In this document: piece by piece, positions 1 to 64,000 of the stretch
Layout of the letters: each line of letters opens with the position of its first letter
Position numbering within the stretch: the first letter of the stretch is position 1
NCBI RefSeq assembly: GCF_001427525.1
Contig: NZ_LMGU01000001.1
Coordinates: 310,001-374,000, forward strand
Origin: Microbacterium sp. Root61
GTDB lineage: Bacteria; Actinomycetota; Actinomycetes; Actinomycetales; Microbacteriaceae
Reading direction: 5' to 3'
Length of the DNA: 64,000 bases
Notes under the pieces: model-generated
Told to the model about the DNA's origin: nothing
What the model saw: only the letters and a program-made list of their open reading frames with translations
Databases searched by the model: none
Program-made: the position numbers and the translations under genes

Positions 1-430
1 CGAGCAGGGCCGCGGCGATGCCGAGCCGCTGCCCCATGCCGAGCGAGAAGCCGCCGGCGCGCTTGCCCGCGACGGAGGCGAGTCCGGTGATGTCGATCAC
101 CTCGTCGACACGGGAACGGGGGATACCGTGCGTGGCGGCCATCGCGCGGAGGTGGTTGGTGGCGCTGCGGCCGGTGTGGACAGCCTTCGCGTCCAGCAGC
201 ACACCCACCTCGGTGAGGGGGGAGCGCAGCCCGGAGTAGTCGCGGCCGTTGACGGTGACCCCGCCCTGCGTGGGCTTGTCGAGCCCCACGATCATGCGCA
301 TGGTGGTGGACTTGCCCGCACCGTTCGGACCGAGGAAGCCGGTGACCAGGCCCGGCTGCACGGTGAAGCTGACATCGGAGACGGCGTGTTTACTGCCGAA
401 GCTCTTGCTGAGGTTCTCTGCAACGATCAT
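1..430 (-). CDS. ABC transporter ATP-binding protein, truncated by window edge
   Basis: The reading frame opens at the ATG at 428-430 and runs off the left end, so about 143 N-terminal residues are visible. They begin MIVAENLSKSFG and contain a Walker A motif GPNGAGKST followed by TMRMIVGLDKPTQGG, then the region up to the signature loop (FSLGMGQRL, a variant of LSGGQ) just before the edge. This is the drug/bacitracin-export type of ABC ATPase (DrrA/BcrA/CcmA-like), which pairs with a separate permease; that partner would lie to the left. ATP hydrolysis at the cytoplasmic membrane face is known for the family; the substrate cannot be inferred. pepN lies upstream on the same strand, separated by a hairpin, so this is probably a separate transcript. 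Confidence 0.9.
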   Translation of the reverse strand, partial: MIVAENLSKSFGSKHAVSDVSFTVQPGLVTGFLGPNGAGKSTTMRMIVGLDKPTQGGVTVNGRDYSGLRSPLTEVGVLLDAKAVHTGRSATNHLRAMAATHGIPRSRVDEVIDITGLASVAGKRAGGFSLGMGQRLGIAAALL

Positions 431-445
431 GCTTCGACGTTACGG

Positions 446-486
446 AAAGACCCCCCTCCGGCACATCAGCCTGGAGGAGGGTCTTT
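446..486 (-). terminator. Hairpin terminator after pepN
   Basis: AAAGACCCCCCTCC and GGAGGAGGGTCTTT form a 14-bp stem with one mismatch around a 13-base loop, between the pepN stop and the ABC ATPase start. On the minus strand the stem ends in a short T run. Confidence 0.75.
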
Positions 487-512
487 CGCGTGGTGCGGGT
501 GGTACCGGGGTA

Positions 513-3056
513 CTACTGGGCGTCGCGCTCCTGCACCGCGAGGGCGCGCTCGACGCCCGCGAGGTTCTCCTGCACGAGGCGGCGGAGAGCCGGGGCGGCG
601 TCGCCGTTGGCCGCGAGCCACGCACGCGTGGCGTCGCGCAGCACGGTGTTCGCGAGCGCTGCCGGGTACAGCCCGACGATCAGGTACTGCGCGATCTGGT
701 AGGTCCGCGACGTCCAGATCGGCAGCAGCATGTCGAAGTACGGCTGCACGAACGCGTCCAGCACGTCCACGCCCGCGGGGTGGACGAGTCCGGCCGCGGC
801 GGCACGCACGATCGTGTTGGGAAGGTCGTCGTTCTCCACGAGCGAGTCCCACGCGATGCGCTTGGCCTCGACGGTCGGCAGCGCGGCCTTCGCCTGAGCG
901 GCGAACTCGCCGCCCTTGGCCGTGTTGTCGGCAGCCAGCGCGGCGTCGATGTCGGACGCGGAGACCACGCCGGCCGTCGCGAGCGAGACGAGCAGTTGCC
1001 ACGACAGGTCGGTATCGATATCGAGACCCTCGAAGGTCACGTCACCGTCGCGGACCTGGCGGACGAGCTCCGACTGCGCCGGGTTCGCCGCTGCACTGGC
1101 GAACGTCGTCACGAACTGGAGCTGGCTGTCGCTGCCGGCCTCGGCGGCCTGCGCGAGCGCCCAGAGGCCCTCGGCGACCTTGACGCGCGTCGCATGCCGC
1201 TTCTCGGGGGAGACATACGCGTTGGCGGCGAGCAGCAGCTGACCGAGCGTGGTGCGAACGGTCGTGGACTCGGTCTCGGCGCCGATGTTTCGCAGCACGA
1301 GGTCGACGTAGTCGCTGGCGGATGCCTCGGCATCCCGCGTCTGATCCCATGCGGCACCCCACACCAGCGAGCGGGCCAGCGGGTCGCTGATCGCGCCGAG
1401 GTGGTCGATCGCCGTCTTGAGCGACCGCTCGTCGAGGCGGATCTTCGCGTAAGCGAGGTCCTCGTCGTTGAGCAGCACGAGGTCGGGGCGCTCGATGCCC
1501 TTGAGCTCGGTGACCTCGGTGCGGTCGCCGTCCACGTCGAGCTCGACGTGGTGCACGCGCACCAGGGCGCCGTCCTTCAGGCTGTAGAACCCGACACCGA
1601 GGCGGTGCGGGCGGATGGTCGGGTAGTCGGCCGGCGCGGTCTGCACGATCGCGAAGCGCGTGATCCTGCCGTCGACGCCTTCCTCGATGAGCGGCGTGAG
1701 CGTGTTGACGCCCGCCGTCTCGAGCCACTTCTTCGACCAGCCGGACAGCTCGCGGCCGCTCGTCTTCTCGAGCTCGGCGAGCAGGTCGCCGACCTCGGTG
1801 TTGCCCCACTCGTGCTTCTTGAAGTACTCCGAGACGCCGGCGAAGAACTGCTCGATGCCGACCCAGGCGGCCAGCTGCTTGAGCACCGATCCGCCTTTGG
1901 CGTAGGTGATGCCGTCGAAGTTGACCTGCACGTCTTCGAGGTCGTTGATCTCGGCGACGACCGGGTGCGTGGAGGGGAGCTGGTCCTGGCGGTACGCCCA
2001 GGTCTTCTCCATCGCGTTGAACGTGGTCCACGCCTCGGTCCACTCGGTGGCCTCGGCAGTGGCGATGGTGGAGGCCCACTCGGCGAAGGACTCGTTCAGC
2101 CAGAGGTCGTTCCACCACTTCATGGTGACGAGGTCGCCGAACCACATATGCGCCAGCTCATGCAGGATCGTGACGACGCGGCGCTCCTTGACGGCATCCG
2201 TCACCTTGCTGCGGAAGACGTAGGTCTCGGTGAAGGTGACCGCACCGGCGTTCTCCATCGCGCCCGCGTTGAACTCGGGGACGAACAGCTGGTCGTACTT
2301 GGCGAACGGGTACGGGTAGTCGAACTTCTTCTCGAAGTACGCGAAGCCCTCGCGGGTCTTGTCGAAGATGTAGTCGGCGTCCAGGTGCTGCCACAGGCTC
2401 TTGCGGCCGTAGACGCCGAGCGGGATGACGCGGCCGGAGGTGCTGGTCAGCTCCGAGAACGTGGACTCGTACGGGCCCGCGATGAGCGCGGTGATGTACG
2501 AGGAGATGCGCGGGGTGGGCTCGAAGGTCCACGTGGCCCGGCCGTCGCCGTGCTTCTTCGGCTCGGGGGTGGGGGAGTTGGAGATGACCTTCCACGGCTC
2601 GGGCGCGGTGATCGTGAACTGGAACGTCGCCTTGAGGTCGGGCTGCTCGAACACCGTGAAGACGCGGCGGGAGTCGGGCACCTCGAACTGCGAGTAGAGG
2701 TACACCTCGCCGTCGACGGGGTCGACGAAGCGATGCAGGCCCTCGCCCGTGTTCGTGTACAGGCAGTCCGCGTCGACGATGAGCTCGTTCTCGGCGGCGA
2801 GATCGGTCAGCGCGATGCGCGAATCGGCGAAGGCCGAGACCGACACGTCGCGACCGTTCAGGGTGATCGAGCGGACGTCGCGGGCGATCAGGTCGATGAA
2901 CGTGCTCGCGCCGGCGACGGCGCTGAAGCGCACGACGGTGCGGGAGGAGAAGACCTCGTCGCCCTTCGTGAGGTCGAGCGAGACGTCATACGAGTGGGTG
3001 TCGACGATCGTGCGGCGCTCCTGCGCCTCGATGCGGGTGAGGTTCTCTCCAGGCAC
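513..3056 (-). CDS. pepN: Aminopeptidase N (M1 zinc metallopeptidase)
   Basis: An 847-residue cytoplasmic aminopeptidase that removes N-terminal residues from peptides. The substrate-binding GAMEN motif is at about residues 265-269. The zinc site is HELAH at 299-303 with the third ligand Glu322 in NESFAEW. The C-terminal half is the helical ERAP1-like domain. Length fits actinobacterial PepN. I chose the GTG at 3054-3056 because GGGAG lies just upstream and the protein then begins MPGENLTRIEAQERR, the usual N-terminus; an in-frame ATG 39 bases upstream gives an unlikely proline-rich extension. It is monocistronic, with a terminator behind it. Confidence 0.96.
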   Translation of the reverse strand: MPGENLTRIEAQERRTIVDTHSYDVSLDLTKGDEVFSSRTVVRFSAVAGASTFIDLIARDVRSITLNGRDVSVSAFADSRIALTDLAAENELIVDADCLYTNTGEGLHRFVDPVDGEVYLYSQFEVPDSRRVFTVFEQPDLKATFQFTITAPEPWKVISNSPTPEPKKHGDGRATWTFEPTPRISSYITALIAGPYESTFSELTSTSGRVIPLGVYGRKSLWQHLDADYIFDKTREGFAYFEKKFDYPYPFAKYDQLFVPEFNAGAMENAGAVTFTETYVFRSKVTDAVKERRVVTILHELAHMWFGDLVTMKWWNDLWLNESFAEWASTIATAEATEWTEAWTTFNAMEKTWAYRQDQLPSTHPVVAEINDLEDVQVNFDGITYAKGGSVLKQLAAWVGIEQFFAGVSEYFKKHEWGNTEVGDLLAELEKTSGRELSGWSKKWLETAGVNTLTPLIEEGVDGRITRFAIVQTAPADYPTIRPHRLGVGFYSLKDGALVRVHHVELDVDGDRTEVTELKGIERPDLVLLNDEDLAYAKIRLDERSLKTAIDHLGAISDPLARSLVWGAAWDQTRDAEASASDYVDLVLRNIGAETESTTVRTTLGQLLLAANAYVSPEKRHATRVKVAEGLWALAQAAEAGSDSQLQFVTTFASAAANPAQSELVRQVRDGDVTFEGLDIDTDLSWQLLVSLATAGVVSASDIDAALAADNTAKGGEFAAQAKAALPTVEAKRIAWDSLVENDDLPNTIVRAAAAGLVHPAGVDVLDAFVQPYFDMLLPIWTSRTYQIAQYLIVGLYPAALANTVLRDATRAWLAANGDAAPALRRLVQENLAGVERALAVQERDAQ

Positions 3057-3128
3057 TGCGATGCTCCCAAGGGGTGAGGGTGGATGCCGGGGCATGGCGC
3101 TGCTGGCGCCGACGGCAACCCGTACAGC

Positions 3129-4778
3129 CTACGCGGCGGCGGCATCCTCGCGAAGGACATGGCTGCGCGCGTGTTCGACGGCGGTCGGGAGGTCGTCGAA
3201 GAGGTGGTTGTGGTGGCGGAGCGACTGCAGCACTCCCACCGTCGTGAACAGATCGACATGCCCTTCCTGCACCCCCTTGATCAGCACCGTGACCCCGCGG
3301 CGCTCCCATTGCCGCACGATTTCGCTGAGCACGTGCGCCCCGGTGGCGTCGACGACTTCGAGCTGCGACATGCGGAGGATCACGACGGACACCCCCTGCA
3401 GCGATGTCACGCTCTCGAGCACCCGATCGGCCGCCGCGAAGATCAGCGGCCCGTCGATGCGGATGACCGCGATCCGTTCATCGCCCGCGACGGGCGGGCC
3501 CGGGAGGTCCTCCCGGTGCACGCCGGTGGAGCGGGACAGGCTGCGGATCGCGAAGGCGCCGGCCACGATCATGCCGATGATCACGGCGACGATGAGGTCC
3601 ACCGAGACCGTCACGATGGCGGTGATCACGAACCCCGCGGCATCCGCCTTGGTCGACCTCAGAATCGATCGCGCGGTGCCGATGTGCACCATGCGCACCG
3701 CGGTGACCATGAGCACCCCGGACAGTGCGGCGAGGGGAATCCTGCCGACGGGACCGGCGGCAAGGAGCACGACCAGCAGGAGGACGACGGCGTGTGCGAT
3801 CGACGCGAGGCGCGTGCGGCCGCCGGAACGCACGTTGACGGCGGTGCGAGCGATGGCCCCGGTGGCCGGCATCCCGCCGAAGAGCCCGGCGGCGACGGAA
3901 GCCAGTCCCTGGCCCACCAGCTCGCGATCGGGGTCGTAGCCACCCGTATCGGCGAGGGAGGCGGCGACCCGAGCCGACAGCAGGGACTCGATCGCGGCGA
4001 GGGCCGCGACGGTCAGCGCGGGCAGCAGCAATGCGGCAATCGTGGCCGGGTCGAAGGAGGGCAGGGCGAGGCCGGGCAGGCTGGTCGGCAGTGCGCCGAT
4101 CACCGTCAGCGGCGAGGGCAGCACCACGGCCAGCAGTGTCACTGCGATGATCCCGATCAATGAACCGGGAAGCGCGCGGTGAACCCGCGGCAGAAGGACC
4201 ATGCATGCCGTGACGATCGCGACGGCGCCGAGCGCCCAGAGCAGATACCCCACGTCGGCATGGACGAGCGAGTCCACGGCGGCGAGGATGACATTCGTCT
4301 CGGAGCTGTGGCTGTCCGGCCCCGTCAGCGCGGGTACCTGCTGCAGGAAGATGATGATCGCGATGCCGACGGTGAACCCTTCGATCACCGGCCACGGGAT
4401 GAAGGACACGGCGCGTCCCAGCCGCAGGACGCCGGCCACCAGAACGATGATTCCCGCCATGACGCTCACCAGGGCGACTGCCGCGATGCCCTGCGAGGCC
4501 ACGATCGGCGCGAGCACCACGACCATCGCTCCCGTGGGACCCGAGATCTGCACGTGCGAGCCGCCGAACACGGCCGCCACGACACCCGCGACGATCGCGG
4601 TGATCAGACCTGCCTCGGCTCCTGCTCCCGAGGAGATTCCGAATCCGAGTGCCAGGGGGAGGGCCACGATGCCGACCGTCAGCCCGGCCAGGAGGTCGCT
4701 CCGCCAGGACCGCCGAACGCCTCGATAGTCGGCGAGTGAGGGGAGCAGGGCGCGCGCCGAAGCCAGCAGCCTGTTCAA
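3129..4778 (-). CDS. SulP-family anion transporter with STAS domain
   Basis: A 549-residue membrane protein. About 10-12 hydrophobic segments fill residues 25-400, beginning with DLLAGLTVGIVALPLALGFG, the typical SulP N-terminal signature. A C-terminal STAS domain (about 430-530; VVILRMSQLEVVDATGAHVL) follows. SulP proteins carry sulfate, bicarbonate or related anions; the substrate is not readable here. The start is a TTG whose last two bases belong to the stop codon of the upstream ArsR-type gene (TTGA overlap), so the two are translationally coupled and the transporter is probably controlled by that regulator. No carbonic anhydrase or sulfur-assimilation gene is adjacent. Confidence 0.92.
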   Translation of the reverse strand: MNRLLASARALLPSLADYRGVRRSWRSDLLAGLTVGIVALPLALGFGISSGAGAEAGLITAIVAGVVAAVFGGSHVQISGPTGAMVVVLAPIVASQGIAAVALVSVMAGIIVLVAGVLRLGRAVSFIPWPVIEGFTVGIAIIIFLQQVPALTGPDSHSSETNVILAAVDSLVHADVGYLLWALGAVAIVTACMVLLPRVHRALPGSLIGIIAVTLLAVVLPSPLTVIGALPTSLPGLALPSFDPATIAALLLPALTVAALAAIESLLSARVAASLADTGGYDPDRELVGQGLASVAAGLFGGMPATGAIARTAVNVRSGGRTRLASIAHAVVLLLVVLLAAGPVGRIPLAALSGVLMVTAVRMVHIGTARSILRSTKADAAGFVITAIVTVSVDLIVAVIIGMIVAGAFAIRSLSRSTGVHREDLPGPPVAGDERIAVIRIDGPLIFAAADRVLESVTSLQGVSVVILRMSQLEVVDATGAHVLSEIVRQWERRGVTVLIKGVQEGHVDLFTTVGVLQSLRHHNHLFDDLPTAVEHARSHVLREDAAAA

Positions 4779-5140
4779 CGACGGACCTGGAGCGTCGGCA
4801 ACTCGCCGACGCCGTCCGCACGGTCGCGCTCCGCCGCCATCACCTCTCCGAGCAGCTGACGTGCCACCACCAGCAGGTCAGCGATCGTGCGTGAACTCAA
4901 GCGGTAGTAGACGTGACTCGCCCGCCGTTCCGACTCCACCAGCCGGTGGCGCCGCAGGACGGACAAGTGCTGGGAGAGGTGAGAGGACTCGAGGCCGGTC
5001 TCCTCCTGCAGCGCGCCGACCGTGAGCTCATCACTCGCCGAGAGCAGCTCGAGGATCCGGATTCGGAACGGATGAGAGAGGCCTTTGAACAACCCGGCCT
5101 TCACTTCGTAGAGCGGACGTTCTGCATTGCTTGATGGCAT
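4775..5140 (-). CDS. ArsR-family winged-helix transcriptional regulator
   Basis: A 121-residue regulator with a central helix-turn-helix (about residues 15-85; KGLSHPFRIRILELLS ... SSHLSQHLSVLRRHRLV ... HVYYRLS). It has no Cys pair of the CxC metal-sensor kind, so the inducer is unlikely to be a thiol-bound metal. It is the first gene of a two-gene operon with the SulP transporter (4-base overlap). Its ATG lies inside a perfect inverted repeat at 5139-5154, which suggests autorepression. The effector is unknown; an anion or a sulfur compound would fit the transporter, but that is inference. Confidence 0.9.
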   Translation of the reverse strand: MPSSNAERPLYEVKAGLFKGLSHPFRIRILELLSASDELTVGALQEETGLESSHLSQHLSVLRRHRLVESERRASHVYYRLSSRTIADLLVVARQLLGEVMAAERDRADGVGELPTLQVRR

Positions 5141-5154
5141 GATGAAATCATCAT
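5139..5154. promoter_or_regulatory. Putative ArsR-type operator over start codon
   Basis: ATGATGA, a 2-base AA centre, and TCATCAT form a perfect 7-2-7 inverted repeat that includes bases of the regulator's ATG (5138-5140, minus strand). The centre and placement match the operator-like repeat at 16560-16581. Confidence 0.6.
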
Positions 5155-5236
5155 ATCGCTTGGTGTCCGCGCTCGATCGATGCCGGGTCGACGCCCGTGG
5201 GACCTGACGCGGCGGCGGCGGTGTCAGGATGGACGC

Positions 5237-6466
5237 ATGGGTGAAAGCGATGTGCAGCCGTCCGGATCCGACCTCGACGGTGGGGGAGCGGTGCCGTTCG
5301 CCTCACCCGAAGCCCGTGGCGGGGCGCCGTTCGTCGAGGTGCCGGTCGCCTATGACGCGGTGCTGCTGGCCGGCTTCGGCGGTCCCGAGGGGCAGGAGGA
5401 CGTCATCCCGTTCCTGCGCAACGTCACACGCGGGCGCGGCATCCCCGACGAACGCCTCGAAGAGGTCGCGCACCACTACCGCCACTTCGGCGGCATCAGC
5501 CCGATCAATGCGCAGAACCGTGCGTTGAAGGCCGCGCTGGAGGCCGAGCTCGCCGGCCGCGACCTGCACCTGCCGGTGTACTGGGGCAACCGCAACTGGG
5601 CGCCGTACCTGGAGGATGCGGTGACGGATGCCGCGGCCTCCGGTCACACGAACCTCCTCGCCGTCGCGACCAGCGCGTACAGCTCTTTCTCCAGCTGCCG
5701 GCAGTACCGCGAGGACTTCGCCCGGGTGCTGACCGACACCGGACTCGGCGACCCGTCGCTGCCGGCCCCGATGACGATCGACAAGGTGCGTCAGTTCTTC
5801 GACCACCCCGGCTTCGTCTCGGCCTTCGTCGCAGGCGTGCGTGACGCCGTGCAGGGCTTCCTCGCCGACGGCATCGCCCCCGAGGCGATCACGGTGCTGT
5901 TCTCGACCCACAGCATCCCGACCGCCGACGCCGAGCGTTCCGGCCCGCGCGACCAGGACTTCGGCGAGGGCGGCGCTTATGCGGCGCAGCACCGCGCCGT
6001 GGCCGCCTATGTCATGGCGGAGGTCGCAGCGGCGGTGCCCGTTGCCGACGGAGTGCGCTGGGAGCTCGTCTACCAGTCCCGGTCGGGCCCGGCGTCGCAG
6101 CCCTGGCTCGAGCCGGACGTGTGCGACGTGATCGGCGAGCTCCCCGGCCGCGGGATGCAGGCCGTCGCGGTGGTGCCGCTGGGCTTCATGAGCGACCACA
6201 TGGAGGTGCTCTGGGACCTCGACACCGAGGCGCTGGATGCGGCCACCGAGGCGGGACTCCGGGCCGTGCGCACCCCGACGCCCGGGGTGGATCCCGCCTT
6301 CGTCTCGGGACTGGTCGACCTCATCCAGGAGCGGTTGAACGGCACCGCGCCCGGTGAGCGCCCGCACTCGACCGACCTCGGACCGTGGTTCGACGTGTGT
6401 CGTCCCGCGTGCTGCGAGAACATCCGTGCGGGGTTCAAGCCCGCCGCGGCGGGGGTCGCCCCGTGA
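5237..6466 (+). CDS. hemH: Ferrochelatase (coproporphyrin ferrochelatase)
   Basis: A 409-residue ferrochelatase inserting Fe2+ into the porphyrin; in actinobacteria the substrate is coproporphyrin III. The core begins YDAVLLAGFGGPEG, and FSTHSIP carries the catalytic His. Cys154 (SSFSSCRQY) with Cys388, Cys392 and Cys393 near the C-terminus fits the four-cysteine [2Fe-2S] site known for actinobacterial enzymes. I chose the ATG at 5237: a -10-like CAGGAT sits six bases before it, suggesting a leaderless start, and the upstream extension to 5180 is Arg-rich and unlike the family. The first about 35 residues are low-complexity. No other haem gene is nearby. Confidence 0.95.
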   Translation: MGESDVQPSGSDLDGGGAVPFASPEARGGAPFVEVPVAYDAVLLAGFGGPEGQEDVIPFLRNVTRGRGIPDERLEEVAHHYRHFGGISPINAQNRALKAALEAELAGRDLHLPVYWGNRNWAPYLEDAVTDAAASGHTNLLAVATSAYSSFSSCRQYREDFARVLTDTGLGDPSLPAPMTIDKVRQFFDHPGFVSAFVAGVRDAVQGFLADGIAPEAITVLFSTHSIPTADAERSGPRDQDFGEGGAYAAQHRAVAAYVMAEVAAAVPVADGVRWELVYQSRSGPASQPWLEPDVCDVIGELPGRGMQAVAVVPLGFMSDHMEVLWDLDTEALDAATEAGLRAVRTPTPGVDPAFVSGLVDLIQERLNGTAPGERPHSTDLGPWFDVCRPACCENIRAGFKPAAAGVAP

Positions 6467-6486
6467 CTCGACTCTAGGATTGGGCC

Positions 6487-7023
6487 ATGCGCATCCATAT
6501 CGCGACCGACCACGCCGGCCTCGAGTTCTCCACGCAGCTCATGCACCACCTCGCTGAGGCGGGACACGACGTCGTGGACCACGGACCCCTCGAGTACGAA
6601 CCGCTCGATGACTATCCGTCCTTCTGCATCCGTGCCGCCCAGGCCGTCGTGCGCGACCAGGCCGCCGGCATCGAGGCTCTCGGTGTCGTCTTCGGCGGCT
6701 CGGGCAACGGCGAGCAGATCGCCGCGAACAAGGTGCACGGCATCCGTGCCGCCCTGGTCTGGAACATCGCGACCGCCGAACTGGCCCGCGAGCACAACGA
6801 CGCCAACGTGATCTCGATCGGTGCCCGCCAGCACACGTTCGAGGAGGCGGCATCCTTCATCGACCGCTTCATCGCCACGCCGTTCTCCGGTGAGGAGCGC
6901 CACGTGCGCCGCATCGCGCAGATCGCCGCGTTCGAGGCGGACGGCTCGCTCGAGCCCGACCCGCGGGTGCTCGTGGCGCGCGGCGGCGAGGACGTCGATC
7001 AGATCGACCCCGAGGCAGGCTGA
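6487..7023 (+). CDS. rpiB: Ribose-5-phosphate isomerase B
   Basis: A 178-residue RpiB/LacAB-fold isomerase interconverting ribose 5-phosphate and ribulose 5-phosphate in the pentose phosphate pathway. It starts MRIHIATDHAGLEF and carries the phosphate/substrate loop GGSGNGEQ, with Glu76 in place of the catalytic Cys of E. coli-type RpiB, as in mycobacteria. RNIATAELAREHNDANV-like residues (here WNIATAELAREHNDANV) form the second active-site segment. TAGGAT lies exactly six bases before the ATG, with no Shine-Dalgarno sequence, pointing to a leaderless mRNA. The stop codon shares its A with the start of the DNA glycosylase gene (TGATG). Confidence 0.96.
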   Translation: MRIHIATDHAGLEFSTQLMHHLAEAGHDVVDHGPLEYEPLDDYPSFCIRAAQAVVRDQAAGIEALGVVFGGSGNGEQIAANKVHGIRAALVWNIATAELAREHNDANVISIGARQHTFEEAASFIDRFIATPFSGEERHVRRIAQIAAFEADGSLEPDPRVLVARGGEDVDQIDPEAG

Positions 7024-8018
7024 TGCCGGAGGGCCATTCCGTCCACCGGATCGCCCGCCAATTCGACCGCAACTTCGTCGGTCGGCAGGTCGCGGCATCC
7101 AGTCCGCAGGGGCGGTTCGTCGAGGGCGCGGCGATGATCGACGGCACGAGCGCGACCGCTGTCCGCGCGGTCGGCAAGCAGATGTTCCTCGAGTTCGAGG
7201 ACGACCTGTGGCTGCGCGTGCATCTGGGCATGTACGGCGCCTGGGACTTCGCCGGCGAGATCCTCGTGGACCCGACGATCGCTTCGGCGAACGGGCGGAT
7301 GGGGCAGACCAACCAGCGCGGCACGGATGAGGCCGCGATCCTGGATGCTGCGGGCGAGAACTCGCTGAGCTCGATCGGTGCTCCGCGGCGCACACGCGTG
7401 CACGTGCGCATGTCCGAGCAGACCACCGGTCTTGCCGGCGATGACCTGGAATGGCCGCCGCCGGTCGTCGGTCAGGTGCGGCTGCGGCTGATGACCGACT
7501 CCACCTGTGCGGACCTGCGCGGTCCGACCTCGTGCGAATTGCAGACGCCCGACGAGGTCGCCGCGACGATCGCCAAGCTCGGTCCAGACCCGCTGGTGGA
7601 CGACATCGCCGAGGGCGAGGAGCGCTTCACCGCCGTGGTGCGGCGCAAGCCCACCCCGATCGGGCTGCTGCTGATGGACCAGAGCGTCGTCAGCGGAATC
7701 GGCAACGTCTATCGGGCCGAACTGCTGTTCCGCGCGCGCCAGAACCCGCACACTCCGGGCAAGCAGGTGCGCGAGGAGGTCGTGCGCGAGCTGTGGCGCG
7801 ACTGGGTGCGGCTGTTGTCGATCGGCGTCGAGACCGGCCAGATGATGACGATGGACGACCTGGATCCGACCGCTTACCGCAAGGCGATGGCGCACCGCGA
7901 CGACCGGCACTGGGTGTACCACCGCGCCGGGCTGCCGTGCCGGATCTGCGGCACCGAGATCGTGCTGGAGGAGATGGGCGCCCGCAAGCTCTATTGGTGT
8001 CCCTCCTGTCAGGCCTGA
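7023..8018 (+). CDS. Fpg/Nei-family DNA glycosylase/AP lyase
   Basis: A 331-residue base-excision repair enzyme. Removal of the initiator Met exposes the catalytic Pro2-Glu3 of MPEGHSVHR. The Nei-like variant (PEGHS) suggests preference for oxidised pyrimidines over 8-oxoguanine, but this is inference. The helix-two-turn-helix region (about 200-260; LLMDQSVVSGIGNVYRAELLF) and a C-terminal zinc finger (CRIC ... WCPSC, about 304-329) are intact. It overlaps rpiB by one base and is therefore co-transcribed and coupled to it, a pairing seen in other actinobacteria. Confidence 0.94.
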   Translation: MPEGHSVHRIARQFDRNFVGRQVAASSPQGRFVEGAAMIDGTSATAVRAVGKQMFLEFEDDLWLRVHLGMYGAWDFAGEILVDPTIASANGRMGQTNQRGTDEAAILDAAGENSLSSIGAPRRTRVHVRMSEQTTGLAGDDLEWPPPVVGQVRLRLMTDSTCADLRGPTSCELQTPDEVAATIAKLGPDPLVDDIAEGEERFTAVVRRKPTPIGLLLMDQSVVSGIGNVYRAELLFRARQNPHTPGKQVREEVVRELWRDWVRLLSIGVETGQMMTMDDLDPTAYRKAMAHRDDRHWVYHRAGLPCRICGTEIVLEEMGARKLYWCPSCQA

Positions 8019-8047
8019 GCCGAGGCGAACACTCGTAGGCTGAACCC

Positions 8048-8683
8048 ATGCGTCAGAACCCTTCCTTTGCGATGACGGATGTCGCGGAGCTGCGTCGACT
8101 GATCGACCTCAACCCGTGGGTGACCCTGGTGAGTGCGACCGATGACGGGCTTGTCGCGTCCCACTACGCCGTGCTGCTGGACGCCGACCGCGACGACCTG
8201 ACGATCGTCGGCCACGTCGGCAAGCCGGACGACCTCGTTCACGGACTCGGCGAGCGCGAGCTGCTCGTCGTCGTGCAGGGACCGCACGGGTACGTGTCGC
8301 CCGGCTGGTACGGCGATGTCGCGGCCGTGCCCACCTGGAACTTCATCTCGGCCCACCTGACCGGCGTCCCCGAGGTCCTCGCCCCTGAGGAGAACCTGCG
8401 CGTGCTCGAGCGTCTGGTGGAGCGGTTCGAGAAGCCCATGCCGGAGCCGCGCCTGATGTGGCAGGCGCCTAACGACCCCGCGTTCGTGGAGCGGCTGGAA
8501 CGGGGGACCGTCGGGTTCCGCCTCACGCCCACCAAGGTCGTCGCCAAGCGCAAGCTCAGTCAGAACAAGACCCCGGAGGTCATCGAGACCGTGATCGCCC
8601 AGCTCTCCGCCGAAGGGCCGCACGCCAACCCGGCGCTCGCCGCCGAGATGCGTCGCGCCGAGGACGCGCGAGTGCGTCCGTGA
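8048..8683 (+). CDS. FMN-binding PaiB-family protein
   Basis: A 211-residue protein of the PaiB/FMN-binding split-barrel family (FMN_bind_2), recognised by the HYAVLLD start of the barrel, GHVGKPDD, VQGPHGYVSPGWYG and the C-terminal KRKLSQNK motif. Bacillus PaiB is described as a negative regulator of sporulation and protease genes, but most relatives are uncharacterised flavin-binding proteins; an oxidoreductase role is equally possible. TAGGCT sits six bases before the ATG (leaderless type). The stop overlaps the start of the next gene as GTGA. Confidence 0.9.
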   Translation: MRQNPSFAMTDVAELRRLIDLNPWVTLVSATDDGLVASHYAVLLDADRDDLTIVGHVGKPDDLVHGLGERELLVVVQGPHGYVSPGWYGDVAAVPTWNFISAHLTGVPEVLAPEENLRVLERLVERFEKPMPEPRLMWQAPNDPAFVERLERGTVGFRLTPTKVVAKRKLSQNKTPEVIETVIAQLSAEGPHANPALAAEMRRAEDARVRP

Positions 8684-10179
8684 GCGGGATCGGCGCCCAG
8701 ATCGGCACGATCACCCGGACACGCATCGCCGGCGCCGGGCGGGAGTTCCTGCCCGACGGTGACACCGTCTACGACGTCTTCCTCGACGGCGGGGTCATCG
8801 CCGACATCGCGCCCGCGGGAGCGATCCGCCCACGCGGCGAGGTCGTCGACGCCGACGGCACCTGGCTCATCCCCGGCCTGTGGGATCACCACGTCCACGT
8901 CGTGCAGTGGGCGCTGTCGGCCCAGCGCATGCCGCTGGGCGAGGCCACGTCGGCCGCCCATGCCGCGCGCATCATGGCGGACGCACCTGTCCTGCCCGAC
9001 GGGCGGCGCATCGGCACGGGTTTCCGCGATGCGTTCTGGAGCGACATCCCGACGCTGGATCTGCTCGATGCCGCCACCGGCGACATTCCGACGTACCTGA
9101 TCAACGCGGACGTGCACAGCGTATGGCTCAACACAGCGGCCCTGCGCCGTGAGGGACATGAGCGCGATGCGAGTGGTCTGCTGCGCGAGGAGCCGGCGTT
9201 CGAGATCTCGCGGCGCCTCAATGCCGTCGATCCGGTCATCGGCGATGCGCTCGTGGCGAAGACGGCGCAGGATGCCGCGACCCGCGGTGTGGTGGGGCTC
9301 GTCGACTTCGACATGGCCTGGAACGAGGAGTCCTGGGCGCGGCGACTGGCCTCGGGCTTCGATGCGCTCCGGGTCGAGTTCGGCATCTACCCCGAGTACC
9401 TCCCGCGCGCCCTCGCCGCCGGACTGCGCACGGGTGATCCGGTGCGCGGCTCCGAACTCGCGCGCGTCGGATCGCTCAAGGTCATCACCGACGGATCACT
9501 CGGCACGCGGACCGCGGCCTGCTCGCACGCATACCCGGACGACCCCGCGAACCGGGGGATGCTGACGGTGGCGCCCGAGCGACTGCTCGCCCTGATGACG
9601 GACGCGACGGCGGGCGGGCTGGCGTGCGCCATCCACGCCATCGGCGACGTCGCGAACTCGCACGCGCTCGATGCCTTTGCCGCGACCGGCGCGTGGGGCA
9701 CCATCGAACACGCGCAGCTCGTCGCACATGTCGACATCCCGCGATTCGCCCGGCTGGGCATCGGGGCCAGCGTGCAGCCGGAGCACGCGGTCGATGACCG
9801 TGACCTGACCGACACGGTGTGGGCGGAGCAGACCGGACTCCCGTATCCCCTGCGAGCGCTCGCCGACACCGGCGCCAACCTGCTGTTCGGCTCGGATGCA
9901 CCCGTCTCGCCCTTGGATCCCTGGGCGGCGATCGCGGCAGCGGTGTTCCGCACGCGCGATGGACGCGAAGCCTGGCAGCCGGAGCAGGGCGTGGACGTGG
10001 CGACCGCGCTCGCGGCCTCGACGTACGGCGGGTCCACCGCCGGGGCGCGCATCGAACCCGGCGCGCTCGCCGACCTGGCTCTGTGCGACCGCGATCCGCT
10101 GACGGCGACCGAGCCCGAGATGCGGGACATGGCCGTGGTGGCGACGCTGCTCGGCGGGCGGCTCACGCACCGCGCGTAG
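8680..10179 (+). CDS. YtcJ-like amidohydrolase
   Basis: A 499-residue metal-dependent hydrolase of the amidohydrolase_3 (YtcJ) group. The metal-binding HxH is His71-Val-His73 (LWDHHVHV); further ligand-type residues occur in DGSLGTRTA, HAIGDVANSHAL and FGSDAPVSPLDP. The N- and C-terminal strands (about 1-60 and 430-495) form the composite beta-sandwich. Relatives hydrolyse amides, often N-substituted formamides, but the substrate is unknown. The GTG start overlaps the upstream stop codon by four bases, so it belongs to the PaiB-like gene's operon. Confidence 0.93.
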   Translation: MSGIGAQIGTITRTRIAGAGREFLPDGDTVYDVFLDGGVIADIAPAGAIRPRGEVVDADGTWLIPGLWDHHVHVVQWALSAQRMPLGEATSAAHAARIMADAPVLPDGRRIGTGFRDAFWSDIPTLDLLDAATGDIPTYLINADVHSVWLNTAALRREGHERDASGLLREEPAFEISRRLNAVDPVIGDALVAKTAQDAATRGVVGLVDFDMAWNEESWARRLASGFDALRVEFGIYPEYLPRALAAGLRTGDPVRGSELARVGSLKVITDGSLGTRTAACSHAYPDDPANRGMLTVAPERLLALMTDATAGGLACAIHAIGDVANSHALDAFAATGAWGTIEHAQLVAHVDIPRFARLGIGASVQPEHAVDDRDLTDTVWAEQTGLPYPLRALADTGANLLFGSDAPVSPLDPWAAIAAAVFRTRDGREAWQPEQGVDVATALAASTYGGSTAGARIEPGALADLALCDRDPLTATEPEMRDMAVVATLLGGRLTHRA

Positions 10180-10251
10180 GGGGTTATCCCCCCGGTCGTC
10201 TCGGTAGGCGGTCGGATGCCGCAGGGCCGGCGTTTTCGCGACGCTGGAACG

Positions 10252-11823
10252 GTGACATCGACACCCGACTTCCCCGCCGCGCCGACGGCGCCGCCACGCA
10301 CGCCTGTGCGTCCGCCGCGCCGCCGCGGTGCGCTGATCGCGATGCTCATCGCCCTCCCGATCGTGCTGCTGGTGGTCGTCGTCGGCATCCTGATCGCGGT
10401 GTTCGTACCGTTCGGGCGCCCCACACCGCCGGCCACCGGCGCCGTCGAGTTCACCCAGCCGATGCCGATCCCGCCGCTGGCCGAGTCCCGCGTCGAGGAC
10501 GGCGTGCGGGTGTTCACGCTGGAGGCCCAGACGGGGACCACCGACTTCGTGCCGGAGGGGAGCACGCCGACCCTCGGGTACAACGGTTCCTATCTCGGGC
10601 CGACACTCGTGGCCCAGCGCGGGGAGACCGTGCGTGTCGATGTCGGCAACAGCCTCGACGAGAGCACGACGGTCCACTGGCACGGGATGCACCTGCCCGC
10701 CGCCATGGACGGCGGCCCGCACAACCCGATCGCGCCGGGGGACACCTGGCACCCGGAGTGGGCCATCGATCAGCCCGCCGCGACGCTCTGGTACCACCCG
10801 CACCTGCACGAGCGCACGCGCGCACAGGTGGACGCCGGACTGGCGGGCATGTTCCTGCTCCGTGACGACACGGAGAGCGCCTTGGCTCTGCCGTGCACCT
10901 ACGGGGTCGACGACTTCCCTGTGATCGTGCAGGACCGCAGCTTCGGCACCGACGGCGCGTTCTCGGGTGGATTGGGCACGCAGTTTGACGGGGCGCTCGG
11001 TGACACGATCCTCGTGAACGGTGCGACGACACCGTATCTCGACGTGTCGACGGAGAAGGTGCGGCTCCGGCTGCTGAACGGCTCCAGCGCGCGCATGTAC
11101 GACTTCGCGCTCGCCGACGGCCGTGACTTCGACCTCATCGCGACCGACGGCGGACTGCTGAGCGCACCGGTGCCGACCGACCGGGTGCCCCTGTCACCGG
11201 GGGAGCGAGCCGAGATCATCGTGACGCTGCGACCCGGCGAGACGGTCGCGATGCGATCGCTCGCCCCGGACCCTGCACTGAACGCCGGGTCGGCGGCCTT
11301 CGACGTCTTCGAACTTCGTGCCGCGGCATCCCTTGCTCGCTCTGCGGAACTGCCGACCGTGCTCGCCGACGTGCCCGCCCCGGATCTGAGCGACATCGCC
11401 CAGGAGCGCAACTTCGTGATGTCGGGTCACAACATCAACGACCGGCAGATGGAGATGAATCGCGTCGACTTCGTCGCGACGGTCGACACGAGCGAACTGT
11501 GGACGGTGCGGAACGAGAATCCGCTGCCGCACTCGTTCCACGTGCACGACACGCAATTCCGGGTCGTCAGTATCGATGGCCAAGCACCCCCGGCGCGCCT
11601 GGCGGGCTGGAAGGACACGATCGCGCTCGAGTCGCAGCGCGAGTATCGGCTGCTCGTCCGCTTCGAGGACTACGCGGATCCGACCACGCCGTATATGTAC
11701 CACTGCCACCTCTTGTGGCATGAAGACCAGGGCATGATGGGACAGTTCCTGGTCGTCCAGCCGGGCCAGCAGCCCGCCCTGAACCGTATCGAGGGAGACG
11801 ACGATGACAATCACGGCCACTGA
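10252..11823 (+). CDS. Multicopper oxidase, membrane-anchored
   Basis: A 523-residue copper oxidase of the CueO/CotA/bilirubin-oxidase type. A single N-terminal membrane anchor (about 30-55; MLIALPIVLLVVVVGILIAVF) follows a Pro-rich cytoplasmic leader, so the enzyme faces outside. All four copper motifs are present: HWHG (142-145), WYHPHLHE (His182, His184), HSFHVHD (427-433) and HCHLLWHED (484-492, Cys485 for type 1 copper), then Met-rich QGMM. Likely roles are Cu(I) or phenol oxidation. I chose the GTG at 10252 because GACGCT lies six bases before it; an ATG at 10216 is the alternative (535 residues). The 3' end overlaps the kinase gene by 20 bases. Confidence 0.94.
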   Translation: MTSTPDFPAAPTAPPRTPVRPPRRRGALIAMLIALPIVLLVVVVGILIAVFVPFGRPTPPATGAVEFTQPMPIPPLAESRVEDGVRVFTLEAQTGTTDFVPEGSTPTLGYNGSYLGPTLVAQRGETVRVDVGNSLDESTTVHWHGMHLPAAMDGGPHNPIAPGDTWHPEWAIDQPAATLWYHPHLHERTRAQVDAGLAGMFLLRDDTESALALPCTYGVDDFPVIVQDRSFGTDGAFSGGLGTQFDGALGDTILVNGATTPYLDVSTEKVRLRLLNGSSARMYDFALADGRDFDLIATDGGLLSAPVPTDRVPLSPGERAEIIVTLRPGETVAMRSLAPDPALNAGSAAFDVFELRAAASLARSAELPTVLADVPAPDLSDIAQERNFVMSGHNINDRQMEMNRVDFVATVDTSELWTVRNENPLPHSFHVHDTQFRVVSIDGQAPPARLAGWKDTIALESQREYRLLVRFEDYADPTTPYMYHCHLLWHEDQGMMGQFLVVQPGQQPALNRIEGDDDDNHGH

Positions 11824-13177
11824 GACCCGCCCGACCGGGTGGAGGTCCTACGGCGAACTGTGGAAGCGCACGCCCGGCAGCGCCGCCTACCTGCTGCTGG
11901 TCTTCGCGCTGGCGATGATCAGCGTAAGCGTGCTCGCATCGCTGTTCTGGGCGGGCGTCGGCATGCTCGTCATCATCGTGGGTCTGCCCATCGTGGTGCT
12001 CTCTCTGCTCATCGCCCGCGGCTTCGGCATCGCCGACCGATTCCTCCTGCTGCTGACCGGTCTGCCGCCCATCAGCGAGCCGGAATGGAACCACGACACG
12101 CCCGACAAGACCGGGTTCTGGATGACGCTCACCCGCCCGGTGCGCACTGCGCGTTACTGGTGGTCGCTGCTGCACGGCATGATCGTCAGCCCGATCGTGA
12201 GCACCGTCACGTTCACGCTGACGGTCGTCTGGCTCAGCGTCGGGCTCGGTGGGCTCACCTACTGGTTCTGGGGTGCCTTCCTCCCGCGGGGCGACATCGC
12301 GGGGCGCGACGGCGACTGGGGAGTGTATGTCGCCGACGCACTTCCGTGGCTGTTCGGCGGCTGGTCGTCGTGGGCGGTCGAGGTCGTGCTGTACCTCGTG
12401 GCCGGTGTGATCTTCACCGTGACCATGCCGTGGGTGCTCGGCGGGCTGGCCCGCGTGCACCACGCGATCGCCGCAGCCATGCTCGGTCGTTCGCGCTCCG
12501 ATGACCTCGCCGTCGAGGTGCGGGCCGAGGCGAGGGCCAGAAGCGCCGCCGTGCACGCCGAGGACGTCGCCCTGCGCCGCCTGGAGCGCGACATCCACGA
12601 CGGTCCGCAGCAGCGTCTCGTGCGTCTGCAGATGGACCTGGCCGCCCTCGAGCGGCGCGCGGAGTCGGGAGACGCGGATGCCGCGGCCGGCCTCGCCCGC
12701 GATGCGCGTACCCACGCCAAGGCCGCGCTCGACGAACTGCGTGCCCTCTCCAGCGGGGTCGCTCCGCCGCTGCTGCAGGACCGTGGGCTCACCGCGGCGC
12801 TGAGCAGCCTCGCAGAGCTCGCCGGCCTGCCCGTGCAGGCCGACCTCGACCCGGAGATCGATGAGGCCGTCAGCCCGGAGATCGCCCGCACGGTGTACTT
12901 CACCGTGGCGGAGCTGCTCACCAACGCCGTGAAGCACTCCGGGGCCACCGCGGCGACGGTCAAGGCCTCGCTCCGCCGCTCCGAGACCGGCGTGCCCGAG
13001 ATGCTCGATGTGTGGGTCGTGGACAACGGTCGCGGCGGTGCGCACATGGCGCCCGGGCACGGTCTCGAGGGCTTGCGCGACCGCATCCTCGGTCTGCGCG
13101 GCGTGCTGAAGGTGGAGAGCCCGCTCGGCGGACCGACCACCGTCGGCGCCCACGTGCCACTGCCGACCGCCGGATGA
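11804..13177 (+). CDS. Sensor histidine kinase (HisKA_3, NarL/DesK type)
   Basis: A 457-residue membrane kinase. Residues about 30-225 hold four hydrophobic segments of the 'putative sensor' type. The dimerisation/phosphoacceptor box is LERDIHDGPQQRL with phosphoacceptor His265. The HATPase domain carries the N box (ELLTNAVKHSGA) and G box (VDNGRGG ... GHGLEGLRDRI). Its start lies inside the multicopper oxidase gene, and its stop overlaps the response regulator's ATG (ATGA), so all three are one transcript. This suggests the pair controls, or responds to, envelope copper or oxidative state; that is inference. Confidence 0.95.
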   Translation: MTITATETRPTGWRSYGELWKRTPGSAAYLLLVFALAMISVSVLASLFWAGVGMLVIIVGLPIVVLSLLIARGFGIADRFLLLLTGLPPISEPEWNHDTPDKTGFWMTLTRPVRTARYWWSLLHGMIVSPIVSTVTFTLTVVWLSVGLGGLTYWFWGAFLPRGDIAGRDGDWGVYVADALPWLFGGWSSWAVEVVLYLVAGVIFTVTMPWVLGGLARVHHAIAAAMLGRSRSDDLAVEVRAEARARSAAVHAEDVALRRLERDIHDGPQQRLVRLQMDLAALERRAESGDADAAAGLARDARTHAKAALDELRALSSGVAPPLLQDRGLTAALSSLAELAGLPVQADLDPEIDEAVSPEIARTVYFTVAELLTNAVKHSGATAATVKASLRRSETGVPEMLDVWVVDNGRGGAHMAPGHGLEGLRDRILGLRGVLKVESPLGGPTTVGAHVPLPTAG

Positions 13178-13860
13178 GCGACACCTATTCTGGGGGGATG
13201 ACCGTGCCGGAGCATCCCCTCAGAGTCGTCCTCGTCGAGGACTCGGTGCTGCTGCGCGAAGGGCTGATCCGACTCTTCGACGAGGCCGGCTATGTCACGG
13301 CCGGGGCGTTCGGCGACGCCGAGGACATCCTCGAGCGCGTGCGTGACGCCCGAGCGGATGTCGCGATCCTCGACGTGCGGCTGCCGCCCTCGTTCCGCGA
13401 CGAGGGCATCCGGGCGGCACTGCAGCTGCGCGCGGAGGCGCCCGACATCGGCATCCTCGTGCTCAGCCAGTACGTCGAAGGCGTGTACGCGCGAGAGCTG
13501 CTCGCCGGGGGAGAGGGCGGGGTCGGCTACCTCCTCAAAGACCGCGTCACGTCACTCGAGGAGTTCACCGACGCCGTGCGACGGGTGCAGGAGGGCGGCA
13601 CGGTCCTGGATCCGCTGGTGGTGCGGCAGCTGCTGGCCGCACGGCCCGATCCGCTGTCGGCGCTGACCCCGCGCGAGCGCGACGTGATCGAGCTCATGGC
13701 CGAGGGATGCAGCAACGCGACGATCGCGGCCCGGCTGTTCATCGGCGTCGGTGCGGTGGAGAAGAACGTGAGCTCGATCTTCCAGAAGTTCGGCCTCGAG
13801 GAGTCCGGCTCCGATCACCGGCGGGTCCTCGCAGTCCTCGCGTTCCTGCAGCGCTCCTGA
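13174..13860 (+). CDS. LuxR-family response regulator
   Basis: A 228-residue NarL/FixJ-type regulator, the cognate partner of the overlapping kinase. The receiver domain has the acidic pair ED near residue 18 and phosphoacceptor Asp67 (VAILDVRLPP); the conserved Lys is in YLLKDRV. The LuxR-type helix-turn-helix is at about 165-220 (LTPRERDVIELMAEGCSNATIA). Two starts compete: the ATG at 13174, coupled to the kinase stop, and an ATG at 13198 preceded by TATTCT plus exactly six bases, a leaderless-type promoter that could give independent expression. Both may be used. Confidence 0.95.
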   Translation: MSDTYSGGMTVPEHPLRVVLVEDSVLLREGLIRLFDEAGYVTAGAFGDAEDILERVRDARADVAILDVRLPPSFRDEGIRAALQLRAEAPDIGILVLSQYVEGVYARELLAGGEGGVGYLLKDRVTSLEEFTDAVRRVQEGGTVLDPLVVRQLLAARPDPLSALTPRERDVIELMAEGCSNATIAARLFIGVGAVEKNVSSIFQKFGLEESGSDHRRVLAVLAFLQRS

Positions 13861-13922
13861 CGGCCGAGCATTCCCGGTCTCAGAGCCGGGGGCGGCTCGC
13901 CGGCAGCACGGACCGGAGAGGC

Positions 13923-14636
13923 CTATCGGGTGACTCGCTCGCCCCGACCGTGCACCGGTCTGGCGTTCGCTGGGGGCTCTCCGACCTCGTGGACGGTGTG
14001 GCCGACGCACGCCGTCTTGGTCACGCTGGCTCGCTCGATGCGTGACACCGTGAACCAGCGCATCGCGTCGCGCAGTCGGCACCACCCGACGAGGTACCAC
14101 TGGCCGTTCGTGGAGGCGAACAGCACGGGTTCGACGTCCCGGGTGGTCGTGACGCCGTCTCCCGATGTGTAGCGCATGCGGATCACGCGCTGCTCGGCCA
14201 TCGCCTCTTCCAGTGCCGACCTGATCGCGCGCGAAGAGGATGAGGGGACCGCGTTGACCCAGACCCGGCCGGCCAGATCTTCGGCTCTCGCTCGGGTTCT
14301 GGGGTCGAGAACGTCCAGGATCTTCTGGATGCCGGCCGTTGCCAGATCGGCGTAGGGGGCATCGGGTGCAGCGGACACGGCCGACATGAGCGCGACGGCC
14401 TGCGCGGGAGACAGGCTGACAGGCGGCAGGGATGCACCGATGGCCAATCCGTAGCCGCCGCCCGGACCGGGACGCGACCATATCGGCGCGCCGCTGTTCT
14501 CGAGCGCCGCGAGGTCTCTCTTGACTGTGCGCACGGATACGCCGAACTCTCTCGCCAGCCGCTCGGCGGAGCATCCCCGTGATCCGTTCCGGCGCAGCAT
14601 CTCGGACAGGGCATGGAGTCGTTCTGCTCGCTTCAC
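13923..14636 (-). CDS. HTH/WYL-domain transcriptional regulator (YafY/DeoR-like)
   Basis: A 237-residue regulator with an N-terminal helix-turn-helix of the HTH_11 type (residues 5-55; ERLAREFGVSVRTVKRDLAALE) and a WYL ligand-sensing domain (about 135-210; WYLVGWCRLRDAMRWFTVSRI). WYL domains are thought to bind nucleic acids or small ligands. The start is a GTG at 14634-14636. It is divergent from the alpha/beta-hydrolase gene across a 73-base region with repeated TAGTGACAT elements, the usual layout for a local regulator of its neighbour. Confidence 0.92.
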   Translation of the reverse strand: MKRAERLHALSEMLRRNGSRGCSAERLAREFGVSVRTVKRDLAALENSGAPIWSRPGPGGGYGLAIGASLPPVSLSPAQAVALMSAVSAAPDAPYADLATAGIQKILDVLDPRTRARAEDLAGRVWVNAVPSSSSRAIRSALEEAMAEQRVIRMRYTSGDGVTTTRDVEPVLFASTNGQWYLVGWCRLRDAMRWFTVSRIERASVTKTACVGHTVHEVGEPPANARPVHGRGERVTR

Positions 14637-14657
14637 CGTTCAGCCCGCAGCAAATTC

Positions 14658-14676
14658 ATGACACAAATAGTGACAT
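14658..14676. promoter_or_regulatory. Candidate operator between WYL regulator and hydrolase
   Basis: ATGACAC, five bases, then GTGACAT form a 7-5-7 inverted repeat with one mismatch. TAGTGACAT (14668-14676) recurs exactly at 14703-14711, across the hydrolase start codon. Position and repetition suggest regulator binding; no experiment is implied. Confidence 0.4.
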
Positions 14677-14709
14677 ACACCTGCCCGGACCGCCCACGAA
14701 GCTAGTGAC

Positions 14710-15450
14710 ATGACCAGTACTACGAGCAGTCCGACCGTCATCCTCATCGCCGGCCACTGGCTGGGCGCGTGGGCGTGGGACGAAGTCCTTGAACACCTGA
14801 ACACCCACCACTCTCGCGCCATCGCGATCACGCTGCCCGGTCTCGATGGGGACGATCCCGAGCGTGCAGAGAAGACTCTCGACGATCAAGCCGCAGCAAT
14901 CCTCGACGGTCTCACTCGGCTCCGGGTTCCCGGGGATCAGCCCGCGATCGTCGTCGCTCACAGTGGGGCCAACGCCCCCGTCAGCCTCGTCCTTGACCGG
15001 CACCCCGAGCTTGTTCGTCGGGTGATGTGGGTCGACTCCGGCCCTGTGGCGACGGGAAGCGTCTTCGCCCCAGATCTCCCGGAGGGGGTGGAGGAGGTTC
15101 CGCTGCCGCCCTTCGACGTCCTCGGACAACAGGCGAGCCTCGAAGGCCTGAGCGCAGAGATCCTCGAGCGTTTTCGGGCCCGGGCCGTCCCCGAGCCCGG
15201 CCCCGTGCTTCGTCAGCCCGTCGAACTCACGAACGACGCTCGCCGCAAAGTCCGGACCACCCTGGTGTGCTGCTCGATCCCGAGCGCGCAGGTGCTCGAG
15301 CTGTCCCGTGCAGGCCACGCCATGTTCGCCGAAGTCGCGAACCTCGAGCACCTCGACGTCATCGATCTCCCGACCGGCCATTGGCCCATGTGGAGCCGTC
15401 CCGGCGACCTCGCCAACGTCATTCAGTCGGCGGCTTCTCGAGCCGACTGA
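14710..15450 (+). CDS. Alpha/beta-hydrolase, divergent from WYL regulator
   Basis: A 246-residue alpha/beta-hydrolase. It begins with the first strand and oxyanion loop VILIAGHWLGAWAWDE, has the nucleophile elbow VVAHSGAN (catalytic Ser), and a late His in PTGHWPMW. Such small hydrolases include esterases and haloalkane or salicylate-ester type enzymes; the substrate is not deducible. GAAGCT stands six bases before the ATG, consistent with leaderless transcription. Its expression is probably set by the divergent WYL regulator. Confidence 0.9.
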   Translation: MTSTTSSPTVILIAGHWLGAWAWDEVLEHLNTHHSRAIAITLPGLDGDDPERAEKTLDDQAAAILDGLTRLRVPGDQPAIVVAHSGANAPVSLVLDRHPELVRRVMWVDSGPVATGSVFAPDLPEGVEEVPLPPFDVLGQQASLEGLSAEILERFRARAVPEPGPVLRQPVELTNDARRKVRTTLVCCSIPSAQVLELSRAGHAMFAEVANLEHLDVIDLPTGHWPMWSRPGDLANVIQSAASRAD

Positions 15451-15528
15451 GCTGTACGCCAAAACCTACGCCGTGCAGTTGGCGGTCCGAACAGGGGAAT
15501 CGGAGCTCTTGCGCAATAGATTCGGCCC

Positions 15529-16479
15529 ATGATCCCCGTCATCCTGGACACCGACCTCGGCACCGACATCGACGATCACTGGGCTGTGGCGATGATCCTC
15601 GGATGCCCGGAGCTCGACGTGCGCCTGATCACCACGGCGTCCGGAGACACGACGTACCGCGCGCAGCTGCTCGCCGGCATCCTCAGTGCGGCTGGTCGCA
15701 CCGACATCCCGATCGGGATCGGTCCGGCGACGGCGCTGCCCGAGGGAATCCCCGTGCAGACGATCCCGGCGGGCGCGGCGGCCATGCCGCTGTCCGCGTA
15801 CGAGGGCATCGCGCATGAGGACGGCGTCGCGGCCATCATCGACACGATCATGGCGAGCCCGGAGCCGGTGACGCTGATCGCGATCGGACCCCTGACGAAC
15901 GTGGCGGCCGCTGTGGTCCGCGAGCCGGCGATCACGTCGCGGTCCCGTGTGATCAGCATGGCCGCCTATCTGCGCGGCGGGGTCTTCTCCGGCGTGGACG
16001 GACCGCAGAAGGAGTACAACGTCATCCTCGATGTCCCGGCTTTCCGGACACTCCTCGCATCCGAGTGGGACCTCACCCTGACGCCGGTAGACAGCTGCGG
16101 GGACATCGAGCTCCAGGGGGAGCGGTTCGCACGCATCCGCGACTCCCGTAGCCCGCTGCTGCAGCTCGTGATGCGCGACTACCGGGAGTGGTGGGGCGAG
16201 TTCCCGACCGCTTCGACCGTCATCTCCTCGCCGGAGGAGCTCACCTCGGTGCTCTTCGACACACTCGCCGTCTATCTCGCATACCGCCACGACGCCGCAG
16301 ACATCGTGGACCTGGCTCTCGTGGTGGACGAGGACGGGGTCGTGGCGGAAGCCTCGGAGGGCCGCACGGCGCACGTCGCCATCGGATGGCGCGACTACGA
16401 CGGCTTCCTCGATCACTTGGTCGAACGGCTCGAGGCTGCTGCGGAGGCGAGCTCGATGAGCGAGGTCGCCCGCGGCTAG
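15529..16479 (+). CDS. Nucleoside hydrolase (IunH family)
   Basis: A 316-residue enzyme cleaving the N-glycosidic bond of ribonucleosides for salvage. The Asp cluster that binds Ca2+ and ribose is DTDLGTDIDD at residues 7-16; IGPLTNVAAAV and the later EYNVILD segment also match the family. Base preference cannot be judged. TAGATT lies exactly six bases upstream of the ATG with no Shine-Dalgarno sequence, so a leaderless mRNA is likely. No transporter or kinase for nucleosides is next to it. Confidence 0.93.
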   Translation: MIPVILDTDLGTDIDDHWAVAMILGCPELDVRLITTASGDTTYRAQLLAGILSAAGRTDIPIGIGPATALPEGIPVQTIPAGAAAMPLSAYEGIAHEDGVAAIIDTIMASPEPVTLIAIGPLTNVAAAVVREPAITSRSRVISMAAYLRGGVFSGVDGPQKEYNVILDVPAFRTLLASEWDLTLTPVDSCGDIELQGERFARIRDSRSPLLQLVMRDYREWWGEFPTASTVISSPEELTSVLFDTLAVYLAYRHDAADIVDLALVVDEDGVVAEASEGRTAHVAIGWRDYDGFLDHLVERLEAAAEASSMSEVARG

Positions 16480-16533
16480 GGGGATGGTGCCCACACTGGG
16501 AGTACCCCCGCGCAGATCGATCAGCGGAGGGGG

Positions 16534-16562
16534 TTGACAGGCGCGCTCGCCGCTCATAATCT
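16534..16562 (+). promoter_or_regulatory. Sigma-70-type promoter of ArsR/AHSA1 operon
   Basis: TTGACA (16534-16539), 17 bases, then TAATCT (16557-16562). The ATG follows after eight bases, so transcription would begin at or next to the start codon. This is the best -35/-10 match in the window. Confidence 0.7.
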
Positions 16563-16581
16563 ACAACCAAATGGTTGTAGA
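16560..16581. promoter_or_regulatory. Perfect palindromic operator over start codon
   Basis: TCTACAACCA, a 2-base AA centre, and TGGTTGTAGA form a 10-2-10 perfect inverted repeat. It overlaps the -10 end, the predicted transcription start and the ATG at 16571, ideal for autorepression by the ArsR-type product. Confidence 0.75.
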
Positions 16582-16960
16582 ACTTGAACTCAGCGACGAC
16601 GAGGTGGACCGGATCTTCCGGGCCCTCGCCGACGCGACGCGGCGTGACATCCTGCGCCGCACGATCGAGGCCGAGCAGTCGGTCTCGACGCTCGCCGCTG
16701 CGTACGACATGTCGTTCGCGGCGGTGCAGAAGCACGTCGCCGTGCTGGAGGCCGCCCGCCTGATCATCAAGCGGGCCGAGGGAAGAGAGCGACTCGTGCG
16801 CACCGATCCCGCCATGATCGCCCGGGCGCAGTTGCTGCTCGAGCGCTACCAGGACCTCTGGCGTCACCGCATCCGTCGCATCGACGAGATCCTCGCCGAG
16901 CCGGTCGAGACGCCAGATCCGAAACCTGACACCCCAGGAGGAAGCCATGCCCGTGACTGA
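16571..16960 (+). CDS. ArsR-family transcriptional regulator
   Basis: A 129-residue winged-helix regulator (IFRALADATRRDILRRTI ... SFAAVQKHVAVLEAARLI ... RERLVRTDP). This subgroup is regularly encoded beside AHSA1/SRPBCC-domain proteins. The next gene overlaps its end by 14 bases and encodes two such domains, so the pair works together by context. A strong promoter and a perfect palindrome cover its start codon, implying tight autorepression released by an unknown ligand. Confidence 0.94.
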   Translation: MVVELELSDDEVDRIFRALADATRRDILRRTIEAEQSVSTLAAAYDMSFAAVQKHVAVLEAARLIIKRAEGRERLVRTDPAMIARAQLLLERYQDLWRHRIRRIDEILAEPVETPDPKPDTPGGSHARD

Positions 16961-17930
16961 GATCATCAGTGACCCCGCGACACTGACGATGAACATCCAC
17001 GCCGAGTTCGACGCATCCGTCGATCGCGTGTGGTCTGTCTTCACCGATCCGCGCCAGCTCGAGCGGTTCTGGGGCCCTCCCGGGTGGCCCGCCACCTTCA
17101 CGCGGTTCGACTTCACGCCCGGAGGGCTCGCCCAGTACTCGATGACGGGGCCGGACGGCGAGACGCACCACGCCCGCTGGGAGTTCCTCCGTATCGACGC
17201 TCCCGACTCCTTCGAGGTGCTCGACGGCTTTGCGGACGAGGCGGGGGAGCTGCTCACCGAGATGCCGCCCATGCGCATGGTGTTCTCGTTCGTCGACGAG
17301 GGTGCTCGCACACGGCTTCACGGCGTCACGCACTTCGAGTCGCTCGAGGCGCTCGAGCAGTCCGTCGCGATGGGCATGGTCGAGGGCACCCGGATGGCGA
17401 TGTCGCAGCTCGACACCGTGCTGCAGAGCCTGCGCGACTATGCCCAGGGCAAGGGCACGCGGCTCGAGGTGCTCGACGACCAGCACGTGCGCATCACGCG
17501 TCTGGTCGAAGGATCGCGCGACCTCGTCTGGCGTGCGCACACAGAGCCCGACCTGCTCCGCCAATGGCTGCTCGGACCTGACGGCTGGCGAATGACGGTG
17601 TGCGAAGTCGACCCGGCGGTCGGCGGACACTACCGCTATGCGTGGGAGCCGGTCGACGGCACGGAGGGTCAGGCATTCGGATTCGATGGCGAGAACCTCG
17701 TCATGGATGGGCCGCGTCGCAGCGTCACGACCGAGCACATGACCGGCACCGACTACCCGTCGACGACGAACGACCTGCAGCTCTTCGAAGAGGACGGCGC
17801 GACGCTGCTCACGCTGCTCATCGAGTACCCGGATGCCGCGACCCGCGACATCGTGCTCGCCACAGGCATGCTCGACGGCATGGAAACCAGCTACGAGCGC
17901 CTTGAGCGCGAGGTGCTCGCCTCCGTGTGA
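16947..17930 (+). CDS. Tandem SRPBCC/AHSA1-domain protein
   Basis: A 327-residue protein made of two START-like AHSA1 domains: about residues 10-155 (IHAEFDASVDRVWSVFTDPRQLERFWGP) and 165-320 (VRITRLVEGSRDLVWRAHTEPDLLRQWLLGPDG). Each forms a hydrophobic-cavity fold used for ligand binding. Most bacterial relatives have one domain of about 150 residues, so this is a duplication fused in frame. A clear AGGAGG precedes the ATG although that site lies inside the regulator gene. It may bind the ligand that signals to the operon; the function is unproven. Confidence 0.92.
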   Translation: MPVTEIISDPATLTMNIHAEFDASVDRVWSVFTDPRQLERFWGPPGWPATFTRFDFTPGGLAQYSMTGPDGETHHARWEFLRIDAPDSFEVLDGFADEAGELLTEMPPMRMVFSFVDEGARTRLHGVTHFESLEALEQSVAMGMVEGTRMAMSQLDTVLQSLRDYAQGKGTRLEVLDDQHVRITRLVEGSRDLVWRAHTEPDLLRQWLLGPDGWRMTVCEVDPAVGGHYRYAWEPVDGTEGQAFGFDGENLVMDGPRRSVTTEHMTGTDYPSTTNDLQLFEEDGATLLTLLIEYPDAATRDIVLATGMLDGMETSYERLEREVLASV

Positions 17931-17954
17931 GGTGGGCGCGAGAAAGGGAAGAAC

Positions 17955-18821
17955 ATGACGGAAATGACCATCACCACGCACGTGGTGGGCGAAGGCGACG
18001 ACGCGATCACCTACGACGTTCACGGAGACCTCGCCGACGCGACGGCGGAGCGACCGGCGCTGTTCCTCTTCGGGGCGCCGATGGATGCCACGGGCTTCCA
18101 GGTACTGGCCGCACACTTCAGCGACCGGCCGGTGGTGACCTACGACCCGCGCGGCGCGGGACGCAATCCCGTCGGGACGGCCGACATCACCGCCGAACAG
18201 CACGCCGAAGATCTGCACCGGGTGATCTCCGCCCTCGGCGTCGGGCCGGTCGACGCGTTCGGCAGCAGCGGCGGTGCGGTGACCCTGCTGGCGCTGGCCG
18301 CCGCGCACCCGGAGGATGTGCGCAAGGTGGTGGCACACGAACCGCCCAGCGCGCCCGAGCTGCCCGATGCGGACACGGTGCTCGCGGTTGTGGCAGACAT
18401 GAAGCGGACCTATGCCGAGCAGGGCGATGGCGCGGCGATGGCGAAGTTCATCGGGTTCGTGATGTTCGACGGGCCCGTGCCGGACGACTACCTCGACCAG
18501 CCCGCCCCCGATCCGGCGATGTTCGGCATGTCGGGCGACGACGACGGCTCGCGCACCAATCCGCTCATGCGCAACATGCCGTCGATCCTCGCCTACCGCC
18601 CGGATATCGCGGCCCTACGCGCTCTCGGCGACCGGCTCGTGCTGGCTGCGGGCGTCGAGTCGGGCGAAACGATGGCGGCGCGCGGAGCGCGAGCGATCGC
18701 AGCGGCCGTCGGCATCCCCGCGACGGAGTTCCCGAGCAATCACGGCGGCTTCACCGTCCAGCCGGGATTCCCCAGCGACCCCGACGGGTTCGCCGCGCGA
18801 CTTCGCGACGTGCTCGCCTGA
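17955..18821 (+). CDS. Alpha/beta-hydrolase of ArsR/AHSA1 operon
   Basis: A 288-residue hydrolase with the nucleophile region VDAFGSSGGAV (catalytic Ser in GSSGG) and a C-terminal catalytic His in SNHGGFT. Loop PRGAGRNP follows the third strand. It lies 24 bases after the AHSA1 gene behind AAGGGAAG, so it is the third gene of the operon. Substrate unknown; the operon as a whole suggests detection and hydrolysis of a small hydrophobic compound, which is inference. A strong terminator follows. Confidence 0.92.
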   Translation: MTEMTITTHVVGEGDDAITYDVHGDLADATAERPALFLFGAPMDATGFQVLAAHFSDRPVVTYDPRGAGRNPVGTADITAEQHAEDLHRVISALGVGPVDAFGSSGGAVTLLALAAAHPEDVRKVVAHEPPSAPELPDADTVLAVVADMKRTYAEQGDGAAMAKFIGFVMFDGPVPDDYLDQPAPDPAMFGMSGDDDGSRTNPLMRNMPSILAYRPDIAALRALGDRLVLAAGVESGETMAARGARAIAAAVGIPATEFPSNHGGFTVQPGFPSDPDGFAARLRDVLA

Positions 18822-18843
18822 ACGACAAAGCCTGAACGACGAA
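18816..18843. repeat. 14-bp tandem duplication at hydrolase stop
   Basis: GCCTGAACGACAAA is followed at once by GCCTGAACGACGAA (one mismatch). The first copy contains the hydrolase stop codon; the second leads into the terminator. Confidence 0.7.
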
Positions 18844-18872
18844 GCCCCCGCCGGATCGGCGGGGGCTTCGTC
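18838..18872. terminator. Bidirectional terminator between hydrolase and dps
   Basis: A 16-bp perfect stem with a 3-base GAT loop; the core is GAAGCCCCCGCCG and its inverse. It serves the convergent hydrolase (+) and dps (-) genes. Confidence 0.88.
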
Positions 18873-18882
18873 TGTGCAATGA

Positions 18883-19368
18883 CTATTCGGCGAGGTGCGC
18901 GACGAGGAACCAGCGGTCCTTCTCGAGGCCGCGCATGATCTCGATCGCCACGTCCTGGCTCGTGAGGTCGACCTCATCCAGGCCGTCGACGGCGGCTTTG
19001 ACATCCACGAGCACGGCGTCGATGTCGGCGATGATGTCGCGGACCATGACGTCCCACTGCGTGAAGCCGGCACGCACGGCGCTCTTGCCGGCCTTCTCAG
19101 CGACGGTGGAGAGGCGTGCGTCGATCGGCAGGCCGAGGGCGACGATGCGCTCCGCGGCGGTGTCCGACCAGTCCTGGGCATGCGTGACGACCGAGTCGAG
19201 CAGCTCGTGGATCGCGATGAAGTTCGCGCCACGGACGTTCCAGTGCGCCTGCTTGCCGTTGACGACGAGCGCCTGGAGTCCGATGACGACGGGCGCGAGG
19301 AACTGCGCTGAACCTGCGGCGACCGTCGGGTCTGCCGTGGTGGCGGGAATGGTCTGTGACTTCGTCAT
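18883..19368 (-). CDS. dps: Dps-family DNA-binding/ferritin-like protein
   Basis: A 161-residue ferritin-like protein that oxidises and stores iron and protects DNA in starved or oxidatively stressed cells. The intersubunit ferroxidase ligands are all present: His42 and His54 (12 apart), Asp69 and Glu73. I chose the ATG at 19366-19368 because GGAGG lies nine bases upstream (GGAGGACGAACA); a longer frame to 19410 lacks a site. The short Thr/Ala-rich N-terminal tail has one Lys, so DNA binding through the tail may be weak. Confidence 0.95.
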   Translation of the reverse strand: MTKSQTIPATTADPTVAAGSAQFLAPVVIGLQALVVNGKQAHWNVRGANFIAIHELLDSVVTHAQDWSDTAAERIVALGLPIDARLSTVAEKAGKSAVRAGFTQWDVMVRDIIADIDAVLVDVKAAVDGLDEVDLTSQDVAIEIMRGLEKDRWFLVAHLAE

Positions 19369-19517
19369 TGTTCGTCCTCCGTGGTGTGCGGGTGATGTCT
19401 GCAGGAACAACGCTACTCAGGCCGTCGCATTCCGCAAGCAAGCTGAGGCTCGGCTAAATCGCGCTCGGAGGTGCCGTGAATGCCAGGATGGAGCCGCTCA
19501 GCGACTACCGTCGAGGG

Positions 19518-21662
19518 GTGCCTTCTGCCGATCATGACCTCGGACCGCAGCATCTCTCGGAGCCCCGCCGCCGTGTGCGCCGCGAGCCGCTGGATCGATC
19601 CCCGGAACACGCCGAACCGGCACGCTTCCTGCCGCACGTGCAGGGGCTGCGCGCGATCGCCGTGCTCCTGGTCGTGCTCTACCACTTCTGGCCCGGGCGC
19701 CTCCCGGGCGGCTACGTCGGTGTCGACGTCTTCTTCGTCATCTCCGGGTTCCTGATCACGTCACACCTGATGCGCGAGCTGACCGCCACTGGCACGGTGC
19801 GGCTCGGCCAGTTCTGGGCGCGGCGCGCCCGACGCCTGCTGCCGGCATCCCTCCTCGTCCTCCTCTTCTGCGCGATCGTGGCGGGCTCGCCGTACCTCTC
19901 GCCGCTCTCTGCTTTGCCGAACGAGGTGCGCGAGATCATCGCGTCGACCTTCTACGTCGAGAACTGGTTCCTCGCGCTCAACTCGGCCGACTACCTGAAC
20001 AACTCCGGCGACCCGACCACCGTCCAGCACTACTGGTCGCTGTCGCTCGAGGAGCAGTTCTACGTGATGTGGCCGCTGATCATGCTGCTGGCGGCATGGA
20101 TCGCGGTGAAGTACTTCAAGGGCGGGCTGCGCCGCGCCGTCATCGTCGCCATCGGCGTCGTGACCGTGGCATCCTTCATCTTCTGCGTCGTCTTCACGCT
20201 GACCGACCCGGCACCGGCGTACTTCGTGACGTTCGGCCGCATGTGGCAGTTCGGCGTCGGGGCACTGGTGGCCCTGATCCCGATGCTGCGGATCAGCAAC
20301 GCGATCGGCAGCTTCGTGCTCGGCTGGGCGGGCATCGTCGGGCTCGTGTACACGGCATTCACCTTTGACGGACAGACGACCTTCCCCGGCTACGCGGCAG
20401 CGTTGCCGACGCTGTCTGCGGCGGCGATCCTGATGGCCTCGAACACGCAGCGCTGGTGGTACCCGACGCGCTTCCTGTCGATCCGTCCGATGCAGTTCAC
20501 CGGCGACATCTCGTACTCGCTGTACCTGTGGCACTGGCCGCTGATCATCATCGCGCCGTCGGTGCCGTTCTGGGGCCTCACGATCTACCACCGCGTCGCA
20601 CTGCTGGCGATCTGCTTCGTGCTGGCGTGGCTCACGAAGAAGTTCGTCGAAGATCCGATGCGCGGCTGGAAGGTGCTCACCTCCCGGCCCGCCAAGGTCA
20701 CCCTGTGGGCATCCTTGGCAGCGATGCTGGTCGTGGCAGGCACCGCGGGTGCGGCGTGGGCGATCAACGCCCCGGCCTACCGCGCCGGCGAGCAGGCGTT
20801 GTCGCAGCTGCGCACCGACCCGCCGCCGTGCTTCGGTGCGGCGGTCGTGCTCGACGCGGACTGCGCCGGCACCGACTTCGGCGACGAGATCCTGCCGGCG
20901 CCGGGTTTCGCCGGCATCGACCGGCCCGAGGACGCGCAGTGCTTCGTGCAGCTGAACGACTCGCGGCCCGTGTCGTGCGAATTCGGTTCGGACGCCGACG
21001 ACGCACCCCGCATCGCGCTGGTCGGCGACAGTCACGCGTACCAGCTGCTCTCCACCTTCGAGCGGATGGCGGATGAGAACGGCTGGCACCTGACGACGTA
21101 CTTCAAGGGCGCGTGTCCCTGGAACACGACGCCGCTGTCCACGCCCGGAGCGTTCGGTGCGGCGTGCACCGAGTGGCGCGACGGCGTGACCCGCTCGATG
21201 CAGGATCGCGACTTCGACGCCGTGTTCACGGCTGCGATCGCGACGACCCCGTACTCCTCTGCCGGCTTCGACTCGTCATACGACGCGGCCGTCGCGGGCT
21301 ATCAGGATGCGTGGAGCGAGGTGCTCGATCGCGGCATCCCCGTCATCACCGTCGTGGACAACCCCGTGTGGGAGACCGATCCGAACAAATGCCTGCGCAC
21401 GCGCGACATGAGCGCGTGCGACGGTCCCCGCAGCGAGCTGCTCGTCGAGAACGACCCGCTGCGCGCCGCCGCGGCCGGCCTCGACGGCGTGACCCTGCTC
21501 GACTTCACCGACGTGTTCTGCGACGACAGTTCGTGCTTCCCCGTGGTGGGGGGCGCGAACGTCTATCGCGACCAGGACCACCTCACGGTGACCTTCGTCG
21601 ACACCCTCGTGCCGCAGTACACCGCGGCCATCGAGGCGGCATTGGCGGCCGCTCGGCAATAG
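19518..21662 (+). CDS. Membrane O-acyltransferase with SGNH domain (OafA/YrhL-like)
   Basis: About 714 residues. An acyltransferase-3 membrane domain with some 10-11 segments (residues about 35-400) starts HVQGLRAIAVLLVVLYHFWPG, including the catalytic His, and has the conserved GGYVGVDVFFVISGFLI. A C-terminal extracytoplasmic SGNH-type domain follows (ALVGDSHAYQLL with nucleophile Ser; DQDHLT with the Asp-x-x-His pair). Such enzymes O-acetylate cell-wall polysaccharide or peptidoglycan. I chose GTG 19518 because TACCGT lies exactly six bases before it; GTG 19476 and ATG 19488 are alternatives adding 10-14 residues. Confidence 0.94.
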   Translation: MPSADHDLGPQHLSEPRRRVRREPLDRSPEHAEPARFLPHVQGLRAIAVLLVVLYHFWPGRLPGGYVGVDVFFVISGFLITSHLMRELTATGTVRLGQFWARRARRLLPASLLVLLFCAIVAGSPYLSPLSALPNEVREIIASTFYVENWFLALNSADYLNNSGDPTTVQHYWSLSLEEQFYVMWPLIMLLAAWIAVKYFKGGLRRAVIVAIGVVTVASFIFCVVFTLTDPAPAYFVTFGRMWQFGVGALVALIPMLRISNAIGSFVLGWAGIVGLVYTAFTFDGQTTFPGYAAALPTLSAAAILMASNTQRWWYPTRFLSIRPMQFTGDISYSLYLWHWPLIIIAPSVPFWGLTIYHRVALLAICFVLAWLTKKFVEDPMRGWKVLTSRPAKVTLWASLAAMLVVAGTAGAAWAINAPAYRAGEQALSQLRTDPPPCFGAAVVLDADCAGTDFGDEILPAPGFAGIDRPEDAQCFVQLNDSRPVSCEFGSDADDAPRIALVGDSHAYQLLSTFERMADENGWHLTTYFKGACPWNTTPLSTPGAFGAACTEWRDGVTRSMQDRDFDAVFTAAIATTPYSSAGFDSSYDAAVAGYQDAWSEVLDRGIPVITVVDNPVWETDPNKCLRTRDMSACDGPRSELLVENDPLRAAAAGLDGVTLLDFTDVFCDDSSCFPVVGGANVYRDQDHLTVTFVDTLVPQYTAAIEAALAAARQ

Positions 21663-21671
21663 GGTCGGAGC

Positions 21672-22211
21672 ATGACGATTGCCGAAGGCGCTTCCGTACT
21701 GTCCGTCGCGGGCAAGACCCCCGACATCCATCCCACCGCGTTCGTCGCGACCGGGGGGAGGGTGATCGGAGCGGTCACCCTCGGCGAGGGCGCGAGCGTC
21801 TGGTACAACGCCGTCCTGCGCGGGGACAGCGACACGATCACCATCGGCGCCGGCAGCAACCTGCAGGACAACGTCGCGGTCCATGTCGACATGGGGCAGC
21901 CCGTCGTCATCGGCGAGAACGTCTCGGTCGGGCACAACGCCGTTGTGCACGGTTGCACGATCGGGGACGGCACCCTGATCGGGATGGGGAGCGTTATCCT
22001 CTCCGGTGCCGTGATCGGTTCGGGATGCCTCGTGGCCGGCGGCGCGGTCGTGCTTGAGGGCACCGTGGTTCCCGACGGCTCGCTCGTGGCCGGTGTGCCG
22101 GCGAAGGTGCGCCGCGAACTCACCGAGGAGGAGCGCGCCGGCATCCGCCGCAACGCCGCCACCTATCGGGCGCACCTGTCCACCCACGTCAATGCGGTGT
22201 CGGTGGGCTGA
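21672..22211 (+). CDS. Gamma-carbonic-anhydrase-like hexapeptide-repeat protein
   Basis: A 179-residue left-handed beta-helix protein of the gamma-carbonic anhydrase/PaaY/YrdA family, with repeated hexapeptides and metal-ligand-type histidines in NVAVHVD and VGHNAVVHG. Many relatives bind zinc, but activity varies. The -10-like TAGGGT (21660-21665) sits six bases before the ATG and begins with the TAG stop codon of the acyltransferase gene, an economical overlap of two signals. A C-terminal helix (ELTEEERAGIRRNAATYRAHL) is typical. Confidence 0.92.
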   Translation: MTIAEGASVLSVAGKTPDIHPTAFVATGGRVIGAVTLGEGASVWYNAVLRGDSDTITIGAGSNLQDNVAVHVDMGQPVVIGENVSVGHNAVVHGCTIGDGTLIGMGSVILSGAVIGSGCLVAGGAVVLEGTVVPDGSLVAGVPAKVRRELTEEERAGIRRNAATYRAHLSTHVNAVSVG

Positions 22212-22223
22212 ACGAGGCCGATC

Positions 22224-22586
22224 ATGCGCATCGAGACGCTGCAGCCGGACGAGGTCTTCGTCTTCGGCTCGAACGCGTCCGGTGCCCACGGCGGTGGCGC
22301 GGCGCTGTTCGCCTACGAGTGCTTCGGCGCGGTGTGGGGACAGTCCGAGGGGCTGCAGGGGCAGTCGTACGGCATCGACACGATGTCGGGGCTCGAGGTC
22401 TTCCGCGAGCAGGCGCGACGGTTCGTCGACTTCGCGGCGCAGCATCCGGAACTTCGATTCGTCATGACCGAGGTCGGCTGCGGCATCGCGGGTTACACGC
22501 CTGCGCAGGTCGCCGGGTTCTTCGCGGACGCACCGCCGAATGTGGTGCTGCCGGAGTCTTTCGTGGACGTGCTGGGGGCGGGCTGA
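22224..22586 (+). CDS. A1S_2505-like hypothetical protein
   Basis: A 120-residue protein starting with a FVFGSNASGAHGGGAAL loop and containing GLQGQSYGIDT and VGCGIAGYTPAQVAGFF. This pattern matches the small A1S_2505-like family often carried on phages, distantly like macro-domain (ADP-ribose-binding) folds: a glycine-rich loop after the first strand and GIAGY near the end. Function unknown. It is 12 bases after the hexapeptide gene and overlaps the next gene by one base (TGATG). Confidence 0.8.
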   Translation: MRIETLQPDEVFVFGSNASGAHGGGAALFAYECFGAVWGQSEGLQGQSYGIDTMSGLEVFREQARRFVDFAAQHPELRFVMTEVGCGIAGYTPAQVAGFFADAPPNVVLPESFVDVLGAG

Positions 22587-23152
22587 TGCAGGCCTGGAGC
22601 TGGGAAGCGACAGCGACGCTGATCCAGGCGGTGGCGACCGTGATCGCCCTCGCGGGCGTCGCGCTCACGTTCTACCTGTCGCTGCGTGCGGAACGACGTG
22701 AGCGCGAGCGCACCCAGCAGGAGGCGGAGCGTGCCCGAGCCGGGGCCGAGCGGGCGGAACACGCGGCGGCGCTGGGAATCGACGCGCTGACTCGCATCGC
22801 GGAGAGCATCGAAGGGCTCGAGCGGAGGCGCGCCGAGTATGGTTTTCTCGCACAGCGGGCGGGGAAGGCAGCCTGGTCACTGACGCACGACGCGGGCGAC
22901 GTCTATCGGCTGACGAACACCGGTGACGCCGTCGCCTATGCGACGACGGTGTCGACGGATGCCTCGGTAATCACGCCGGACGGACTGCCCGCGTCACTCG
23001 ACGTGCCTCCGGGTGAGGGCGCCGCGTTCCGCGCGGAGATCGGGCCGTTGACGACCGACGCGACCGTCACCGTCGTGTGGGCGGAGTCGCCGCAGGACGA
23101 GTCGTCGCGCCGGTCGTGGCGTTACCCGCTGCCCGAGGCATCGCCGCACTAG
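22586..23152 (+). CDS. Hypothetical single-pass membrane protein with coiled coil
   Basis: A 188-residue protein with one N-terminal membrane segment (about 8-32; ATLIQAVATVIALAGVALTFYLSL), a charged Arg/Glu/Ala coiled-coil stretch (about 35-85), and a C-terminal beta-rich part (about 95-185) that looks like a small immunoglobulin-like domain. I do not recognise a family. The start overlaps the stop of the preceding gene. Its 3' end overlaps the convergent hydrolase gene by four bases: CTAG at 23149-23152 supplies stop codons to both strands. Confidence 0.75.
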   Translation: MQAWSWEATATLIQAVATVIALAGVALTFYLSLRAERRERERTQQEAERARAGAERAEHAAALGIDALTRIAESIEGLERRRAEYGFLAQRAGKAAWSLTHDAGDVYRLTNTGDAVAYATTVSTDASVITPDGLPASLDVPPGEGAAFRAEIGPLTTDATVTVVWAESPQDESSRRSWRYPLPEASPH

Positions 23153-24006
23153 CCGGTCTGCGCGGGCGGGTGGTGCTCGCCGCGGTGGATCTCGAAGACC
23201 TTCGCGCCATGCGGGCCGGGAACGTCGACGATCGGCTTGTCGTCCATGAAAAGACGGATGAGGTGCGCGAGCTCGTGCGGATGGCTGAAGTTGATCGCGT
23301 GCGCGGCGCCCTCGAGTACGACGATCAGGACGTGGTTCGGATCCTGCGCGGCGACTTCCTGGACGCGCGTCGGGTGGGGGAGCAGCGGATCCCGGGTGCC
23401 GAGGACGACGAGGGTGGGAACCTTCAGCTCCATCAGGCGCTGCAGCGTCGGGTACTGCGTGAGCGCCTTGAACATCTTGAAGGTGCTCGGGACCCCGAAG
23501 CGCAGGTAGTCGGGCGTGGCGACGGAGATCATCTTGATCGGCTCGCGCCCGCCGTCCTTGGACAGCTGGCCGATCGCCCGCCGCAGCGGCTGGTTGTGGA
23601 TGCCTCCGGCGGGGGAGACGAGGATGGCGCGCTCGAGGCGCTCGGGAAAATGATGCGCGAACTCGAGGATGACAGGGCAGCCCATCGAGTTACCGACGAG
23701 ACTCGTCTTCTCGATCCCGCGGTCGTCGAGGAACCGTGCCGCGGCGTGCGCGAGATCCGGGATGTCGAGCGCGACACCGGCCTTTCCGCTGCGGCCGAAT
23801 CCCGGCAGATCCGGCACGAGTGTGTGGAACTCGTCCGCCAGCAGTTCGGCGGTCGGCAGCAGGTAGCGCCCGGACAGGCCGAAGCCGTGCAGGTGTGTGA
23901 TCACACGCGCGTCGGGTGGATTGGCGGACTCCCGGTAGAAGATGTCGACTCCGTCGACCATGGTCCAGCGCTCGGCCAGTCCCGACGCCGGCGTGCGCGG
24001 ATGCAT
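23149..24006 (-). CDS. Alpha/beta-hydrolase (esterase/epoxide-hydrolase-like)
   Basis: About 285 residues. THLHGFGLSGRYLLP is the oxyanion region, LPGFGRSGK the conserved loop, SLVGNSMGCPVI the nucleophile elbow, and EGAAHAINFSHP holds the catalytic His; VLGTRDPLLP gives the acid. It resembles C-C bond or epoxide hydrolases in sequence style, but the substrate is unknown. The start is uncertain: ATG 24004-24006 is preceded by CATCGT plus six bases, while an open frame continues to 24225 with unlikely sequence. Confidence 0.85.
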   Translation of the reverse strand: MHPRTPASGLAERWTMVDGVDIFYRESANPPDARVITHLHGFGLSGRYLLPTAELLADEFHTLVPDLPGFGRSGKAGVALDIPDLAHAAARFLDDRGIEKTSLVGNSMGCPVILEFAHHFPERLERAILVSPAGGIHNQPLRRAIGQLSKDGGREPIKMISVATPDYLRFGVPSTFKMFKALTQYPTLQRLMELKVPTLVVLGTRDPLLPHPTRVQEVAAQDPNHVLIVVLEGAAHAINFSHPHELAHLIRLFMDDKPIVDVPGPHGAKVFEIHRGEHHPPAQTG

Positions 24007-24187
24007 CCGTGCACGATGGCGGTATGACGCCTTCTCGGCATTCTTGACCACCGCGAACCCCTTCCCGGATGGCGTGGCTCCATCTGGAAGTTCCCAGACG
24101 AGACCCGTGGTGTCAATACCAGCCGACGGTCGCGCGTGATGGATCACCCCAGGAGGGTGAAAGTGGGCGTGGGGGACTCCCGCCGGG

Positions 24188-24988
24188 TCACCAGCGACGG
24201 CCGTGCAGGCGCTCCTCGAGGACATGTGCGCACTCGGCCGTCATCGCCGCGTACTGTCGCCGTCGGCTGAGACCCTCGGCGGGCGAGTCGTCGTCAGGAC
24301 GGTCGACCTCGGCGGTGGCGAAGGTGAGGGCAACGCTGGCGATCGGGTGGCCATGCGGATCGCGCACCACACTCGCGACCGAGGAGATGCCCGGGGTGAC
24401 GTCGTCGTCCACGAAGCCGAACCCGAGGGTGCGCACCTGCCGCAGGATCCGCATCAGAGCGGACGGGCCGTTCGGTCCGGTGCCATGGCGCGTGGTGAAC
24501 GCGCCCCTGTCCGGGTAGAGGGCGCGCACCTGGGCCGGAGGAAGCTCGGCGAGGATGGCGCGTCCGCTCGCTGTCAGGTGCGACGGGAGGCGGACGCCGA
24601 CATCGGTGATCAGCGGCGACTGGGACGGATCGCGCACTTCGTCCAGATACAGCACGTCCCGTCCATGCAGGACGCAGACGTGGGCGCTGAACCGGGTCTG
24701 CTGCACGAGTCGGTTCAGGACCGGACGCCCCAGACGGGTGAGGGGCTGATGGTACGAGAATGCTGCGCCGAGTTCGAAGGCGGCGATCCCGAGCGCATAC
24801 CGGTGCGTTCCGTCCAAGCGCACCAGGAAGCCCTCGTCGACGAGGATCTTCAGCAGCTGGTAGACGGTCGACCGGGGGAGTCCGGTCTCGTCGATGATGA
24901 CGCTCGCGCCGGTGGGGCGCTGCATCCGGGAGAGGACACGCAGGATCGCCAAGGTCGCGCTCGCCGCCGGAGCCTTGGACTCGCTCAT
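24188..24988 (-). CDS. IclR-family transcriptional regulator
   Basis: A 266-residue regulator with an N-terminal winged helix (about 10-70; ASVIIDETGLPRSTVYQLLKILVDEGFLVR) and an IclR effector-binding domain (about 80-255; HLTASGRAILAELP and the C-terminal ISSVASVVRDPHGHPIASVALTF). GGAG precedes the ATG. It is divergent from the DUF1989/ABC-importer operon; TAGAAT (25028-25033, minus strand) is its likely -10, and a 16-bp palindrome covers the -35 zone, so it probably represses itself and the importer. Confidence 0.94.
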   Translation of the reverse strand: MSESKAPAASATLAILRVLSRMQRPTGASVIIDETGLPRSTVYQLLKILVDEGFLVRLDGTHRYALGIAAFELGAAFSYHQPLTRLGRPVLNRLVQQTRFSAHVCVLHGRDVLYLDEVRDPSQSPLITDVGVRLPSHLTASGRAILAELPPAQVRALYPDRGAFTTRHGTGPNGPSALMRILRQVRTLGFGFVDDDVTPGISSVASVVRDPHGHPIASVALTFATAEVDRPDDDSPAEGLSRRRQYAAMTAECAHVLEERLHGRRW

Positions 24989-25040
24989 GTCACTCCGCTT
25001 CGCGATCGGGCGGGTCGCCCTGGGTCGATTCTAGAGCGCA

Positions 25041-25056
25041 GTCCGGGATCCCGGAC
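25041..25056. promoter_or_regulatory. Palindromic candidate IclR operator
   Basis: GTCCGGGA and its exact inverse form a 16-bp perfect palindrome midway between iclR-type gene and the DUF1989 operon, overlapping the -35 zone of the regulator's predicted promoter. Confidence 0.6.
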
Positions 25057-25123
25057 ACGGATTGCCCGGAACCCCCAAATCGAAACATCACCGAAACGAA
25101 CCTCTCGCTTGACTGAGGAACAC

Positions 25124-25855
25124 ATGGAGTCAAGCGATGGAGTCATGGAAATGAAGCAGGATCTGAAGACTTACTGGGCCACCGGAGAACACGTGGAGTG
25201 GGACCGGCAGCTGCGCGAGTTCGGCTCGGCGGACGTGCCCGGAACGATCGTCCACGATGTGGTCGTGCCCGCCCGAGGGTTCCTCCGGGCCCGCGTCGTC
25301 GAGGCAGGCGATGTCATCCGCATCGTCAACGTGGCGGGCCAGCAGGTCATGGACGTCATGCTCTACGACGCCGACAACATCAAGAACGTGGCCTCGATGA
25401 GCAACACGATCTTGGCCGGAGGCACGAACAAGCTCACGACCGGTGTGACGGTCTACGCGAAGAACGGCCAGAAGCTCGCCACGGTCGGTCTGGACACCGC
25501 AGGCGTGGCGGCGGCGGACGGCGGCTACTGCAGCGACGCGGTGAACGAACTGCGCTACGGCATCGAGGGCAGCCCGAACTGCAAGCAGAACCTGGTCGCC
25601 TCGATGGCCGAGTATGGGATGACCCCCGACGATCTTGAAGAAGGATGCTTCACCGCTTTCCTCAAGCTCGAGCACGACCACGACGGGACAACCCGTCTCT
25701 ACCCCTCGCCGAGCAAGCCGGGCGACGTCTTCGAGCTCATCGCCGAGCGACGCATCATCGTGTCCGCCTCGGCGTGCCCGTCCGAGCGCGCCGTCACCAA
25801 CAACCACAACCCGACCCCCATGAAGGTCATCATCTACACCCCCGCAACGTCCTGA
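25124..25855 (+). CDS. DUF1989 / urea carboxylase-associated family protein
   Basis: A 243-residue DUF1989-type protein. Recognisable parts are the N-terminal barrel (IVHDVVVPARGFLRARVVEAGDVIRIVNVAGQQVMDVM), the Cys-containing YCSDAVNELRYG and the C-terminal SACPSERAVTNNHNPTPMKV. Known relatives sit in urea/guanidine carboxylase clusters, where paired DUF1989 subunits act as carboxyguanidine deiminase. Here a single copy leads an ABC-importer operon with no carboxylase or hydrolase. I chose ATG 25124 for the GAGGAA five bases upstream. The substrate, probably a small nitrogen compound, is inference. Confidence 0.88.
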   Translation: MESSDGVMEMKQDLKTYWATGEHVEWDRQLREFGSADVPGTIVHDVVVPARGFLRARVVEAGDVIRIVNVAGQQVMDVMLYDADNIKNVASMSNTILAGGTNKLTTGVTVYAKNGQKLATVGLDTAGVAAADGGYCSDAVNELRYGIEGSPNCKQNLVASMAEYGMTPDDLEEGCFTAFLKLEHDHDGTTRLYPSPSKPGDVFELIAERRIIVSASACPSERAVTNNHNPTPMKVIIYTPATS

Positions 25856-25940
25856 CCCGCTCAGGAGAAACAGAGATACACCCGAGATCCATATTCGCGA
25901 CGTCATCGATCCTCGAGAGCGTCATCCCGCAAGGAGCATC

Positions 25941-26951
25941 ATGAGAAAGTCACTGATCAAGGCGGCGGCCGCCGTCGTCACCGGTACCGCCATGGCCCTG
26001 GCACTGATCGCGTGCGCCCCCGGTGCGGCCACGGAGGAGTCCGCCGCACCCGAGGCGAACCCGACAGTCGTGTTCGGCTGGCTGAAGTCCACGGCAGACC
26101 TCGCGGCTTACTACGCCGAGACGGTCGCGGAGGACGAGCCCATCAACCTGCAGTCCGAGTTGTTCAAGACGGCCGTCGACGTGCAGACCGCGCTGAACAG
26201 CAACCAGATCAACATCGGGATGCTGACTCCCGTCCATCTGCTGCGTGGGATCGAGCAGGGGCAGGACCTGGTGCAGATCTCGGGGAACACCCGCGGCAAC
26301 TCCGGCATCATGCTGAGCAGTGAACTGGGCATCGAGAACGGCGACTGGGACGCGCTGAAGGATGTCCTGGAGGAGCGCAAGCTCACGATCGCGGCATCCC
26401 GCGGTTCGATCAACGAGGCGCTCGCGATCGCGACGTTCGAGCACCACGGCATCGATGTCGCGAACTCGATCGAACTGGTCAACGTCACCGACTTCTCGCA
26501 GCACGGCGAGGGCATCCGCCTCGGCGAGTTCGACGGAGCGTTCACGATGGAGACGTTCGCCACGCTGATGCAGGTGGGCGGCTACGCGAACCTCTTCGCC
26601 ACGCCCTACGACACCGCCGCGGGCGACATCAACACGATCTTCGTGGCCAACCGCACGTGGGCCGAGGCCAACCCCGAGGCCGTGCAGGCGTTCGTCAACA
26701 CGATCGCGACAGCGTCGAACGCTCTCGCGGATGACGACGAGCTGAACATCGAGGTCGGCATGGAGCTGATGGGCATCGATCGCGAGACCGCGGAGATGGC
26801 GCTGTCGAACAACCGCTATGAGATGGACCTGGGGGTGGAGGAGACCAAGGTCTTCGCCAAGATCTTCTACGACCTCGGACATCTGGAGCGCGACCTGAGC
26901 GGCGAGGTCGACGACTACGTCGACGCATCGTTCTACGAAGCATCCAAGTAG
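25941..26951 (+). CDS. ABC transporter substrate-binding lipoprotein (SsuA/NMT1-like)
   Basis: A 336-residue binding protein. The signal peptide ends in a lipobox LIAC with lipidated Cys25. The mature part follows the NMT1/SsuA/TauA pattern (VVFGWLKSTADLAAYYA ... KTAVDVQTALNSNQINIGMLTPVHLLRGI ... AASRGSINEALAIATFEHHGI), with a C-terminal domain of the nitrate/taurine/pyrimidine-precursor class. AAGGAG precedes the ATG. It delivers substrate to the permease encoded next. The ligand cannot be named; the DUF1989 context hints at a nitrogenous organic compound. Confidence 0.93.
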   Translation: MRKSLIKAAAAVVTGTAMALALIACAPGAATEESAAPEANPTVVFGWLKSTADLAAYYAETVAEDEPINLQSELFKTAVDVQTALNSNQINIGMLTPVHLLRGIEQGQDLVQISGNTRGNSGIMLSSELGIENGDWDALKDVLEERKLTIAASRGSINEALAIATFEHHGIDVANSIELVNVTDFSQHGEGIRLGEFDGAFTMETFATLMQVGGYANLFATPYDTAAGDINTIFVANRTWAEANPEAVQAFVNTIATASNALADDDELNIEVGMELMGIDRETAEMALSNNRYEMDLGVEETKVFAKIFYDLGHLERDLSGEVDDYVDASFYEASK

Positions 26952-26998
26952 CACCCGGTTCCGCACCTGCGGGCCGCCGACAGAGCAGAGGTATTGGC

Positions 26999-27799
26999 AT
27001 GAAACCCGGTCTTGCGCGACGGCTGGTGTACGGGGCGATCCTCCCCGTTACCCTCTTGGCCGTCTGGTCGATCAGTTCGGCACTCGAACTGATTCCCCGT
27101 ACCTCGCTCCCGTCGCCGTGGAAGGTGGTCGAAGCACTCGGCACCTGGCTCTTCGGCACCGGCGGCGGCCCGTATGACGGAACCTGGTGGGAGGCGGTCG
27201 CTGCGAGCGGCGGCCGCGTCCTGCTCGGGTTCGGTGTCGCCCTGGTCCTGGGGGTGACCCTCGGCGTCCTCGCCGGGTACTTCACCCCCTTCGGGGAGAT
27301 CCTGGATCCGTTCGTCCAGATGCTCCGGCCGATCCCGAGCACGGCCTGGGTGCCCCTGACGCTCGTGTTCTTCGGGTTCGGGTTCCAGGGTGCGGTGTTC
27401 CTTATCGCCCTGGGAGCCTTCTTCCCGATCTTCCTGAACACGATGGAAGGAATCCGCGGCGTCACCGGCTCGCTGACGCGCGTCGGCAAGATGCTCGGCT
27501 CCAGCACCTTCCAGCTGCTGCGCTACTTCGTCGTGCCGGCATCCCTCCCGAACATCTTCATCGGCATCCGCCTCAGCGTGGGCCTGTCCTGGGTGCTCGT
27601 GGTGGTCGCCGAGATGCTGTCCGTACGAGCGGGCATCGGGTACACGCTCATGGACGCGTACTCGATGGGGCGGTACGACGTCATCATCGCCGCGATGATC
27701 ACGCTGGGGCTGCTCGGATTCCTCTCCGACCGGCTGGTCGTCCTGATCCAGCACCGAGTACTGAAGTGGCACAGAGAGACGAGCATTCAGAATGGCTGA
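26999..27799 (+). CDS. ABC transporter permease (SsuC/TauC-like)
   Basis: A 266-residue inner-membrane permease with about six transmembrane segments (first about 10-35) and the BPD_transp_1 region. The cytoplasmic coupling loop is at about 160-185 (RGVTGSLTRVGKMLGSSTFQLLRYFVVPASLPNIFIGIR), matching the EAA loop. AGAGG precedes the ATG. It ends eight bases inside the ATPase gene, so the two are coupled. Confidence 0.93.
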   Translation: MKPGLARRLVYGAILPVTLLAVWSISSALELIPRTSLPSPWKVVEALGTWLFGTGGGPYDGTWWEAVAASGGRVLLGFGVALVLGVTLGVLAGYFTPFGEILDPFVQMLRPIPSTAWVPLTLVFFGFGFQGAVFLIALGAFFPIFLNTMEGIRGVTGSLTRVGKMLGSSTFQLLRYFVVPASLPNIFIGIRLSVGLSWVLVVVAEMLSVRAGIGYTLMDAYSMGRYDVIIAAMITLGLLGFLSDRLVVLIQHRVLKWHRETSIQNG

Positions 27800-28547
27800 C
27801 ACGATCGTTCACTGCGCCGATATCGTGCGCACCTTCACCGCCGCAGACGGAACCCGCAACGAGGTGCTGCGGGGCGTCGATCTGGAGGTCCAGCGCGGCG
27901 AGTGCGTCGTCATCATCGGTCCGTCGGGTTGCGGCAAGTCCACGCTGCTGAACATCCTCGCCGGGTTCGACAAGCCGAACTCGGGAACGGTGACCGTCGC
28001 CGGGGCACCGGTGACCCGGCCGGGCCCCGACCGGGCGGTCGTCTTCCAGGACTACGCGCTGCTGCCCTGGTTGAGCACGCTGGAGAACGTCGCCGTCGGC
28101 CTGCGCATCGCGGGCATGAAGAAGCAGGAGCGACTCGCCAAGGCGCGCCACTACCTCGATGTCGTCGGTCTCGGACATGCCGCCGACCGCGAGGTGTACC
28201 GCCTCTCCGGCGGGATGCAGCAGCGCGTGTCGATCGCTCGCGCGCTCGCTCTTGAGCCGGCGATCCTCCTCATGGACGAGCCGTTCGGAGCACTGGACGC
28301 GATCCAGCGCGGCATCATGCACCGCGAGCTGACGCGCATCCGCAAGGAGACCAACAGCACGGTGCTCTTCATCACGCACAGCCTCGAGGAGGCGGTGTAT
28401 CTCGGCGATCGCGTCATCGCGCTCAGCCACGGCACCGCCGGCGCTCCCGCCGAGGTTCGCGTGCCGATCCAGTACCCGCGGGATCCGCTGTCCGAGGAGT
28501 TCACCGACGTCATGCGTCAGGTCCGGGCGCTGCTTCCGGAGGAGTGA
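27792..28547 (+). CDS. ABC transporter ATP-binding protein (SsuB/TauB-like)
   Basis: A 251-residue ATPase. Walker A GPSGCGKST is at about 43-51, the signature is LSGGMQQR, Walker B is ILLMDEPFGAL, and a conserved His is in LFITHSLEEA. This composition is typical of nitrate/sulfonate/taurine-type importers. It closes the four-gene operon DUF1989, binding protein, permease, ATPase, and is followed by a strong terminator. Confidence 0.94.
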   Translation: MADTIVHCADIVRTFTAADGTRNEVLRGVDLEVQRGECVVIIGPSGCGKSTLLNILAGFDKPNSGTVTVAGAPVTRPGPDRAVVFQDYALLPWLSTLENVAVGLRIAGMKKQERLAKARHYLDVVGLGHAADREVYRLSGGMQQRVSIARALALEPAILLMDEPFGALDAIQRGIMHRELTRIRKETNSTVLFITHSLEEAVYLGDRVIALSHGTAGAPAEVRVPIQYPRDPLSEEFTDVMRQVRALLPEE

Positions 28548-28558
28548 GCGGAACTGCG

Positions 28559-28596
28559 ACGACGAAGGCCCCCTCCGCGGAGGGGGCCTTCGTCGT
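28559..28596. terminator. Strong terminator after ABC importer operon
   Basis: An 18-bp perfect stem (ACGACGAAGGCCCCCTCC and inverse) with a 2-base GC loop, 12 bases after the ATPase stop codon. Confidence 0.88.
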
Positions 28597-28602
28597 GCAA
28601 TC

Positions 28603-28622
28603 GGAGGGGCTGACGGGAATCG
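28603..28622 (-). repeat. 20-bp duplicate of the tRNA-Gly 3' end
   Basis: These 20 bases are identical to 28761-28780, the 3' end of tRNA-Gly (T-arm part, acceptor strand and CC). After the match the sequence diverges and no tRNA body follows. A 17-base element (CCGACTGCGTCGGCGCG at 28644; one mismatch at 28734) is also repeated. It looks like a decayed tRNA copy or an integration footprint. Confidence 0.75.
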
Positions 28623-28719
28623 GCCACTCCGCCTCTCCACCCGCCGACTGCGTCGGCGCGCGGAGCCGCGGGCGGAGCGGGACCCCCCGAAGCGGGTCGG
28701 TTCCTACGGCAGCAACACG

Positions 28720-28760
28720 AATGCCCTGCCGTACCGACTTCGTCGGCGCGTCAGGGCATT
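28720..28760 (-). terminator. Terminator hairpin abutting tRNA-Gly
   Basis: AATGCCCTG (28720-28728) pairs with CAGGGCATT (28752-28760), with an inner CCGAC/GTCGG stem. The last base coincides with the A of the encoded CCA end, so termination and 3' processing are tightly linked. Confidence 0.6.
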
Positions 28761-28833
28761 GGAGGGGCTGACGGGAATCGAACCCGCATCATTAGTTTGG
28801 AAGACTAAGGCTTTACCACTAAGCTACAGCCCC
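28760..28833 (-). tRNA. tRNA-Gly (anticodon TCC)
   Basis: On the minus strand a full cloverleaf: acceptor GGGGCTG with CAGCCCC, D arm GCTT/AAGC, anticodon stem TTAGT/ACTAA around CTTCCAA, T arm with GTTCGATTC. The anticodon TCC reads GGA (and GGG by wobble). Discriminator T and an encoded CCA follow (28760-28762); without CCA the gene is 28763-28833. An 8-bp inverted repeat, ATCCGGCG and its inverse (28836-28857), sits directly upstream. Confidence 0.95.
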
Positions 28834-29137
28834 GAATCCGGCGTGTTTCCGCCGGATCAGGCGTATTCAATTGTCGGTATCTCGCCGCGGCGTGCCGCAG
28901 CATCCACAATCCTAACGGATGCCGGCGCCCCTCCTTGTCAGCCCCGCGTTGGTGTCGTCCTCAGGAGCGGACATAGCCACAGTGTCGGAGGGGTGGGCAC
29001 GGAATCGTCCGGCATTGTGCAGATCTCCGACGTGGTGGCGGCCGCGAACCGTCGCACAGCAACGCGCAGAATGCTCCCACCCTTGTCGGCTAGACTTCTC
29101 AGGGCCGTTTCGTGTCCGCGTTCGCGCGGATCCTGCC
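28834..29137. other. Intergenic stretch between two tRNA genes
   Basis: About 300 bases with no convincing gene. It holds the 8-bp inverted repeat next to tRNA-Gly and a TAGACT hexamer near 29091 that may be the -10 of tRNA-Pro. Short open frames here lack start signals and family resemblance. Confidence 0.6.
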
Positions 29138-29211
29138 CGGGGCGTAGCTCAGCTTGGTAGAGCGCCCGCTTTGGGAGCGGGAGGCCGCAGGTTCAAATCC
29201 TGTCGCCCCGA
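29138..29211 (+). tRNA. tRNA-Pro (anticodon TGG)
   Basis: A complete cloverleaf of 74 bases: acceptor CGGGGCG/CGCCCCG with discriminator A, D arm GCTC/GAGC, anticodon stem CCCGC/GCGGG around TTTGGGA, T arm GCAGG/CCTGT. Anticodon TGG reads CCA and related Pro codons. CCA is not encoded. tig follows 73 bases downstream. Confidence 0.96.
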
Positions 29212-29283
29212 CTTTTGGCCCCATCAGACCCCAGACCTTCAGCCGCCGTGCTCACGCGCGGAACACAGAGGAGAACGAACAGA

Positions 29284-30789
29284 ATGGTGAACAGCACCGT
29301 CGAGAAGCTCACCCCCACCCGGGTGAAGCTGCACATCACGGTCACGCCGGATGAGCTCAAGCCGAGCATCGCTCACGCTTACGAGCACATCGCGCAGGAC
29401 GTGCAGATCCCCGGCTTCCGCAAGGGCAAGGTTCCTGCCCCGATCATCGACCAGCGCGTCGGTCGCGGCACCGTGCTCGAGCACGCTGTCAGCGAGGGCC
29501 TGGACACGTTCTACCGCGAGGCCGTCGAAGCCCAGGGCGTCCGCGTCATCGGCCGTCCCGCCGCCGACGTCGTCGTGTGGCCGAACGAGAAGGACTTCTC
29601 GGGCGACCTGCAGGTCGAGGTCGAGGTCGACGTCCGTCCCGAGTTCGACCTTCCCGCCTTCGAGGGCATCACTGTCACGGTCGACGCCGTCGAGGTCGAC
29701 GACGCCGCCATCGACGAGGAGCTCGACCGCCTGCGCAGCCGCTTCGGCACGCTCGTGACCGTCGACCGCCCCGCCGCGACCGGTGACTTCGTCGAGCTGG
29801 ACCTCGTCGCCACGATCGACGGCAACGAGATCGACCGCGCCGAGGGCGTGTCCTACGAGGTCGGCTCCGGCGAGCTGCTCGAGGGCATCGACGAGGCCAT
29901 CGACTCCCTCACCGCCGGTGAGGACACCACGTTCCGCTCGACCCTGGTCGGCGGCGAGCACGCCGGTGAAGAGGCCGAGGTCGCCGTCACCGTCAAGGCC
30001 GTCAAGGAGCGCGAGCTGCCCGAGGCCGACGACGACTTCGCGCAGATCGCGAGCGAGTTCGACACCATCGCCGAGCTGCGCGAGAGCCTCTCGGAGCGCG
30101 TCTCCCAGCAGTCCGTCTTCACGCAGGGCTCGGCCGCGCGCGACAAGCTGATCGAAGAGCTGCTCACGCAGGTCGAGATCCCGGTTCCGCCGAAGCTGAT
30201 CGAGGACGAGGTTCACACCCACCTCGAGGGCGAAGGCCGTCTCGAGGACGAGGTGCACCGCGCCGAGGTCACCGAGGCGAGCGAGAAGCAGTTCCGCACG
30301 CAGATGATCCTGGACGCCATCGCCGAGCAGGCGAACGTCTCGGTCTCGCAGGACGAGCTCACGCAGTACCTCATCCAGTCCGCAGCTCAGTACGGCATGG
30401 CGCCGCAGGAGTTCGTCGAGACGATCCAGGCCAACGGCCAGCTGCCGGCCCTGGTCGGCGAGGTCGCGCGCAACAAGGCCCTGGCCGTTGCGCTCGGCAA
30501 GGTCACCGTCGTCGACACCGCCGGCAAGACGGTCGACCTGGCCGGCTTCATCGCCGTCGAGGACGAGGCCGCGGCTGAAGAGGACGTCGTCGAAGAGGCC
30601 GAGGAGATCGCGGACGCCGCGGCCGAGGCCGACGCCATCATCGAGGCCGAAGAGAAGCCGGCCAAGAAGGCTCCGGCCAAGAAGGCCCCCGCCAAGAAGG
30701 CCGCGACCGACGAGGCTCCGGCCGAGAAGGCTCCCGCCAAGAAGGCTCCGGCGAAGAAGGCTCCGGCCAAGAAGGCCGACGCAGAGTAG
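29284..30789 (+). CDS. tig: Trigger factor, ribosome-associated chaperone and PPIase
   Basis: A 501-residue trigger factor. The N-terminal ribosome-binding domain (1-115) has the signature [10 protein letters not shown]; the FKBP-type PPIase domain is about 155-240; the helical chaperone domain runs to about 425. The C-terminus, about residues 425-501, is an added tail: an acidic Glu/Ala stretch followed by repeats of APAKK. Standard trigger factors end near 430-450. GAGGAG precedes the ATG. It folds nascent chains at the ribosome and is followed by the clp genes on its own transcript. Confidence 0.96.
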
Positions 30790-30807
30790 AGACCGCACGG
30801 TTTCAGG

Positions 30808-30837
30808 GAGAGGCGGATGCTGCGGCATCCGCCTCTC
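30808..30837 (+). terminator. Terminator after tig
   Basis: GAGAGGCGGATGC and its exact inverse form a 13-bp stem with a TGCG loop, 19 bases after the tig stop. Confidence 0.85.
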
Positions 30838-30866
30838 TCGCGTTTCACGGGTCGGAGCGCGACACG

Positions 30867-30884
30867 GCTATGCCGACGGCGAAC
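30867..30884 (+). promoter_or_regulatory. Candidate ClgR box upstream of clpP1
   Basis: TGCCGACGGCG (30871-30881) followed by AAC fits the actinobacterial ClgR consensus CGCYNANRGCGWWS at all but one defined position. It lies about 30 bases before TAGATT (30912-30917), a plausible clpP1 -10, and 65 bases before the start codon. ClgR is the known activator of clp genes. Confidence 0.55.
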
Positions 30885-30948
30885 ACGGGGAGTGGGCGCG
30901 CGGCCCGCCGGTAGATTCGTAGCCAAGACCACGAATTCAGGAGCACAC

Positions 30949-31536
30949 ATGGCCGCTGAACCCCTTATCGCCACGAGCGTCTTCGACAGGCTGCTCCGAG
31001 ACCGGATCATCTGGCTCGGCTCGGAAGTGCGGGATGAGAACGCGAACGAAATCTGCGCGAAGATCCTCCTCCTTGCCGCCGAGGACCCTGACAAAGACAT
31101 CTTCCTCTACGTGAACTCGCCGGGTGGATCGATCACCGCCGGTATGGCGATCTACGACACGATGCAGTTCGTGCCGAACGACATCGTCACCGTCGGCATC
31201 GGCATGGCCGCCTCGATGGGCCAGCTGCTGCTCACGAGCGGCACCAAGGGCAAGCGGTACATCACGCCCAACGCCCGCGTCCTGCTGCACCAGCCGCACG
31301 GCGGCTTCGGCGGCACCTCCAGCGACATCCAGACGCAGGCCCAGCTCATCATCTCGATGAAGAACCGCCTCGCCGAGATCACCGCTGCCCAGACCGGCAA
31401 GTCGGTCGAGCAGATCAACGAGGACGGCGACCGCGACCGTTGGTTCACGGCCGAAGAGGCTCTCGAGTACGGCTTCGTCGACCACATCCGCGCGCACCTC
31501 GGTGACGTCGTCGGTGGCGGCGGAACCGCAGACTGA
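30949..31536 (+). CDS. clpP1: ATP-dependent Clp protease proteolytic subunit 1
   Basis: A 195-residue serine peptidase subunit. Catalytic Ser89 lies in GMAASMGQ and His114 in LHQPHGG; the acid is in the EDGDRDRWF segment near 161-163. In actinobacteria ClpP1 and ClpP2 form a mixed double-ring degrading proteins delivered by ClpX or ClpC. AGGAG precedes the ATG. It is 35 bases ahead of clpP2 in the same operon and probably activated by ClgR. Confidence 0.96.
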
Positions 31537-31571
31537 CCGGCATCCGAAGGCGAAAGACAGGAACGATACAC

Positions 31572-32240
31572 ATGCACACACCCACCTTCGGTGGCGCGCC
31601 CCAGGGACTGCAGATGCCGGGCAGCCGCTACATCCTCCCGCAGTTCGAGGAGCGCACGGCCTACGGCTACAAGCGTCAGGACCCGTACAACAAGCTGTTC
31701 GAAGACCGCGTGATCTTCCTCGGCGTGCAGGTCGACGACGCATCGGCCGATGACGTCATGGCCCAGCTCCTCGTGCTCGAGAGCCAGGACCCCGACCGCG
31801 ACATCATCATGTACATCAACTCGCCCGGCGGCTCGTTCACGGCCATGACGGCGATCTACGACACGATGCAGTACATCAGCCCCCAGATCCAGACGGTCGT
31901 GCTCGGGCAGGCCGCCTCGGCTGCCGCCGTGCTGCTGGCCGCCGGTGCACCGGGCAAGCGCCTGGCGCTGCCGAACGCGCGCGTGCTCATCCACCAGCCC
32001 GCGGTGGGGGAGTCCGGCCACGGCCAGGCGTCCGACATCGAGATCCAGGCAGCTGAGATCCTGCGCATGCGCACCTGGCTCGAGGCGACGCTGTCCAAGC
32101 ACTCGAATCGCCCCGTCGAGCAGGTCCACAAGGACATCGACCGCGACAAGATCCTCTCCGGCGCCGAGGCGCTCGAGTACGGCCTTGTCGACCAGGTCCT
32201 GACCTCGCGCAAGCGCAACCCGCCGGCCATCACGAAGTAG
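31572..32240 (+). CDS. clpP2: ATP-dependent Clp protease proteolytic subunit 2
   Basis: A 222-residue ClpP paralogue with an extended N-terminus (about 30 residues before the core). Catalytic Ser116 is in GQAASAAAVLL and His141 in IHQPAVGESG, with the acid in DRDK. The GESGH insertion in the handle region is typical of the second actinobacterial subunit. Same operon as clpP1; clpX follows after about 170 bases. Confidence 0.96.
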   Translation: MHTPTFGGAPQGLQMPGSRYILPQFEERTAYGYKRQDPYNKLFEDRVIFLGVQVDDASADDVMAQLLVLESQDPDRDIIMYINSPGGSFTAMTAIYDTMQYISPQIQTVVLGQAASAAAVLLAAGAPGKRLALPNARVLIHQPAVGESGHGQASDIEIQAAEILRMRTWLEATLSKHSNRPVEQVHKDIDRDKILSGAEALEYGLVDQVLTSRKRNPPAITK

Positions 32241-32410
32241 GTCGGTTCCTCGATGCCCCGTCGCCCTGTGCGGCGGGGCATCGTCGTGCGCTGAGGGCGT
32301 AACCGTCGGACCGTCCTCCACAATGCGCGCCGCAATCCCGGCCGTTGTCCCTGCCAGCGACTAGGCTCGGAGGACATCCTGGGGATGGTCCCAGCACGAG
32401 GAGGAGCCTG

Positions 32411-33679
32411 ATGGCACGCATCGGTGAGAGCGCCGACCTGTTCAAGTGCTCCTTCTGCGGAAAGAGCCAGAAACAGGTCCAGCAGCTGATCGCGGGCCCC
32501 GGCGTGTACATCTGCGACGAGTGCGTCGAGCTGTGCAACGAGATCATCGAAGAGCGCATGGCCGAGTCGACCTCGGGCGTCGTGTCTGATTTCGACCTCC
32601 CGAAGCCGCGTGAGATCTTCTCCTTCCTCGAGGAGTACGTCGTCGGGCAGGAAGCCGCCAAGCGCGCTCTGTCGGTCGCGGTGTACAACCACTACAAGCG
32701 CATCCGCGCCCACGGCACGCTCCAGACCGCAGAGCAGCGGGCCGACGAGGTCGAGATCGCCAAGAGCAACATTCTGCTGATCGGCCCGACCGGTTGCGGC
32801 AAGACCTACCTCGCGCAGACGCTCGCGAAGCGCCTGAACGTGCCGTTCGCGGTCGCGGATGCCACGGCCCTCACCGAGGCCGGCTACGTCGGCGAAGACG
32901 TCGAGAACATCCTCCTCAAGCTGATCCAGGCCGCAGATTTCGACACGAAGCGCGCCGAGACCGGCATCATCTACATCGACGAGGTCGACAAGATCGCGCG
33001 CAAGGCGGAGAACCCCTCCATCACGCGGGATGTCTCGGGTGAAGGCGTGCAGCAGGCGTTGCTGAAGATCCTCGAGGGCACCGTCGCCTCCGTTCCGCCG
33101 CAGGGCGGTCGCAAGCACCCGCACCAGGAGTTCATCCAGATCGACACGACGAACGTGCTGTTCATCGTGGCAGGCGCATTCGCCGGGCTGGAAGACATCA
33201 TCTCCTCGCGCGTCGGCAAGCACGGTATCGGCTTCGGCGCCCCGTTGCACAACAAGGGCGACGACCTCAGCCTGTTCGGCGAAGTGCTGCCCGAAGACCT
33301 CCACAAGTTCGGGCTGATTCCCGAGTTCATCGGTCGACTGCCGGTCGTGGCATCCGTCACTCCGCTCGACCAGGACGCGCTGATGGAGATCCTGACCGAG
33401 CCGCGCAACGCGCTCGTCAAGCAGTATCAGCGCATGTTCGAGCTCGACGGTGTCCAGCTCGAGTTCGAGGAAGACGCGCTGCGCTCGATCGCCGACCTGG
33501 CCGTGCTGCGCAAGACCGGCGCCCGTGGGCTGCGTGCGATCCTCGAAGAGGTGCTCGGACCGATCATGTTCGACATCCCCTCGGCCGAGGACGTCGCCAA
33601 GGTCACGGTGACACGAGCAGCCGTCGAAGACGGCGCCGCCCCGGTGTTCGAGCTTCGCGACACCCGCAAGAGCGCCTGA
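32411..33679 (+). CDS. clpX: ATP-dependent Clp protease ATP-binding subunit ClpX
   Basis: A 422-residue AAA+ unfoldase. The N-terminal zinc-binding domain uses Cys13, Cys16, Cys35 and Cys38 (CSFC ... CDEC). Walker A GPTGCGKT is at about 124-131; Walker [11 protein letters not shown] follows; pore loop [11 protein letters not shown]-like loop and sensor 2 ([10 protein letters not shown]) are present. It recognises tagged substrates and threads them into ClpP1P2. GAGGAGG before the ATG fixes the start. Confidence 0.97.
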
Positions 33680-33775
33680 CCCGCGTCTGAGTCGCCCCGG
33701 GAGTCGGGGTCGATCAGCGCGCCAGCGGCACGTCCGGGCGCCCGCGCCCGCATCCATCCTTCGCGAGACAGCAAC

Positions 33776-33818
33776 GGAGCGTCGAGACCGCGGGTTTTAC
33801 CCACAGTCTCGACGCTCC
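33776..33818. terminator. Bidirectional terminator between clpX and the M3 peptidase gene
   Basis: GGAGCGTCGAGAC and its exact inverse form a 13-bp stem with a 17-base loop, followed by TTTG on the plus strand. It separates convergent genes. Confidence 0.8.
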
Positions 33819-33871
33819 TTTGCAGTCTCGCGGTCCAGCGGCCTAGCGGCTGACCAGCCGCAGCCCCGGCG

Positions 33872-35926
33872 TCAGGCGGTCAGGCCGCGACGCTCCAGGA
33901 GCGGCTGGATCTCGGCGTCCCGGCCCCGGAAGTCGCGGTAGGCGGCGAGCGGGTCCTTCGAGCCGCCGACGCCGAGCAGACGGTCGCGGAACCGCTGGCC
34001 GTTCGCCGGCGTGAGGCCGCCGTTCTCGGTGAACCACTCGACGGTGTCGGCGTCGAGCACCTCGCTCCAGATGTACGAGTAGTACCCGGCGCTGTAGCCG
34101 CCGGAGAACACGTGCGCGAAGTAGGTGGAGGAGTAGCGCGTCGGGATGGCGGGGTTGTCCAGCCCGATGGCCGATAGTGCGGATGCCTCGAACTCCGCCA
34201 CGTCGATGTCGCCGGCCGATTCAGCCGCGCTCACGGAGTGCCAGACCTGGTCGAGCCACGCGGCGGCGAGGTACTCGCTCGTCGCGAAGCCCTGGTTGAA
34301 CGCCTCGGACGCCTTGAGCTTGGCGATGATCTCGGCGGGCAGCGGCTCGTTCGTGTCGACGTGGCGGGCGTAGTTCTCCAGTACCTGCGGCCAGTAGATC
34401 CACATCTCGTTGACCTGGCTGGGGAACTCGACGAAGTCGCGGAACACGGCGGTGCCGGAGAAGTGCGGATAGGTCACGGTCGCGAACAGGCCGTGCAGCG
34501 CGTGCCCGAACTCGTGGAAGAGCGTCGTCACCTGGTCCAGCGTCAGCAGCGTCGGCTTGCCCGGGCCGGGCTTGGACACGTTGAGGTTGTTCACCACGAC
34601 GGGGTCGGTGCCGCGGAGTTCCGACTGCAGCACGATCGAGTTCATCCACGCGCCGCCGCGCTTCGTGTCGCGCGTATACAGATCCAGCACGAACAGGCCC
34701 AGTGCCGATCCGTCGGCGTTGTGGACCTCGAAGACGCGGGCGTCCGGGTGGTACGCGCCGAGGTCGGTGCGCTCGGTGAAGGTGATGCCGTACAGCTGCG
34801 TAGCGGCGTAGAACACGCCGTCCTGCAGTACCCGCTCCGCCTCGAACCACGGGCGCAGCGCGGCGGTGTCGAGGTCGTACTCTGCCGCGCGCACCTTCTC
34901 GGTGTAGAACGCCCAGTCGTGGGCTTCGAGGGCGAAGGGCTCCGCCTCGGCGTCGATGATCGCCTGCAGCGCGGCCTGCTCGCGGCCGGCGTTGCGCGCG
35001 GCCGGGGCGGCGAGCTTGTGCAGCAGCGCGTGCACGGCTTCGGGGGAGCCCGCCGTCTCATCCGCCGTGATGTACGCAGCGTGCGACGCGTAGCCCAGCA
35101 GCTCGGCCCGCTCGGCCCGCAGCCGGACGATCTCGAGCAGGACTCCGCGGTTGTCGTGGTCCCCGCCGCGTGAGCCGCGGGCACGGGATGCCTCGAGGAT
35201 GCGACGACGGCTCTCTCGACGTGTCAGGGAGGAGAGGTACGGATGCCCCGTGAACAGCGTGAGGGTGACGACGTACTTGCCCTCCAGGCCGCGGTCGGTG
35301 GCCGCCTGCGCTGCGGCGGACAGCTCGCCCTCGGTCAGGCCGTCCAGTTCGGCGACGTCGTCGAAGACGACGGCGAGATCGTTGGTGTCGGCGAGGAGGT
35401 TCTTCTCGAAGGTCGTCGTCAAGGTCGACAGGCGCTGGTTCAGCTCGGTGAGACGCGCCTTCGCGTCGTCATCGAGGCCGGCGCCGGCGTGGGTCATCTC
35501 CCGGTAGTGACGTTCGACGAGGTACCGGTCTTCGCCTTCCAGGCCGAGCGTGTCGAGCTGGTCGTAAACGGTCTTGATGCGCCAGTAGAGCGCGCTGTCG
35601 AGCTGGATCGAGTCCTGGTGGGCGGCCATCAGCGGGGCCAGCTTCTCTTCAATCTCCTGGATCGGCTCGGTCGCGTCGGCCGAGGACACCGTGTAGAACG
35701 TGCGCGCCACCTGGCCCAGCAGGTCTCCGCTGCGCTCGAGAGGGACCAGTGTGTTCTCGAACGTCGGCATCGAGCGCACGAAGGTGATCGCGTTGATCTC
35801 GCGACGGTGATCGTCGAACGCCTGCTCGAACGCGGGCAGATAGTGCTCGGGACGAATGAGGGAGTAGTCGGGGAGACCGTAGGGCAGTGCCGAGGTCGAG
35901 AGAAGGGGGTTCGCGGAGTCGGACAT
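33872..35926 (-). CDS. dcp: M3-family oligopeptidase (dipeptidyl carboxypeptidase-like)
   Basis: A 684-residue zinc metallopeptidase of the M3A group. HEFGH at 471-475 holds the two zinc His and the catalytic Glu; Glu500 (RDFVEFPSQ) is the third ligand; the C-terminal GYSAGYYSYIWSEV is diagnostic. Length matches Dcp/oligopeptidase A (about 680). It degrades short peptides in the cytoplasm, complementing the upstream Clp protease. It is transcribed divergently from the regulator at 36031, so repeats at 35965-36016 could affect it too. Confidence 0.93.
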   Translation of the reverse strand: MSDSANPLLSTSALPYGLPDYSLIRPEHYLPAFEQAFDDHRREINAITFVRSMPTFENTLVPLERSGDLLGQVARTFYTVSSADATEPIQEIEEKLAPLMAAHQDSIQLDSALYWRIKTVYDQLDTLGLEGEDRYLVERHYREMTHAGAGLDDDAKARLTELNQRLSTLTTTFEKNLLADTNDLAVVFDDVAELDGLTEGELSAAAQAATDRGLEGKYVVTLTLFTGHPYLSSLTRRESRRRILEASRARGSRGGDHDNRGVLLEIVRLRAERAELLGYASHAAYITADETAGSPEAVHALLHKLAAPAARNAGREQAALQAIIDAEAEPFALEAHDWAFYTEKVRAAEYDLDTAALRPWFEAERVLQDGVFYAATQLYGITFTERTDLGAYHPDARVFEVHNADGSALGLFVLDLYTRDTKRGGAWMNSIVLQSELRGTDPVVVNNLNVSKPGPGKPTLLTLDQVTTLFHEFGHALHGLFATVTYPHFSGTAVFRDFVEFPSQVNEMWIYWPQVLENYARHVDTNEPLPAEIIAKLKASEAFNQGFATSEYLAAAWLDQVWHSVSAAESAGDIDVAEFEASALSAIGLDNPAIPTRYSSTYFAHVFSGGYSAGYYSYIWSEVLDADTVEWFTENGGLTPANGQRFRDRLLGVGGSKDPLAAYRDFRGRDAEIQPLLERRGLTA

Positions 35927-35964
35927 GCGCTCAGCCTAATCGGCCACGACTGCATCCCTCCGAA

Positions 35965-35976
35965 TCTTTGCAAAGA
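35965..35976. promoter_or_regulatory. Secondary operator-like palindrome
   Basis: TCTTTGCAAAGA is a 12-bp perfect palindrome sharing the TTTGCAAAGA core with the main operator 30 bases downstream. It lies on the dcp side of the divergent region. Confidence 0.55.
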
Positions 35977-35994
35977 GAATTTCGCAAAGAAGTA

Positions 35995-36016
35995 GTTGCA
36001 AAGAACTCTTTGCAAC
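35995..36016. promoter_or_regulatory. Perfect palindromic operator overlapping promoter
   Basis: GTTGCAAAGA, 2-base AC centre, and the inverted copy form a 10-2-10 repeat. It covers the -35 (TTGCAA, 35996-36001) and most of the 17-base spacer of the promoter, so a bound regulator would exclude RNA polymerase. Confidence 0.75.
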
Positions 36017-36024
36017 GCTATCTT
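35996..36024 (+). promoter_or_regulatory. Promoter of regulator/MFS operon
   Basis: TTGCAA, 17 bases, TATCTT (36019-36024); the GTG start is exactly six bases after, so the mRNA is probably leaderless. Confidence 0.65.
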
Positions 36025-36030
36025 TGGAAC

Positions 36031-36654
36031 GTGAGCACAGATGAGTCGGTCGAACATGGCGCAGGACACGGCGAGAAGGACTACCGCGTCCTGGATGCCG
36101 GAGCCCTGCGTGCGCTGGCACACCCGCTGCGCGTCCAGATCTACGACATCCTGAGCCAGTACGGACCGCAGACGGCAAGTTCGCTGGCGGTCCGGCTGGG
36201 GGAGTCGTCCGGTTCCACCAGCTACCACCTCCGTGCCCTCGCCGCCCATGACCTGATCGAAGAGGTCGAGGGTCGCGGCACCGGTCGCGAGCGCTGGTGG
36301 CACCGCCCGGTCGGCGGAGTCTCCTTCGCCAACCCCGACGCCATGAAGACGCCGTCCGGACGAGCCGCCACACAGCTCGTCATGGCCGAGTGGTTCCAGC
36401 GTCGCCAGTCCTACCTCATGGACTACATCAATCGCGGCATCAACGGCGAGCCCGAGGCGTGGCAGGAGGGCAGCCTGATCTCCACCGCCACCGCTCGGAT
36501 GACACCGGAGCAGACGCAGGAGCTCGTCCAGCGCGTCCAGGCGCTCCTCGATGAAGCCGTCGAGAACTACCGCAACCAAGAAGGCGAGAACGTCCGCCCC
36601 GTCACCATGCGGGCCGACATCTTCCCGCTGCCCGCCGAAGGAGAAGCACTATGA
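36031..36654 (+). CDS. ArsR-like winged-helix regulator of MFS operon
   Basis: A 207-residue regulator. The winged helix spans about 20-95 (LRALAHPLRVQIYDILSQYGPQTASSLAVRLGESSGSTSYHLRALAAHDLI), and a C-terminal part of about 100 residues has no clear family match. It is longer than a plain ArsR protein. The GTG start follows TATCTT by six bases. The stop overlaps the next ATG (ATGA). A perfect palindrome over the promoter indicates autorepression, and so control of the transporter two genes down. The inducer is unknown, probably the exported compound. Confidence 0.88.
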   Translation: MSTDESVEHGAGHGEKDYRVLDAGALRALAHPLRVQIYDILSQYGPQTASSLAVRLGESSGSTSYHLRALAAHDLIEEVEGRGTGRERWWHRPVGGVSFANPDAMKTPSGRAATQLVMAEWFQRRQSYLMDYINRGINGEPEAWQEGSLISTATARMTPEQTQELVQRVQALLDEAVENYRNQEGENVRPVTMRADIFPLPAEGEAL

Positions 36655-36878
36655 GCGCGATCACCGCACCCCGCTCTTCGCATGTCTCGACGCGCGCCGC
36701 CGCTTGTGCGACACGGGTCGAACGAATTCTGCTCAACACCGCCGATCATCTGACCGCGGCCGTGGAACGACGGATGCAGCGGCGTGCCGCCGATCGTCCG
36801 TCCTCGGGCGCCGCCGCCCATGACGAACGCCGTCGCGATGCCGCGGCATCCGTCCACAGCGGACTGCTCCCGCAGTGA
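36651..36878 (+). CDS. Small hypothetical protein in regulator/MFS operon
   Basis: A 75-residue, Arg/Ala-rich protein without membrane segments ([42 protein letters not shown]). No family recognised. Its reality is supported by coupling on both sides: ATGA overlap with the regulator and GTGA overlap with the MFS gene. A cytosolic helix with positive charge is likely; a role as regulator or accessory of the transporter is conceivable but unproven. Confidence 0.65.
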
Positions 36879-38137
36879 GCACGCCCGCAGGGGCGAGCGA
36901 GAAGACCGCCCGAGCGGCGCGACCGCCGCTCGGGCGGGACTTCGGCAAGCTGTGGACCGCCGCCGCCTTCAGCAACCTGGCCGACGGCCTCGGCCGCACG
37001 GCGGTCCCGCTGATCGCGACCACGCTCACCCGTGACCCGCTCGCGATCGCCGCCATCGGTGCCATTGCGTTCCTGCCCTGGCTGATCTTCGGGTTGCCGG
37101 CCGGCATGATCGTCGACCGGTTCGATCGCCGATGGGTGATGGCGATCGCCAACACGATCCGCGGCGGGACCGCCCTAGCGCTGGCCATCATGACCGTCAC
37201 GGGGCACCTCACGATCTGGAGCCTCCTGGTCGCCACCCTGATCTTCGGCGTCGGCGAGACGCTGTTCGACAACGCGACCAACGCCGTCGTTCCCGGGCTC
37301 GTGGAGAACCGGGCGCTGGACCGCGCCAACGGATTCATGCAGGCGGCGCAGATCACGATCGACAGCTTCATCGCCACCCCGATCGCCGGCGTGCTGTTCG
37401 CCGTGTCCATGGTGCTTCCGCTATGGGTGGGGGCGGGCGGCTACATCGTGCCGATCGTGCTGGCGCTGCTCCTGCCGCTCGCCGCGGCCCGGCCGTTCCG
37501 CGATCCGGCGTCGACGGTGGCGGTCTCCCGCACCCCGGCGCGCGACGCGATCGGCTATCTCTGGCGGCACCACTACTTGCGCACGATGGTGATCTTCACC
37601 TCCGTCGTGGGCTGTGCGTTCTCGTTCGCGCAGGCGCCCACCATCCTGTACTTCCTCGACGTGATGCACGTGCAGCCGGTGGCGATCGGCTTCGTCACGG
37701 CCGGGATCGGCCTCGGCGCGCTGGCCGGCTCGCTCGTCGCGCCGCGGCTCGTGGAGCGCTTCGGCCGGGGGGCCGTGATGCTGTTCGCCAACATCGCGGC
37801 CGGTGTGTTCCTGGTCGGCGTCGGGCTCGCCCCGGAGGTCATCACCGCCGTCATCGCCTACGCGGGCATGGCGTTCGCCATCTCGACCTGGAACGTCCCG
37901 TGGGGTGCACTGCGGCAGACGATCGTGCCGGGGCACCTGTTCGGGCGCGTCCTCGGGATCATCCGCTCGTTCACGTGGGGGCTGTTCCCGTTCGCGACGC
38001 TGCTGGGCGGTCTGGTCGCGCGCTACGACCTGCGGCTGCCCTACCTGATCGCCGCCGTCGTGACTTTGATCGCCACGGCGATCGCGGCCCGCTTCATCCT
38101 GCGGGCGTCGCAGTACACCGGTCCCCTCGAGGACTGA
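36875..38137 (+). CDS. MFS transporter (MFS_3/enterobactin-exporter-like)
   Basis: A 420-residue permease with 12 predicted membrane segments from about residue 22 to 410. The loop between segments 2 and 3 ([13 protein letters not shown]) matches the MFS motif A. This subgroup contains macrolide and siderophore exporters. The GTG start overlaps the 75-residue gene. Together with the repressor it forms an inducible efflux operon; the substrate is unknown. Confidence 0.92.
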
Positions 38138-38146
38138 ACCGAGACC

Positions 38147-38180
38147 AGAATGGGCCGGCACCTGTGCGCCGGCCCATTCT
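38147..38180. terminator. Terminator between MFS gene and convergent 80-aa gene
   Basis: AGAATGGGCCGGC and its exact inverse form a 13-bp stem with an 8-base loop, between convergent genes. Confidence 0.85.
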
Positions 38181-38191
38181 TCGTGTGTGGA

Positions 38192-38434
38192 TCAGTCCAG
38201 GTCGTCGTCGTGCTCGACGGTGACCTCACCGGTCGCGGTGAGGCGCACGATGACCCCCGTGTCGAGCTCTGCGATCGGGCGCTTCTCGAGCCAGGTCAGC
38301 GTCCAGCGCGGGGCATAGCCGCCATCCTGTGCTGCCAGTGCCGCGGCATCGGCCTCGGCGATCGCCGTGTGCAGGGCTGCGGGTACGGCGGCAGGAGGCT
38401 GCTCGCCGGCGGTCCAGCGGGTGCCGAGCTGCAT
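38192..38434 (-). CDS. Hypothetical 80-residue protein coupled to valS
   Basis: An 80-residue protein (MQLGTRWTAGEQPPAAVPAALHTAIAEADAAALAAQDGGYAPRWTLTWLEKRPIAEL, then an acidic end). No named family, but its coupling to valS (TGATG, one shared base) and smooth codon use suggest a conserved small protein. It is followed by the shared terminator. Function unknown. Confidence 0.75.
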   Translation of the reverse strand: MQLGTRWTAGEQPPAAVPAALHTAIAEADAAALAAQDGGYAPRWTLTWLEKRPIAELDTGVIVRLTATGEVTVEHDDDLD

Positions 38435-41016
38435 CAGGCCTCCTCGACGGGGGCCAGCTCGATCGAGCCGACCGTCAATGCGACCTCGTCGCTCGTCACG
38501 AACTCGAGCTCTGCGATGCGGCCGACCGCGCGCAGGTCGCCCTCGGCGAGGCGCAGCGCCGCCACCTTGTCCGCGGGGGCGTTGACCACCGCACGCGACA
38601 CGGGCGTCTTCTGGGACGCCTTCGCCTCGGTCTTCGCGCGACGGATGCCGATCAGGGCCTCGCTGGCGGCCGACAGCACGGCGGGGTCGCCGCCGCTCTC
38701 GTTCGAGGTCGGCCACGCCGCGGTGTGCACCGAACCCTCGTTGAACCACGACCACGACTCCTCGGTCGCGAACGAGAGCACCGGCGCGAGCAGGCGCAGC
38801 AGCGCGGAGAGCGCCATACGCAGCGCCAGCGCCGCCGAGGCCTGCCCGACATCGGTCTGGTTGTACGCGCGCTCCTTGACCAGCTCGAGGTAGTCGTCGC
38901 AGAACGTCCAGAAGAACTGCTCGGTCAGCTCGAGGGCACGGGCGTGGTCGTAGTTCTCCAGCGCCTTGGTCGCCTCGGCGATGACGCCGTCCAGCGTCGC
39001 GAGCATCGAGGCATCCACCGCGTGCGTCACCTCGGCGCCCTCGGGCACCGGGAACGAGAGCACGAACTTCGCCGCGTTGAGCACCTTGATCGCCAGGCGT
39101 CGGCCGATCTTGATCTGCGTCGGGTTCTGCGGGTCGAACGCCGCGTCCGTGCCGAGGCGGGAGCTGGCCGCCCAATAGCGCACCGCGTCCGAGCCGTGCT
39201 GGACGAGGATGTCGGCGGGCGTGACGACGTTGCCCTTCGACTTCGACATCTTCTTGCGGTCGGGGTCGACGATGAAGCCGGAGATCGCGGCATCCGTCCA
39301 CGGCGCGCGGTCGTCCTCGAGGGCGCTGCGCAGCATCGTGGAGAACAGCCACGTGCGGATGATGTCCTGGCCCTGCGGGCGCAGATCGAACGGCGCGACG
39401 AGGTTCCACAGCTCCGGGTCGCGGTCCCAGCCACCGGCCAGCTGCGGTGTGAGCGACGAGGTCGCCCAGGTGTCGAAGATGTCCATCTCGGCGTCGAACC
39501 CGCCGGGCACGCCGCGCTGCTCGGCCGTGTAGCCGGGCGGGACATCGGAGGTCGGGTCGACTGGGAGCTGCGCGGCATCCGGCGTCAGAATACGGTCGTA
39601 GTCGCGGTCGCCGTTCTCGTCCAGCCCGTACCAGAGCGGGATCGGGACGCCGAAGAATCGCTGCCGCGAGACGAGCCAGTCGCCGGTGAGACCGTTGACC
39701 CAGTTCTCGTACCGGACGCGCATGAATTCGGGATGCCACGACAGCTGGCCGCCGAAATCGATGAGCTTCTCGCGGAGCTCGGCGTCACGAGCGCCGTTGC
39801 GCAGGTACCACTGGCGCGTGGAGACGATCTCGAGCGGGCGGTCGCCCTTCTCGAAGAACTTGACCGCGTGCGTGAACGGCTTCGGGTCGCCGATGAGCTC
39901 ACCGGAGGCCTGCAGCAGCTCGACCATCTGCTTCTTGGCGCTGAACACGGTCTTGCCTGCCAGCTCGGCGTAGGCCGCGAGTCCGGCATCCGTCGTGATC
40001 GCCTCGGGGGCGTCGGCGAGGATGCGGCCGTCGTGACCGATGATCGTGCGGTTGGGCAGGTCCAGCTCGCGCCACCAGATGATGTCGGTGACGTCACCGA
40101 ACGTGCAGATCATCGCGATGCCGGAGCCCTTGTCGGGCTGGGCGAGCGGGTGCGCGAGCACGGGTACCTCGACGTCGAAGATCGGGGTGCGCACGGTCGA
40201 GCCGAACAGCGGCTGATACCGCTCGTCGTCGGGGTGCGCGACGAGGGCCACACACGCCGCGAGCAGCTCGGGGCGCGTCGTCTCGATGAAGATGTCGTCG
40301 CTCGGGCCGTGGAAGGCGAGGCGGTGGAACGCGGCCGGCTGGTCGCGGTCCTCGAGCTCGGCCTGCGCGATCGCGGAGCGGAAGTCGATGTCCCACAGCG
40401 TCGGGGCCATGGCCTGGTAGGCCTCGCCGCGCTCCAGGTTGCGCAGGAACGCGCCCTGGCTGGTGCGGATGGTGTCATCCGAGATCGTGCGGTAGGTCTG
40501 GGTCCAGTCCACGCTCAGACCGAGCTTGCGCCACAGGTCCTCGAAGTGCTTCTCGTCCTCGACCGTGAGCTTCTCGCACAGCTCGATGAAGTTGCGGCGA
40601 CTGATCGCGATCTGGTCGGCCGCGCGGGAGCTCTTGTTGTCGCCGCCCTCGAACGGAGGCGTGAAGTCGACGTCGTACGGGAGCGTCGGGTCGCAGCGCA
40701 CGCCGTAGTAGTTCTGCACGCGCCGCTCGGTCGGCAGCCCGTTGTCATCCCACCCCATGGGGTAGAACACGGTCTTGCCGCGCATCCGCTCGAAGCGCAC
40801 CTTCACGTCGGTGTGCGTATATGAGAAAACGTGCCCAATGTGCAGGCTGCCCGAGGCCGTCGGCGGGGGAGTGTCGACCGAGTAGATGCCGGTGCGGCCG
40901 ACTTCGGCCGCACGGATACGGTCGAACAGGTACGTGCCCTGCGCCTTCCATGAGGCATCCCACTTGTCTTCGAGACCCTCGAGGGCGGGCTTGTCGGGAA
41001 TGTGCGCGTCGGCCAT
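38434..41016 (-). CDS. valS: Valyl-tRNA synthetase
   Basis: An 860-residue class I synthetase charging tRNA-Val with editing of threonine. The HIGH motif is at 59-62 (SGSLHIGHVFS), the CP1 editing domain is about 190-330 and KMSKS is near 589. The C-terminal anticodon-binding domain is complete. Bacterial ValRS often has a C-terminal coiled-coil arm and about 880-950 residues; here the tail is somewhat short. AGGAG precedes the ATG. No T-box was found upstream. Confidence 0.97.
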   Translation of the reverse strand: MADAHIPDKPALEGLEDKWDASWKAQGTYLFDRIRAAEVGRTGIYSVDTPPPTASGSLHIGHVFSYTHTDVKVRFERMRGKTVFYPMGWDDNGLPTERRVQNYYGVRCDPTLPYDVDFTPPFEGGDNKSSRAADQIAISRRNFIELCEKLTVEDEKHFEDLWRKLGLSVDWTQTYRTISDDTIRTSQGAFLRNLERGEAYQAMAPTLWDIDFRSAIAQAELEDRDQPAAFHRLAFHGPSDDIFIETTRPELLAACVALVAHPDDERYQPLFGSTVRTPIFDVEVPVLAHPLAQPDKGSGIAMICTFGDVTDIIWWRELDLPNRTIIGHDGRILADAPEAITTDAGLAAYAELAGKTVFSAKKQMVELLQASGELIGDPKPFTHAVKFFEKGDRPLEIVSTRQWYLRNGARDAELREKLIDFGGQLSWHPEFMRVRYENWVNGLTGDWLVSRQRFFGVPIPLWYGLDENGDRDYDRILTPDAAQLPVDPTSDVPPGYTAEQRGVPGGFDAEMDIFDTWATSSLTPQLAGGWDRDPELWNLVAPFDLRPQGQDIIRTWLFSTMLRSALEDDRAPWTDAAISGFIVDPDRKKMSKSKGNVVTPADILVQHGSDAVRYWAASSRLGTDAAFDPQNPTQIKIGRRLAIKVLNAAKFVLSFPVPEGAEVTHAVDASMLATLDGVIAEATKALENYDHARALELTEQFFWTFCDDYLELVKERAYNQTDVGQASAALALRMALSALLRLLAPVLSFATEESWSWFNEGSVHTAAWPTSNESGGDPAVLSAASEALIGIRRAKTEAKASQKTPVSRAVVNAPADKVAALRLAEGDLRAVGRIAELEFVTSDEVALTVGSIELAPVEEA

Positions 41017-41167
41017 CAGATCTCCTGCGATATGTGCGGCACCGTGTGATCGTGCCTGAGTGTGGGATGTCCTGCGATTCTACCCGGGCGGGATGGGGGA
41101 GTCGCTCGTCGCGCGGCCAGGCTCGCCCACGCCGGCACATCCCGGCGCTGTGCGCCCCGACATGGCC

Positions 41168-41257
41168 GCAATTCAGTCTCTGCGTCGTGCGCGACGCGGG
41201 GCTGCGCGGCGAATCCGGGCTTCAGCGCGGTGGCCGGTGACGTCGGGACTGAATTGC
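41168..41257. repeat. 11-bp inverted repeat upstream of valS
   Basis: GCAATTCAGTC (41168-41178) is exactly inverted at 41247-41257, spaced by 68 bases. It lies in the 283-base gap between valS and the pentapeptide-like gene. The arm is unusually AT-rich for this region. A large hairpin or a footprint of a small element is possible; nothing else is recognisable in the gap. Confidence 0.5.
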
Positions 41258-41299
41258 GAACGGATGTCGTGGGCTCGATGCGCCGCGCGGCGGGTCGGC

Positions 41300-41953
41300 T
41301 CAGTCGCGCACGTCCACGCCGACGGCGGCGGCGAAGTGGCGACCGAGGGCGGTGACCTGCTGGTCGCCCATCGTCGCGCCGCGCAGGCCTGCCATGTCGA
41401 GATAGCGGACGGCGTCCAGCCCGCGCAGATCGACGTGCTCGATCTTCCAGCCGCGATTGTCGACGTCGTCGACCCGGCAGCCCTCGAAAGCGACGCGACC
41501 GAGCTTGGCCTGCGGTGCGTCGAGCGAGCCGATGATGCAGTCGACGAACAGCACGTCGAAGGCGTCGCAGCCCGCCAGGGTGAGGTAGTCCACGCGCAGC
41601 CCGCGGAACTCGACGCCCGACAGGCTGCTGCGCGAGAGATCGAGTGTCGCGACGCGCCCGCCGGTGACCCGCACCGTCTGCCAGCGGGTCTCGCGCCCGT
41701 TGATCTCGACGCCGCGGAGCTCCTGGATGTCGACATCCACCAGTCGGGACCGAGACAGGTCCAGCCGGGCCACATCGACATCGCGCAGCACGCTTTCGCT
41801 CAGATGCGCGTTCGACGCGTCCACCTCACCGCTGAGTCCCTCGACGAGCGCGGCGATGACTTCGATGCGCGGCCGGAGAGTCGCGGGGTCGAGGGTGGCC
41901 GGGAGATCGGGAGCCGAGATGCGGGGAGCGAGGGGAGTCGAAGAACGTGCCAT
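41300..41953 (-). CDS. Pentapeptide-repeat-like protein
   Basis: A 217-residue protein with degenerate pentapeptide repeats from about residue 40 to 190 (AHLSESVLRDVDVARLDLSRSRLVDVDIQELRGVEI), which predict a right-handed quadrilateral beta-helix. Some family members mimic DNA and protect gyrase; most are uncharacterised. The repeats here are irregular, so function cannot be claimed. The MHS transporter gene ends nine bases upstream on the same strand. Confidence 0.85.
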   Translation of the reverse strand: MARSSTPLAPRISAPDLPATLDPATLRPRIEVIAALVEGLSGEVDASNAHLSESVLRDVDVARLDLSRSRLVDVDIQELRGVEINGRETRWQTVRVTGGRVATLDLSRSSLSGVEFRGLRVDYLTLAGCDAFDVLFVDCIIGSLDAPQAKLGRVAFEGCRVDDVDNRGWKIEHVDLRGLDAVRYLDMAGLRGATMGDQQVTALGRHFAAAVGVDVRD

Positions 41954-41962
41954 CCCTCCACG

Positions 41963-43303
41963 CTACGCGGCGGCGGTGACACTCTCCGGATGTCCGGCGG
42001 ACTCCGGCTCCGGTGCCGTCCGTGCCGCCGCGAGGGCAGCGAGGAACGTCAGCAGGGCCATCGGCGCGAGCACGAGCCCCGGATGCCACCACGCGAAGCC
42101 GCTCGCCTCGCCGATCCACAGCGTGACCGCGGGCACGAACCCGCTGACCGTTGCGGCGATCGCGTAGGAGATCGACAGCGCCGAGTAGCGGAAGCGGTCG
42201 GGGAACAGATCGTTCATGAGTCCGCCCAGCGCCGCCCACGACATGGTGGGCAGGATGCCGCCGATGATCATCGTCGCGACGAGGATCGGGAACGTCGCGA
42301 ACTGCAGCACGAAGTACATCGGGAAGGCGATCAGCAGCGTGCCGAGCGCGCCCCATGCGACGACGCGCGCCGAACCGATGCGTGCCGCCCACGCGCCGAA
42401 GAGCGGGATGGTGATCAGCTGCAGCAGCGCACCGATCGTGGTGGCCACGAGCAGGTCCTGGAAGCTGAACCCCAGCTCGGCCACGCCGTAGTTGATCGTG
42501 TAGGTGTTCATCAGCGAGTACGAGCCGATGCCGAGCAGGGCCGCGCCGATCGCGATGACGACGGCGACCGGGCGAGCGGTGAACATCGTGACGAAGGGGA
42601 CGCGCTCGCGGCGACCCTCGGCCACGACCTCCTTGAACACCGGCGTCTCATCGATCGACCAGCGCAGGTACAGCGAAACCGCCAGCAGGGGCAGCGCGAG
42701 CAGGAACGGGATGCGCCAGCCCCATGCGGCGAGCTCCTCCGGCGGGAGCACGATCGTCATGACGATGAACAGCGCGGCAGACAGGATCGAGCCGACGGGG
42801 GAGCCGAGCTGGGGGATCGCGGCGTAGAAGGCGCGCTTGACCGGACCGGAGTGCTCGGTCGCGAGCAGGATCGATCCGCCCCACTCGCCGCCGAGCGAGA
42901 GGCCCTGCGCGATGCGCAGCACGAAGAGGAGCACAGCGCCGAGCCACCCCGCCTGTGCGTAGGTCGGCAGCAGGCCGATGAGGCCGGTCGCGATGCCCAT
43001 GATGCCGACCGTCCACAGCAGCGTGGAGCGGCGTCCGAGCCGGTCACCCATGTAGCCGAAGATCACCGCGCCGATCGGGCGGACGATGAACGCGATCGCG
43101 ATCGTGAGGAATGCCAGCATCTGGCCGCCGAACTCGCCGAGGGGAGCGAAGAACAGCGGACCGATGAAGAACGCCGAGAAGTACGCGAAGACGTAGAAGT
43201 CGAACGACTCGAGCGAGGTCCCCACCATCGAGGCCCAGGCGACACGTCGGGGAGTGTTGGCGGAGCGGGCGGAATCCAGCGGTGCGGTAGCGGTCACGAG
43301 CAT
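41963..43303 (-). CDS. MHS-family MFS transporter (metabolite:H+ symporter)
   Basis: A 446-residue permease with 12 membrane segments. The N-terminal [29 protein letters not shown], loop [14 protein letters not shown] (motif A), and [15 protein letters not shown] are diagnostic of the ShiA/YhjE/ProP MHS group. Likely substrates are organic acids such as shikimate or dicarboxylates. I chose the ATG at 43301-43303 for the AAGGA upstream; a frame from 43327 exists. It is divergent from the ileS leader. Confidence 0.92.
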
Positions 43304-43409
43304 CCATCCTTGCACGGGTTCGGGCATTGATGGACTGGAGCCAGAATTGTGTCGACGGCGCAGAGTCCGGCACCGAAAAGCGGACCACCGCCGCCGTAGG
43401 GCGAACCGG

Positions 43410-43415
43410 TAGACT
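43410..43415 (+). promoter_or_regulatory. Predicted -10 of the ileS T-box transcript
   Basis: TAGACT stands about seven bases before the expected transcript start (around 43422), just ahead of the T-box Stem I. Confidence 0.5.
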
Positions 43416-43419
43416 GGAG

Positions 43420-43620
43420 CTCACAGACATCGATCCGGCCATCACCGGGGAGTCTTCGGAAGAACGGTCCTCTCGGGGACTCACTAGAACCGAACGGGTC
43501 AGGCCCGTCACAGCCGCAGTGAGAGAGGCCCCTGCTCGAGAGAACGGGGGCACGCGGGGTGGTACCGCGGTTCTTCCATTCGGGAGAGTCGTCCTCGCAG
43601 GAAGCATCGCGACCTGCTGG
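43420..43620 (+). promoter_or_regulatory. T-box riboswitch of ileS (short Stem I type)
   Basis: The leader carries the T-box sequence GGGTGGTACCGCG (43557-43569), which pairs with the free CCA end of uncharged tRNA. Upstream, CCGG arms flank a loop holding ATC (43440-43443 region), the isoleucine specifier codon, in an ultra-short Stem I, followed by the conserved GGGGAGTCTTCGGAAGAACGG block. The 3' part holds CTGGAG near the start codon, which an alternative stem can hide. This agrees with translational T-boxes known in actinobacterial ileS leaders: uncharged tRNA-Ile opens the start site. Confidence 0.9.
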
Positions 43621-43626
43621 AGTGAC

Positions 43627-46600
43627 ATGACCTACCCGAAGCCCTCTGCCTTTGGCCCCGCGGCCGATCTCGTGCCGAGCCCGCGCTTCCCCGAGATCGA
43701 GCAGGATGTGCTCGATTTCTGGAAGGCCGACGACACCTTCCGCGCGTCGATCGAGCAGCGCGAGGGCGCCCCGGAGTGGGTCTTCTACGACGGCCCGCCG
43801 TTCGCCAACGGCCTGCCGCACTACGGGCACCTGCTCACCGGCTACGCGAAGGACCTCTTCCCGCGCTTCCAGACGATGCGCGGCAAGAAGGTCGATCGCG
43901 TGTTCGGGTGGGACACGCACGGTCTTCCCGCCGAGCTCGAGGCGATGAAGCAGCTCGGCATCACCGAGAAGGAGGAGATCGAGCGGATGGGCGTGGCGAC
44001 CTTCAACGCGAAGGCGCGCGAGTCGGTGCTCGAGTACACCCGCGAGTGGCAGGACTACGTCACGCGTCAGGCGCGCTGGGTGGACTTCGAGCGAGGCTAC
44101 AAGACGCTCGACACCTCCTACATGGAGTCGGTGCTGTGGGCCTTCAAGACCCTGTTCGACAAGGGTCTTGCGTACGAGGGCTACCGCGTGCTGCCGTACT
44201 GCTGGCGTGACCAGACGCCTCTCTCCAGTCACGAGCTGCGTATGGACGACGACGTCTACAAGATGCGCCAGGATCCCTCGGTCACGGTGTCGTTCCCGCT
44301 CGTCGGCATCAAGGCCGAGTCGCTCGGCCTCACCGGTGTGCGTGCCCTCGCGTGGACGACGACGCCGTGGACGCTCCCGACCAACCTCGCGCTCGCCGTG
44401 GGTCCCGGCATCCGCTACGTCGTCGTTCCCGGCGGACCGGCCGGTGCGGCGGACGTGCACCACGGCCCCGACGGGCGTTCCGACGACCCGGTCGAGGCGA
44501 CCGCGCACCGCTACCTCCTGGCCGAGGATCTCCTGGCCGGGTACGCGAAGGACCTCGGGTACGAATCGGCGGATGCCGCGCGCGAGGCCGTCGTGCAGAC
44601 CGTGCTGGGCGCCGACCTGGCCGATGTCGCGTACGACCGTCTCTTCGACTACTACGCCGACGCCGAGACCTGGGGCACGCAGAACGCGTGGCGCATCCTC
44701 GTCGACGACTACGTCACGACCTCGGACGGCACCGGCATCGTGCACCAGGCCCCGGCCTTCGGCGAGGACGACCAGCGGGTCGCCGAGGCCGCGGGCATCC
44801 CGACGATCCTGAGCCTCGACGACGGCGGTCGCTTCCTGCCCGCCGTGACCGACGTCGCGGGCGAGCTGTGGATGGACGCGAACACGCCGCTCATCCGCCT
44901 GCTCCGCCAGGACGGACGTCTGCTGCGTCTCGCCAGCTACGAGCACTCCTACCCGCACTGCTGGCGGTGCCGGAACCCCCTGATCTACAAGGCCGTGTCG
45001 AGCTGGTTCGTGCGTGTCACCGACATCAAGGACCGCCTGATCGCGAACAACGAGCTGATCACGTGGGCGCCCGAGAACGTCAAGCACGGTCAGTTCGGCA
45101 AGTGGCTCGAAGGGGCGCGCGACTGGTCGATCAGCCGCAACCGCTACTGGGGCTCGCCCATCCCGATCTGGAAGAGCGATGACCCCGAGTACCCGCGCAT
45201 CGACGCCTACGGCTCGCTGGCCGAGATGGAGCAGGACTTCGGTCGCCTGCCGCGCAATGCCGCGGGCGAAGTCGACCTGCACCGCCCGTACATCGACGAC
45301 CTGACCCGACCCAACCCGGACGACCCGACCGGCAACAGCACGATGCGCCGCATCGAGGACGTCCTGGATGTCTGGTTCGACTCCGGGTCGATGCCGTTCG
45401 CGCAGGTGCACTACCCGTTCGAGAACCACGACTGGTTCGACGAGCACTCGCCGGCCGACTTCATCGTGGAGTACATCGGCCAGACGCGCGGGTGGTTCTA
45501 CCTGATGCACGTGCTGTCCACGGCCCTGTTCGACCGCCCCGCCTTCACCGGCGTGTCATGCCACGGCATCGTGCTCGGCAGCGACGGGCAGAAGATGTCG
45601 AAGTCGCTGCGCAACTACCCGGACGTGTCCGAGGTGTTCGATCGGGACGGGTCCGACGCCATGCGCTGGTTCCTGATGTCCTCCAGCGTCCTGCGCGGCG
45701 GCAACCTCATCGTGACCGAGGAAGGCATCCGCTCGGGCGTGCGGGAGTTCATGCTGCCCCTGTGGAACGCGTGGTACTTCTTCTCGACCTACGCGAACGC
45801 CGCGGGCGAGCAGGGCGGTGCCGGCTACGAGGCGCGTTGGCGCACGGATTCGACCGATGTCCTGGATCGCTACATCCTCGCCCTCACCGGCGATCTCGTG
45901 CGCGATGTCGCCGCCGATCTGGAGGTGCTGGACTCCACCAGCGCGACGGCCAAGCTGCGCGACTTCGGCGAGGCGCTGACGAATTGGTACGTGCGTCGCT
46001 CTCGCGATCGGTTCTGGACCGGCGTCACCGACGACCCCCGCTCGACGGAGGCCTTCGACACGCTCTACACGGTGCTCGAGACGGTCACGCGCGTGGCCGC
46101 TCCGCTGCTGCCGCTGATCTCCGAGCGCGTCTGGCAGGGCCTCACCGGTGGACGCAGCGTGCACCTGGAGGACTGGCCCGACGCGGCGCCTTTCGCCCCG
46201 GCGCAGGACATCCGCACCGCGATGGACGCGGTGCGCGAGGTCTCCAGCGTCGCCAACGCCATGCGCAAGCGTGAGGGGAAGCGCGTGCGGCTGCCGCTCG
46301 CGCGACTCACGGTCGTGGTCCCGGATGCCGCATCCCTGGCCCAGTTCGACGACATCCTGCGTGAGGAGCTCAACGTCAAGAGCGTCGAGCTCGTCGAGTT
46401 CGACACCGACAAGGCGTCGGAGTACGGCATCACGCATCGCCTGTCGGTGAACGCCCGTGCGGCCGGCCCCCGTCTGGGCAAGCAGGTGCAGCAGGCGATC
46501 CAGGCGGCCAAGGCGGGGGACTGGTCCGAACAGGACGGCGCCGTCGTCGCCGGCGGCCTGGCGCTCGAGCCCGCCGAGTACGAACTCGTGCTCGAGACCA

Positions 46601-47040
46601 CCGGCCGTCCGGACGGCGAAGCTCTGGCGACCCTGCCCGGTGGCGGCTTCGTGCTGCTGGACACCACCACCACGCCCGAGCTGGAGGCCGAGGGCCTGGC
46701 CCGCGACGTCATCCGCGCCGTGCAGGAGACGCGCAAGTCCGCCGCGTTCGAGGTCAGCGACCGCATCCGTCTCCAGCTGCTGTTCTCCGACGCCGAGGAC
46801 GCCGCCGCCGTACGGTCGGCGTTCGACATCGCCGATGTCGCGGGGGAGACCCTCGCTCTGGATCACGGCGTGCTGGTGGAGGGCGAGGGCGTGCATCTGC
46901 CCGCCGATGCGCCCGCCGAGGTCTGGCACCCGCTCGTTTTCGGGGCCGTCCCGGAGCACGTCGGGTACGTGCCCAGCGGGACGTACGCGAACCGCGGCGG
47001 CTTCCATGTCGCCGTCACCCGGATGGAGGTCCCCGCATGA
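43627..47040 (+). CDS. ileS: Isoleucyl-tRNA synthetase (eukaryote-like type)
   Basis: A 1137-residue class I synthetase. HIGH appears as HYGH at 65-68 (GLPHYGH), KMSKS is at 656-660 ([12 protein letters not shown]), and the CP1 editing domain is about 200-430. Length and GLPHYGH place it in the eukaryote-like group found in mycobacteria and relatives, which is less sensitive to mupirocin than the standard bacterial type. The ATG at 43627 follows CTGGAG and the T-box leader. The stop overlaps folC (ATGA). Confidence 0.97.
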
Positions 47041-48389
47041 ACGATCGCAAGAGAGCGGATGCGGTCTACGCCGCGCTGCTGACCCGTCAGGGCGAGGCGT
47101 GGGTGCAGCCGCGCGTGGAGCGCACACGCCGGGTGCTCGAGCTGCTGGATGACCCGCAGCGCACCTACCGCGTGGTGCACGTCACCGGCACGAACGGCAA
47201 GACCTCCACCAGTCGCCTCATCGAGAGCCTGGTCCGCGCGCACGGTCTGCGCACCGGTCTGTTCACCAGCCCTCACCTGGAGCGCTTCACGGAGCGCATG
47301 ATGGTCGACGGCGAACCGATCGACGACGGTGCCGTGGCGGATGCCTGGGACGAGATCGAGCCGTTCGTCGACCTCGTCGACGCCGAGCTCGCCGCCGCAG
47401 GCGATGCCGCGCTGACGTTCTTCGAGCTGCTGACGGTGCTGGCGTTCGTCGCCTTCGCGGATGCGCCGGTGGATGTCCTCGTGCTCGAGGTCGGGATGGG
47501 CGGCGCGTGGGACTCCACGAACACGGCCGACGGCGATGTCGCAGTGTTCGCGCCGATCGCGCTGGACCACGCCGACCGGCTGGGCGCCACGATCGCCGAG
47601 ATCGCGACCGTGAAGTCCGGCATCATCAAGGACGGCGCCGCGGTCGTGTCCGCGCGTCAGGACCCCGCGGCCGAGGCCGTGCTGCGCGCGGCCGCCGCCG
47701 CGCGCGGCGCCACGATCGCGTTCGAGGGCGAGCAGTTCGGCCTCGTCTCGGATCGTCTCGCCGTCGGCGGTCAGCTCATCTCGGTGCGCGGGCTCGCCGG
47801 CACGTACGACGACGAGTACCTGCCCCTGTACGGCGCACACCAGGCGTTCAACGCAGCCCTGGCCATCGCCGCGGTCGAGTCGCTGATCGGGGCGGCGACC
47901 CAGCCGATCGCCGGCGACATCCTCACCGAAGCCTTCGGTCAGGTGACCTCGCCCGGACGCCTCCAGCTGGTCGGGGTCAGCCCCACCGTCCTGGTGGATG
48001 CCGCGCACAACCCGCACGGCGTGCACGCGCTCGTCGAGGCGCTGGGCCATTCGTTCGACTTCGACGAGTGGGGTGTCGTGCTGGGCGTCTTCACGGACAA
48101 GGACGCCGCCGGCATCGTCGCGGAGATCGCCCCGATCGCGACCCAGGTGTTCGCCACCGCCCCCGATTCGGAACGGGCGAATGAGGCGGATGCCATCGCC
48201 GACTATGCGGAGGCCGCCGGAATGCCCGTGACCGTCCACGACAACGTGTCCGACGCGGCGGAGGCGGCCCGAGCATGGGCCGCTGCATCCGATCGTCGGG
48301 CCGTCGTCATCGCCGGCTCGGTCGTCCTGGCCGGCGAAGCCCTGGCCGTGGCGGCCCGGGAAGACTGGAAGGCAGGGTGGAGCGAGTGA
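47037..48389 (+). CDS. folC: Folylpolyglutamate synthase / dihydrofolate synthase
   Basis: A 450-residue Mur-ligase-like enzyme adding glutamate to (dihydro)folate. The ATP-binding loop is TGTNGKTST at about 50-58; [14 protein letters not shown] and the LDHADRLG segment are typical, and DAAHNPHG marks the C-terminal domain. It overlaps ileS at its start (ATGA) and the DUF4233 gene at its end (GTGA), so all are coupled. Confidence 0.95.
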
Positions 48390-48808
48390 GCGTCGAATCA
48401 GCGGAGGTTCCGGCTCCGCGCCGTGAGCGTCGTCGTCGGGGTGCCGCCGAATCGCTCGGCTCGATCGTCCTGATCTTCGAGTCGGTCGTCGTGTTCCTCG
48501 GCGGACTCGTCGTGTTCGGCCTCAAGGCCCTGCCCGAGCCCATTGCGCCGTGGTGGGGTGTTGTGGGCGGCATCGTGCTCGCCATCGCGATGATCGCGGT
48601 TTCGGGGATGCTGCGGCACCGCTGGGCGATCGCCGTCGGCTGGGCGCTCCAGGTGGTCGTCGCGCTGGCGGCATTCGTGGTTCCCGCATTCCTCATCGTC
48701 GCTCTGATTTTCGGTGGCATGTGGGCGTATGCCACCATCAAAGGAGCGTCCCTCGACGCTCGCAACGCGCGTCTCGCGCAGGATCCCGGCATCCCGAACG
48801 GAGACTGA
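48386..48808 (+). CDS. DUF4233 membrane protein
   Basis: A 140-residue protein with four hydrophobic segments (about 30-135: SIVLIFESVVVFLGGLVVFG ... LIVALIFGGMWAYATI). It matches the actinobacterial DUF4233 family, encoded between folC and ndk in many relatives. Function unknown. The GTG at 48386 is chosen because it overlaps the folC stop codon; another GTG lies nine bases earlier (48377). Confidence 0.88.
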   Translation: MSVESAEVPAPRRERRRRGAAESLGSIVLIFESVVVFLGGLVVFGLKALPEPIAPWWGVVGGIVLAIAMIAVSGMLRHRWAIAVGWALQVVVALAAFVVPAFLIVALIFGGMWAYATIKGASLDARNARLAQDPGIPNGD

Positions 48809-48810
48809 AC

Positions 48811-49227
48811 ATGTCCACTGAAGAGACCCTCATCCTGGTGAAGCCCGATGGCGTCGCCCGCGGCCTCACCGGCGCGATCCTGGCCCGAATCGAAGCCAAG
48901 GGCTACTCGCTGGTGGACATCCGCCTCGTCGAGCCCGACCGCGACCTTCTCGAGCAGCACTACGCCGAGCACGAGGGGAAGCCGTTCTACGAGCCGCTCC
49001 TCGAGTTCATGATGTCGGGACCGTCTGTCGCGATCCGCCTGGCCGGCAACCGCGTCATCGAGGGCTTCCGGTCGCTCGCCGGCACCACCGACCCGACCAC
49101 GGCGGCTCCCGGTACCATCCGCGGCGACTTCGGCCGTGACTGGGGCCTGAAGGTGCAGCAGAACCTCGTGCACGGCTCGGACAGCCCCGAGTCCGCGGCG
49201 CGCGAACTGGACATCTGGTTCCCGTAG
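48811..49227 (+). CDS. ndk: Nucleoside diphosphate kinase
   Basis: A 138-residue enzyme balancing nucleoside triphosphate pools. Active-site His121 lies in NLVHGSDS; ETLILVKPDGVARGL is the N-terminal strand. Only two bases separate it from the DUF4233 stop codon. It ends at a terminator. Confidence 0.97.
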   Translation: MSTEETLILVKPDGVARGLTGAILARIEAKGYSLVDIRLVEPDRDLLEQHYAEHEGKPFYEPLLEFMMSGPSVAIRLAGNRVIEGFRSLAGTTDPTTAAPGTIRGDFGRDWGLKVQQNLVHGSDSPESAARELDIWFP

Positions 49228-49241
49228 CCCGCACGTGAGAG

Positions 49242-49279
49242 GGCCCGGAAGGCGCGACAGCAGTCGCACCTTCCGGGCC
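49242..49279. terminator. Bidirectional terminator between ndk and VKOR gene
   Basis: GGCCCGGAAGG and its inverse form an 11-bp stem with an inner GCGAC/GTCGC stem-loop; convergent genes flank it. Confidence 0.85.
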
Positions 49280-49287
49280 GTTCTCGT

Positions 49288-49905
49288 TCAGGCGAAGAGC
49301 GTGCCGAAGATGTTGGTCAGTGCGTCCAGGCGCACCTGCGCCAGGACCACGATGATCGCGTAGCTCACGATCGTGATCAGCGGCACCCACGGCATGAGCT
49401 TGCCGGCGGAGCGGCGGATGTTCGCGGGTGCGGGCAGGATGCCGGTGCGCAGGATGTGCACGGTCACGACGTAGAACGACGGGATCACGACGGCCCACGT
49501 CACCATGCACCACGGGCACAGCGTGCCGAGGACGAAGATGCTCTGCCCGATCAGCCAGCAGACGAACACGAACGCCAGCAGCATCCCGAGTTCGAACAGC
49601 CACCAGAACCAGCGGGCGAACCGCGCTCCGGCCAGGATCGCGACGCCGACCACGATGGGGGCGACCCAGGCGGTGAGGCCGATGATCGGGTTCGGGAACC
49701 CGAGGATGCTGCCCTGCCACGAGTCGAGGTTCGCCGTACACTGCACCAGCACGCTGAAGTCGCAGGATGCCGCCGTGCCGGGGAACTCCAGCGCGTGCAG
49801 CTTCTCGAGCGTGAGCTGGAACGCGGCCCACCAGCCGATGACGCCGGCGACCACCAGCCAGACGGCCATGACGGTCGGGCGGGTGTGGCTCTGCGGCGAA
49901 GACAT
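49288..49905 (-). CDS. Vitamin K epoxide reductase-like protein (disulfide bond formation)
   Basis: A 205-residue VKOR-family membrane protein with five predicted segments. The redox motif CPWC is at 130-133 and the loop pair is Cys48 and Cys56. In actinobacteria VKOR replaces DsbB, reoxidising a DsbA-like thioredoxin with quinone as acceptor. No fused thioredoxin domain is present. The ATG at 49903-49905 follows CATAAT by seven bases, a leaderless-type start. Confidence 0.93.
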   Translation of the reverse strand: MSSPQSHTRPTVMAVWLVVAGVIGWWAAFQLTLEKLHALEFPGTAASCDFSVLVQCTANLDSWQGSILGFPNPIIGLTAWVAPIVVGVAILAGARFARWFWWLFELGMLLAFVFVCWLIGQSIFVLGTLCPWCMVTWAVVIPSFYVVTVHILRTGILPAPANIRRSAGKLMPWVPLITIVSYAIIVVLAQVRLDALTNIFGTLFA

Positions 49906-50191
49906 GCCTCGGATTATGGCATCGCCGCCTGTGCGAAGCGCGCACGCACGACCGGAGAAATCCCCGGAATCCATCTCGTCGCACATCGAACGGGGGAAAG
50001 TGCGATAATAGATCCCGATGCGCAGCGGCCGCGCCGCACAAAGCATCACAGAAAAGACTTCGGGCCACGAGAGCCCTTCGCAGCCTGAGCCACGGGCCGG
50101 CTGCAGACCGAGTGAGTTTGCGGCACCGACGTGAGGTGCCGCACGAGATTTCACCGGGCGACGCGCGGCGCCGCCCGCAGGGAGTGCGCCA

Positions 50192-52576
50192 GTGATGGCT
50201 GATGACACCAACCACCAGTCCGAATTCGAGAACACACCGGAAGCTCCGGCAGATGAGGCGGTCACGCTCGACGTGCCCGACTCCGTCGCCGACGCGGTGA
50301 TCGAGGGCGGCGACGCCGTCGTCGCCGAGCCCGAGGTCGCGGAGATCGTCGCCGAGGCTGAGGCCGAGGTTGTCGCCGAGGTCGAGGTTGTCGCGGAAAT
50401 CGAGGCCACCGCCGAGGTTGCCGCGGAAGCCGTCGCCGAGGTCGAAGCCGAGGTCGCGACCGAGGCCGATGCCGAAGCGGTGACCGAGACCGAAGTCGCG
50501 CCCGCGGTGGAAGAGCCGGTCGTCGAGGAGAAGCCGCTGACGGCGGCCACCCTCGGCCTGCTGCCGGAGAACTTCGTGTCGGCCGTGTCGACGCAGCTGA
50601 TGTTCTACGCGCCCGAGCCGCCGCCGGTCACCGAGCGCTCCGGCCCGCTGGAGATCCCCTCCGACGAGCCCGCAGCCTCCAGCACGGCCCGCCGTCGCAA
50701 CCGCCGCCGTGGTGGCGCAGAAGACCGGGACGCGGCATCCGACGCCCCGCCTGTGCAGCAGCAGCAGCCGCCGCGCCAGCGCGCCGTCGAGCTCATCACC
50801 GAGCCGCAGCGCATCAAGGGCTCCACGCGCCTCGAGGCCAAGAAGCAGCGCCGCCGCGACGGTCGTGAGGCCGGACGCCGCCGCACCGTCGTGACCGAGG
50901 CCGAGTTCCTCGCGCGCCGTGAGGCCGTCGACCGCGTCATGATCGTGCGCTCCAAGAACGGGCGCATCCAGATCGCCGTGCTCGAAGACAAGGTGCTCGT
51001 CGAGCACTACGTCGCGCGCAACCAGGACGCGTCGCTCATCGGCAACGTCTACGTCGGTCGCGTGCAGAACGTGCTGCCCAGCATGGAGGCCGCCTTCGTC
51101 GACATCGGTCGCGGTCGCAACGCCGTGCTGTACTCCGGCGAGGTCGACTGGGATGCCGTCGAGACCGGCAACCAGCCGCGTCGCATCGAACTGGCGCTGA
51201 AGTCCGGCGACCGCGTGCTCGTGCAGGTCACGAAGGACCCGGTCGGCCACAAGGGCGCCCGTCTGACCAGCCAGATCTCGCTCCCGGGCCGGTACCTCGT
51301 GTACGTGCCCGGCGGCGCCATGAACGGCATCTCGCGCAAGCTCCCCGACACCGAGCGGGCGCGCCTCAAGCGCATCCTCAAGGAGGTGCTGCCCGAGTCT
51401 TCCGGAGTGATCGTGCGCACCGCCGCCGAGGGCGCGACCGAGGACCAGCTCACGCGCGACGTGCAGCGCCTCACCGCCCAGTGGGAGCACATCAGCCGCC
51501 AGATCGAGTCGATCCAGGCGCCCGCGCTGCTGCACTCCGAGCCGGACCTGCTCGTCAAGATCGTCCGCGACGTCTTCAACGAGGACTTCACGAAGATGCT
51601 CATCCAGGGCGAGGACGCGCAGCACACGATCGCGAACTACCTCGCCAGTGTCGCTCCCGACCTCCTGGAGCGCGTCGAGAAGTACGAGGGTGAGAACGAC
51701 CCGTTCGACGAGTTCCGTGTCACGGAGCAGATCGAGAAGGCGCTGGACCGCAAGGTCTGGCTGCCGTCGGGCGGCTCGCTCGTCATCGACCGCACCGAGG
51801 CCATGACCGTCGTCGACGTCAACACGGGCAAGTTCGTCGGTTCCGGCGGCAACCTCGAAGAGACGGTCACGAAGAACAACCTCGAGGCCGCCGAGGAGAT
51901 CGTGCGCCAGCTCCGGCTGCGCGACATCGGCGGGATCATCGTCGTCGACTTCATCGATATGGTGCTCGAATCCAACCGCGACCTCGTGCTGCGTCGTCTG
52001 GTCGAATGCCTCAGCCGTGACCGTACGAAGCACCAGGTCGCCGAGGTCACCTCGCTCGGCCTCGTGCAGATGACGCGCAAGAAGCTCGGCCTCGGCCTGC
52101 TCGAGACCTTCAGCGAGCCGTGCGACGTGTGCGCCGGCCGTGGCGTCGTCGTGCACCACGATCCCGTCGTCAAGCACCGCTCGGCCGCCGGTGGCGCCCC
52201 CAACGGCCGCAGGCCGCGTGCGGGTGCTCCCGTCGCGAACGGCGCCTCCACCGGGACGCACGTGATCACGGAGGGCGTGAAGTCCGCGCTCGCCCAGATC
52301 GCCGCCTCGACGATCCACCACGAGGAGCACGCCGTCGCGGATGCCGCGCCCGTGGAGCTCGTCCTCGAGGCTCCGGTCGAGCGTCCCAAGAAGGCGCGCA
52401 AGAAGCGTGCCGCGCCGTCGCAGAGCGCGCCGAAGTCCGAGAAGGAACAGCTCCTGGACACGGTGCTCAACGCCCTTCCCGAGCCGAAGGCTCCGGGGCA
52501 GGGTCGTGGTCGCCGCCGTGTCAGCACGGCCGCGCTCACCGGCACGCCGATCGCGCACACGCCCGCAGAAGACTGA
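50192..52576 (+). CDS. rne: Ribonuclease E/G
   Basis: A 794-residue endoribonuclease for mRNA decay and rRNA maturation. Order: an acidic Val/Ala/Glu-rich N-terminal region (about 1-150), a basic stretch (170-235), an S1 RNA-binding domain and the catalytic core. Catalytic Asp542 (VVDVNTG) and Asp586 (VVDFIDM) and the zinc-link Cys644 and Cys647 (CDVCAGRG) are intact. The C-terminus is Lys/Arg-rich. Start is GTG 50192 or the adjacent ATG 50195, both served by GGGAG. The 286-base leader before it holds a GATAAT near 50004 but no gene. Confidence 0.95.
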   Translation: MMADDTNHQSEFENTPEAPADEAVTLDVPDSVADAVIEGGDAVVAEPEVAEIVAEAEAEVVAEVEVVAEIEATAEVAAEAVAEVEAEVATEADAEAVTETEVAPAVEEPVVEEKPLTAATLGLLPENFVSAVSTQLMFYAPEPPPVTERSGPLEIPSDEPAASSTARRRNRRRGGAEDRDAASDAPPVQQQQPPRQRAVELITEPQRIKGSTRLEAKKQRRRDGREAGRRRTVVTEAEFLARREAVDRVMIVRSKNGRIQIAVLEDKVLVEHYVARNQDASLIGNVYVGRVQNVLPSMEAAFVDIGRGRNAVLYSGEVDWDAVETGNQPRRIELALKSGDRVLVQVTKDPVGHKGARLTSQISLPGRYLVYVPGGAMNGISRKLPDTERARLKRILKEVLPESSGVIVRTAAEGATEDQLTRDVQRLTAQWEHISRQIESIQAPALLHSEPDLLVKIVRDVFNEDFTKMLIQGEDAQHTIANYLASVAPDLLERVEKYEGENDPFDEFRVTEQIEKALDRKVWLPSGGSLVIDRTEAMTVVDVNTGKFVGSGGNLEETVTKNNLEAAEEIVRQLRLRDIGGIIVVDFIDMVLESNRDLVLRRLVECLSRDRTKHQVAEVTSLGLVQMTRKKLGLGLLETFSEPCDVCAGRGVVVHHDPVVKHRSAAGGAPNGRRPRAGAPVANGASTGTHVITEGVKSALAQIAASTIHHEEHAVADAAPVELVLEAPVERPKKARKKRAAPSQSAPKSEKEQLLDTVLNALPEPKAPGQGRGRRRVSTAALTGTPIAHTPAED

Positions 52577-52578
52577 TC

Positions 52579-52618
52579 CAGAAGCCACTCGCATCCGATC
52601 GGATGCGGGTGGCTTCTG
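52579..52618. terminator. Terminator between rne and DUF4031 gene
   Basis: CAGAAGCCAC pairs with GTGGCTTCTG, and the inner GCATCC/GGATGC stem extends it; convergent genes flank it. Confidence 0.85.
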
Positions 52619-52624
52619 CGTGCG

Positions 52625-52897
52625 TCAGAGCCCGCGTCGCTCGCGTGCGGTCACCCGCAGGCCGGAGGCGATCAGGGAACGCACCAGGGCGTGTCCGTCC
52701 ACGTGACGGGCTCCGGCGGCCACCAGGCGCGCGTGGGCCTCTTCGGGGACGTCGTAGTGGTCCAGATCGAAGCTGCGGCGGGGGAGTCCGTTGGCCGCCG
52801 CGAAATCGTGCAGCTCATCGAGGTTCGCATCGCTGATCAGGTGCGCCCACAGTCGGTCGTGTGCCGGCCACCGCGGGTCGTCGATCAGGATCGCCAT
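52625..52897 (-). CDS. DUF4031 domain-containing protein
   Basis: A 90-residue protein of the DUF4031 family, recognised by MAILIDDPRWPAHDRLWAHLISD and FDLDHYDVPEEAHARLVAAGA. It has an Asp/His-rich pattern suggesting a metal-binding fold. Function unknown. It is transcribed against rne and divergent from rplU. Confidence 0.9.
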   Translation of the reverse strand: MAILIDDPRWPAHDRLWAHLISDANLDELHDFAAANGLPRRSFDLDHYDVPEEAHARLVAAGARHVDGHALVRSLIASGLRVTARERRGL

Positions 52898-52942
52898 AGG
52901 CCGATCCTACGCACGACACGGCAGACTCACGGGTCCGCGCTT

Positions 52943-52972
52943 TTGGAGATAGGCCCCCCTATCCGGTAAAGT
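52943..52972 (+). promoter_or_regulatory. Probable promoter of the rplU operon
   Basis: TTGGAG (52943-52948), 18 bases, TAAAGT (52967-52972). Within the spacer, GATAGG and CCTATC form a 6-bp inverted repeat (52948-52963), a possible regulatory site. A leader of about 90 bases follows before the L21 start. Confidence 0.55.
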
Positions 52973-53066
52973 ATTCCTTTGGTGCGTCGACGACACATTT
53001 GCTTCCGCACCGACGTCTTTCCCAGGCACCCGGAGCCGCGCGCTCCCTGAAGAAACAAGGTATGAA

Positions 53067-53375
53067 GTGGTCTACGCAGTTGTGCGCGCCGGTGGTCGGC
53101 AGGAGAAGGTTCAGGTCGGCACTATCGTCGTCCTGGATCGCCAGTCCGCCAAGATCGGCGACAACATCGAACTTCCCGCAGTGCTGCTGGTCGACGGCGA
53201 TGCCGTCACGACCGACGCCGACAAGCTTGCGAAGGTGACCGTCACCGCCGAGGTCCTCGGCGAAGAGCGCGGCCCGAAGATCATCATCCAGAAGTTCAAG
53301 AACAAGACCGGCTACAAGAAGCGCCAGGGGCACCGTCAGGACCTCACGCGCGTCAAGGTCACCGGCATCAAGTAA
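53067..53375 (+). CDS. rplU: 50S ribosomal protein L21
   Basis: A 102-residue L21 ([21 protein letters not shown] ... [26 protein letters not shown]). The GTG start has AAGG upstream. It is co-transcribed with rpmA 19 bases on, the universal order rplU-rpmA-obgE. Confidence 0.97.
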
Positions 53376-53394
53376 GCACGGAAGAGACTAGGAC

Positions 53395-53652
53395 ATGGCA
53401 CATAAAAAGGGCGCAAGCTCCACCCGTAATGGTCGTGACTCCAACGCTCAGCGCCTCGGCGTGAAGCGTTTCGGCGGCCAGGTCGTAGGCGCAGGCGAGA
53501 TCATCGTCCGCCAGCGCGGCACGCACTTCCACCCGGGCGTCAACGTCGGCCGCGGTGGCGACGACACGCTGTTCGCGCTCGCGCCCGGTGCTGTCGAGTT
53601 CGGCAACAAGGGCGGCCGCAAGGTCGTCAACATCGTCGTAGCCGCGGAGTAA
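53395..53652 (+). CDS. rpmA: 50S ribosomal protein L27
   Basis: An 85-residue L27 beginning [24 protein letters not shown], with no N-terminal extension to be processed (unlike Firmicutes). Its N-terminus reaches the peptidyl transferase centre. A classic terminator follows, so obgE is mostly on another transcript. Confidence 0.97.
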
Positions 53653-53679
53653 TCCGAGGCTCGCACAGATCTTCAGTGA

Positions 53680-53703
53680 GGGGGCGGGCTTTGGCCCGCC
53701 CCC
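53680..53703 (+). terminator. Intrinsic terminator after rpmA
   Basis: GGGGGCGGGC and GCCCGCCCCC form a 10-bp stem with a TTTG loop, followed by TTTCATTTTTT. It is the most classical intrinsic terminator here. Confidence 0.93.
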
Positions 53704-53716
53704 TTTCATTTTTTGA

Positions 53717-56102
<2,386 letters not shown>

Positions 56103-56106
<4 letters not shown>

Positions 56107-57362
56107 CCACGACCGCCACGACGCTGCGCGACCGGATGCTGCTCGCCAAGGACGCGTCGCGCCAGATCGGGCTGCTGTCCGACGTCGACAAGCGCGATCT
56201 GCTACGCGAGATCGCCGACGCGATCGAAGCCGCTGCGGCCGAGATCGCCACCGCGAACGAGGAAGACCTCGCGCGGGGTCGCGCCGACGGAATGGCCGAG
56301 GGCCTGCAGGACCGGCTCCGCCTGGACCGCACCCGCATTGCGTCGCTCGCGGCCGCGGTGCGCGATGTCGCCGAGCTGCCCGACCCGGTCGGCCGTGTCC
56401 TCGAGGAGAAGATCCTCTCCAACGGCGTGCAGCTGCAGAAAGTCTCGGTGCCGTTCGGTGTGGTCGGATCCATTTACGAAGCTCGTCCGAACGTCACGGT
56501 CGACATCGCCGCCGTGGCGCTGCGATCCGGCAATGCCGTGATCCTGCGCGGCGGTTCGGCCGCCGAGGCGACGAACCGTGCCCTGGTCTCGGCGATGCGC
56601 GGAGCACTGGCCGCGCGCGGCGTCGATCCCGAAGCGGTGCAGACCGTCGACGACTTCGGCCGTGAAGGCGCGCGCCAGCTCATGCAGGCCCGCGGCATCG
56701 TCGATGTCCTGGTGCCCCGCGGCAGCGCGCAGCTGATCGAGACCGTCGTGACCGAGTCATCCGTTCCCGTCATCGAGACCGGTGCCGGCGTCGTGCACAT
56801 CCTGCTCGATGCCACCGCGCCACTGGAATGGTCGCGCGACATCGTGGTCAACGCCAAGACCCAGCGTCCGAGCGTCTGCAACGCGGTCGAGACCGTCCTG
56901 GTGCACCGTGAGGCCGCGCCGCGACTGGTCGGTCCCGTCGTCGCCGCCCTTCGCGAGGCCGGAGTCACCGTTCATGGCGACGACGCGGTCCGGGCGCTCG
57001 CGTCGGACGTGGTGCCGGCAACCGACGAGGACTGGTCCACCGAGTACCTGAGCCTCGACCTGTCGATGCGCGTCGTCGATGACCTGGATGAGGCGCTCGC
57101 GCATATCCGGCAGTACTCCACGCACCACACCGAGTCGATCATCACCGAGGACGCAGGCAACGCCGAGCGGTTCCTCGCGGAGGTCGATTCGGCCGTCGTG
57201 ATGGCGAACGCATCGACGCGTTTCACCGACGGCGGCGAGTTCGGCTTCGGTGCCGAGGTCGGCATCTCGACCCAGAAGCTGCACGCACGGGGTCCGATGG
57301 GCCTGAATGAGCTCACCAGCACCAAGTGGCTTGCGCGCGGCTCGGGACAAGTACGCGCCTGA
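56103..57362 (+). CDS. proA: Gamma-glutamyl phosphate reductase
   Basis: A 419-residue NADPH-dependent reductase, second step of proline synthesis. Catalytic Cys259 lies in QRPSVCNAVETVL; IYEARPNVTVDIA and GFGAEVGISTQKLHARGPMG are diagnostic. It overlaps the proB stop codon; the start is the ATG at 56103. Confidence 0.96.
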
Positions 57363-57367
57363 CCGCC

Positions 57368-57373
57368 TAAACT
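57368..57373 (+). promoter_or_regulatory. Possible -10 before the 74-residue membrane protein gene
   Basis: TAAACT lies just after the proA stop codon and could start a transcript for the small membrane protein and nadD. Confidence 0.35.
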
Positions 57374-57421
57374 GAACATGCGCGTCCCTGCGCGCGCCGC
57401 TGAACCCGAACGGAGTCCCTG

Positions 57422-57646
57422 ATGACCCTCGCCTCGCTCGTCGCCCTTGCCGCTGCAGAGTCTGAGCACCACGGCAATGTCGCGCTAGAGACGGTCGGCT
57501 ACGGCATCGTCGCCATCATCTTCTTCGCCGCGCTCGGACTCGTGACCTTGTCGTACCGGAACGTGGCGAACCGCCACGCCAGCAAGGCGGAGGCCTACGC
57601 ACGAGCGCACGCCAACGACATCCCTGAAGCGGGGCACGGCCACTAG
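57422..57646 (+). CDS. Small membrane protein between proA and nadD
   Basis: A 74-residue protein with one clear membrane segment (about 26-45; [21 protein letters not shown]) and a His-rich C-terminus (EAGHGH). A short protein of this kind is often found in this position in Microbacteriaceae; function unknown. CGGAG precedes the ATG. Confidence 0.8.
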
Positions 57647-57656
57647 GTCTAACCGA

Positions 57657-58253
57657 ATGACGGCGGCGCGCACCCCGAGGATCGGGGTCATGGGTGGGAC
57701 GTTCGATCCCATTCATCATGGGCACTTGGTCGCCGCCAGCGAGGTCGCGCAGTCCTTCGATCTCGACGAGGTCGTGTTCGTGCCGACCGGGATGCCGTGG
57801 CAGAAGGAGGTCGTCACCTCCAGTGAGCACCGCTACCTGATGTCCGTGATCGCCACCGCATCCAACCCGCGATTCACCGTCAGCCGCGTCGACATCGATC
57901 GAGCCGGCACCACCTACACGATCGACACCCTGCGCGATCTGAAGGCGGCGCGGCCGGACGCGGAGCTGTTCTTCATCACGGGCGCAGACGCCATAGCGCA
58001 AATTCTCAGTTGGAGGGACCATGATGAACTGTGGGACCTCGCCCATTTCGTCGCAGTCTCCCGGCCCGGACATGTGCTCAGCACTGACGGGCTCCCCGGG
58101 GAGAAGGTGAGTCAGCTCGAGATCCCCGCCCTCTCCATCTCATCGACGGACTGCCGAGAGCGGGTCCACCACGGGAATCCCGTGTGGTACCTCGTTCCCG
58201 ACGGGGTCGTCCAATACATCGCGAAGCACCACCTATACCGGAGCAAGGAATGA
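57657..58253 (+). CDS. nadD: Nicotinate-nucleotide adenylyltransferase
   Basis: A 198-residue enzyme making deamido-NAD. The nucleotide-binding [11 protein letters not shown] is at 14-24, the [11 protein letters not shown] segment contacts substrate and ISSTDCRER holds the C-terminal ISSTxxR motif. Ten bases separate it from the preceding gene; its stop overlaps the next ATG. Confidence 0.95.
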
Positions 58254-59374
58254 CAACACCCGAGCAGCCGGACAACAACCAGCTCACCCGCAAGCAGATG
58301 CGGGAGATTCGCAATACTGCGTCGACCCCGATCATCACGGCGGAACAGGCGCAGGCTGCACAGCCGGCACACCAGACCACCGAACCCGACGTCGAGCCCG
58401 AAGAGGCGCCTGCCGAAGAGGCGCCGATCGAGGTTCCCGCCCCGATCGTCTCCGCCGTTCCCTTGGCACGCGCCGCCGTGCCGGTCGATGTCGCACCCGC
58501 GCCCGCCGCGGACGACTCGGTCGACCTCGGCGTGAACCCGCTGACCCGCCGTCAGGCGCGCCAGCAGGAGCGCATCCGCACGGCGTCCGTTCCGGTGATC
58601 ACGCCGGATGTGGCGGCCGCGCACTCTGCGCCCGTATCCGCGCGTCCCGTCGACGAGGCGCCCGCGCCGGTCGACGATGCTCACGCGCCGGTCGAGAACG
58701 ACACCCAGACGGATGCCGCAGACATCGACGTGACGGTGGATGCGACGGCTGCAGAAGCCGAAGCAGCGTCGGACATCGAGACCGAGACGGACGACGACAC
58801 CGACACCGAGTCGCAGGACGACCTGTTCGCCGCGACCGAGGCGGACGAAGCGGCCGAGGCCGAGGCATCCGCTCGCCCCGTCGTGAACCCGGGCTTCGGT
58901 TCGGGGCTGCTCGCGGGTGACCCCGCGGCGCTGTCCCTGCCGCCGTCGTTCGACGAGCTGATCGCTCGCGAGACCTCGACCGAGGGCTCGAGCGCGACTC
59001 CGAACGCGCTGATCCTGGCGCAGACGCCCGACGGTGTGATGATGGGCCCGGTCACGGCGACCGGCGAAGTCCTCATCACCGGCACGATGTCGCTGCCCGA
59101 CGGGATCGGTTCGCAGGGCCACGCGCACGGCGCCGCCGACGGCAAAGAGGCGGACGCGGTCCTCGTGGACGGCGAACTGCCCGCGCACTCGTCCCCGACT
59201 CCCATTGCGGCCAGTGCCGCTATTTCCACGGTGAAGACGACGGGCGAGATCATTCGTCCGCCGGTTCCCGAAAAGGGCGGCAAGCTCATGCTGTCGCTCG
59301 CGATCACGGCCGGCGTACTCGCGCTGGCTCTCGTCGGCGTTCTGATCCTCGCCTTCGTTACAGGGGTGTTTTGA
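58250..59374 (+). CDS. Ala/Pro/Asp-rich hypothetical protein with C-terminal anchor
   Basis: A 374-residue protein, mostly low-complexity and acidic (about 40-290), starting with a conserved-looking [21 protein letters not shown]; a second [26 protein letters not shown] copy recurs at about 105-130. One membrane segment closes the protein (about 345-372). Such proteins occupy this position in relatives; function unknown. The start overlaps nadD and the stop overlaps rsfS. Confidence 0.85.
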
Positions 59375-59754
59375 TGACTGCAACCGACAACTCGCGCGAC
59401 ATGCTGGCAATCGCCGCTCTCGCGGCCGACGCGAAGGGCGGCGAGGACCTGATGGCTCTCGACGTCTCGGAGCCGCTGCCACTGGTCGATATCTTCATGC
59501 TGGTGACGGGGCGCAACGAGCGCAACGTGGCCGCCATCGCGGACGAGATCGAAGACAAGCTGCTCGAGGCGGGCCACAAGCGCCTGCGTCGCGAGGGCCG
59601 CAAGGAATCCCGCTGGATCCTGCTGGACTTCGGCGACCTCGTCGTGCACGTGTTCCACGAGCAGGAGCGCATCTTCTACGGCCTCGAGCGCCTTTGGAAG
59701 GACTGCCCGCTCATCGCGATCGACCTGCCGACGCCTGTCGCCGCGGCCGACTGA
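59374..59754 (+). CDS. rsfS: Ribosomal silencing factor RsfS
   Basis: A 126-residue RsfS/Iojap protein that binds L14 and blocks subunit joining in starvation. Core DVSEPLPLVDIFMLVTGRNERNV and FGDLVVHVFHEQERIFYGLERLW are diagnostic. The ATG shares its A with the preceding stop (TGATG) and follows AGGGG; a TTG three bases upstream is less likely. Confidence 0.95.
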   Translation: MTATDNSRDMLAIAALAADAKGGEDLMALDVSEPLPLVDIFMLVTGRNERNVAAIADEIEDKLLEAGHKRLRREGRKESRWILLDFGDLVVHVFHEQERIFYGLERLWKDCPLIAIDLPTPVAAAD

Positions 59755-59758
59755 CACC

Positions 59759-60193
59759 TCACTGCAGGCAGAATTCGTTGCCCTCAGGGTCGCGCATCTG
59801 CCAGTAGCGCTCCGACCACGGGCCCCACGTCTGCTCTACCAGTCGCACGACCTCCGCACCGAGGGCGACCAGCCGATCCTTCTCGGCATCCAGCACCTCC
59901 GCCGACGTTCCGGCTGCGCCGGCGCCGGGGGAGACCGACACATCCAGGTGCAGTCGATTGCGCCCGGCCTTGGGTCCGTCAGCGTGGTGGAAGAACAGTC
60001 GCGGGCCTTTGCCCTCGGGGTCTTCGGCGAGCCCGCGGGTGGCGAGATCGTCTTCGGTGAGCCCGGAGTCGAGCAGCTGCTGTTTGAGCGGCCCCTCCCA
60101 GTCCATGTGCGGATACCCGAACACATCCGACCAGAAGTGCGACAGGGCGCGAGGGTTGTCGGCATAGAACACGATGTTGCCCAGTGAAGTCAT
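59759..60193 (-). CDS. VOC-family (glyoxalase-like) protein
   Basis: A 144-residue single-domain VOC protein (IVFYADNPRALSHFWSDVFGYPHMDWEG at the N-terminus; MRDPEGNEFCLQ at the C-terminus, with the typical Glu). Relatives include dioxygenases, lyases and antibiotic-binding proteins. AGGAGGAG precedes the ATG. It is convergent with rsfS; function unknown. Confidence 0.9.
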   Translation of the reverse strand: MTSLGNIVFYADNPRALSHFWSDVFGYPHMDWEGPLKQQLLDSGLTEDDLATRGLAEDPEGKGPRLFFHHADGPKAGRNRLHLDVSVSPGAGAAGTSAEVLDAEKDRLVALGAEVVRLVEQTWGPWSERYWQMRDPEGNEFCLQ

Positions 60194-60252
60194 GATCTCC
60201 TCCTAGAGTCGTGGTCTGATCGTACGAAATCGGTCCGACATCGCCGCCGTGG

Positions 60253-60282
60253 TTCGAGTCATGGCTCAGGATGTAGTAATCT
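60253..60282 (+). promoter_or_regulatory. Possible tRNA-Ala promoter
   Basis: TTCGAG, 18 bases, TAATCT (60277-60282), about 36 bases before the tRNA 5' end. The -35 match is weak. Confidence 0.4.
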
Positions 60283-60318
60283 AGTCGAGTTGCCTCACGC
60301 AGTACGGGGCAAGAGTTT

Positions 60319-60394
60319 GGGCCTGTGGCGCAGTTGGTAGCGCACCTGCATGGCATGCAGGGGGTCAGGGGTTCGAATCCCCTCAGGTCCACCA
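60319..60394 (+). tRNA. tRNA-Ala (anticodon GGC)
   Basis: A full cloverleaf: acceptor GGGCCTG/CAGGTCC with the G3:U70 pair that defines alanine identity, D arm GCGC/GCGC, anticodon stem CCTGC/GCAGG around ATGGCAT, T arm AGGGG/CCCCT. Anticodon GGC reads GCC/GCU. CCA (60392-60394) is encoded. It borders an accessory region, a common integration point. Confidence 0.96.
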
Positions 60395-60395
60395 G

Positions 60396-60420
60396 AAACC
60401 CCCGGTTCGCCGGGGGTTTT
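60396..60420 (+). terminator. Terminator after tRNA-Ala
   Basis: AAACCCCCGG and CCGGGGGTTT form a 10-bp stem with a TTCG tetraloop followed by TT, two bases after the CCA end. Confidence 0.92.
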
Positions 60421-60652
60421 TCGTTTCCCGCCGACGGTGACGGTAGGCGCGCAACGCCCGTGGATAAACGAGGGAATTGCACCAGCTGTTGGGCTTTAGC
60501 GGCGCGCTCCCTCACGGAACATCGGGGGAGTCCACCGCTTCTGTGGTGTTGTCCCCGCTGAGGGATCCCTCGTGCGCGGCGCGTGTCCAACCGCGCCCTG
60601 CGGTGAGCTGCGTGCACTGTGCCGGGCGGCGGGGCGGGTGTACGTTGCAACC
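60421..60652 (+). other. Non-coding start of the accessory region
   Basis: About 230 bases between the tRNA-Ala terminator and the first candidate gene of the accessory region. I see no gene, no integrase remnant and no copy of the tRNA 3' end here. TACGTT at 60641-60646, six bases before GTG 60653, could be a -10. Confidence 0.5.
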
Positions 60653-60859
60653 GTGGATGGATCGCCCTCCGCATCAAACTTGAACCCCGAGTCATTTGAA
60701 CGCATGACACCGTTGCGCGATGCCGGCACGGGCACAGGACAGCAAGAACCCAGGAGATCTCAGTTCGCGGAGTTCCGAACTCCATCGAAACGAGGACGGC
60801 GGTATCGCCCAAGCACTGCAACGGTGGCCAATTGCCGAGCAATTGTTGATGAGGCCTAG
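60653..60859 (+). CDS. Possible small protein ahead of the CHAT gene
   Basis: A 68-residue candidate (VDGSPSASNLNPESFERM to VANCRAIVDEA), Arg/Ser/Thr-rich, no family recognised. For: GTG 60653 follows TACGTT by six bases, the leaderless pattern seen in this window, and its TAG stop lies 13 bases before the CHAT gene's TTG with AAGGAG between. Against: unremarkable composition and short length. The same stretch is alternatively read as the N-terminus of the CHAT protein in another frame. Confidence 0.35.
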   Translation: MDGSPSASNLNPESFERMTPLRDAGTGTGQQEPRRSQFAEFRTPSKRGRRYRPSTATVANCRAIVDEA

Positions 60860-60872
60860 CGAAGGAGACGAC

Positions 60873-63731
60873 TTGTCCGACGTCCCTGACGGAGCGCAGT
60901 TGATCGGCCTGATCGATGACGCCGTCGATCTCGTGGCGGCGGCGCGAGCCACCGGCGATCGTGTGTCCCTTGCGACGGCGATCCACAACCTCGAAGTCGC
61001 ACGGCGTACAGCGCCGGGCGTGTTGATGGATACGGTGCTCGTGAATCTCGGGATGGCGTTGAACACCAGGTTTGAGATGGATGGAAATATCGCCGACCTG
61101 TCCGAGGCCGTCGTGGTCTCTCGCGACGCTGTCAAACTCACACCGGTCGCGGACCCTCGCCGCGCCGGTCGCGTCTCGAATCTTGGCGTGGCTCTCAAGT
61201 GGCGCTACGAATTCGGGGGAGGCGAGCTGGCAGACCTGCAGGAGTCGATCGCCTGTCAGCGAGAAGCGGCTGAACTCACAGCCCAGAAAGATCCCGAACG
61301 CTCGAAGTTCGCCACGAATCTTGCCAACACTCTACTCATGCGATTTGGGCACACGGCGGCCGCCCCCGATCTCGATGAGTCCATCGGCTGGTTTGAGGCG
61401 GCGCTGGCCGCAACACCAGTGACTCACCCACGTCTCGCGCGGCGGCGCGCGAACCTGGCTAATGCGCTGAGCTCACGGTACGACCTCCTCGGTGCCCGCA
61501 CGGATCTCGATGCCGCTGTCTCCCTTCTTCAGCAGGCGGTTGCGGCGACGGCTCCGAACGATCCTGCGCTCGCGGCCGACCTGTCCAACTTGGGCAACGC
61601 ATTCTTGTCTGATTACGAGCGGACAGGAAGCTATGCGAGCCTCGACACGGCGGTCCTTCACCTAGAAGGATCAATTGCAAGGACAGCGCGCAACGATCCG
61701 CAACTGCCGCATCGTCTTTCGAATCTCGCCTCAGCTCTCAGTGCCCGTGGCAGTTTGACTTCGTCCCTCGCTGACTTCGACGCGGCGATCTCAGCGACCG
61801 ATCGAGCGCTGGGCTCGCTGACCGACGATCAGCCGGCTTTTGCGCGCGTGTTTTTCAACTTTGGGTCGCTTCTCAGGTCGCGTTTCAGCGTCAGCGGCGA
61901 CCTCATAGACCTAGACGCCGCGATCGAGTACATGCATGCGGCCATCAGCGCCCTGCCGCCCGCCGCGCCATTACTCTGCGTTGTTCGGACAACGTTGGGG
62001 AAGGCGATCGAGGACCGCGCCGAGATCACTGGATCCCAAACTGATCTGGGCTCAGCACTGACGGAGTATCTGGCAGCCATGCGGGTGGATACGGCGGCCC
62101 CGATGGATCGGTGTGTCGCAGCGATGAGGGCGGCCGCCCTGTCGACCGCCCAGGATGCCTCCGCCTGCTATGCGGAGGCCATCACGCTCCTCCCTTCCGT
62201 CCTCCAGCCCTGGCTCGATCGAACCGACACACTGGCGCGCGTCGCGGCGCTCAGCGGACTCGGCATGAATGCCGCCGCGGCGTACCTCGCGACTGACCAG
62301 CCGCGACAGGCGCTGTCGGCTGTGGAGCACGGACGGGCTCTCACCCTCAGCGGGCTCATTCAGCTTCGTGGTGACTTCGACAAGCTCCAAACTGCACATC
62401 CAGAGACGGCAGATCGCCTGAGTGCGCTGCTGAAGGTGCTGAATGCTCCGCGAAAACTACGCGCCGCAGACGCTGCACGGGACCTCTCGGCACAGGAGAA
62501 CAGTCGACGCCGTGAGGCGCAATCCCAACTCACGCCTGTCCTCGAGCGGATCCGAACTCAGCCAGGTTTTGAGCAGTTCTTCTTGCCTCCCGACCCTGAC
62601 CAACTGGTCGCAGGTGGGCGGGAGGGGCCGATCGTAGTCGTGAATGTCGCGCGCACGCGTTGTGACGCACTCGTGGTCAATGACGGCGATGTGGACGTGG
62701 TCGAGCTCAAGGACCTCACAGCTGCTGACTGTGCAGACGCGGCCATGGCCCTGCTCAGTGCTACCGATCAGCTATTTGCCCCAGATGTACCCGATAAGGC
62801 GTTCGCCGCGGCAGAGGCAGACCTCATCCGCCTACTTGCTTGGGCGTGGGACCGGATCGCCGATCCCGTTCTGACACACCTCGGGTTCTCTGCACCGAGA
62901 TCGGATAGCGAGTATGGCGCCTGGCCTCGCATCTGGTGGGTTCCGACCGGTCCCCTCACGGTCTTCCCGATGCATGCGGCCGGGTATCACTCTGCCAGTA
63001 ATGCCGGGGAGCCGGCGCGCGAGCGGACGGTAATGGATCGTGTCGTCTCAAGCACTGTGCCTTCGATCAGTGCGCTCCTTCACGCTCGGACGCGGCCTCT
63101 CGCCGACCTTCAACCGCGCGCTCTTCTGCTGGCGATGCCGACCACCCCTGGGCTCCCCGAACTCGAAAGTGTGATTGACGAAGTGGAGCGTGTGGCACGG
63201 CTGATCCCACGCGCAGACGTCACGATGATTGGGGTCGATCCATCTCAGCAAACCGGCGAGCCTTCGCGGCGAACCGTGCTCGGGCTACTCCCGACGCACG
63301 CGTGGACGCACTTCGCGTGTCACGGCGAGGCGAACCCCACCGACCCGGCAAAGTCAAACCTCGTCCTCGCCGATCACCAGAGTGACCCGCTGACGGTCGA
63401 GGACATCGTCGGGCTGAAACTGGAGCAGGCACAACTCGCATACTTCTCCGCGTGCACTACCGCGCGCCCGGGTCGCAAGGTGCTCGATGAACCCGTCCAC
63501 TTCGCTGCGGCGGCCCTTCTCGCTGGTTATCGGCACGCCATCGGCACATTGTGGCCGATCCCCGATCGTCCCCATTCTGCCGAGACTATTTACCGGATCC
63601 TGTCCTCGGATGGATTCGACTGGACGGCGGCCTCAGCTGCAGTTGCGGTTCACACTGCAGTGCATGGAGAGCGCCGAGCCTTCCCAGACCAACCCCAATA
63701 TTGGGCTGCACTCCTGCATCAAGGCCCGTAG
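60873..63731 (+). CDS. TPR-CHAT caspase-like protease
   Basis: About 952 residues. Residues about 10-480 are tandem helical TPR-like repeats (pattern LSNLGNAL-SRY-TG-DLD). A linker follows, then a CHAT peptidase domain (about 590-950), with the catalytic pair His817 (THFACHGEA) and Cys861 (AYFSACTTARPG). CHAT proteins are separase/caspase relatives; in TPR-CHAT systems the repeats sense a partner and unleash proteolysis. I chose TTG 60873 for AAGGAG six bases upstream; ATG 60720 would add 51 residues without TPR character. Many A/T-ending codons and the tRNA-Ala flank suggest acquisition. Confidence 0.88.
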   Translation: MSDVPDGAQLIGLIDDAVDLVAAARATGDRVSLATAIHNLEVARRTAPGVLMDTVLVNLGMALNTRFEMDGNIADLSEAVVVSRDAVKLTPVADPRRAGRVSNLGVALKWRYEFGGGELADLQESIACQREAAELTAQKDPERSKFATNLANTLLMRFGHTAAAPDLDESIGWFEAALAATPVTHPRLARRRANLANALSSRYDLLGARTDLDAAVSLLQQAVAATAPNDPALAADLSNLGNAFLSDYERTGSYASLDTAVLHLEGSIARTARNDPQLPHRLSNLASALSARGSLTSSLADFDAAISATDRALGSLTDDQPAFARVFFNFGSLLRSRFSVSGDLIDLDAAIEYMHAAISALPPAAPLLCVVRTTLGKAIEDRAEITGSQTDLGSALTEYLAAMRVDTAAPMDRCVAAMRAAALSTAQDASACYAEAITLLPSVLQPWLDRTDTLARVAALSGLGMNAAAAYLATDQPRQALSAVEHGRALTLSGLIQLRGDFDKLQTAHPETADRLSALLKVLNAPRKLRAADAARDLSAQENSRRREAQSQLTPVLERIRTQPGFEQFFLPPDPDQLVAGGREGPIVVVNVARTRCDALVVNDGDVDVVELKDLTAADCADAAMALLSATDQLFAPDVPDKAFAAAEADLIRLLAWAWDRIADPVLTHLGFSAPRSDSEYGAWPRIWWVPTGPLTVFPMHAAGYHSASNAGEPARERTVMDRVVSSTVPSISALLHARTRPLADLQPRALLLAMPTTPGLPELESVIDEVERVARLIPRADVTMIGVDPSQQTGEPSRRTVLGLLPTHAWTHFACHGEANPTDPAKSNLVLADHQSDPLTVEDIVGLKLEQAQLAYFSACTTARPGRKVLDEPVHFAAAALLAGYRHAIGTLWPIPDRPHSAETIYRILSSDGFDWTAASAAVAVHTAVHGERRAFPDQPQYWAALLHQGP

Positions 63732-63927
63732 GGACAGACGGAACGATCCTGCGGGCGCGAAAACCACCACGGGACGGGCGGCGCGGCCATCAGAGCACGC
63801 CGGTGCTGACCGTTCCCCGCTTGCGGCTCGGTGCCAACCCCGACATCGCGCAACATCGGTGCGCTCTCATCACCTGATGGACGACCGCCCTCTGGCGCGG
63901 GTGCGGTGTGGATGCTATTTGTATTCC

Positions 63928-64000
63928 ATGTCACGCATCATCGGTGTGCACGGAATGGGCGCGCAACAGGTCGGCAGCGACCAGCTATCAGCGGACTGGC
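63928..64000 (+). CDS. Probable alpha/beta-hydrolase-type partner of CHAT, truncated
   Basis: An ATG at 63928 opens a frame to the window end, about 24 residues (MSRIIGVHGMGAQQVGSDQL...). The strand-then-HGxG pattern followed by Gln and a Trp is the start seen in alpha/beta-hydrolase-like proteins encoded beside CHAT genes in actinobacteria. CTATTT lies seven bases upstream as a possible -10. It follows the CHAT gene by about 196 bases on the same strand. Too short for certainty; its role as effector is inference. Confidence 0.5.
   Translation, partial: MSRIIGVHGMGAQQVGSDQLSADW

Follow-up and report, generated by a model that had tools for sequence, protein, structure and literature searches.

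A tRNA-Ala islet of Microbacterium sp. Root61 carrying a TPR-CHAT protease gene and a hydrolase-caspase pair with a short, sensor-less caspase form

The window analysed here is a stretch of 64,000 nucleotides of Microbacterium sp. Root61 (contig NZ_LMGU01000001.1, positions 310,001 to 374,000). Near its right end lies a tRNA-Ala(GGC) gene (60319-60394, + strand), which the initial annotation had placed just before a CHAT gene, as ARAGORN confirmed, and which forms the left border of a genomic islet. The 3' end of the tRNA gene and its terminator make up the left, attL-like copy of a direct repeat (60361-60442, + strand). The initial annotation had proposed reading beyond position 64000, and this yielded the full hydrolase gene, then a caspase gene and, 3' of the latter, a second, imperfect copy (82 nt) of the tRNA end and terminator, the attR-like right copy (66420-66500 in window numbering, beyond the window end; 6420-6500 of locus L004). 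The two copies agree at 85% over 68 ungapped nt, and at 86.6% over 82 columns once a gap is admitted. Between them there is room for three genes only, encoding a TPR-CHAT protease, an alpha/beta-hydrolase and a caspase-like protein, and since the repeat copy comes after the caspase gene, these three fill the islet of about 6 kb; the ORF survey found no additional gene of integrase size between the repeats, leaving the islet with no integrase of its own. The enrichment in A/T-ending codons relative to the preceding core, also reported earlier, was borne out by the GC3 values of the three islet genes (0.69-0.72) against those of four upstream ORFs (0.80-0.90), with 0.79 and 0.90 in two ORFs further downstream in the core order.

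The comparison with relatives covered 20 of 22 same-genus relatives, two of which (G405 and G327) have an empty site. A VOC gene lies 3' of the tRNA within the fetched stretch in five of the 20 loci, at gaps of about 104, 113 and 654 bp, 3.1 kb and 13.2 kb, and the remaining 15 have another gene order or one in which tRNA and VOC are not visible together within the stretch. In G410 the interval between tRNA and VOC holds a 13.2-kb insert with metabolic genes; as it has no tRNA-end repeat, it was taken as a different event. Insertion at the 3' end of a tRNA gene, a direct repeat and an empty site in relatives are the marks of a tRNA-integrated genomic islet, and the best reading of the locus is horizontally acquired DNA of about 6 kb at the 3' end of tRNA-Ala, carrying the TPR-CHAT, hydrolase and caspase genes.

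The TPR-CHAT protease gene (60720-63731, + strand) has a longest ORF of 1003 aa, with an uncertain true start. The earlier description of a 952-residue protein holds as regards an intact gene, its start being one more candidate beside those of the 1003-aa ORF and the 960-aa prediction in the protein database (P0113). The protein matches the CHAT family PF12770 at residues 705-1002 of the 1003-aa numbering (119.9 bits, cut-off 24), together with one TPR family that is barely above its threshold (27.9 vs 27.5). The catalytic residues named previously as His817 and Cys861 in the 952-aa numbering correspond to H868 and C912 in the 1003-aa numbering, and this dyad is kept throughout an alignment of 120 CHAT domains, which includes the protein's own record.

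The predicted alpha/beta-hydrolase start some 200 bases 3' of the CHAT gene was found at 63928, on the same strand and 196 bp past the CHAT stop, where the sequence MSRIIGVHGMGAQQ opens an intact ORF of 286 aa (P0001; 63928-64788 in window numbering, 3928-4788 of L004, + strand; 303 aa in the database prediction P0003), the first 73 bases of which are in the window. Its nucleophile elbow is GHSLGS, with S170, and the residues S170, D234 and H267 are identical across 49 aligned rows, consisting of the islet hydrolase and 48 of 109 matches (alignment A1); the catalytic Asp is D231 or D234, any choice between the two being a putative one. The islet copy is the fifth lowest of the 49 at conserved columns (58 of 65), sits on a long branch (0.96) in the hydrolase tree and has Phe in place of R59, which is present in 92% of hydrolases. 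The fold match gives the fold, not the substrate. A sequence search of solved structures with the hydrolase profile gave none at E <= 0.01, and phage records gave no match to the hydrolase at 1e-5; 11 relatives were found in viral contigs.

The caspase-like gene (P0002; 64785-66191 in window numbering, 4785-6191 of L004; 468 aa) lies wholly beyond the window and overlaps the hydrolase gene by 4 bp. The protein retains the dyad H91/C149 and has neither a STAND NTPase (Walker A/B) nor C-terminal WD40 repeats, the NTPase gap being about 250-280 residues long, in frame and between domains; a Pfam scan found no VMAP domain. Aligned with 24 relatives hand-chosen from the loci (alignment A2), P0002 is the lowest of 25 at family-conserved columns, with 29 of 39 kept where a residue is present and 26 more absent. 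In the domain that comes after the NTPase, G319, G321, P323, W328, H381, Y433 and H441 are identical in 25 of 25 rows, P0002 among them. AF2 gives a confident fold for what is left of the protein; in a VIA-align look at the caspase model the rows span residues 4-254, and residues 255-468 are barely covered. A loosely set tblastn search for WD40 remains over the stretch from the caspase stop to the right repeat returned only chance-level pieces among the matches listed. A search for relatives of the short form, which took in proteins of 0.55-1.75 times its length, returned P0002 alone among the best 8000 candidates by shared words, and no second caspase both short and complete in this layout was seen among the loci resolved, which are all but L137, L138, L142 and L167.

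The conserved partner of the hydrolase is a caspase-family protease. Of 261 confirmed stretches the best 80 were compared, near-copies included (many from Amycolatopsis and Streptomyces). In 74 of these 80 a caspase lies within 1 kb of the hydrolase, and in one a CHAT gene lies within 2 kb, as a frame-broken remnant (L099). Conversely, neither hydrolase nor caspase occurs near close CHAT relatives in any of 20 neighbourhoods, hand-picked among high-scoring places and several with little flank on one side at contig ends; these came from a class search (18 places in 17 of 44 matching genomes; 44 of 374 genomes matched) and an order search (two of 12 matching genomes; 12 of 396 matched). The co-occurrence check that the initial annotation called for consequently speaks against CHAT as the conserved partner of the hydrolase. 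Its proposal of a protease-activated effector module stands in part, as a protease-controlled effector is likely, with the caspase taking the place assigned to CHAT.

The caspases of the related loci are mostly larger proteins, 34 of 55 downstream caspase ORFs measuring 1,378-1,858 aa, and six that were scanned carry WD40 in five cases and NTPase-type families in four. The best-matching relatives of P0002 have a caspase-STAND-WD40 layout with the same hydrolase family upstream. In addition, in seven cyanobacterial loci this hydrolase family stands beside a caspase protein of shorter length; the one scanned (L106) carries VMAP-M14 and VMAP-C. Among 20 loci of remoter hydrolase relatives the caspase profile matched only seven, which tells against the main reading given below. 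Altogether, the hydrolase family was found beside caspases fused to STAND-WD40, VMAP, TPR and, once, a chaperonin-like part. No family shared among relatives was seen upstream of the hydrolase in ten ORFs, three of which had any Pfam match. In the hydrolase tree the islet copy groups with loci labelled as STAND type (support 88/76, then 97/86), and for this reason the short caspase form looks derived. The labels were set by hand: STAND denotes any caspase neighbour outside the other groups rather than a confirmed NTPase, VMAP the seven cyanobacterial loci (one scanned), and divTPR those on the opposite strand (L148 scanned).

Kaur et al. (2020; PMC7159879) predicted the pairing of a hydrolase with a caspase, mostly in the neighbourhood of VMAP proteins, and the islet likewise has a caspase-superfamily gene adjoining an alpha/beta-hydrolase gene, with intact catalytic residues in both enzymes (H91/C149 and S170, D234, H267). 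However, the VMAP ternary (MoxR-vWA) systems of the same source differ from the islet, whose caspase is without a VMAP part and which holds three genes only, and the actinobacterial relatives scanned have the caspase fused to NTPase and WD40 instead. The caspase-STAND-WD40 proteins, of APAF-1-like layout and bacterial NLR-like, differ in possessing the NTPase and WD40 that P0002 lacks. EACC1-caspase (NF047832; Kaur et al. 2020) is the best NCBIfam match of the P0002 caspase domain, but at 50.7 bits it falls below the cut-off of 140, and the gene upstream is a hydrolase, not EACC1. The Canu caspase-nuclease defence (PMC12799240) has a MALT1-like caspase that activates a neighbouring dormant MBL-fold nuclease; the islet resembles it in the MALT1-like caspase and in the two-enzyme logic of a caspase beside a dormant enzyme, where activation would be by analogy, whereas its partner is an alpha/beta-hydrolase and not an MBL-fold nuclease. 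No experiments on this hydrolase-caspase pair turned up in the literature searches. The locus is best read as a variant of the known hydrolase-caspase kind.

On balance, we somewhat favour an acquired module in which a caspase would gate a phospholipase-like hydrolase; in its reduced islet form the module would either have been rewired to TPR-CHAT or be decaying. The functional core would be the hydrolase-caspase pair of bacterial conflict systems, predicted to serve suicide or immunity. In the nearest relatives, where caspase, STAND NTPase switch and WD40 sensor form one chain, like a one-piece apoptosome, the WD40 sensor may bind an infection signal, the STAND NTPase would then oligomerise the protein, and the clustered caspase would turn active and cleave or release the neighbouring hydrolase. 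The latter, a predicted phospholipase-like serine esterase, could then damage the membrane, so that the cell is stopped or killed; a role in phage defence is conceivable. The islet pair has kept both catalytic centres but not the NTPase and WD40, so it would need activation from elsewhere, for which the upstream TPR-CHAT is the nearest candidate, or else the pair would be silent. That TPR-CHAT took over sensing in trans, so that the caspase lost its in-chain STAND-WD40, seems rather unlikely. If true, such sensor replacement would set up a relay of two proteases, first TPR-CHAT and next the caspase, firing a phospholipase-like effector, that is, a bacterial initiator-executioner cascade in a three-gene, 6-kb mobile islet.

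A tenable although less probable explanation is that an element-borne hydrolase and caspase-STAND-WD40 lost sensor, switch and integrase, leaving an inactive pair with CHAT as an unrelated neighbour. The pair may be decaying because its caspase ranks last of 25 in conservation and its hydrolase is long-branched and fifth lowest of 49; the absent sensor and NTPase, the short form seen solely in P0002 within the searches and loci described (the four exceptions aside), the position beside STAND-labelled loci and the want of a further integrase-sized gene point the same way, as does L099, where a CHAT remnant also adjoins a hydrolase-caspase pair. However, the three ORFs are free of stops and frameshifts, the gap is in frame and between domains, the catalytic residues and the seven invariant positions are retained, and the remaining parts are confidently folded in AF2, all of which argues against decay. 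Direct activation of the hydrolase by CHAT, with an incidental caspase, would suit two adjoining same-strand genes 196 bp apart with intact protease dyad and hydrolase triad, and in G150 (L069) a CHAT gene adjoins an opposite-strand ORF that matches the hydrolase profile in its C-terminal part; the counts of 0/20 CHAT loci and 1/80 hydrolase loci (a broken copy), against 74/80 with a caspase (best 80 of 261 in both), rule it out as a conserved pair and make it improbable at this locus. The suggested link to the CRISPR type III-E (Craspase) kind of TPR-CHAT fares worst and is very hard to credit: the islet protein shares with Csx29 the TPR and the CHAT His/Cys dyad and a weak similarity of 30.3 bits, but this is far under the cut-off of 300 for the Csx29 model (NF041237), and a simple exact-repeat scan found no CRISPR-like array in the window, in agreement with the initial annotation, nor in the next 16 kb or the 20 related CHAT loci.

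The occurrence of one hydrolase family across varied caspase fusions suggests that the pair is a constant core and the sensor an exchangeable part. The short form offers a compact natural test, in which a caspase without switch or sensor stands beside a second protease and the enzyme proposed as its effector. Should the short form be dead, it would be an example of a predicted suicide system lost after transfer; should it be functional, the caspase-to-hydrolase step would be open to study without the large NTPase.

The initial annotation, which proposed that a 952-residue TPR-CHAT protein and a neighbouring probable alpha/beta-hydrolase could be a protease-activated effector pair, was right in what it observed in the window (G000:C1:310001-374000). 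tRNA-Ala(GGC) lies at 60319-60394, before the TPR-CHAT ORF at 60720-63731 (PF12770, 119.9 bits, residues 705-1002); the identity of this protein stands, but its length is unsettled, as the uncertain start gives 952 or 960 aa, with 1003 aa as the upper limit. The catalytic dyad numbered His817 and Cys861 corresponds to H868 and C912 and is kept in all 120 aligned domains, the window's own record counted. The same-strand start expected about 200 bases downstream, MSRIIGVHGMGAQQ, is found 196 bp 3' of the CHAT stop, and the excess of A/T-ending codons is confirmed by GC3 values of 0.69, 0.71 and 0.72 for the three islet genes versus 0.80-0.90 for four upstream ORFs. Extension past 64000 with locus L004 (60001-80000 in window numbering) revealed the full hydrolase gene (63928-64788, 286 aa), which runs past the window end, a third gene beyond the window encoding a 468-aa caspase-like protein (64785-66191; 4-bp overlap with the hydrolase gene), and a repeat of the tRNA end. 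The caspase-like protein matches PF00656 at 26.2 bits (cut-off 21.4), and scores 50.7 bits against NF047832 (caspase_w_EACC1), below the cut-off of 140.

The suggestion that CHAT and hydrolase form a conserved pair did not hold. Neither hydrolase nor caspase was found in the 20 loci of close CHAT relatives, some of which contain a second CHAT, and CHAT lies within 2 kb of the hydrolase in one of 80 hydrolase loci (L099, split over two frames, C-terminal part only); in another, L137, it is about 9 kb away. A possible exception is genome G150 (locus L069), where a CHAT gene (PF12770, 181.7 bits) adjoins, on the other strand, a 1027-aa ORF that matches the hydrolase profile and, weakly, the caspase profile, with no Pfam family found. 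The partner of the hydrolase was misjudged because the window ends inside the hydrolase gene. The hydrolase search gave 109 matches at 1e-3, the window's own counted; 80 proteins besides the window's reach E <= 1.3e-20 (identity 32-54%), and the few of these that are named are actinobacterial. When ORFs were profile-searched in the best 80 of 261 loci from the genome-contig scan, a caspase was found within 1 kb of the hydrolase in 74. In 55 of these it follows the hydrolase on the hydrolase's own strand, in 4 it precedes it on that strand, and in 15 it is encoded on the opposite strand. Five of the other six had none and one had it farther off, and of these six, L136 has no more than 208 bp of flank upstream and L108 3.2 kb downstream. 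The caspase profile matched none of 20 CHAT loci used as a control, and 7 of 20 remoter hydrolase-relative loci in the order sample (L066, L068, L069, L075, L080, L083, L085).

Passages of Kaur et al. (2020, PMC7159879) describe the caspase of VMAP systems as always accompanied by a neighbouring alpha/beta-hydrolase gene, propose that the two may act together, place such a hydrolase also among the effectors of GAP1-N1 systems, and consider STAND-WD40 sensing of the APAF-1 type. Linkage of caspases with STAND NTPases (Kaur et al. 2021, PMC8195603) and activation of a pro-nuclease by a caspase (PMC12799240) are likewise described in parts of those papers. The titles and abstracts listed by literature searches, with thin coverage of subscription journals, contained neither an experimental test of the hydrolase-caspase pair nor a description of the short islet.

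Several arrangements were seen among the hydrolase relatives. The opposite-strand loci (L143, L145, L148, L151, L153-L156, L159, L160, L162, L164, L172, L174, L177), 12 of 15 from Amycolatopsis, form a separate group with L175 in the hydrolase tree, and L148, the one scanned, has a TPR match. At L102 (3535-4983, Actinomycetota MAG palsa_505) one ORF combines a caspase domain and a Cpn60 chaperonin-like domain, downstream of a gene of the window's hydrolase family. In L138 (10827-14936, Bradyrhizobium) a 317-aa caspase ORF is followed by an ORF of 1048 aa; these are two genes or a single frameshifted one. Rhodococcus ruber megaplasmid pmega_1 (L212, 5244-24772) carries the hydrolase and a WD40 gene with caspase similarity next to integrase, recombinase, HTH, PIN, transposase and SIR2 genes, and eleven viral-labelled contigs (L201-L211) contain hydrolase relatives at 23-39% identity.

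The tRNA 3' end and terminator recur at 66420 in window numbering (85% over 68 nt ungapped; 86.6% over 82 columns), and the ORF survey of the islet left no room between the repeats for an additional integrase-sized gene. Among 20 same-genus loci compared for an empty site, two (G405 and G327) have the VOC gene about 104 and 113 bp after tRNA-Ala, versus 11.9 kb in the window's genome, and gene order past it is largely alike in all three. In G412, G404 and G410 the tRNA and the VOC gene are 654 bp, 3.1 kb and 13.2 kb apart, respectively, and the remaining 15 loci have a different arrangement or no visible interval. These differing gaps indicate a variable insertion site, and the repeat at 66420 makes the first 6 kb of the 11.9 kb repeat-bounded. 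In G410 the inserted DNA carries genes for TerC, ABC1-kinase, hydrolase and PPDK-type proteins and lacks a repeat of the tRNA end. From the right repeat to the VOC gene, about 6 kb of ORFs (66516-72271; L004 6516-12271) appear by eye to encode small membrane, lipoprotein-like and acetyltransferase-like proteins. A third copy of the repeat was not found, so this stretch is either another insertion or older content. The order sample lists 17 other genomes of the genus; none matched the window's CHAT or caspase and one had a remote hydrolase match. Outside the islet, the window's genome encodes another TPR-CHAT protein, 826 aa long (L005 7519-9999; G000:C1:3203518-3205998).

We lean towards the islet being functional in some form rather than decaying. 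Its three frames are open, the catalytic residues are retained, and the segment lost from the caspase is in frame and between domains. Against this, at the family-conserved positions where the caspase has a residue, it retains 29 of 39, which ranks lowest of 25, and a further 26 positions are missing. The hydrolase keeps 58 of 65 (fifth lowest in the 49-row alignment A1) and CHAT 72 of 78 (25th lowest of 120). In a tree of 81 hydrolases, the window's protein stands next to ten loci, of which six carry the STAND label (support 88/76, the ten together 97/86), on a long branch, with type labels set by hand and a bootstrap that had not settled. Since it groups with these loci, the short caspase form looks derived. 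The islet amounts to a pared-down version of a predicted hydrolase-caspase conflict module, preceded by a TPR-CHAT gene.

Follow-up and report, generated by a model that had tools for sequence, protein, structure and literature searches.

A tRNA-Ala-borne island in Microbacterium sp. Root61 that combines a TPR-CHAT protease, an alpha/beta hydrolase and a caspase without NTPase and WD40 domains

In the genome of Microbacterium sp. Root61 (4.02 Mb in two contigs), a gene for a TPR-CHAT protease lies just past tRNA-Ala(GGC), near the end of the stretch of DNA analyzed here (the window, 64 kb; G000:C1:310001-374000). An earlier note on this DNA had joined it with the start of the following gene into a protease-activated effector module, and the locus thus raises the question of which genes the protease belongs with and how they came to lie at this tRNA gene. 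The protease gene was placed at 60873-63731 on the forward strand from its open reading frame and its Pfam matches (CHAT domain, E 1.7e-34; TPR_10, E 1.9e-6), and encodes 952 aa from a TTG start. The first ATG, at 60720, would give 1003 aa (60720-63731); however, the TTG at 60873 is the likelier start because AAGGAG precedes it at 60862-60867. The protein belongs to the CHAT proteases (PF12770), scoring 120 bits against a curated cut-off of 24 with the His-Cys dyad present, and the catalytic residues that had been picked out by eye, His817 and Cys861, are invariant in all 37 aligned sequences. Matches to its alignment profile occurred in two of 388 genomes of the family, of which one is its own and the other is matched over positions 129-623 alone of the 1149-position profile, and a search with the protein found matches in four of 396 phylum genomes, again with its own. 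A second CHAT gene, with an open frame of about 840 aa, occurs at an unrelated position of the same genome (G000:C1:3205276-3205947; L198).

When the reading was extended past the window end to 387999, as the earlier note had advised (L009, whose positions equal window positions minus 57999), it revealed the full hydrolase gene, a third gene encoding a caspase, and a repeat of the tRNA 3' end. The hydrolase begins with MSRIIGVHGMGAQQ at 63928, 196 bp past the CHAT stop, in agreement with what had been read from its opening codons: the window holds its first 73 bases (63928-64000), and the whole gene (L009:5929-6789, window-equivalent 63928-64788, forward strand) encodes an alpha/beta hydrolase of 286 aa with a GHSLGS motif. 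Its family comprised 96 database matches at E <=1e-5, itself included; no solved structure was related to it by sequence, and no match to it was found in 50,697 phage records. The caspase gene (L009:6786-8192, window-equivalent 64785-66191, forward strand) overlaps the hydrolase stop by 4 bp at its start and encodes 468 aa, which the C14 profile, the His-Cys dyad and the caspase fold assign to the Caspase family (Peptidase_C14).

The three genes, all on the same strand, are enclosed exactly by two direct repeats. The integration site is tRNA-Ala(GGC) itself (60319-60394, forward strand, called by ARAGORN); the left repeat, identified by its match to the right copy, consists of the tRNA 3' end and the terminator (60361-60442, forward strand), and the right repeat lies beyond the window at L009:8421-8501 (G000:C1:376420-376500, window-equivalent 66420-66500). 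The copies are 6.06 kb apart and 87% alike over about 82 bp (E 2.0e-19), and other matches to the 3' part of tRNA-Ala were also listed in this repeat search, as tRNA genes resemble one another. Because no tRNA gene was called at the right copy, it is read as a fragment of the tRNA 3' end. At third codon positions the GC fraction is 0.69-0.72 for the three genes of the island, compared with 0.90-0.91 for three core genes elsewhere on the contig, which bears out the earlier observation of more A/T-ending codons and, with the repeat, the idea of a tRNA-borne foreign segment. No integrase was recognized within the island or among nine ORFs chosen downstream; of three tyrosine recombinases above the cut-off in the genome, none was tied to the island, and the closest lies about 115 kb away. 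Taken together, foreign DNA lies between two directly repeated copies of the tRNA 3' end, and the segment is a 6.06-kb, integrase-less genomic island that was inserted where tRNA-Ala(GGC) ends.

A search with the locus upstream of the insertion site matched 115 of the 119 genus genomes, and 14 of these loci were fetched. tRNA-Ala(GGC) stands at the same place in all 14 relatives, the DNA past it varies among them, and its last 30 bases (<=6 mismatches) recur in none of them within the 10 kb fetched. Collinearity with the Root61 sequence was observed from about 14.3 kb of L009 onward in three relatives (L176, L181 and L185), and shorter matches further along in L177 and L178. At a distance of 2.2 kb downstream from the tRNA, L178 has a 51-base copy (94%) of the 5' part of tRNA-Ala (L178:3225-3275, reverse complement), a hint of further insertions here, and the site may recombine in other genomes too.

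The partners of the hydrolase were examined at 117 loci, consisting of 80 named loci (the 80 best-ranked of 234), 13 class-wide, 18 order-level, two plasmid and four IMG/VR loci. A caspase gene lies within 600 bp of the hydrolase at 75 of these 80 best-ranked loci, the exceptions being L019, L023, L024, L077 and L082; the caspase profile used was partly trained on these same 80 loci, and the Pfam model for caspases recognizes 23 of the 30 rows in the alignment. At the 13 class-wide loci, which lie outside the training set and some of which may be of the same species as training loci, a caspase adjoins the hydrolase in every case. The profile matched beside the hydrolase or fused to it at six of the 18 order-level loci, which represent distant hydrolase matches, and a caspase was present at two of the four IMG/VR loci and at both plasmid loci, by profile at L119 and by annotation at L120, where the profile failed to recognize the annotated gene. 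Similarity to the island hydrolase and similarity to the island caspase rise together across the 75 loci (Spearman 0.63). In contrast, the CHAT profile matched at three of the 117 loci within the fetched DNA (L015, L047 and L122), with fragments at L015 and, at L047, a 1437-aa protein encoded about 1.3 kb beyond the caspase, and neither the hydrolase nor the caspase profile matched near CHAT relatives at any of six fetched CHAT loci. The conserved partner of the hydrolase is the caspase, not CHAT. The earlier note had itself stated that a hydrolase not conserved next to CHAT homologues would speak against its pairing; the co-occurrence search returned just that result, with the conserved neighbor lying past the window end, and the CHAT-hydrolase pair was rejected on these counts.

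Among the 80 best-ranked of 234 loci, the caspase follows the hydrolase on the same strand at 48 and precedes it at four, and the two genes are divergent at 21 and convergent at two. The divergent layout recurs among L052-L090, for example in Amycolatopsis, Nocardia and Kribbella, with caspase ORFs of 778-1369 aa. On plasmid pmega_1 of Rhodococcus ruber (L119), the hydrolase and caspase-WD40 genes are flanked by a recombinase/helicase/PIN group and a SIR2-family gene. The possibility that S. hiroshimensis (L015) preserves an ancestral three-gene system was also considered and rejected, because the CHAT fragment there is closer to other CHAT proteins of Streptomyces.

The island caspase differs from its relatives in its architecture. 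Pfam matches among the 30 caspase alignment rows comprised C14 in 23, AAA_16 in 20 and WD40 in 15, and the nearest relatives (L014-L017, L020 and L021) show a caspase, an NTPase with a Walker A motif, a helical region and then, on contigs that reach far enough, WD40. The island protein is not of this caspase-STAND-WD40 kind: with E values up to 1 allowed, Pfam matches neither an NTPase nor WD40 in it, and it has no Walker A motif. Between its positions 255 and 305 there are 49 residues, versus 293-338 in 18 relatives longer than 1100 aa, 17 of which have a Walker A in this interval, and past position 445 there are 23 residues versus 471-1143 in the same relatives. The absent STAND NTPase core thus amounts to about 245-290 residues, in frame, and parsimony from the nearest relatives suggests that it was lost rather than ancestrally absent. 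In cyanobacterial relatives VMAP-C takes the place of the NTPase (L027).

Among the loci read, several of them cut by contig ends or frameshifts, a caspase without just the NTPase core was seen in Root61 only. Short caspase ORFs at two of the 48 same-strand loci have other causes: the ORF of L028 departs from the family partway through the NTPase, and that of L018 (L018:3535-4983; Actinomycetota MAG, PMSU01000054.1), which adjoins a hydrolase relative, runs in frame from the caspase domain into a chaperonin (GroEL)-like region, identified by eye from the translation, within which a stop occurs and beyond which the same frame continues chaperonin-like. Searched against 295 genomes of the genus, the island caspase matched three; one is its own, and the remaining two carry weak matches (best E 1.1e-5 and 4.1e-5) in ORFs longer than 1400 aa. 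A protein search that scored the 7995 candidates sharing most words with it, at 0.55-1.75 times its length, found the caspase alone, and a PF00656 search of the whole genome for further caspases returned no matches, the island caspase itself being missed as well.

Several of these elements recall known systems. The His/Cys region of the TPR-CHAT protein aligns with Csx29 of solved Craspase structures (phmmer, E 1.9e-4), so that the likeness to Craspase (TPR-CHAT/Csx29) lies in a CHAT protease with matching residues there; the difference is that no Cas genes were found near the island and that the Csx29 model gives 30.4 bits, far below its cut-off of 300, so that the island does not qualify as a type III-E Craspase. 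Cas1 had no match in the genome (the control search was positive in nine of 14 genomes), and the CRISPR link once proposed for the CHAT gene finds no support. The SAVED-CHAT proteolysis cascade passes through a caspase. SAVED-CHAT, described in PMC11229360 as working via a cascade of proteolysis, likewise has a CHAT protease, but no SAVED domain was found by Pfam in the island protein.

In VMAP systems, according to Kaur et al. 2020 (PMC7159879), the caspase domain always comes with a neighboring alpha/beta-hydrolase gene, and it is in this neighborhood of the two genes that the island resembles the VMAP (MoxR-vWA) ternary conflict systems; several cyanobacterial relatives of the hydrolase, for example at L027, adjoin caspase-VMAP proteins. 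However, the pair described in that text belongs to VMAP and, with a related hydrolase, GAP1 systems, whereas Pfam found no VMAP, MoxR or vWA gene among the three island genes and nine downstream ORFs, the island has no GAP1 gene, and its caspase lacks VMAP-C and NTPase; the island is therefore not a VMAP ternary conflict system. Bacterial metacaspase-NACHT-WD40 proteins, in print since 2012 (PMC3501461), have the order caspase, STAND/AAA NTPase and WD40 of the nearest relatives of the island caspase, which itself has neither NTPase nor WD40; the available portion of that paper mentions no alpha/beta-hydrolase partner. The canu system, where a caspase activates a nuclease and which is proven in phage defense, also pairs a MALT1-like caspase with a hydrolytic effector, but as set out in PMC12799240 the effector is an MBL-fold nuclease, with no CHAT and no alpha/beta hydrolase. 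An EACC1-caspase two-gene system is likewise excluded, as the caspase_w_EACC1 model gives 50.7 bits versus a cut-off of 140 and the 5' gene is the hydrolase. The hydrolase-caspase pairing and the caspase-NACHT-WD40 proteins are thus parts known already, and what is new is a caspase without the STAND NTPase core and WD40 end sitting with a TPR-CHAT protease in one tRNA island; no paper on a CHAT-hydrolase-caspase island was found in the open-licence literature, which leaves out most subscription journals.

From the observed gene order, island borders, intact frames and catalytic residues, and from the conserved hydrolase-caspase pairing and the absent NTPase and WD40, the explanation that we tentatively place first is a three-gene protease/hydrolase module working as a stripped protease relay, from the TPR-CHAT initiator to the caspase and on to the hydrolase. 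Hydrolase and caspase would form its inherited core, a conflict or cell-death pair of a kind already known; the STAND NTPase and WD40 of the relatives presumably serve sensing and assembly, and TPR-CHAT perhaps replaces the lost sensor. The TPR arm would sense a trigger and activate the CHAT domain, which would cleave or otherwise switch on the stripped caspase; the caspase would license the lipase-like hydrolase, and this might attack membrane lipids or another ester, so that the cell would be killed or arrested. The steps of activation, the substrate and the purpose are all inferred here; SAVED-CHAT (PMC11229360) and canu (PMC12799240) offer precedents of a proteolytic relay. The theme of a protease-activated effector in the earlier note is in this respect plausible. 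Two points speak against the mechanism: CHAT is almost never the neighbor, and the domain loss would fit decay too.

The first of these leads to a possible, if somewhat unlikely, alternative, in which the hydrolase and the short caspase work as a pair alone and TPR-CHAT is unrelated cargo of the island. The scarcity of CHAT at hydrolase loci, its six loci without either partner and the 196-bp gap before the hydrolase are all in its favor, but the repeats enclose exactly the three genes on one strand, and another trigger would be needed because the caspase has no NTPase and WD40 parts. The second leads to the unlikely, though real, alternative of a non-working remnant, a former hydrolase/caspase-STAND-WD40 system that lost ATPase and sensor after insertion. 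The two domain losses, the lack of an integrase, repeats only 87% alike and the failure of the protein search to find another short caspase relative would agree with decay. However, the three frames are open with catalytic residues kept, GC at codon positions is of the coding type along the caspase, and the loss is in frame at domain edges, although one junction in three would be in frame by chance; in addition, the part past the junction (about 289-457) is predicted to fold confidently (pLDDT over residues 301-460 mostly 82-96, with a single block at 66). A two-gene protease-activated module of CHAT and hydrolase, as first proposed from their adjacency on one strand, is highly improbable, as their co-occurrence is not conserved and the hydrolase has its caspase.

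For the three-gene relay, a role in defense or programmed death is suggested by the families and the papers, not by genome context here. PADLOC gave one weak caspase match on the island (E 1e-6), and a PADLOC scan of 74 of 109 chosen neighbor ORFs of related loci (E up to 1e-15), with 37 controls from the window, gave one match in each set; an association with defense islands, tried as a candidate, is therefore not borne out by enrichment.

The hydrolase-caspase pair extends well past VMAP systems, chiefly to caspase-STAND-WD40 proteins of actinobacteria. In a bolder form of the relay, which we consider unlikely yet worth stating, a STAND-type bacterial apoptosome (caspase-NTPase-WD40 with hydrolase) was reduced to a bare executioner and rewired to a TPR-CHAT initiator, which would yield an ATPase-free two-protease cascade firing a lipase on a 6-kb integrase-less mobile island at a tRNA gene. 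If the relay reading is right, a bacterial caspase system can exchange its sensing part for a second, unrelated protease, and the island would provide a small three-gene set for in vitro work on a CHAT-to-caspase-to-lipase cascade without a 1400-residue STAND protein.
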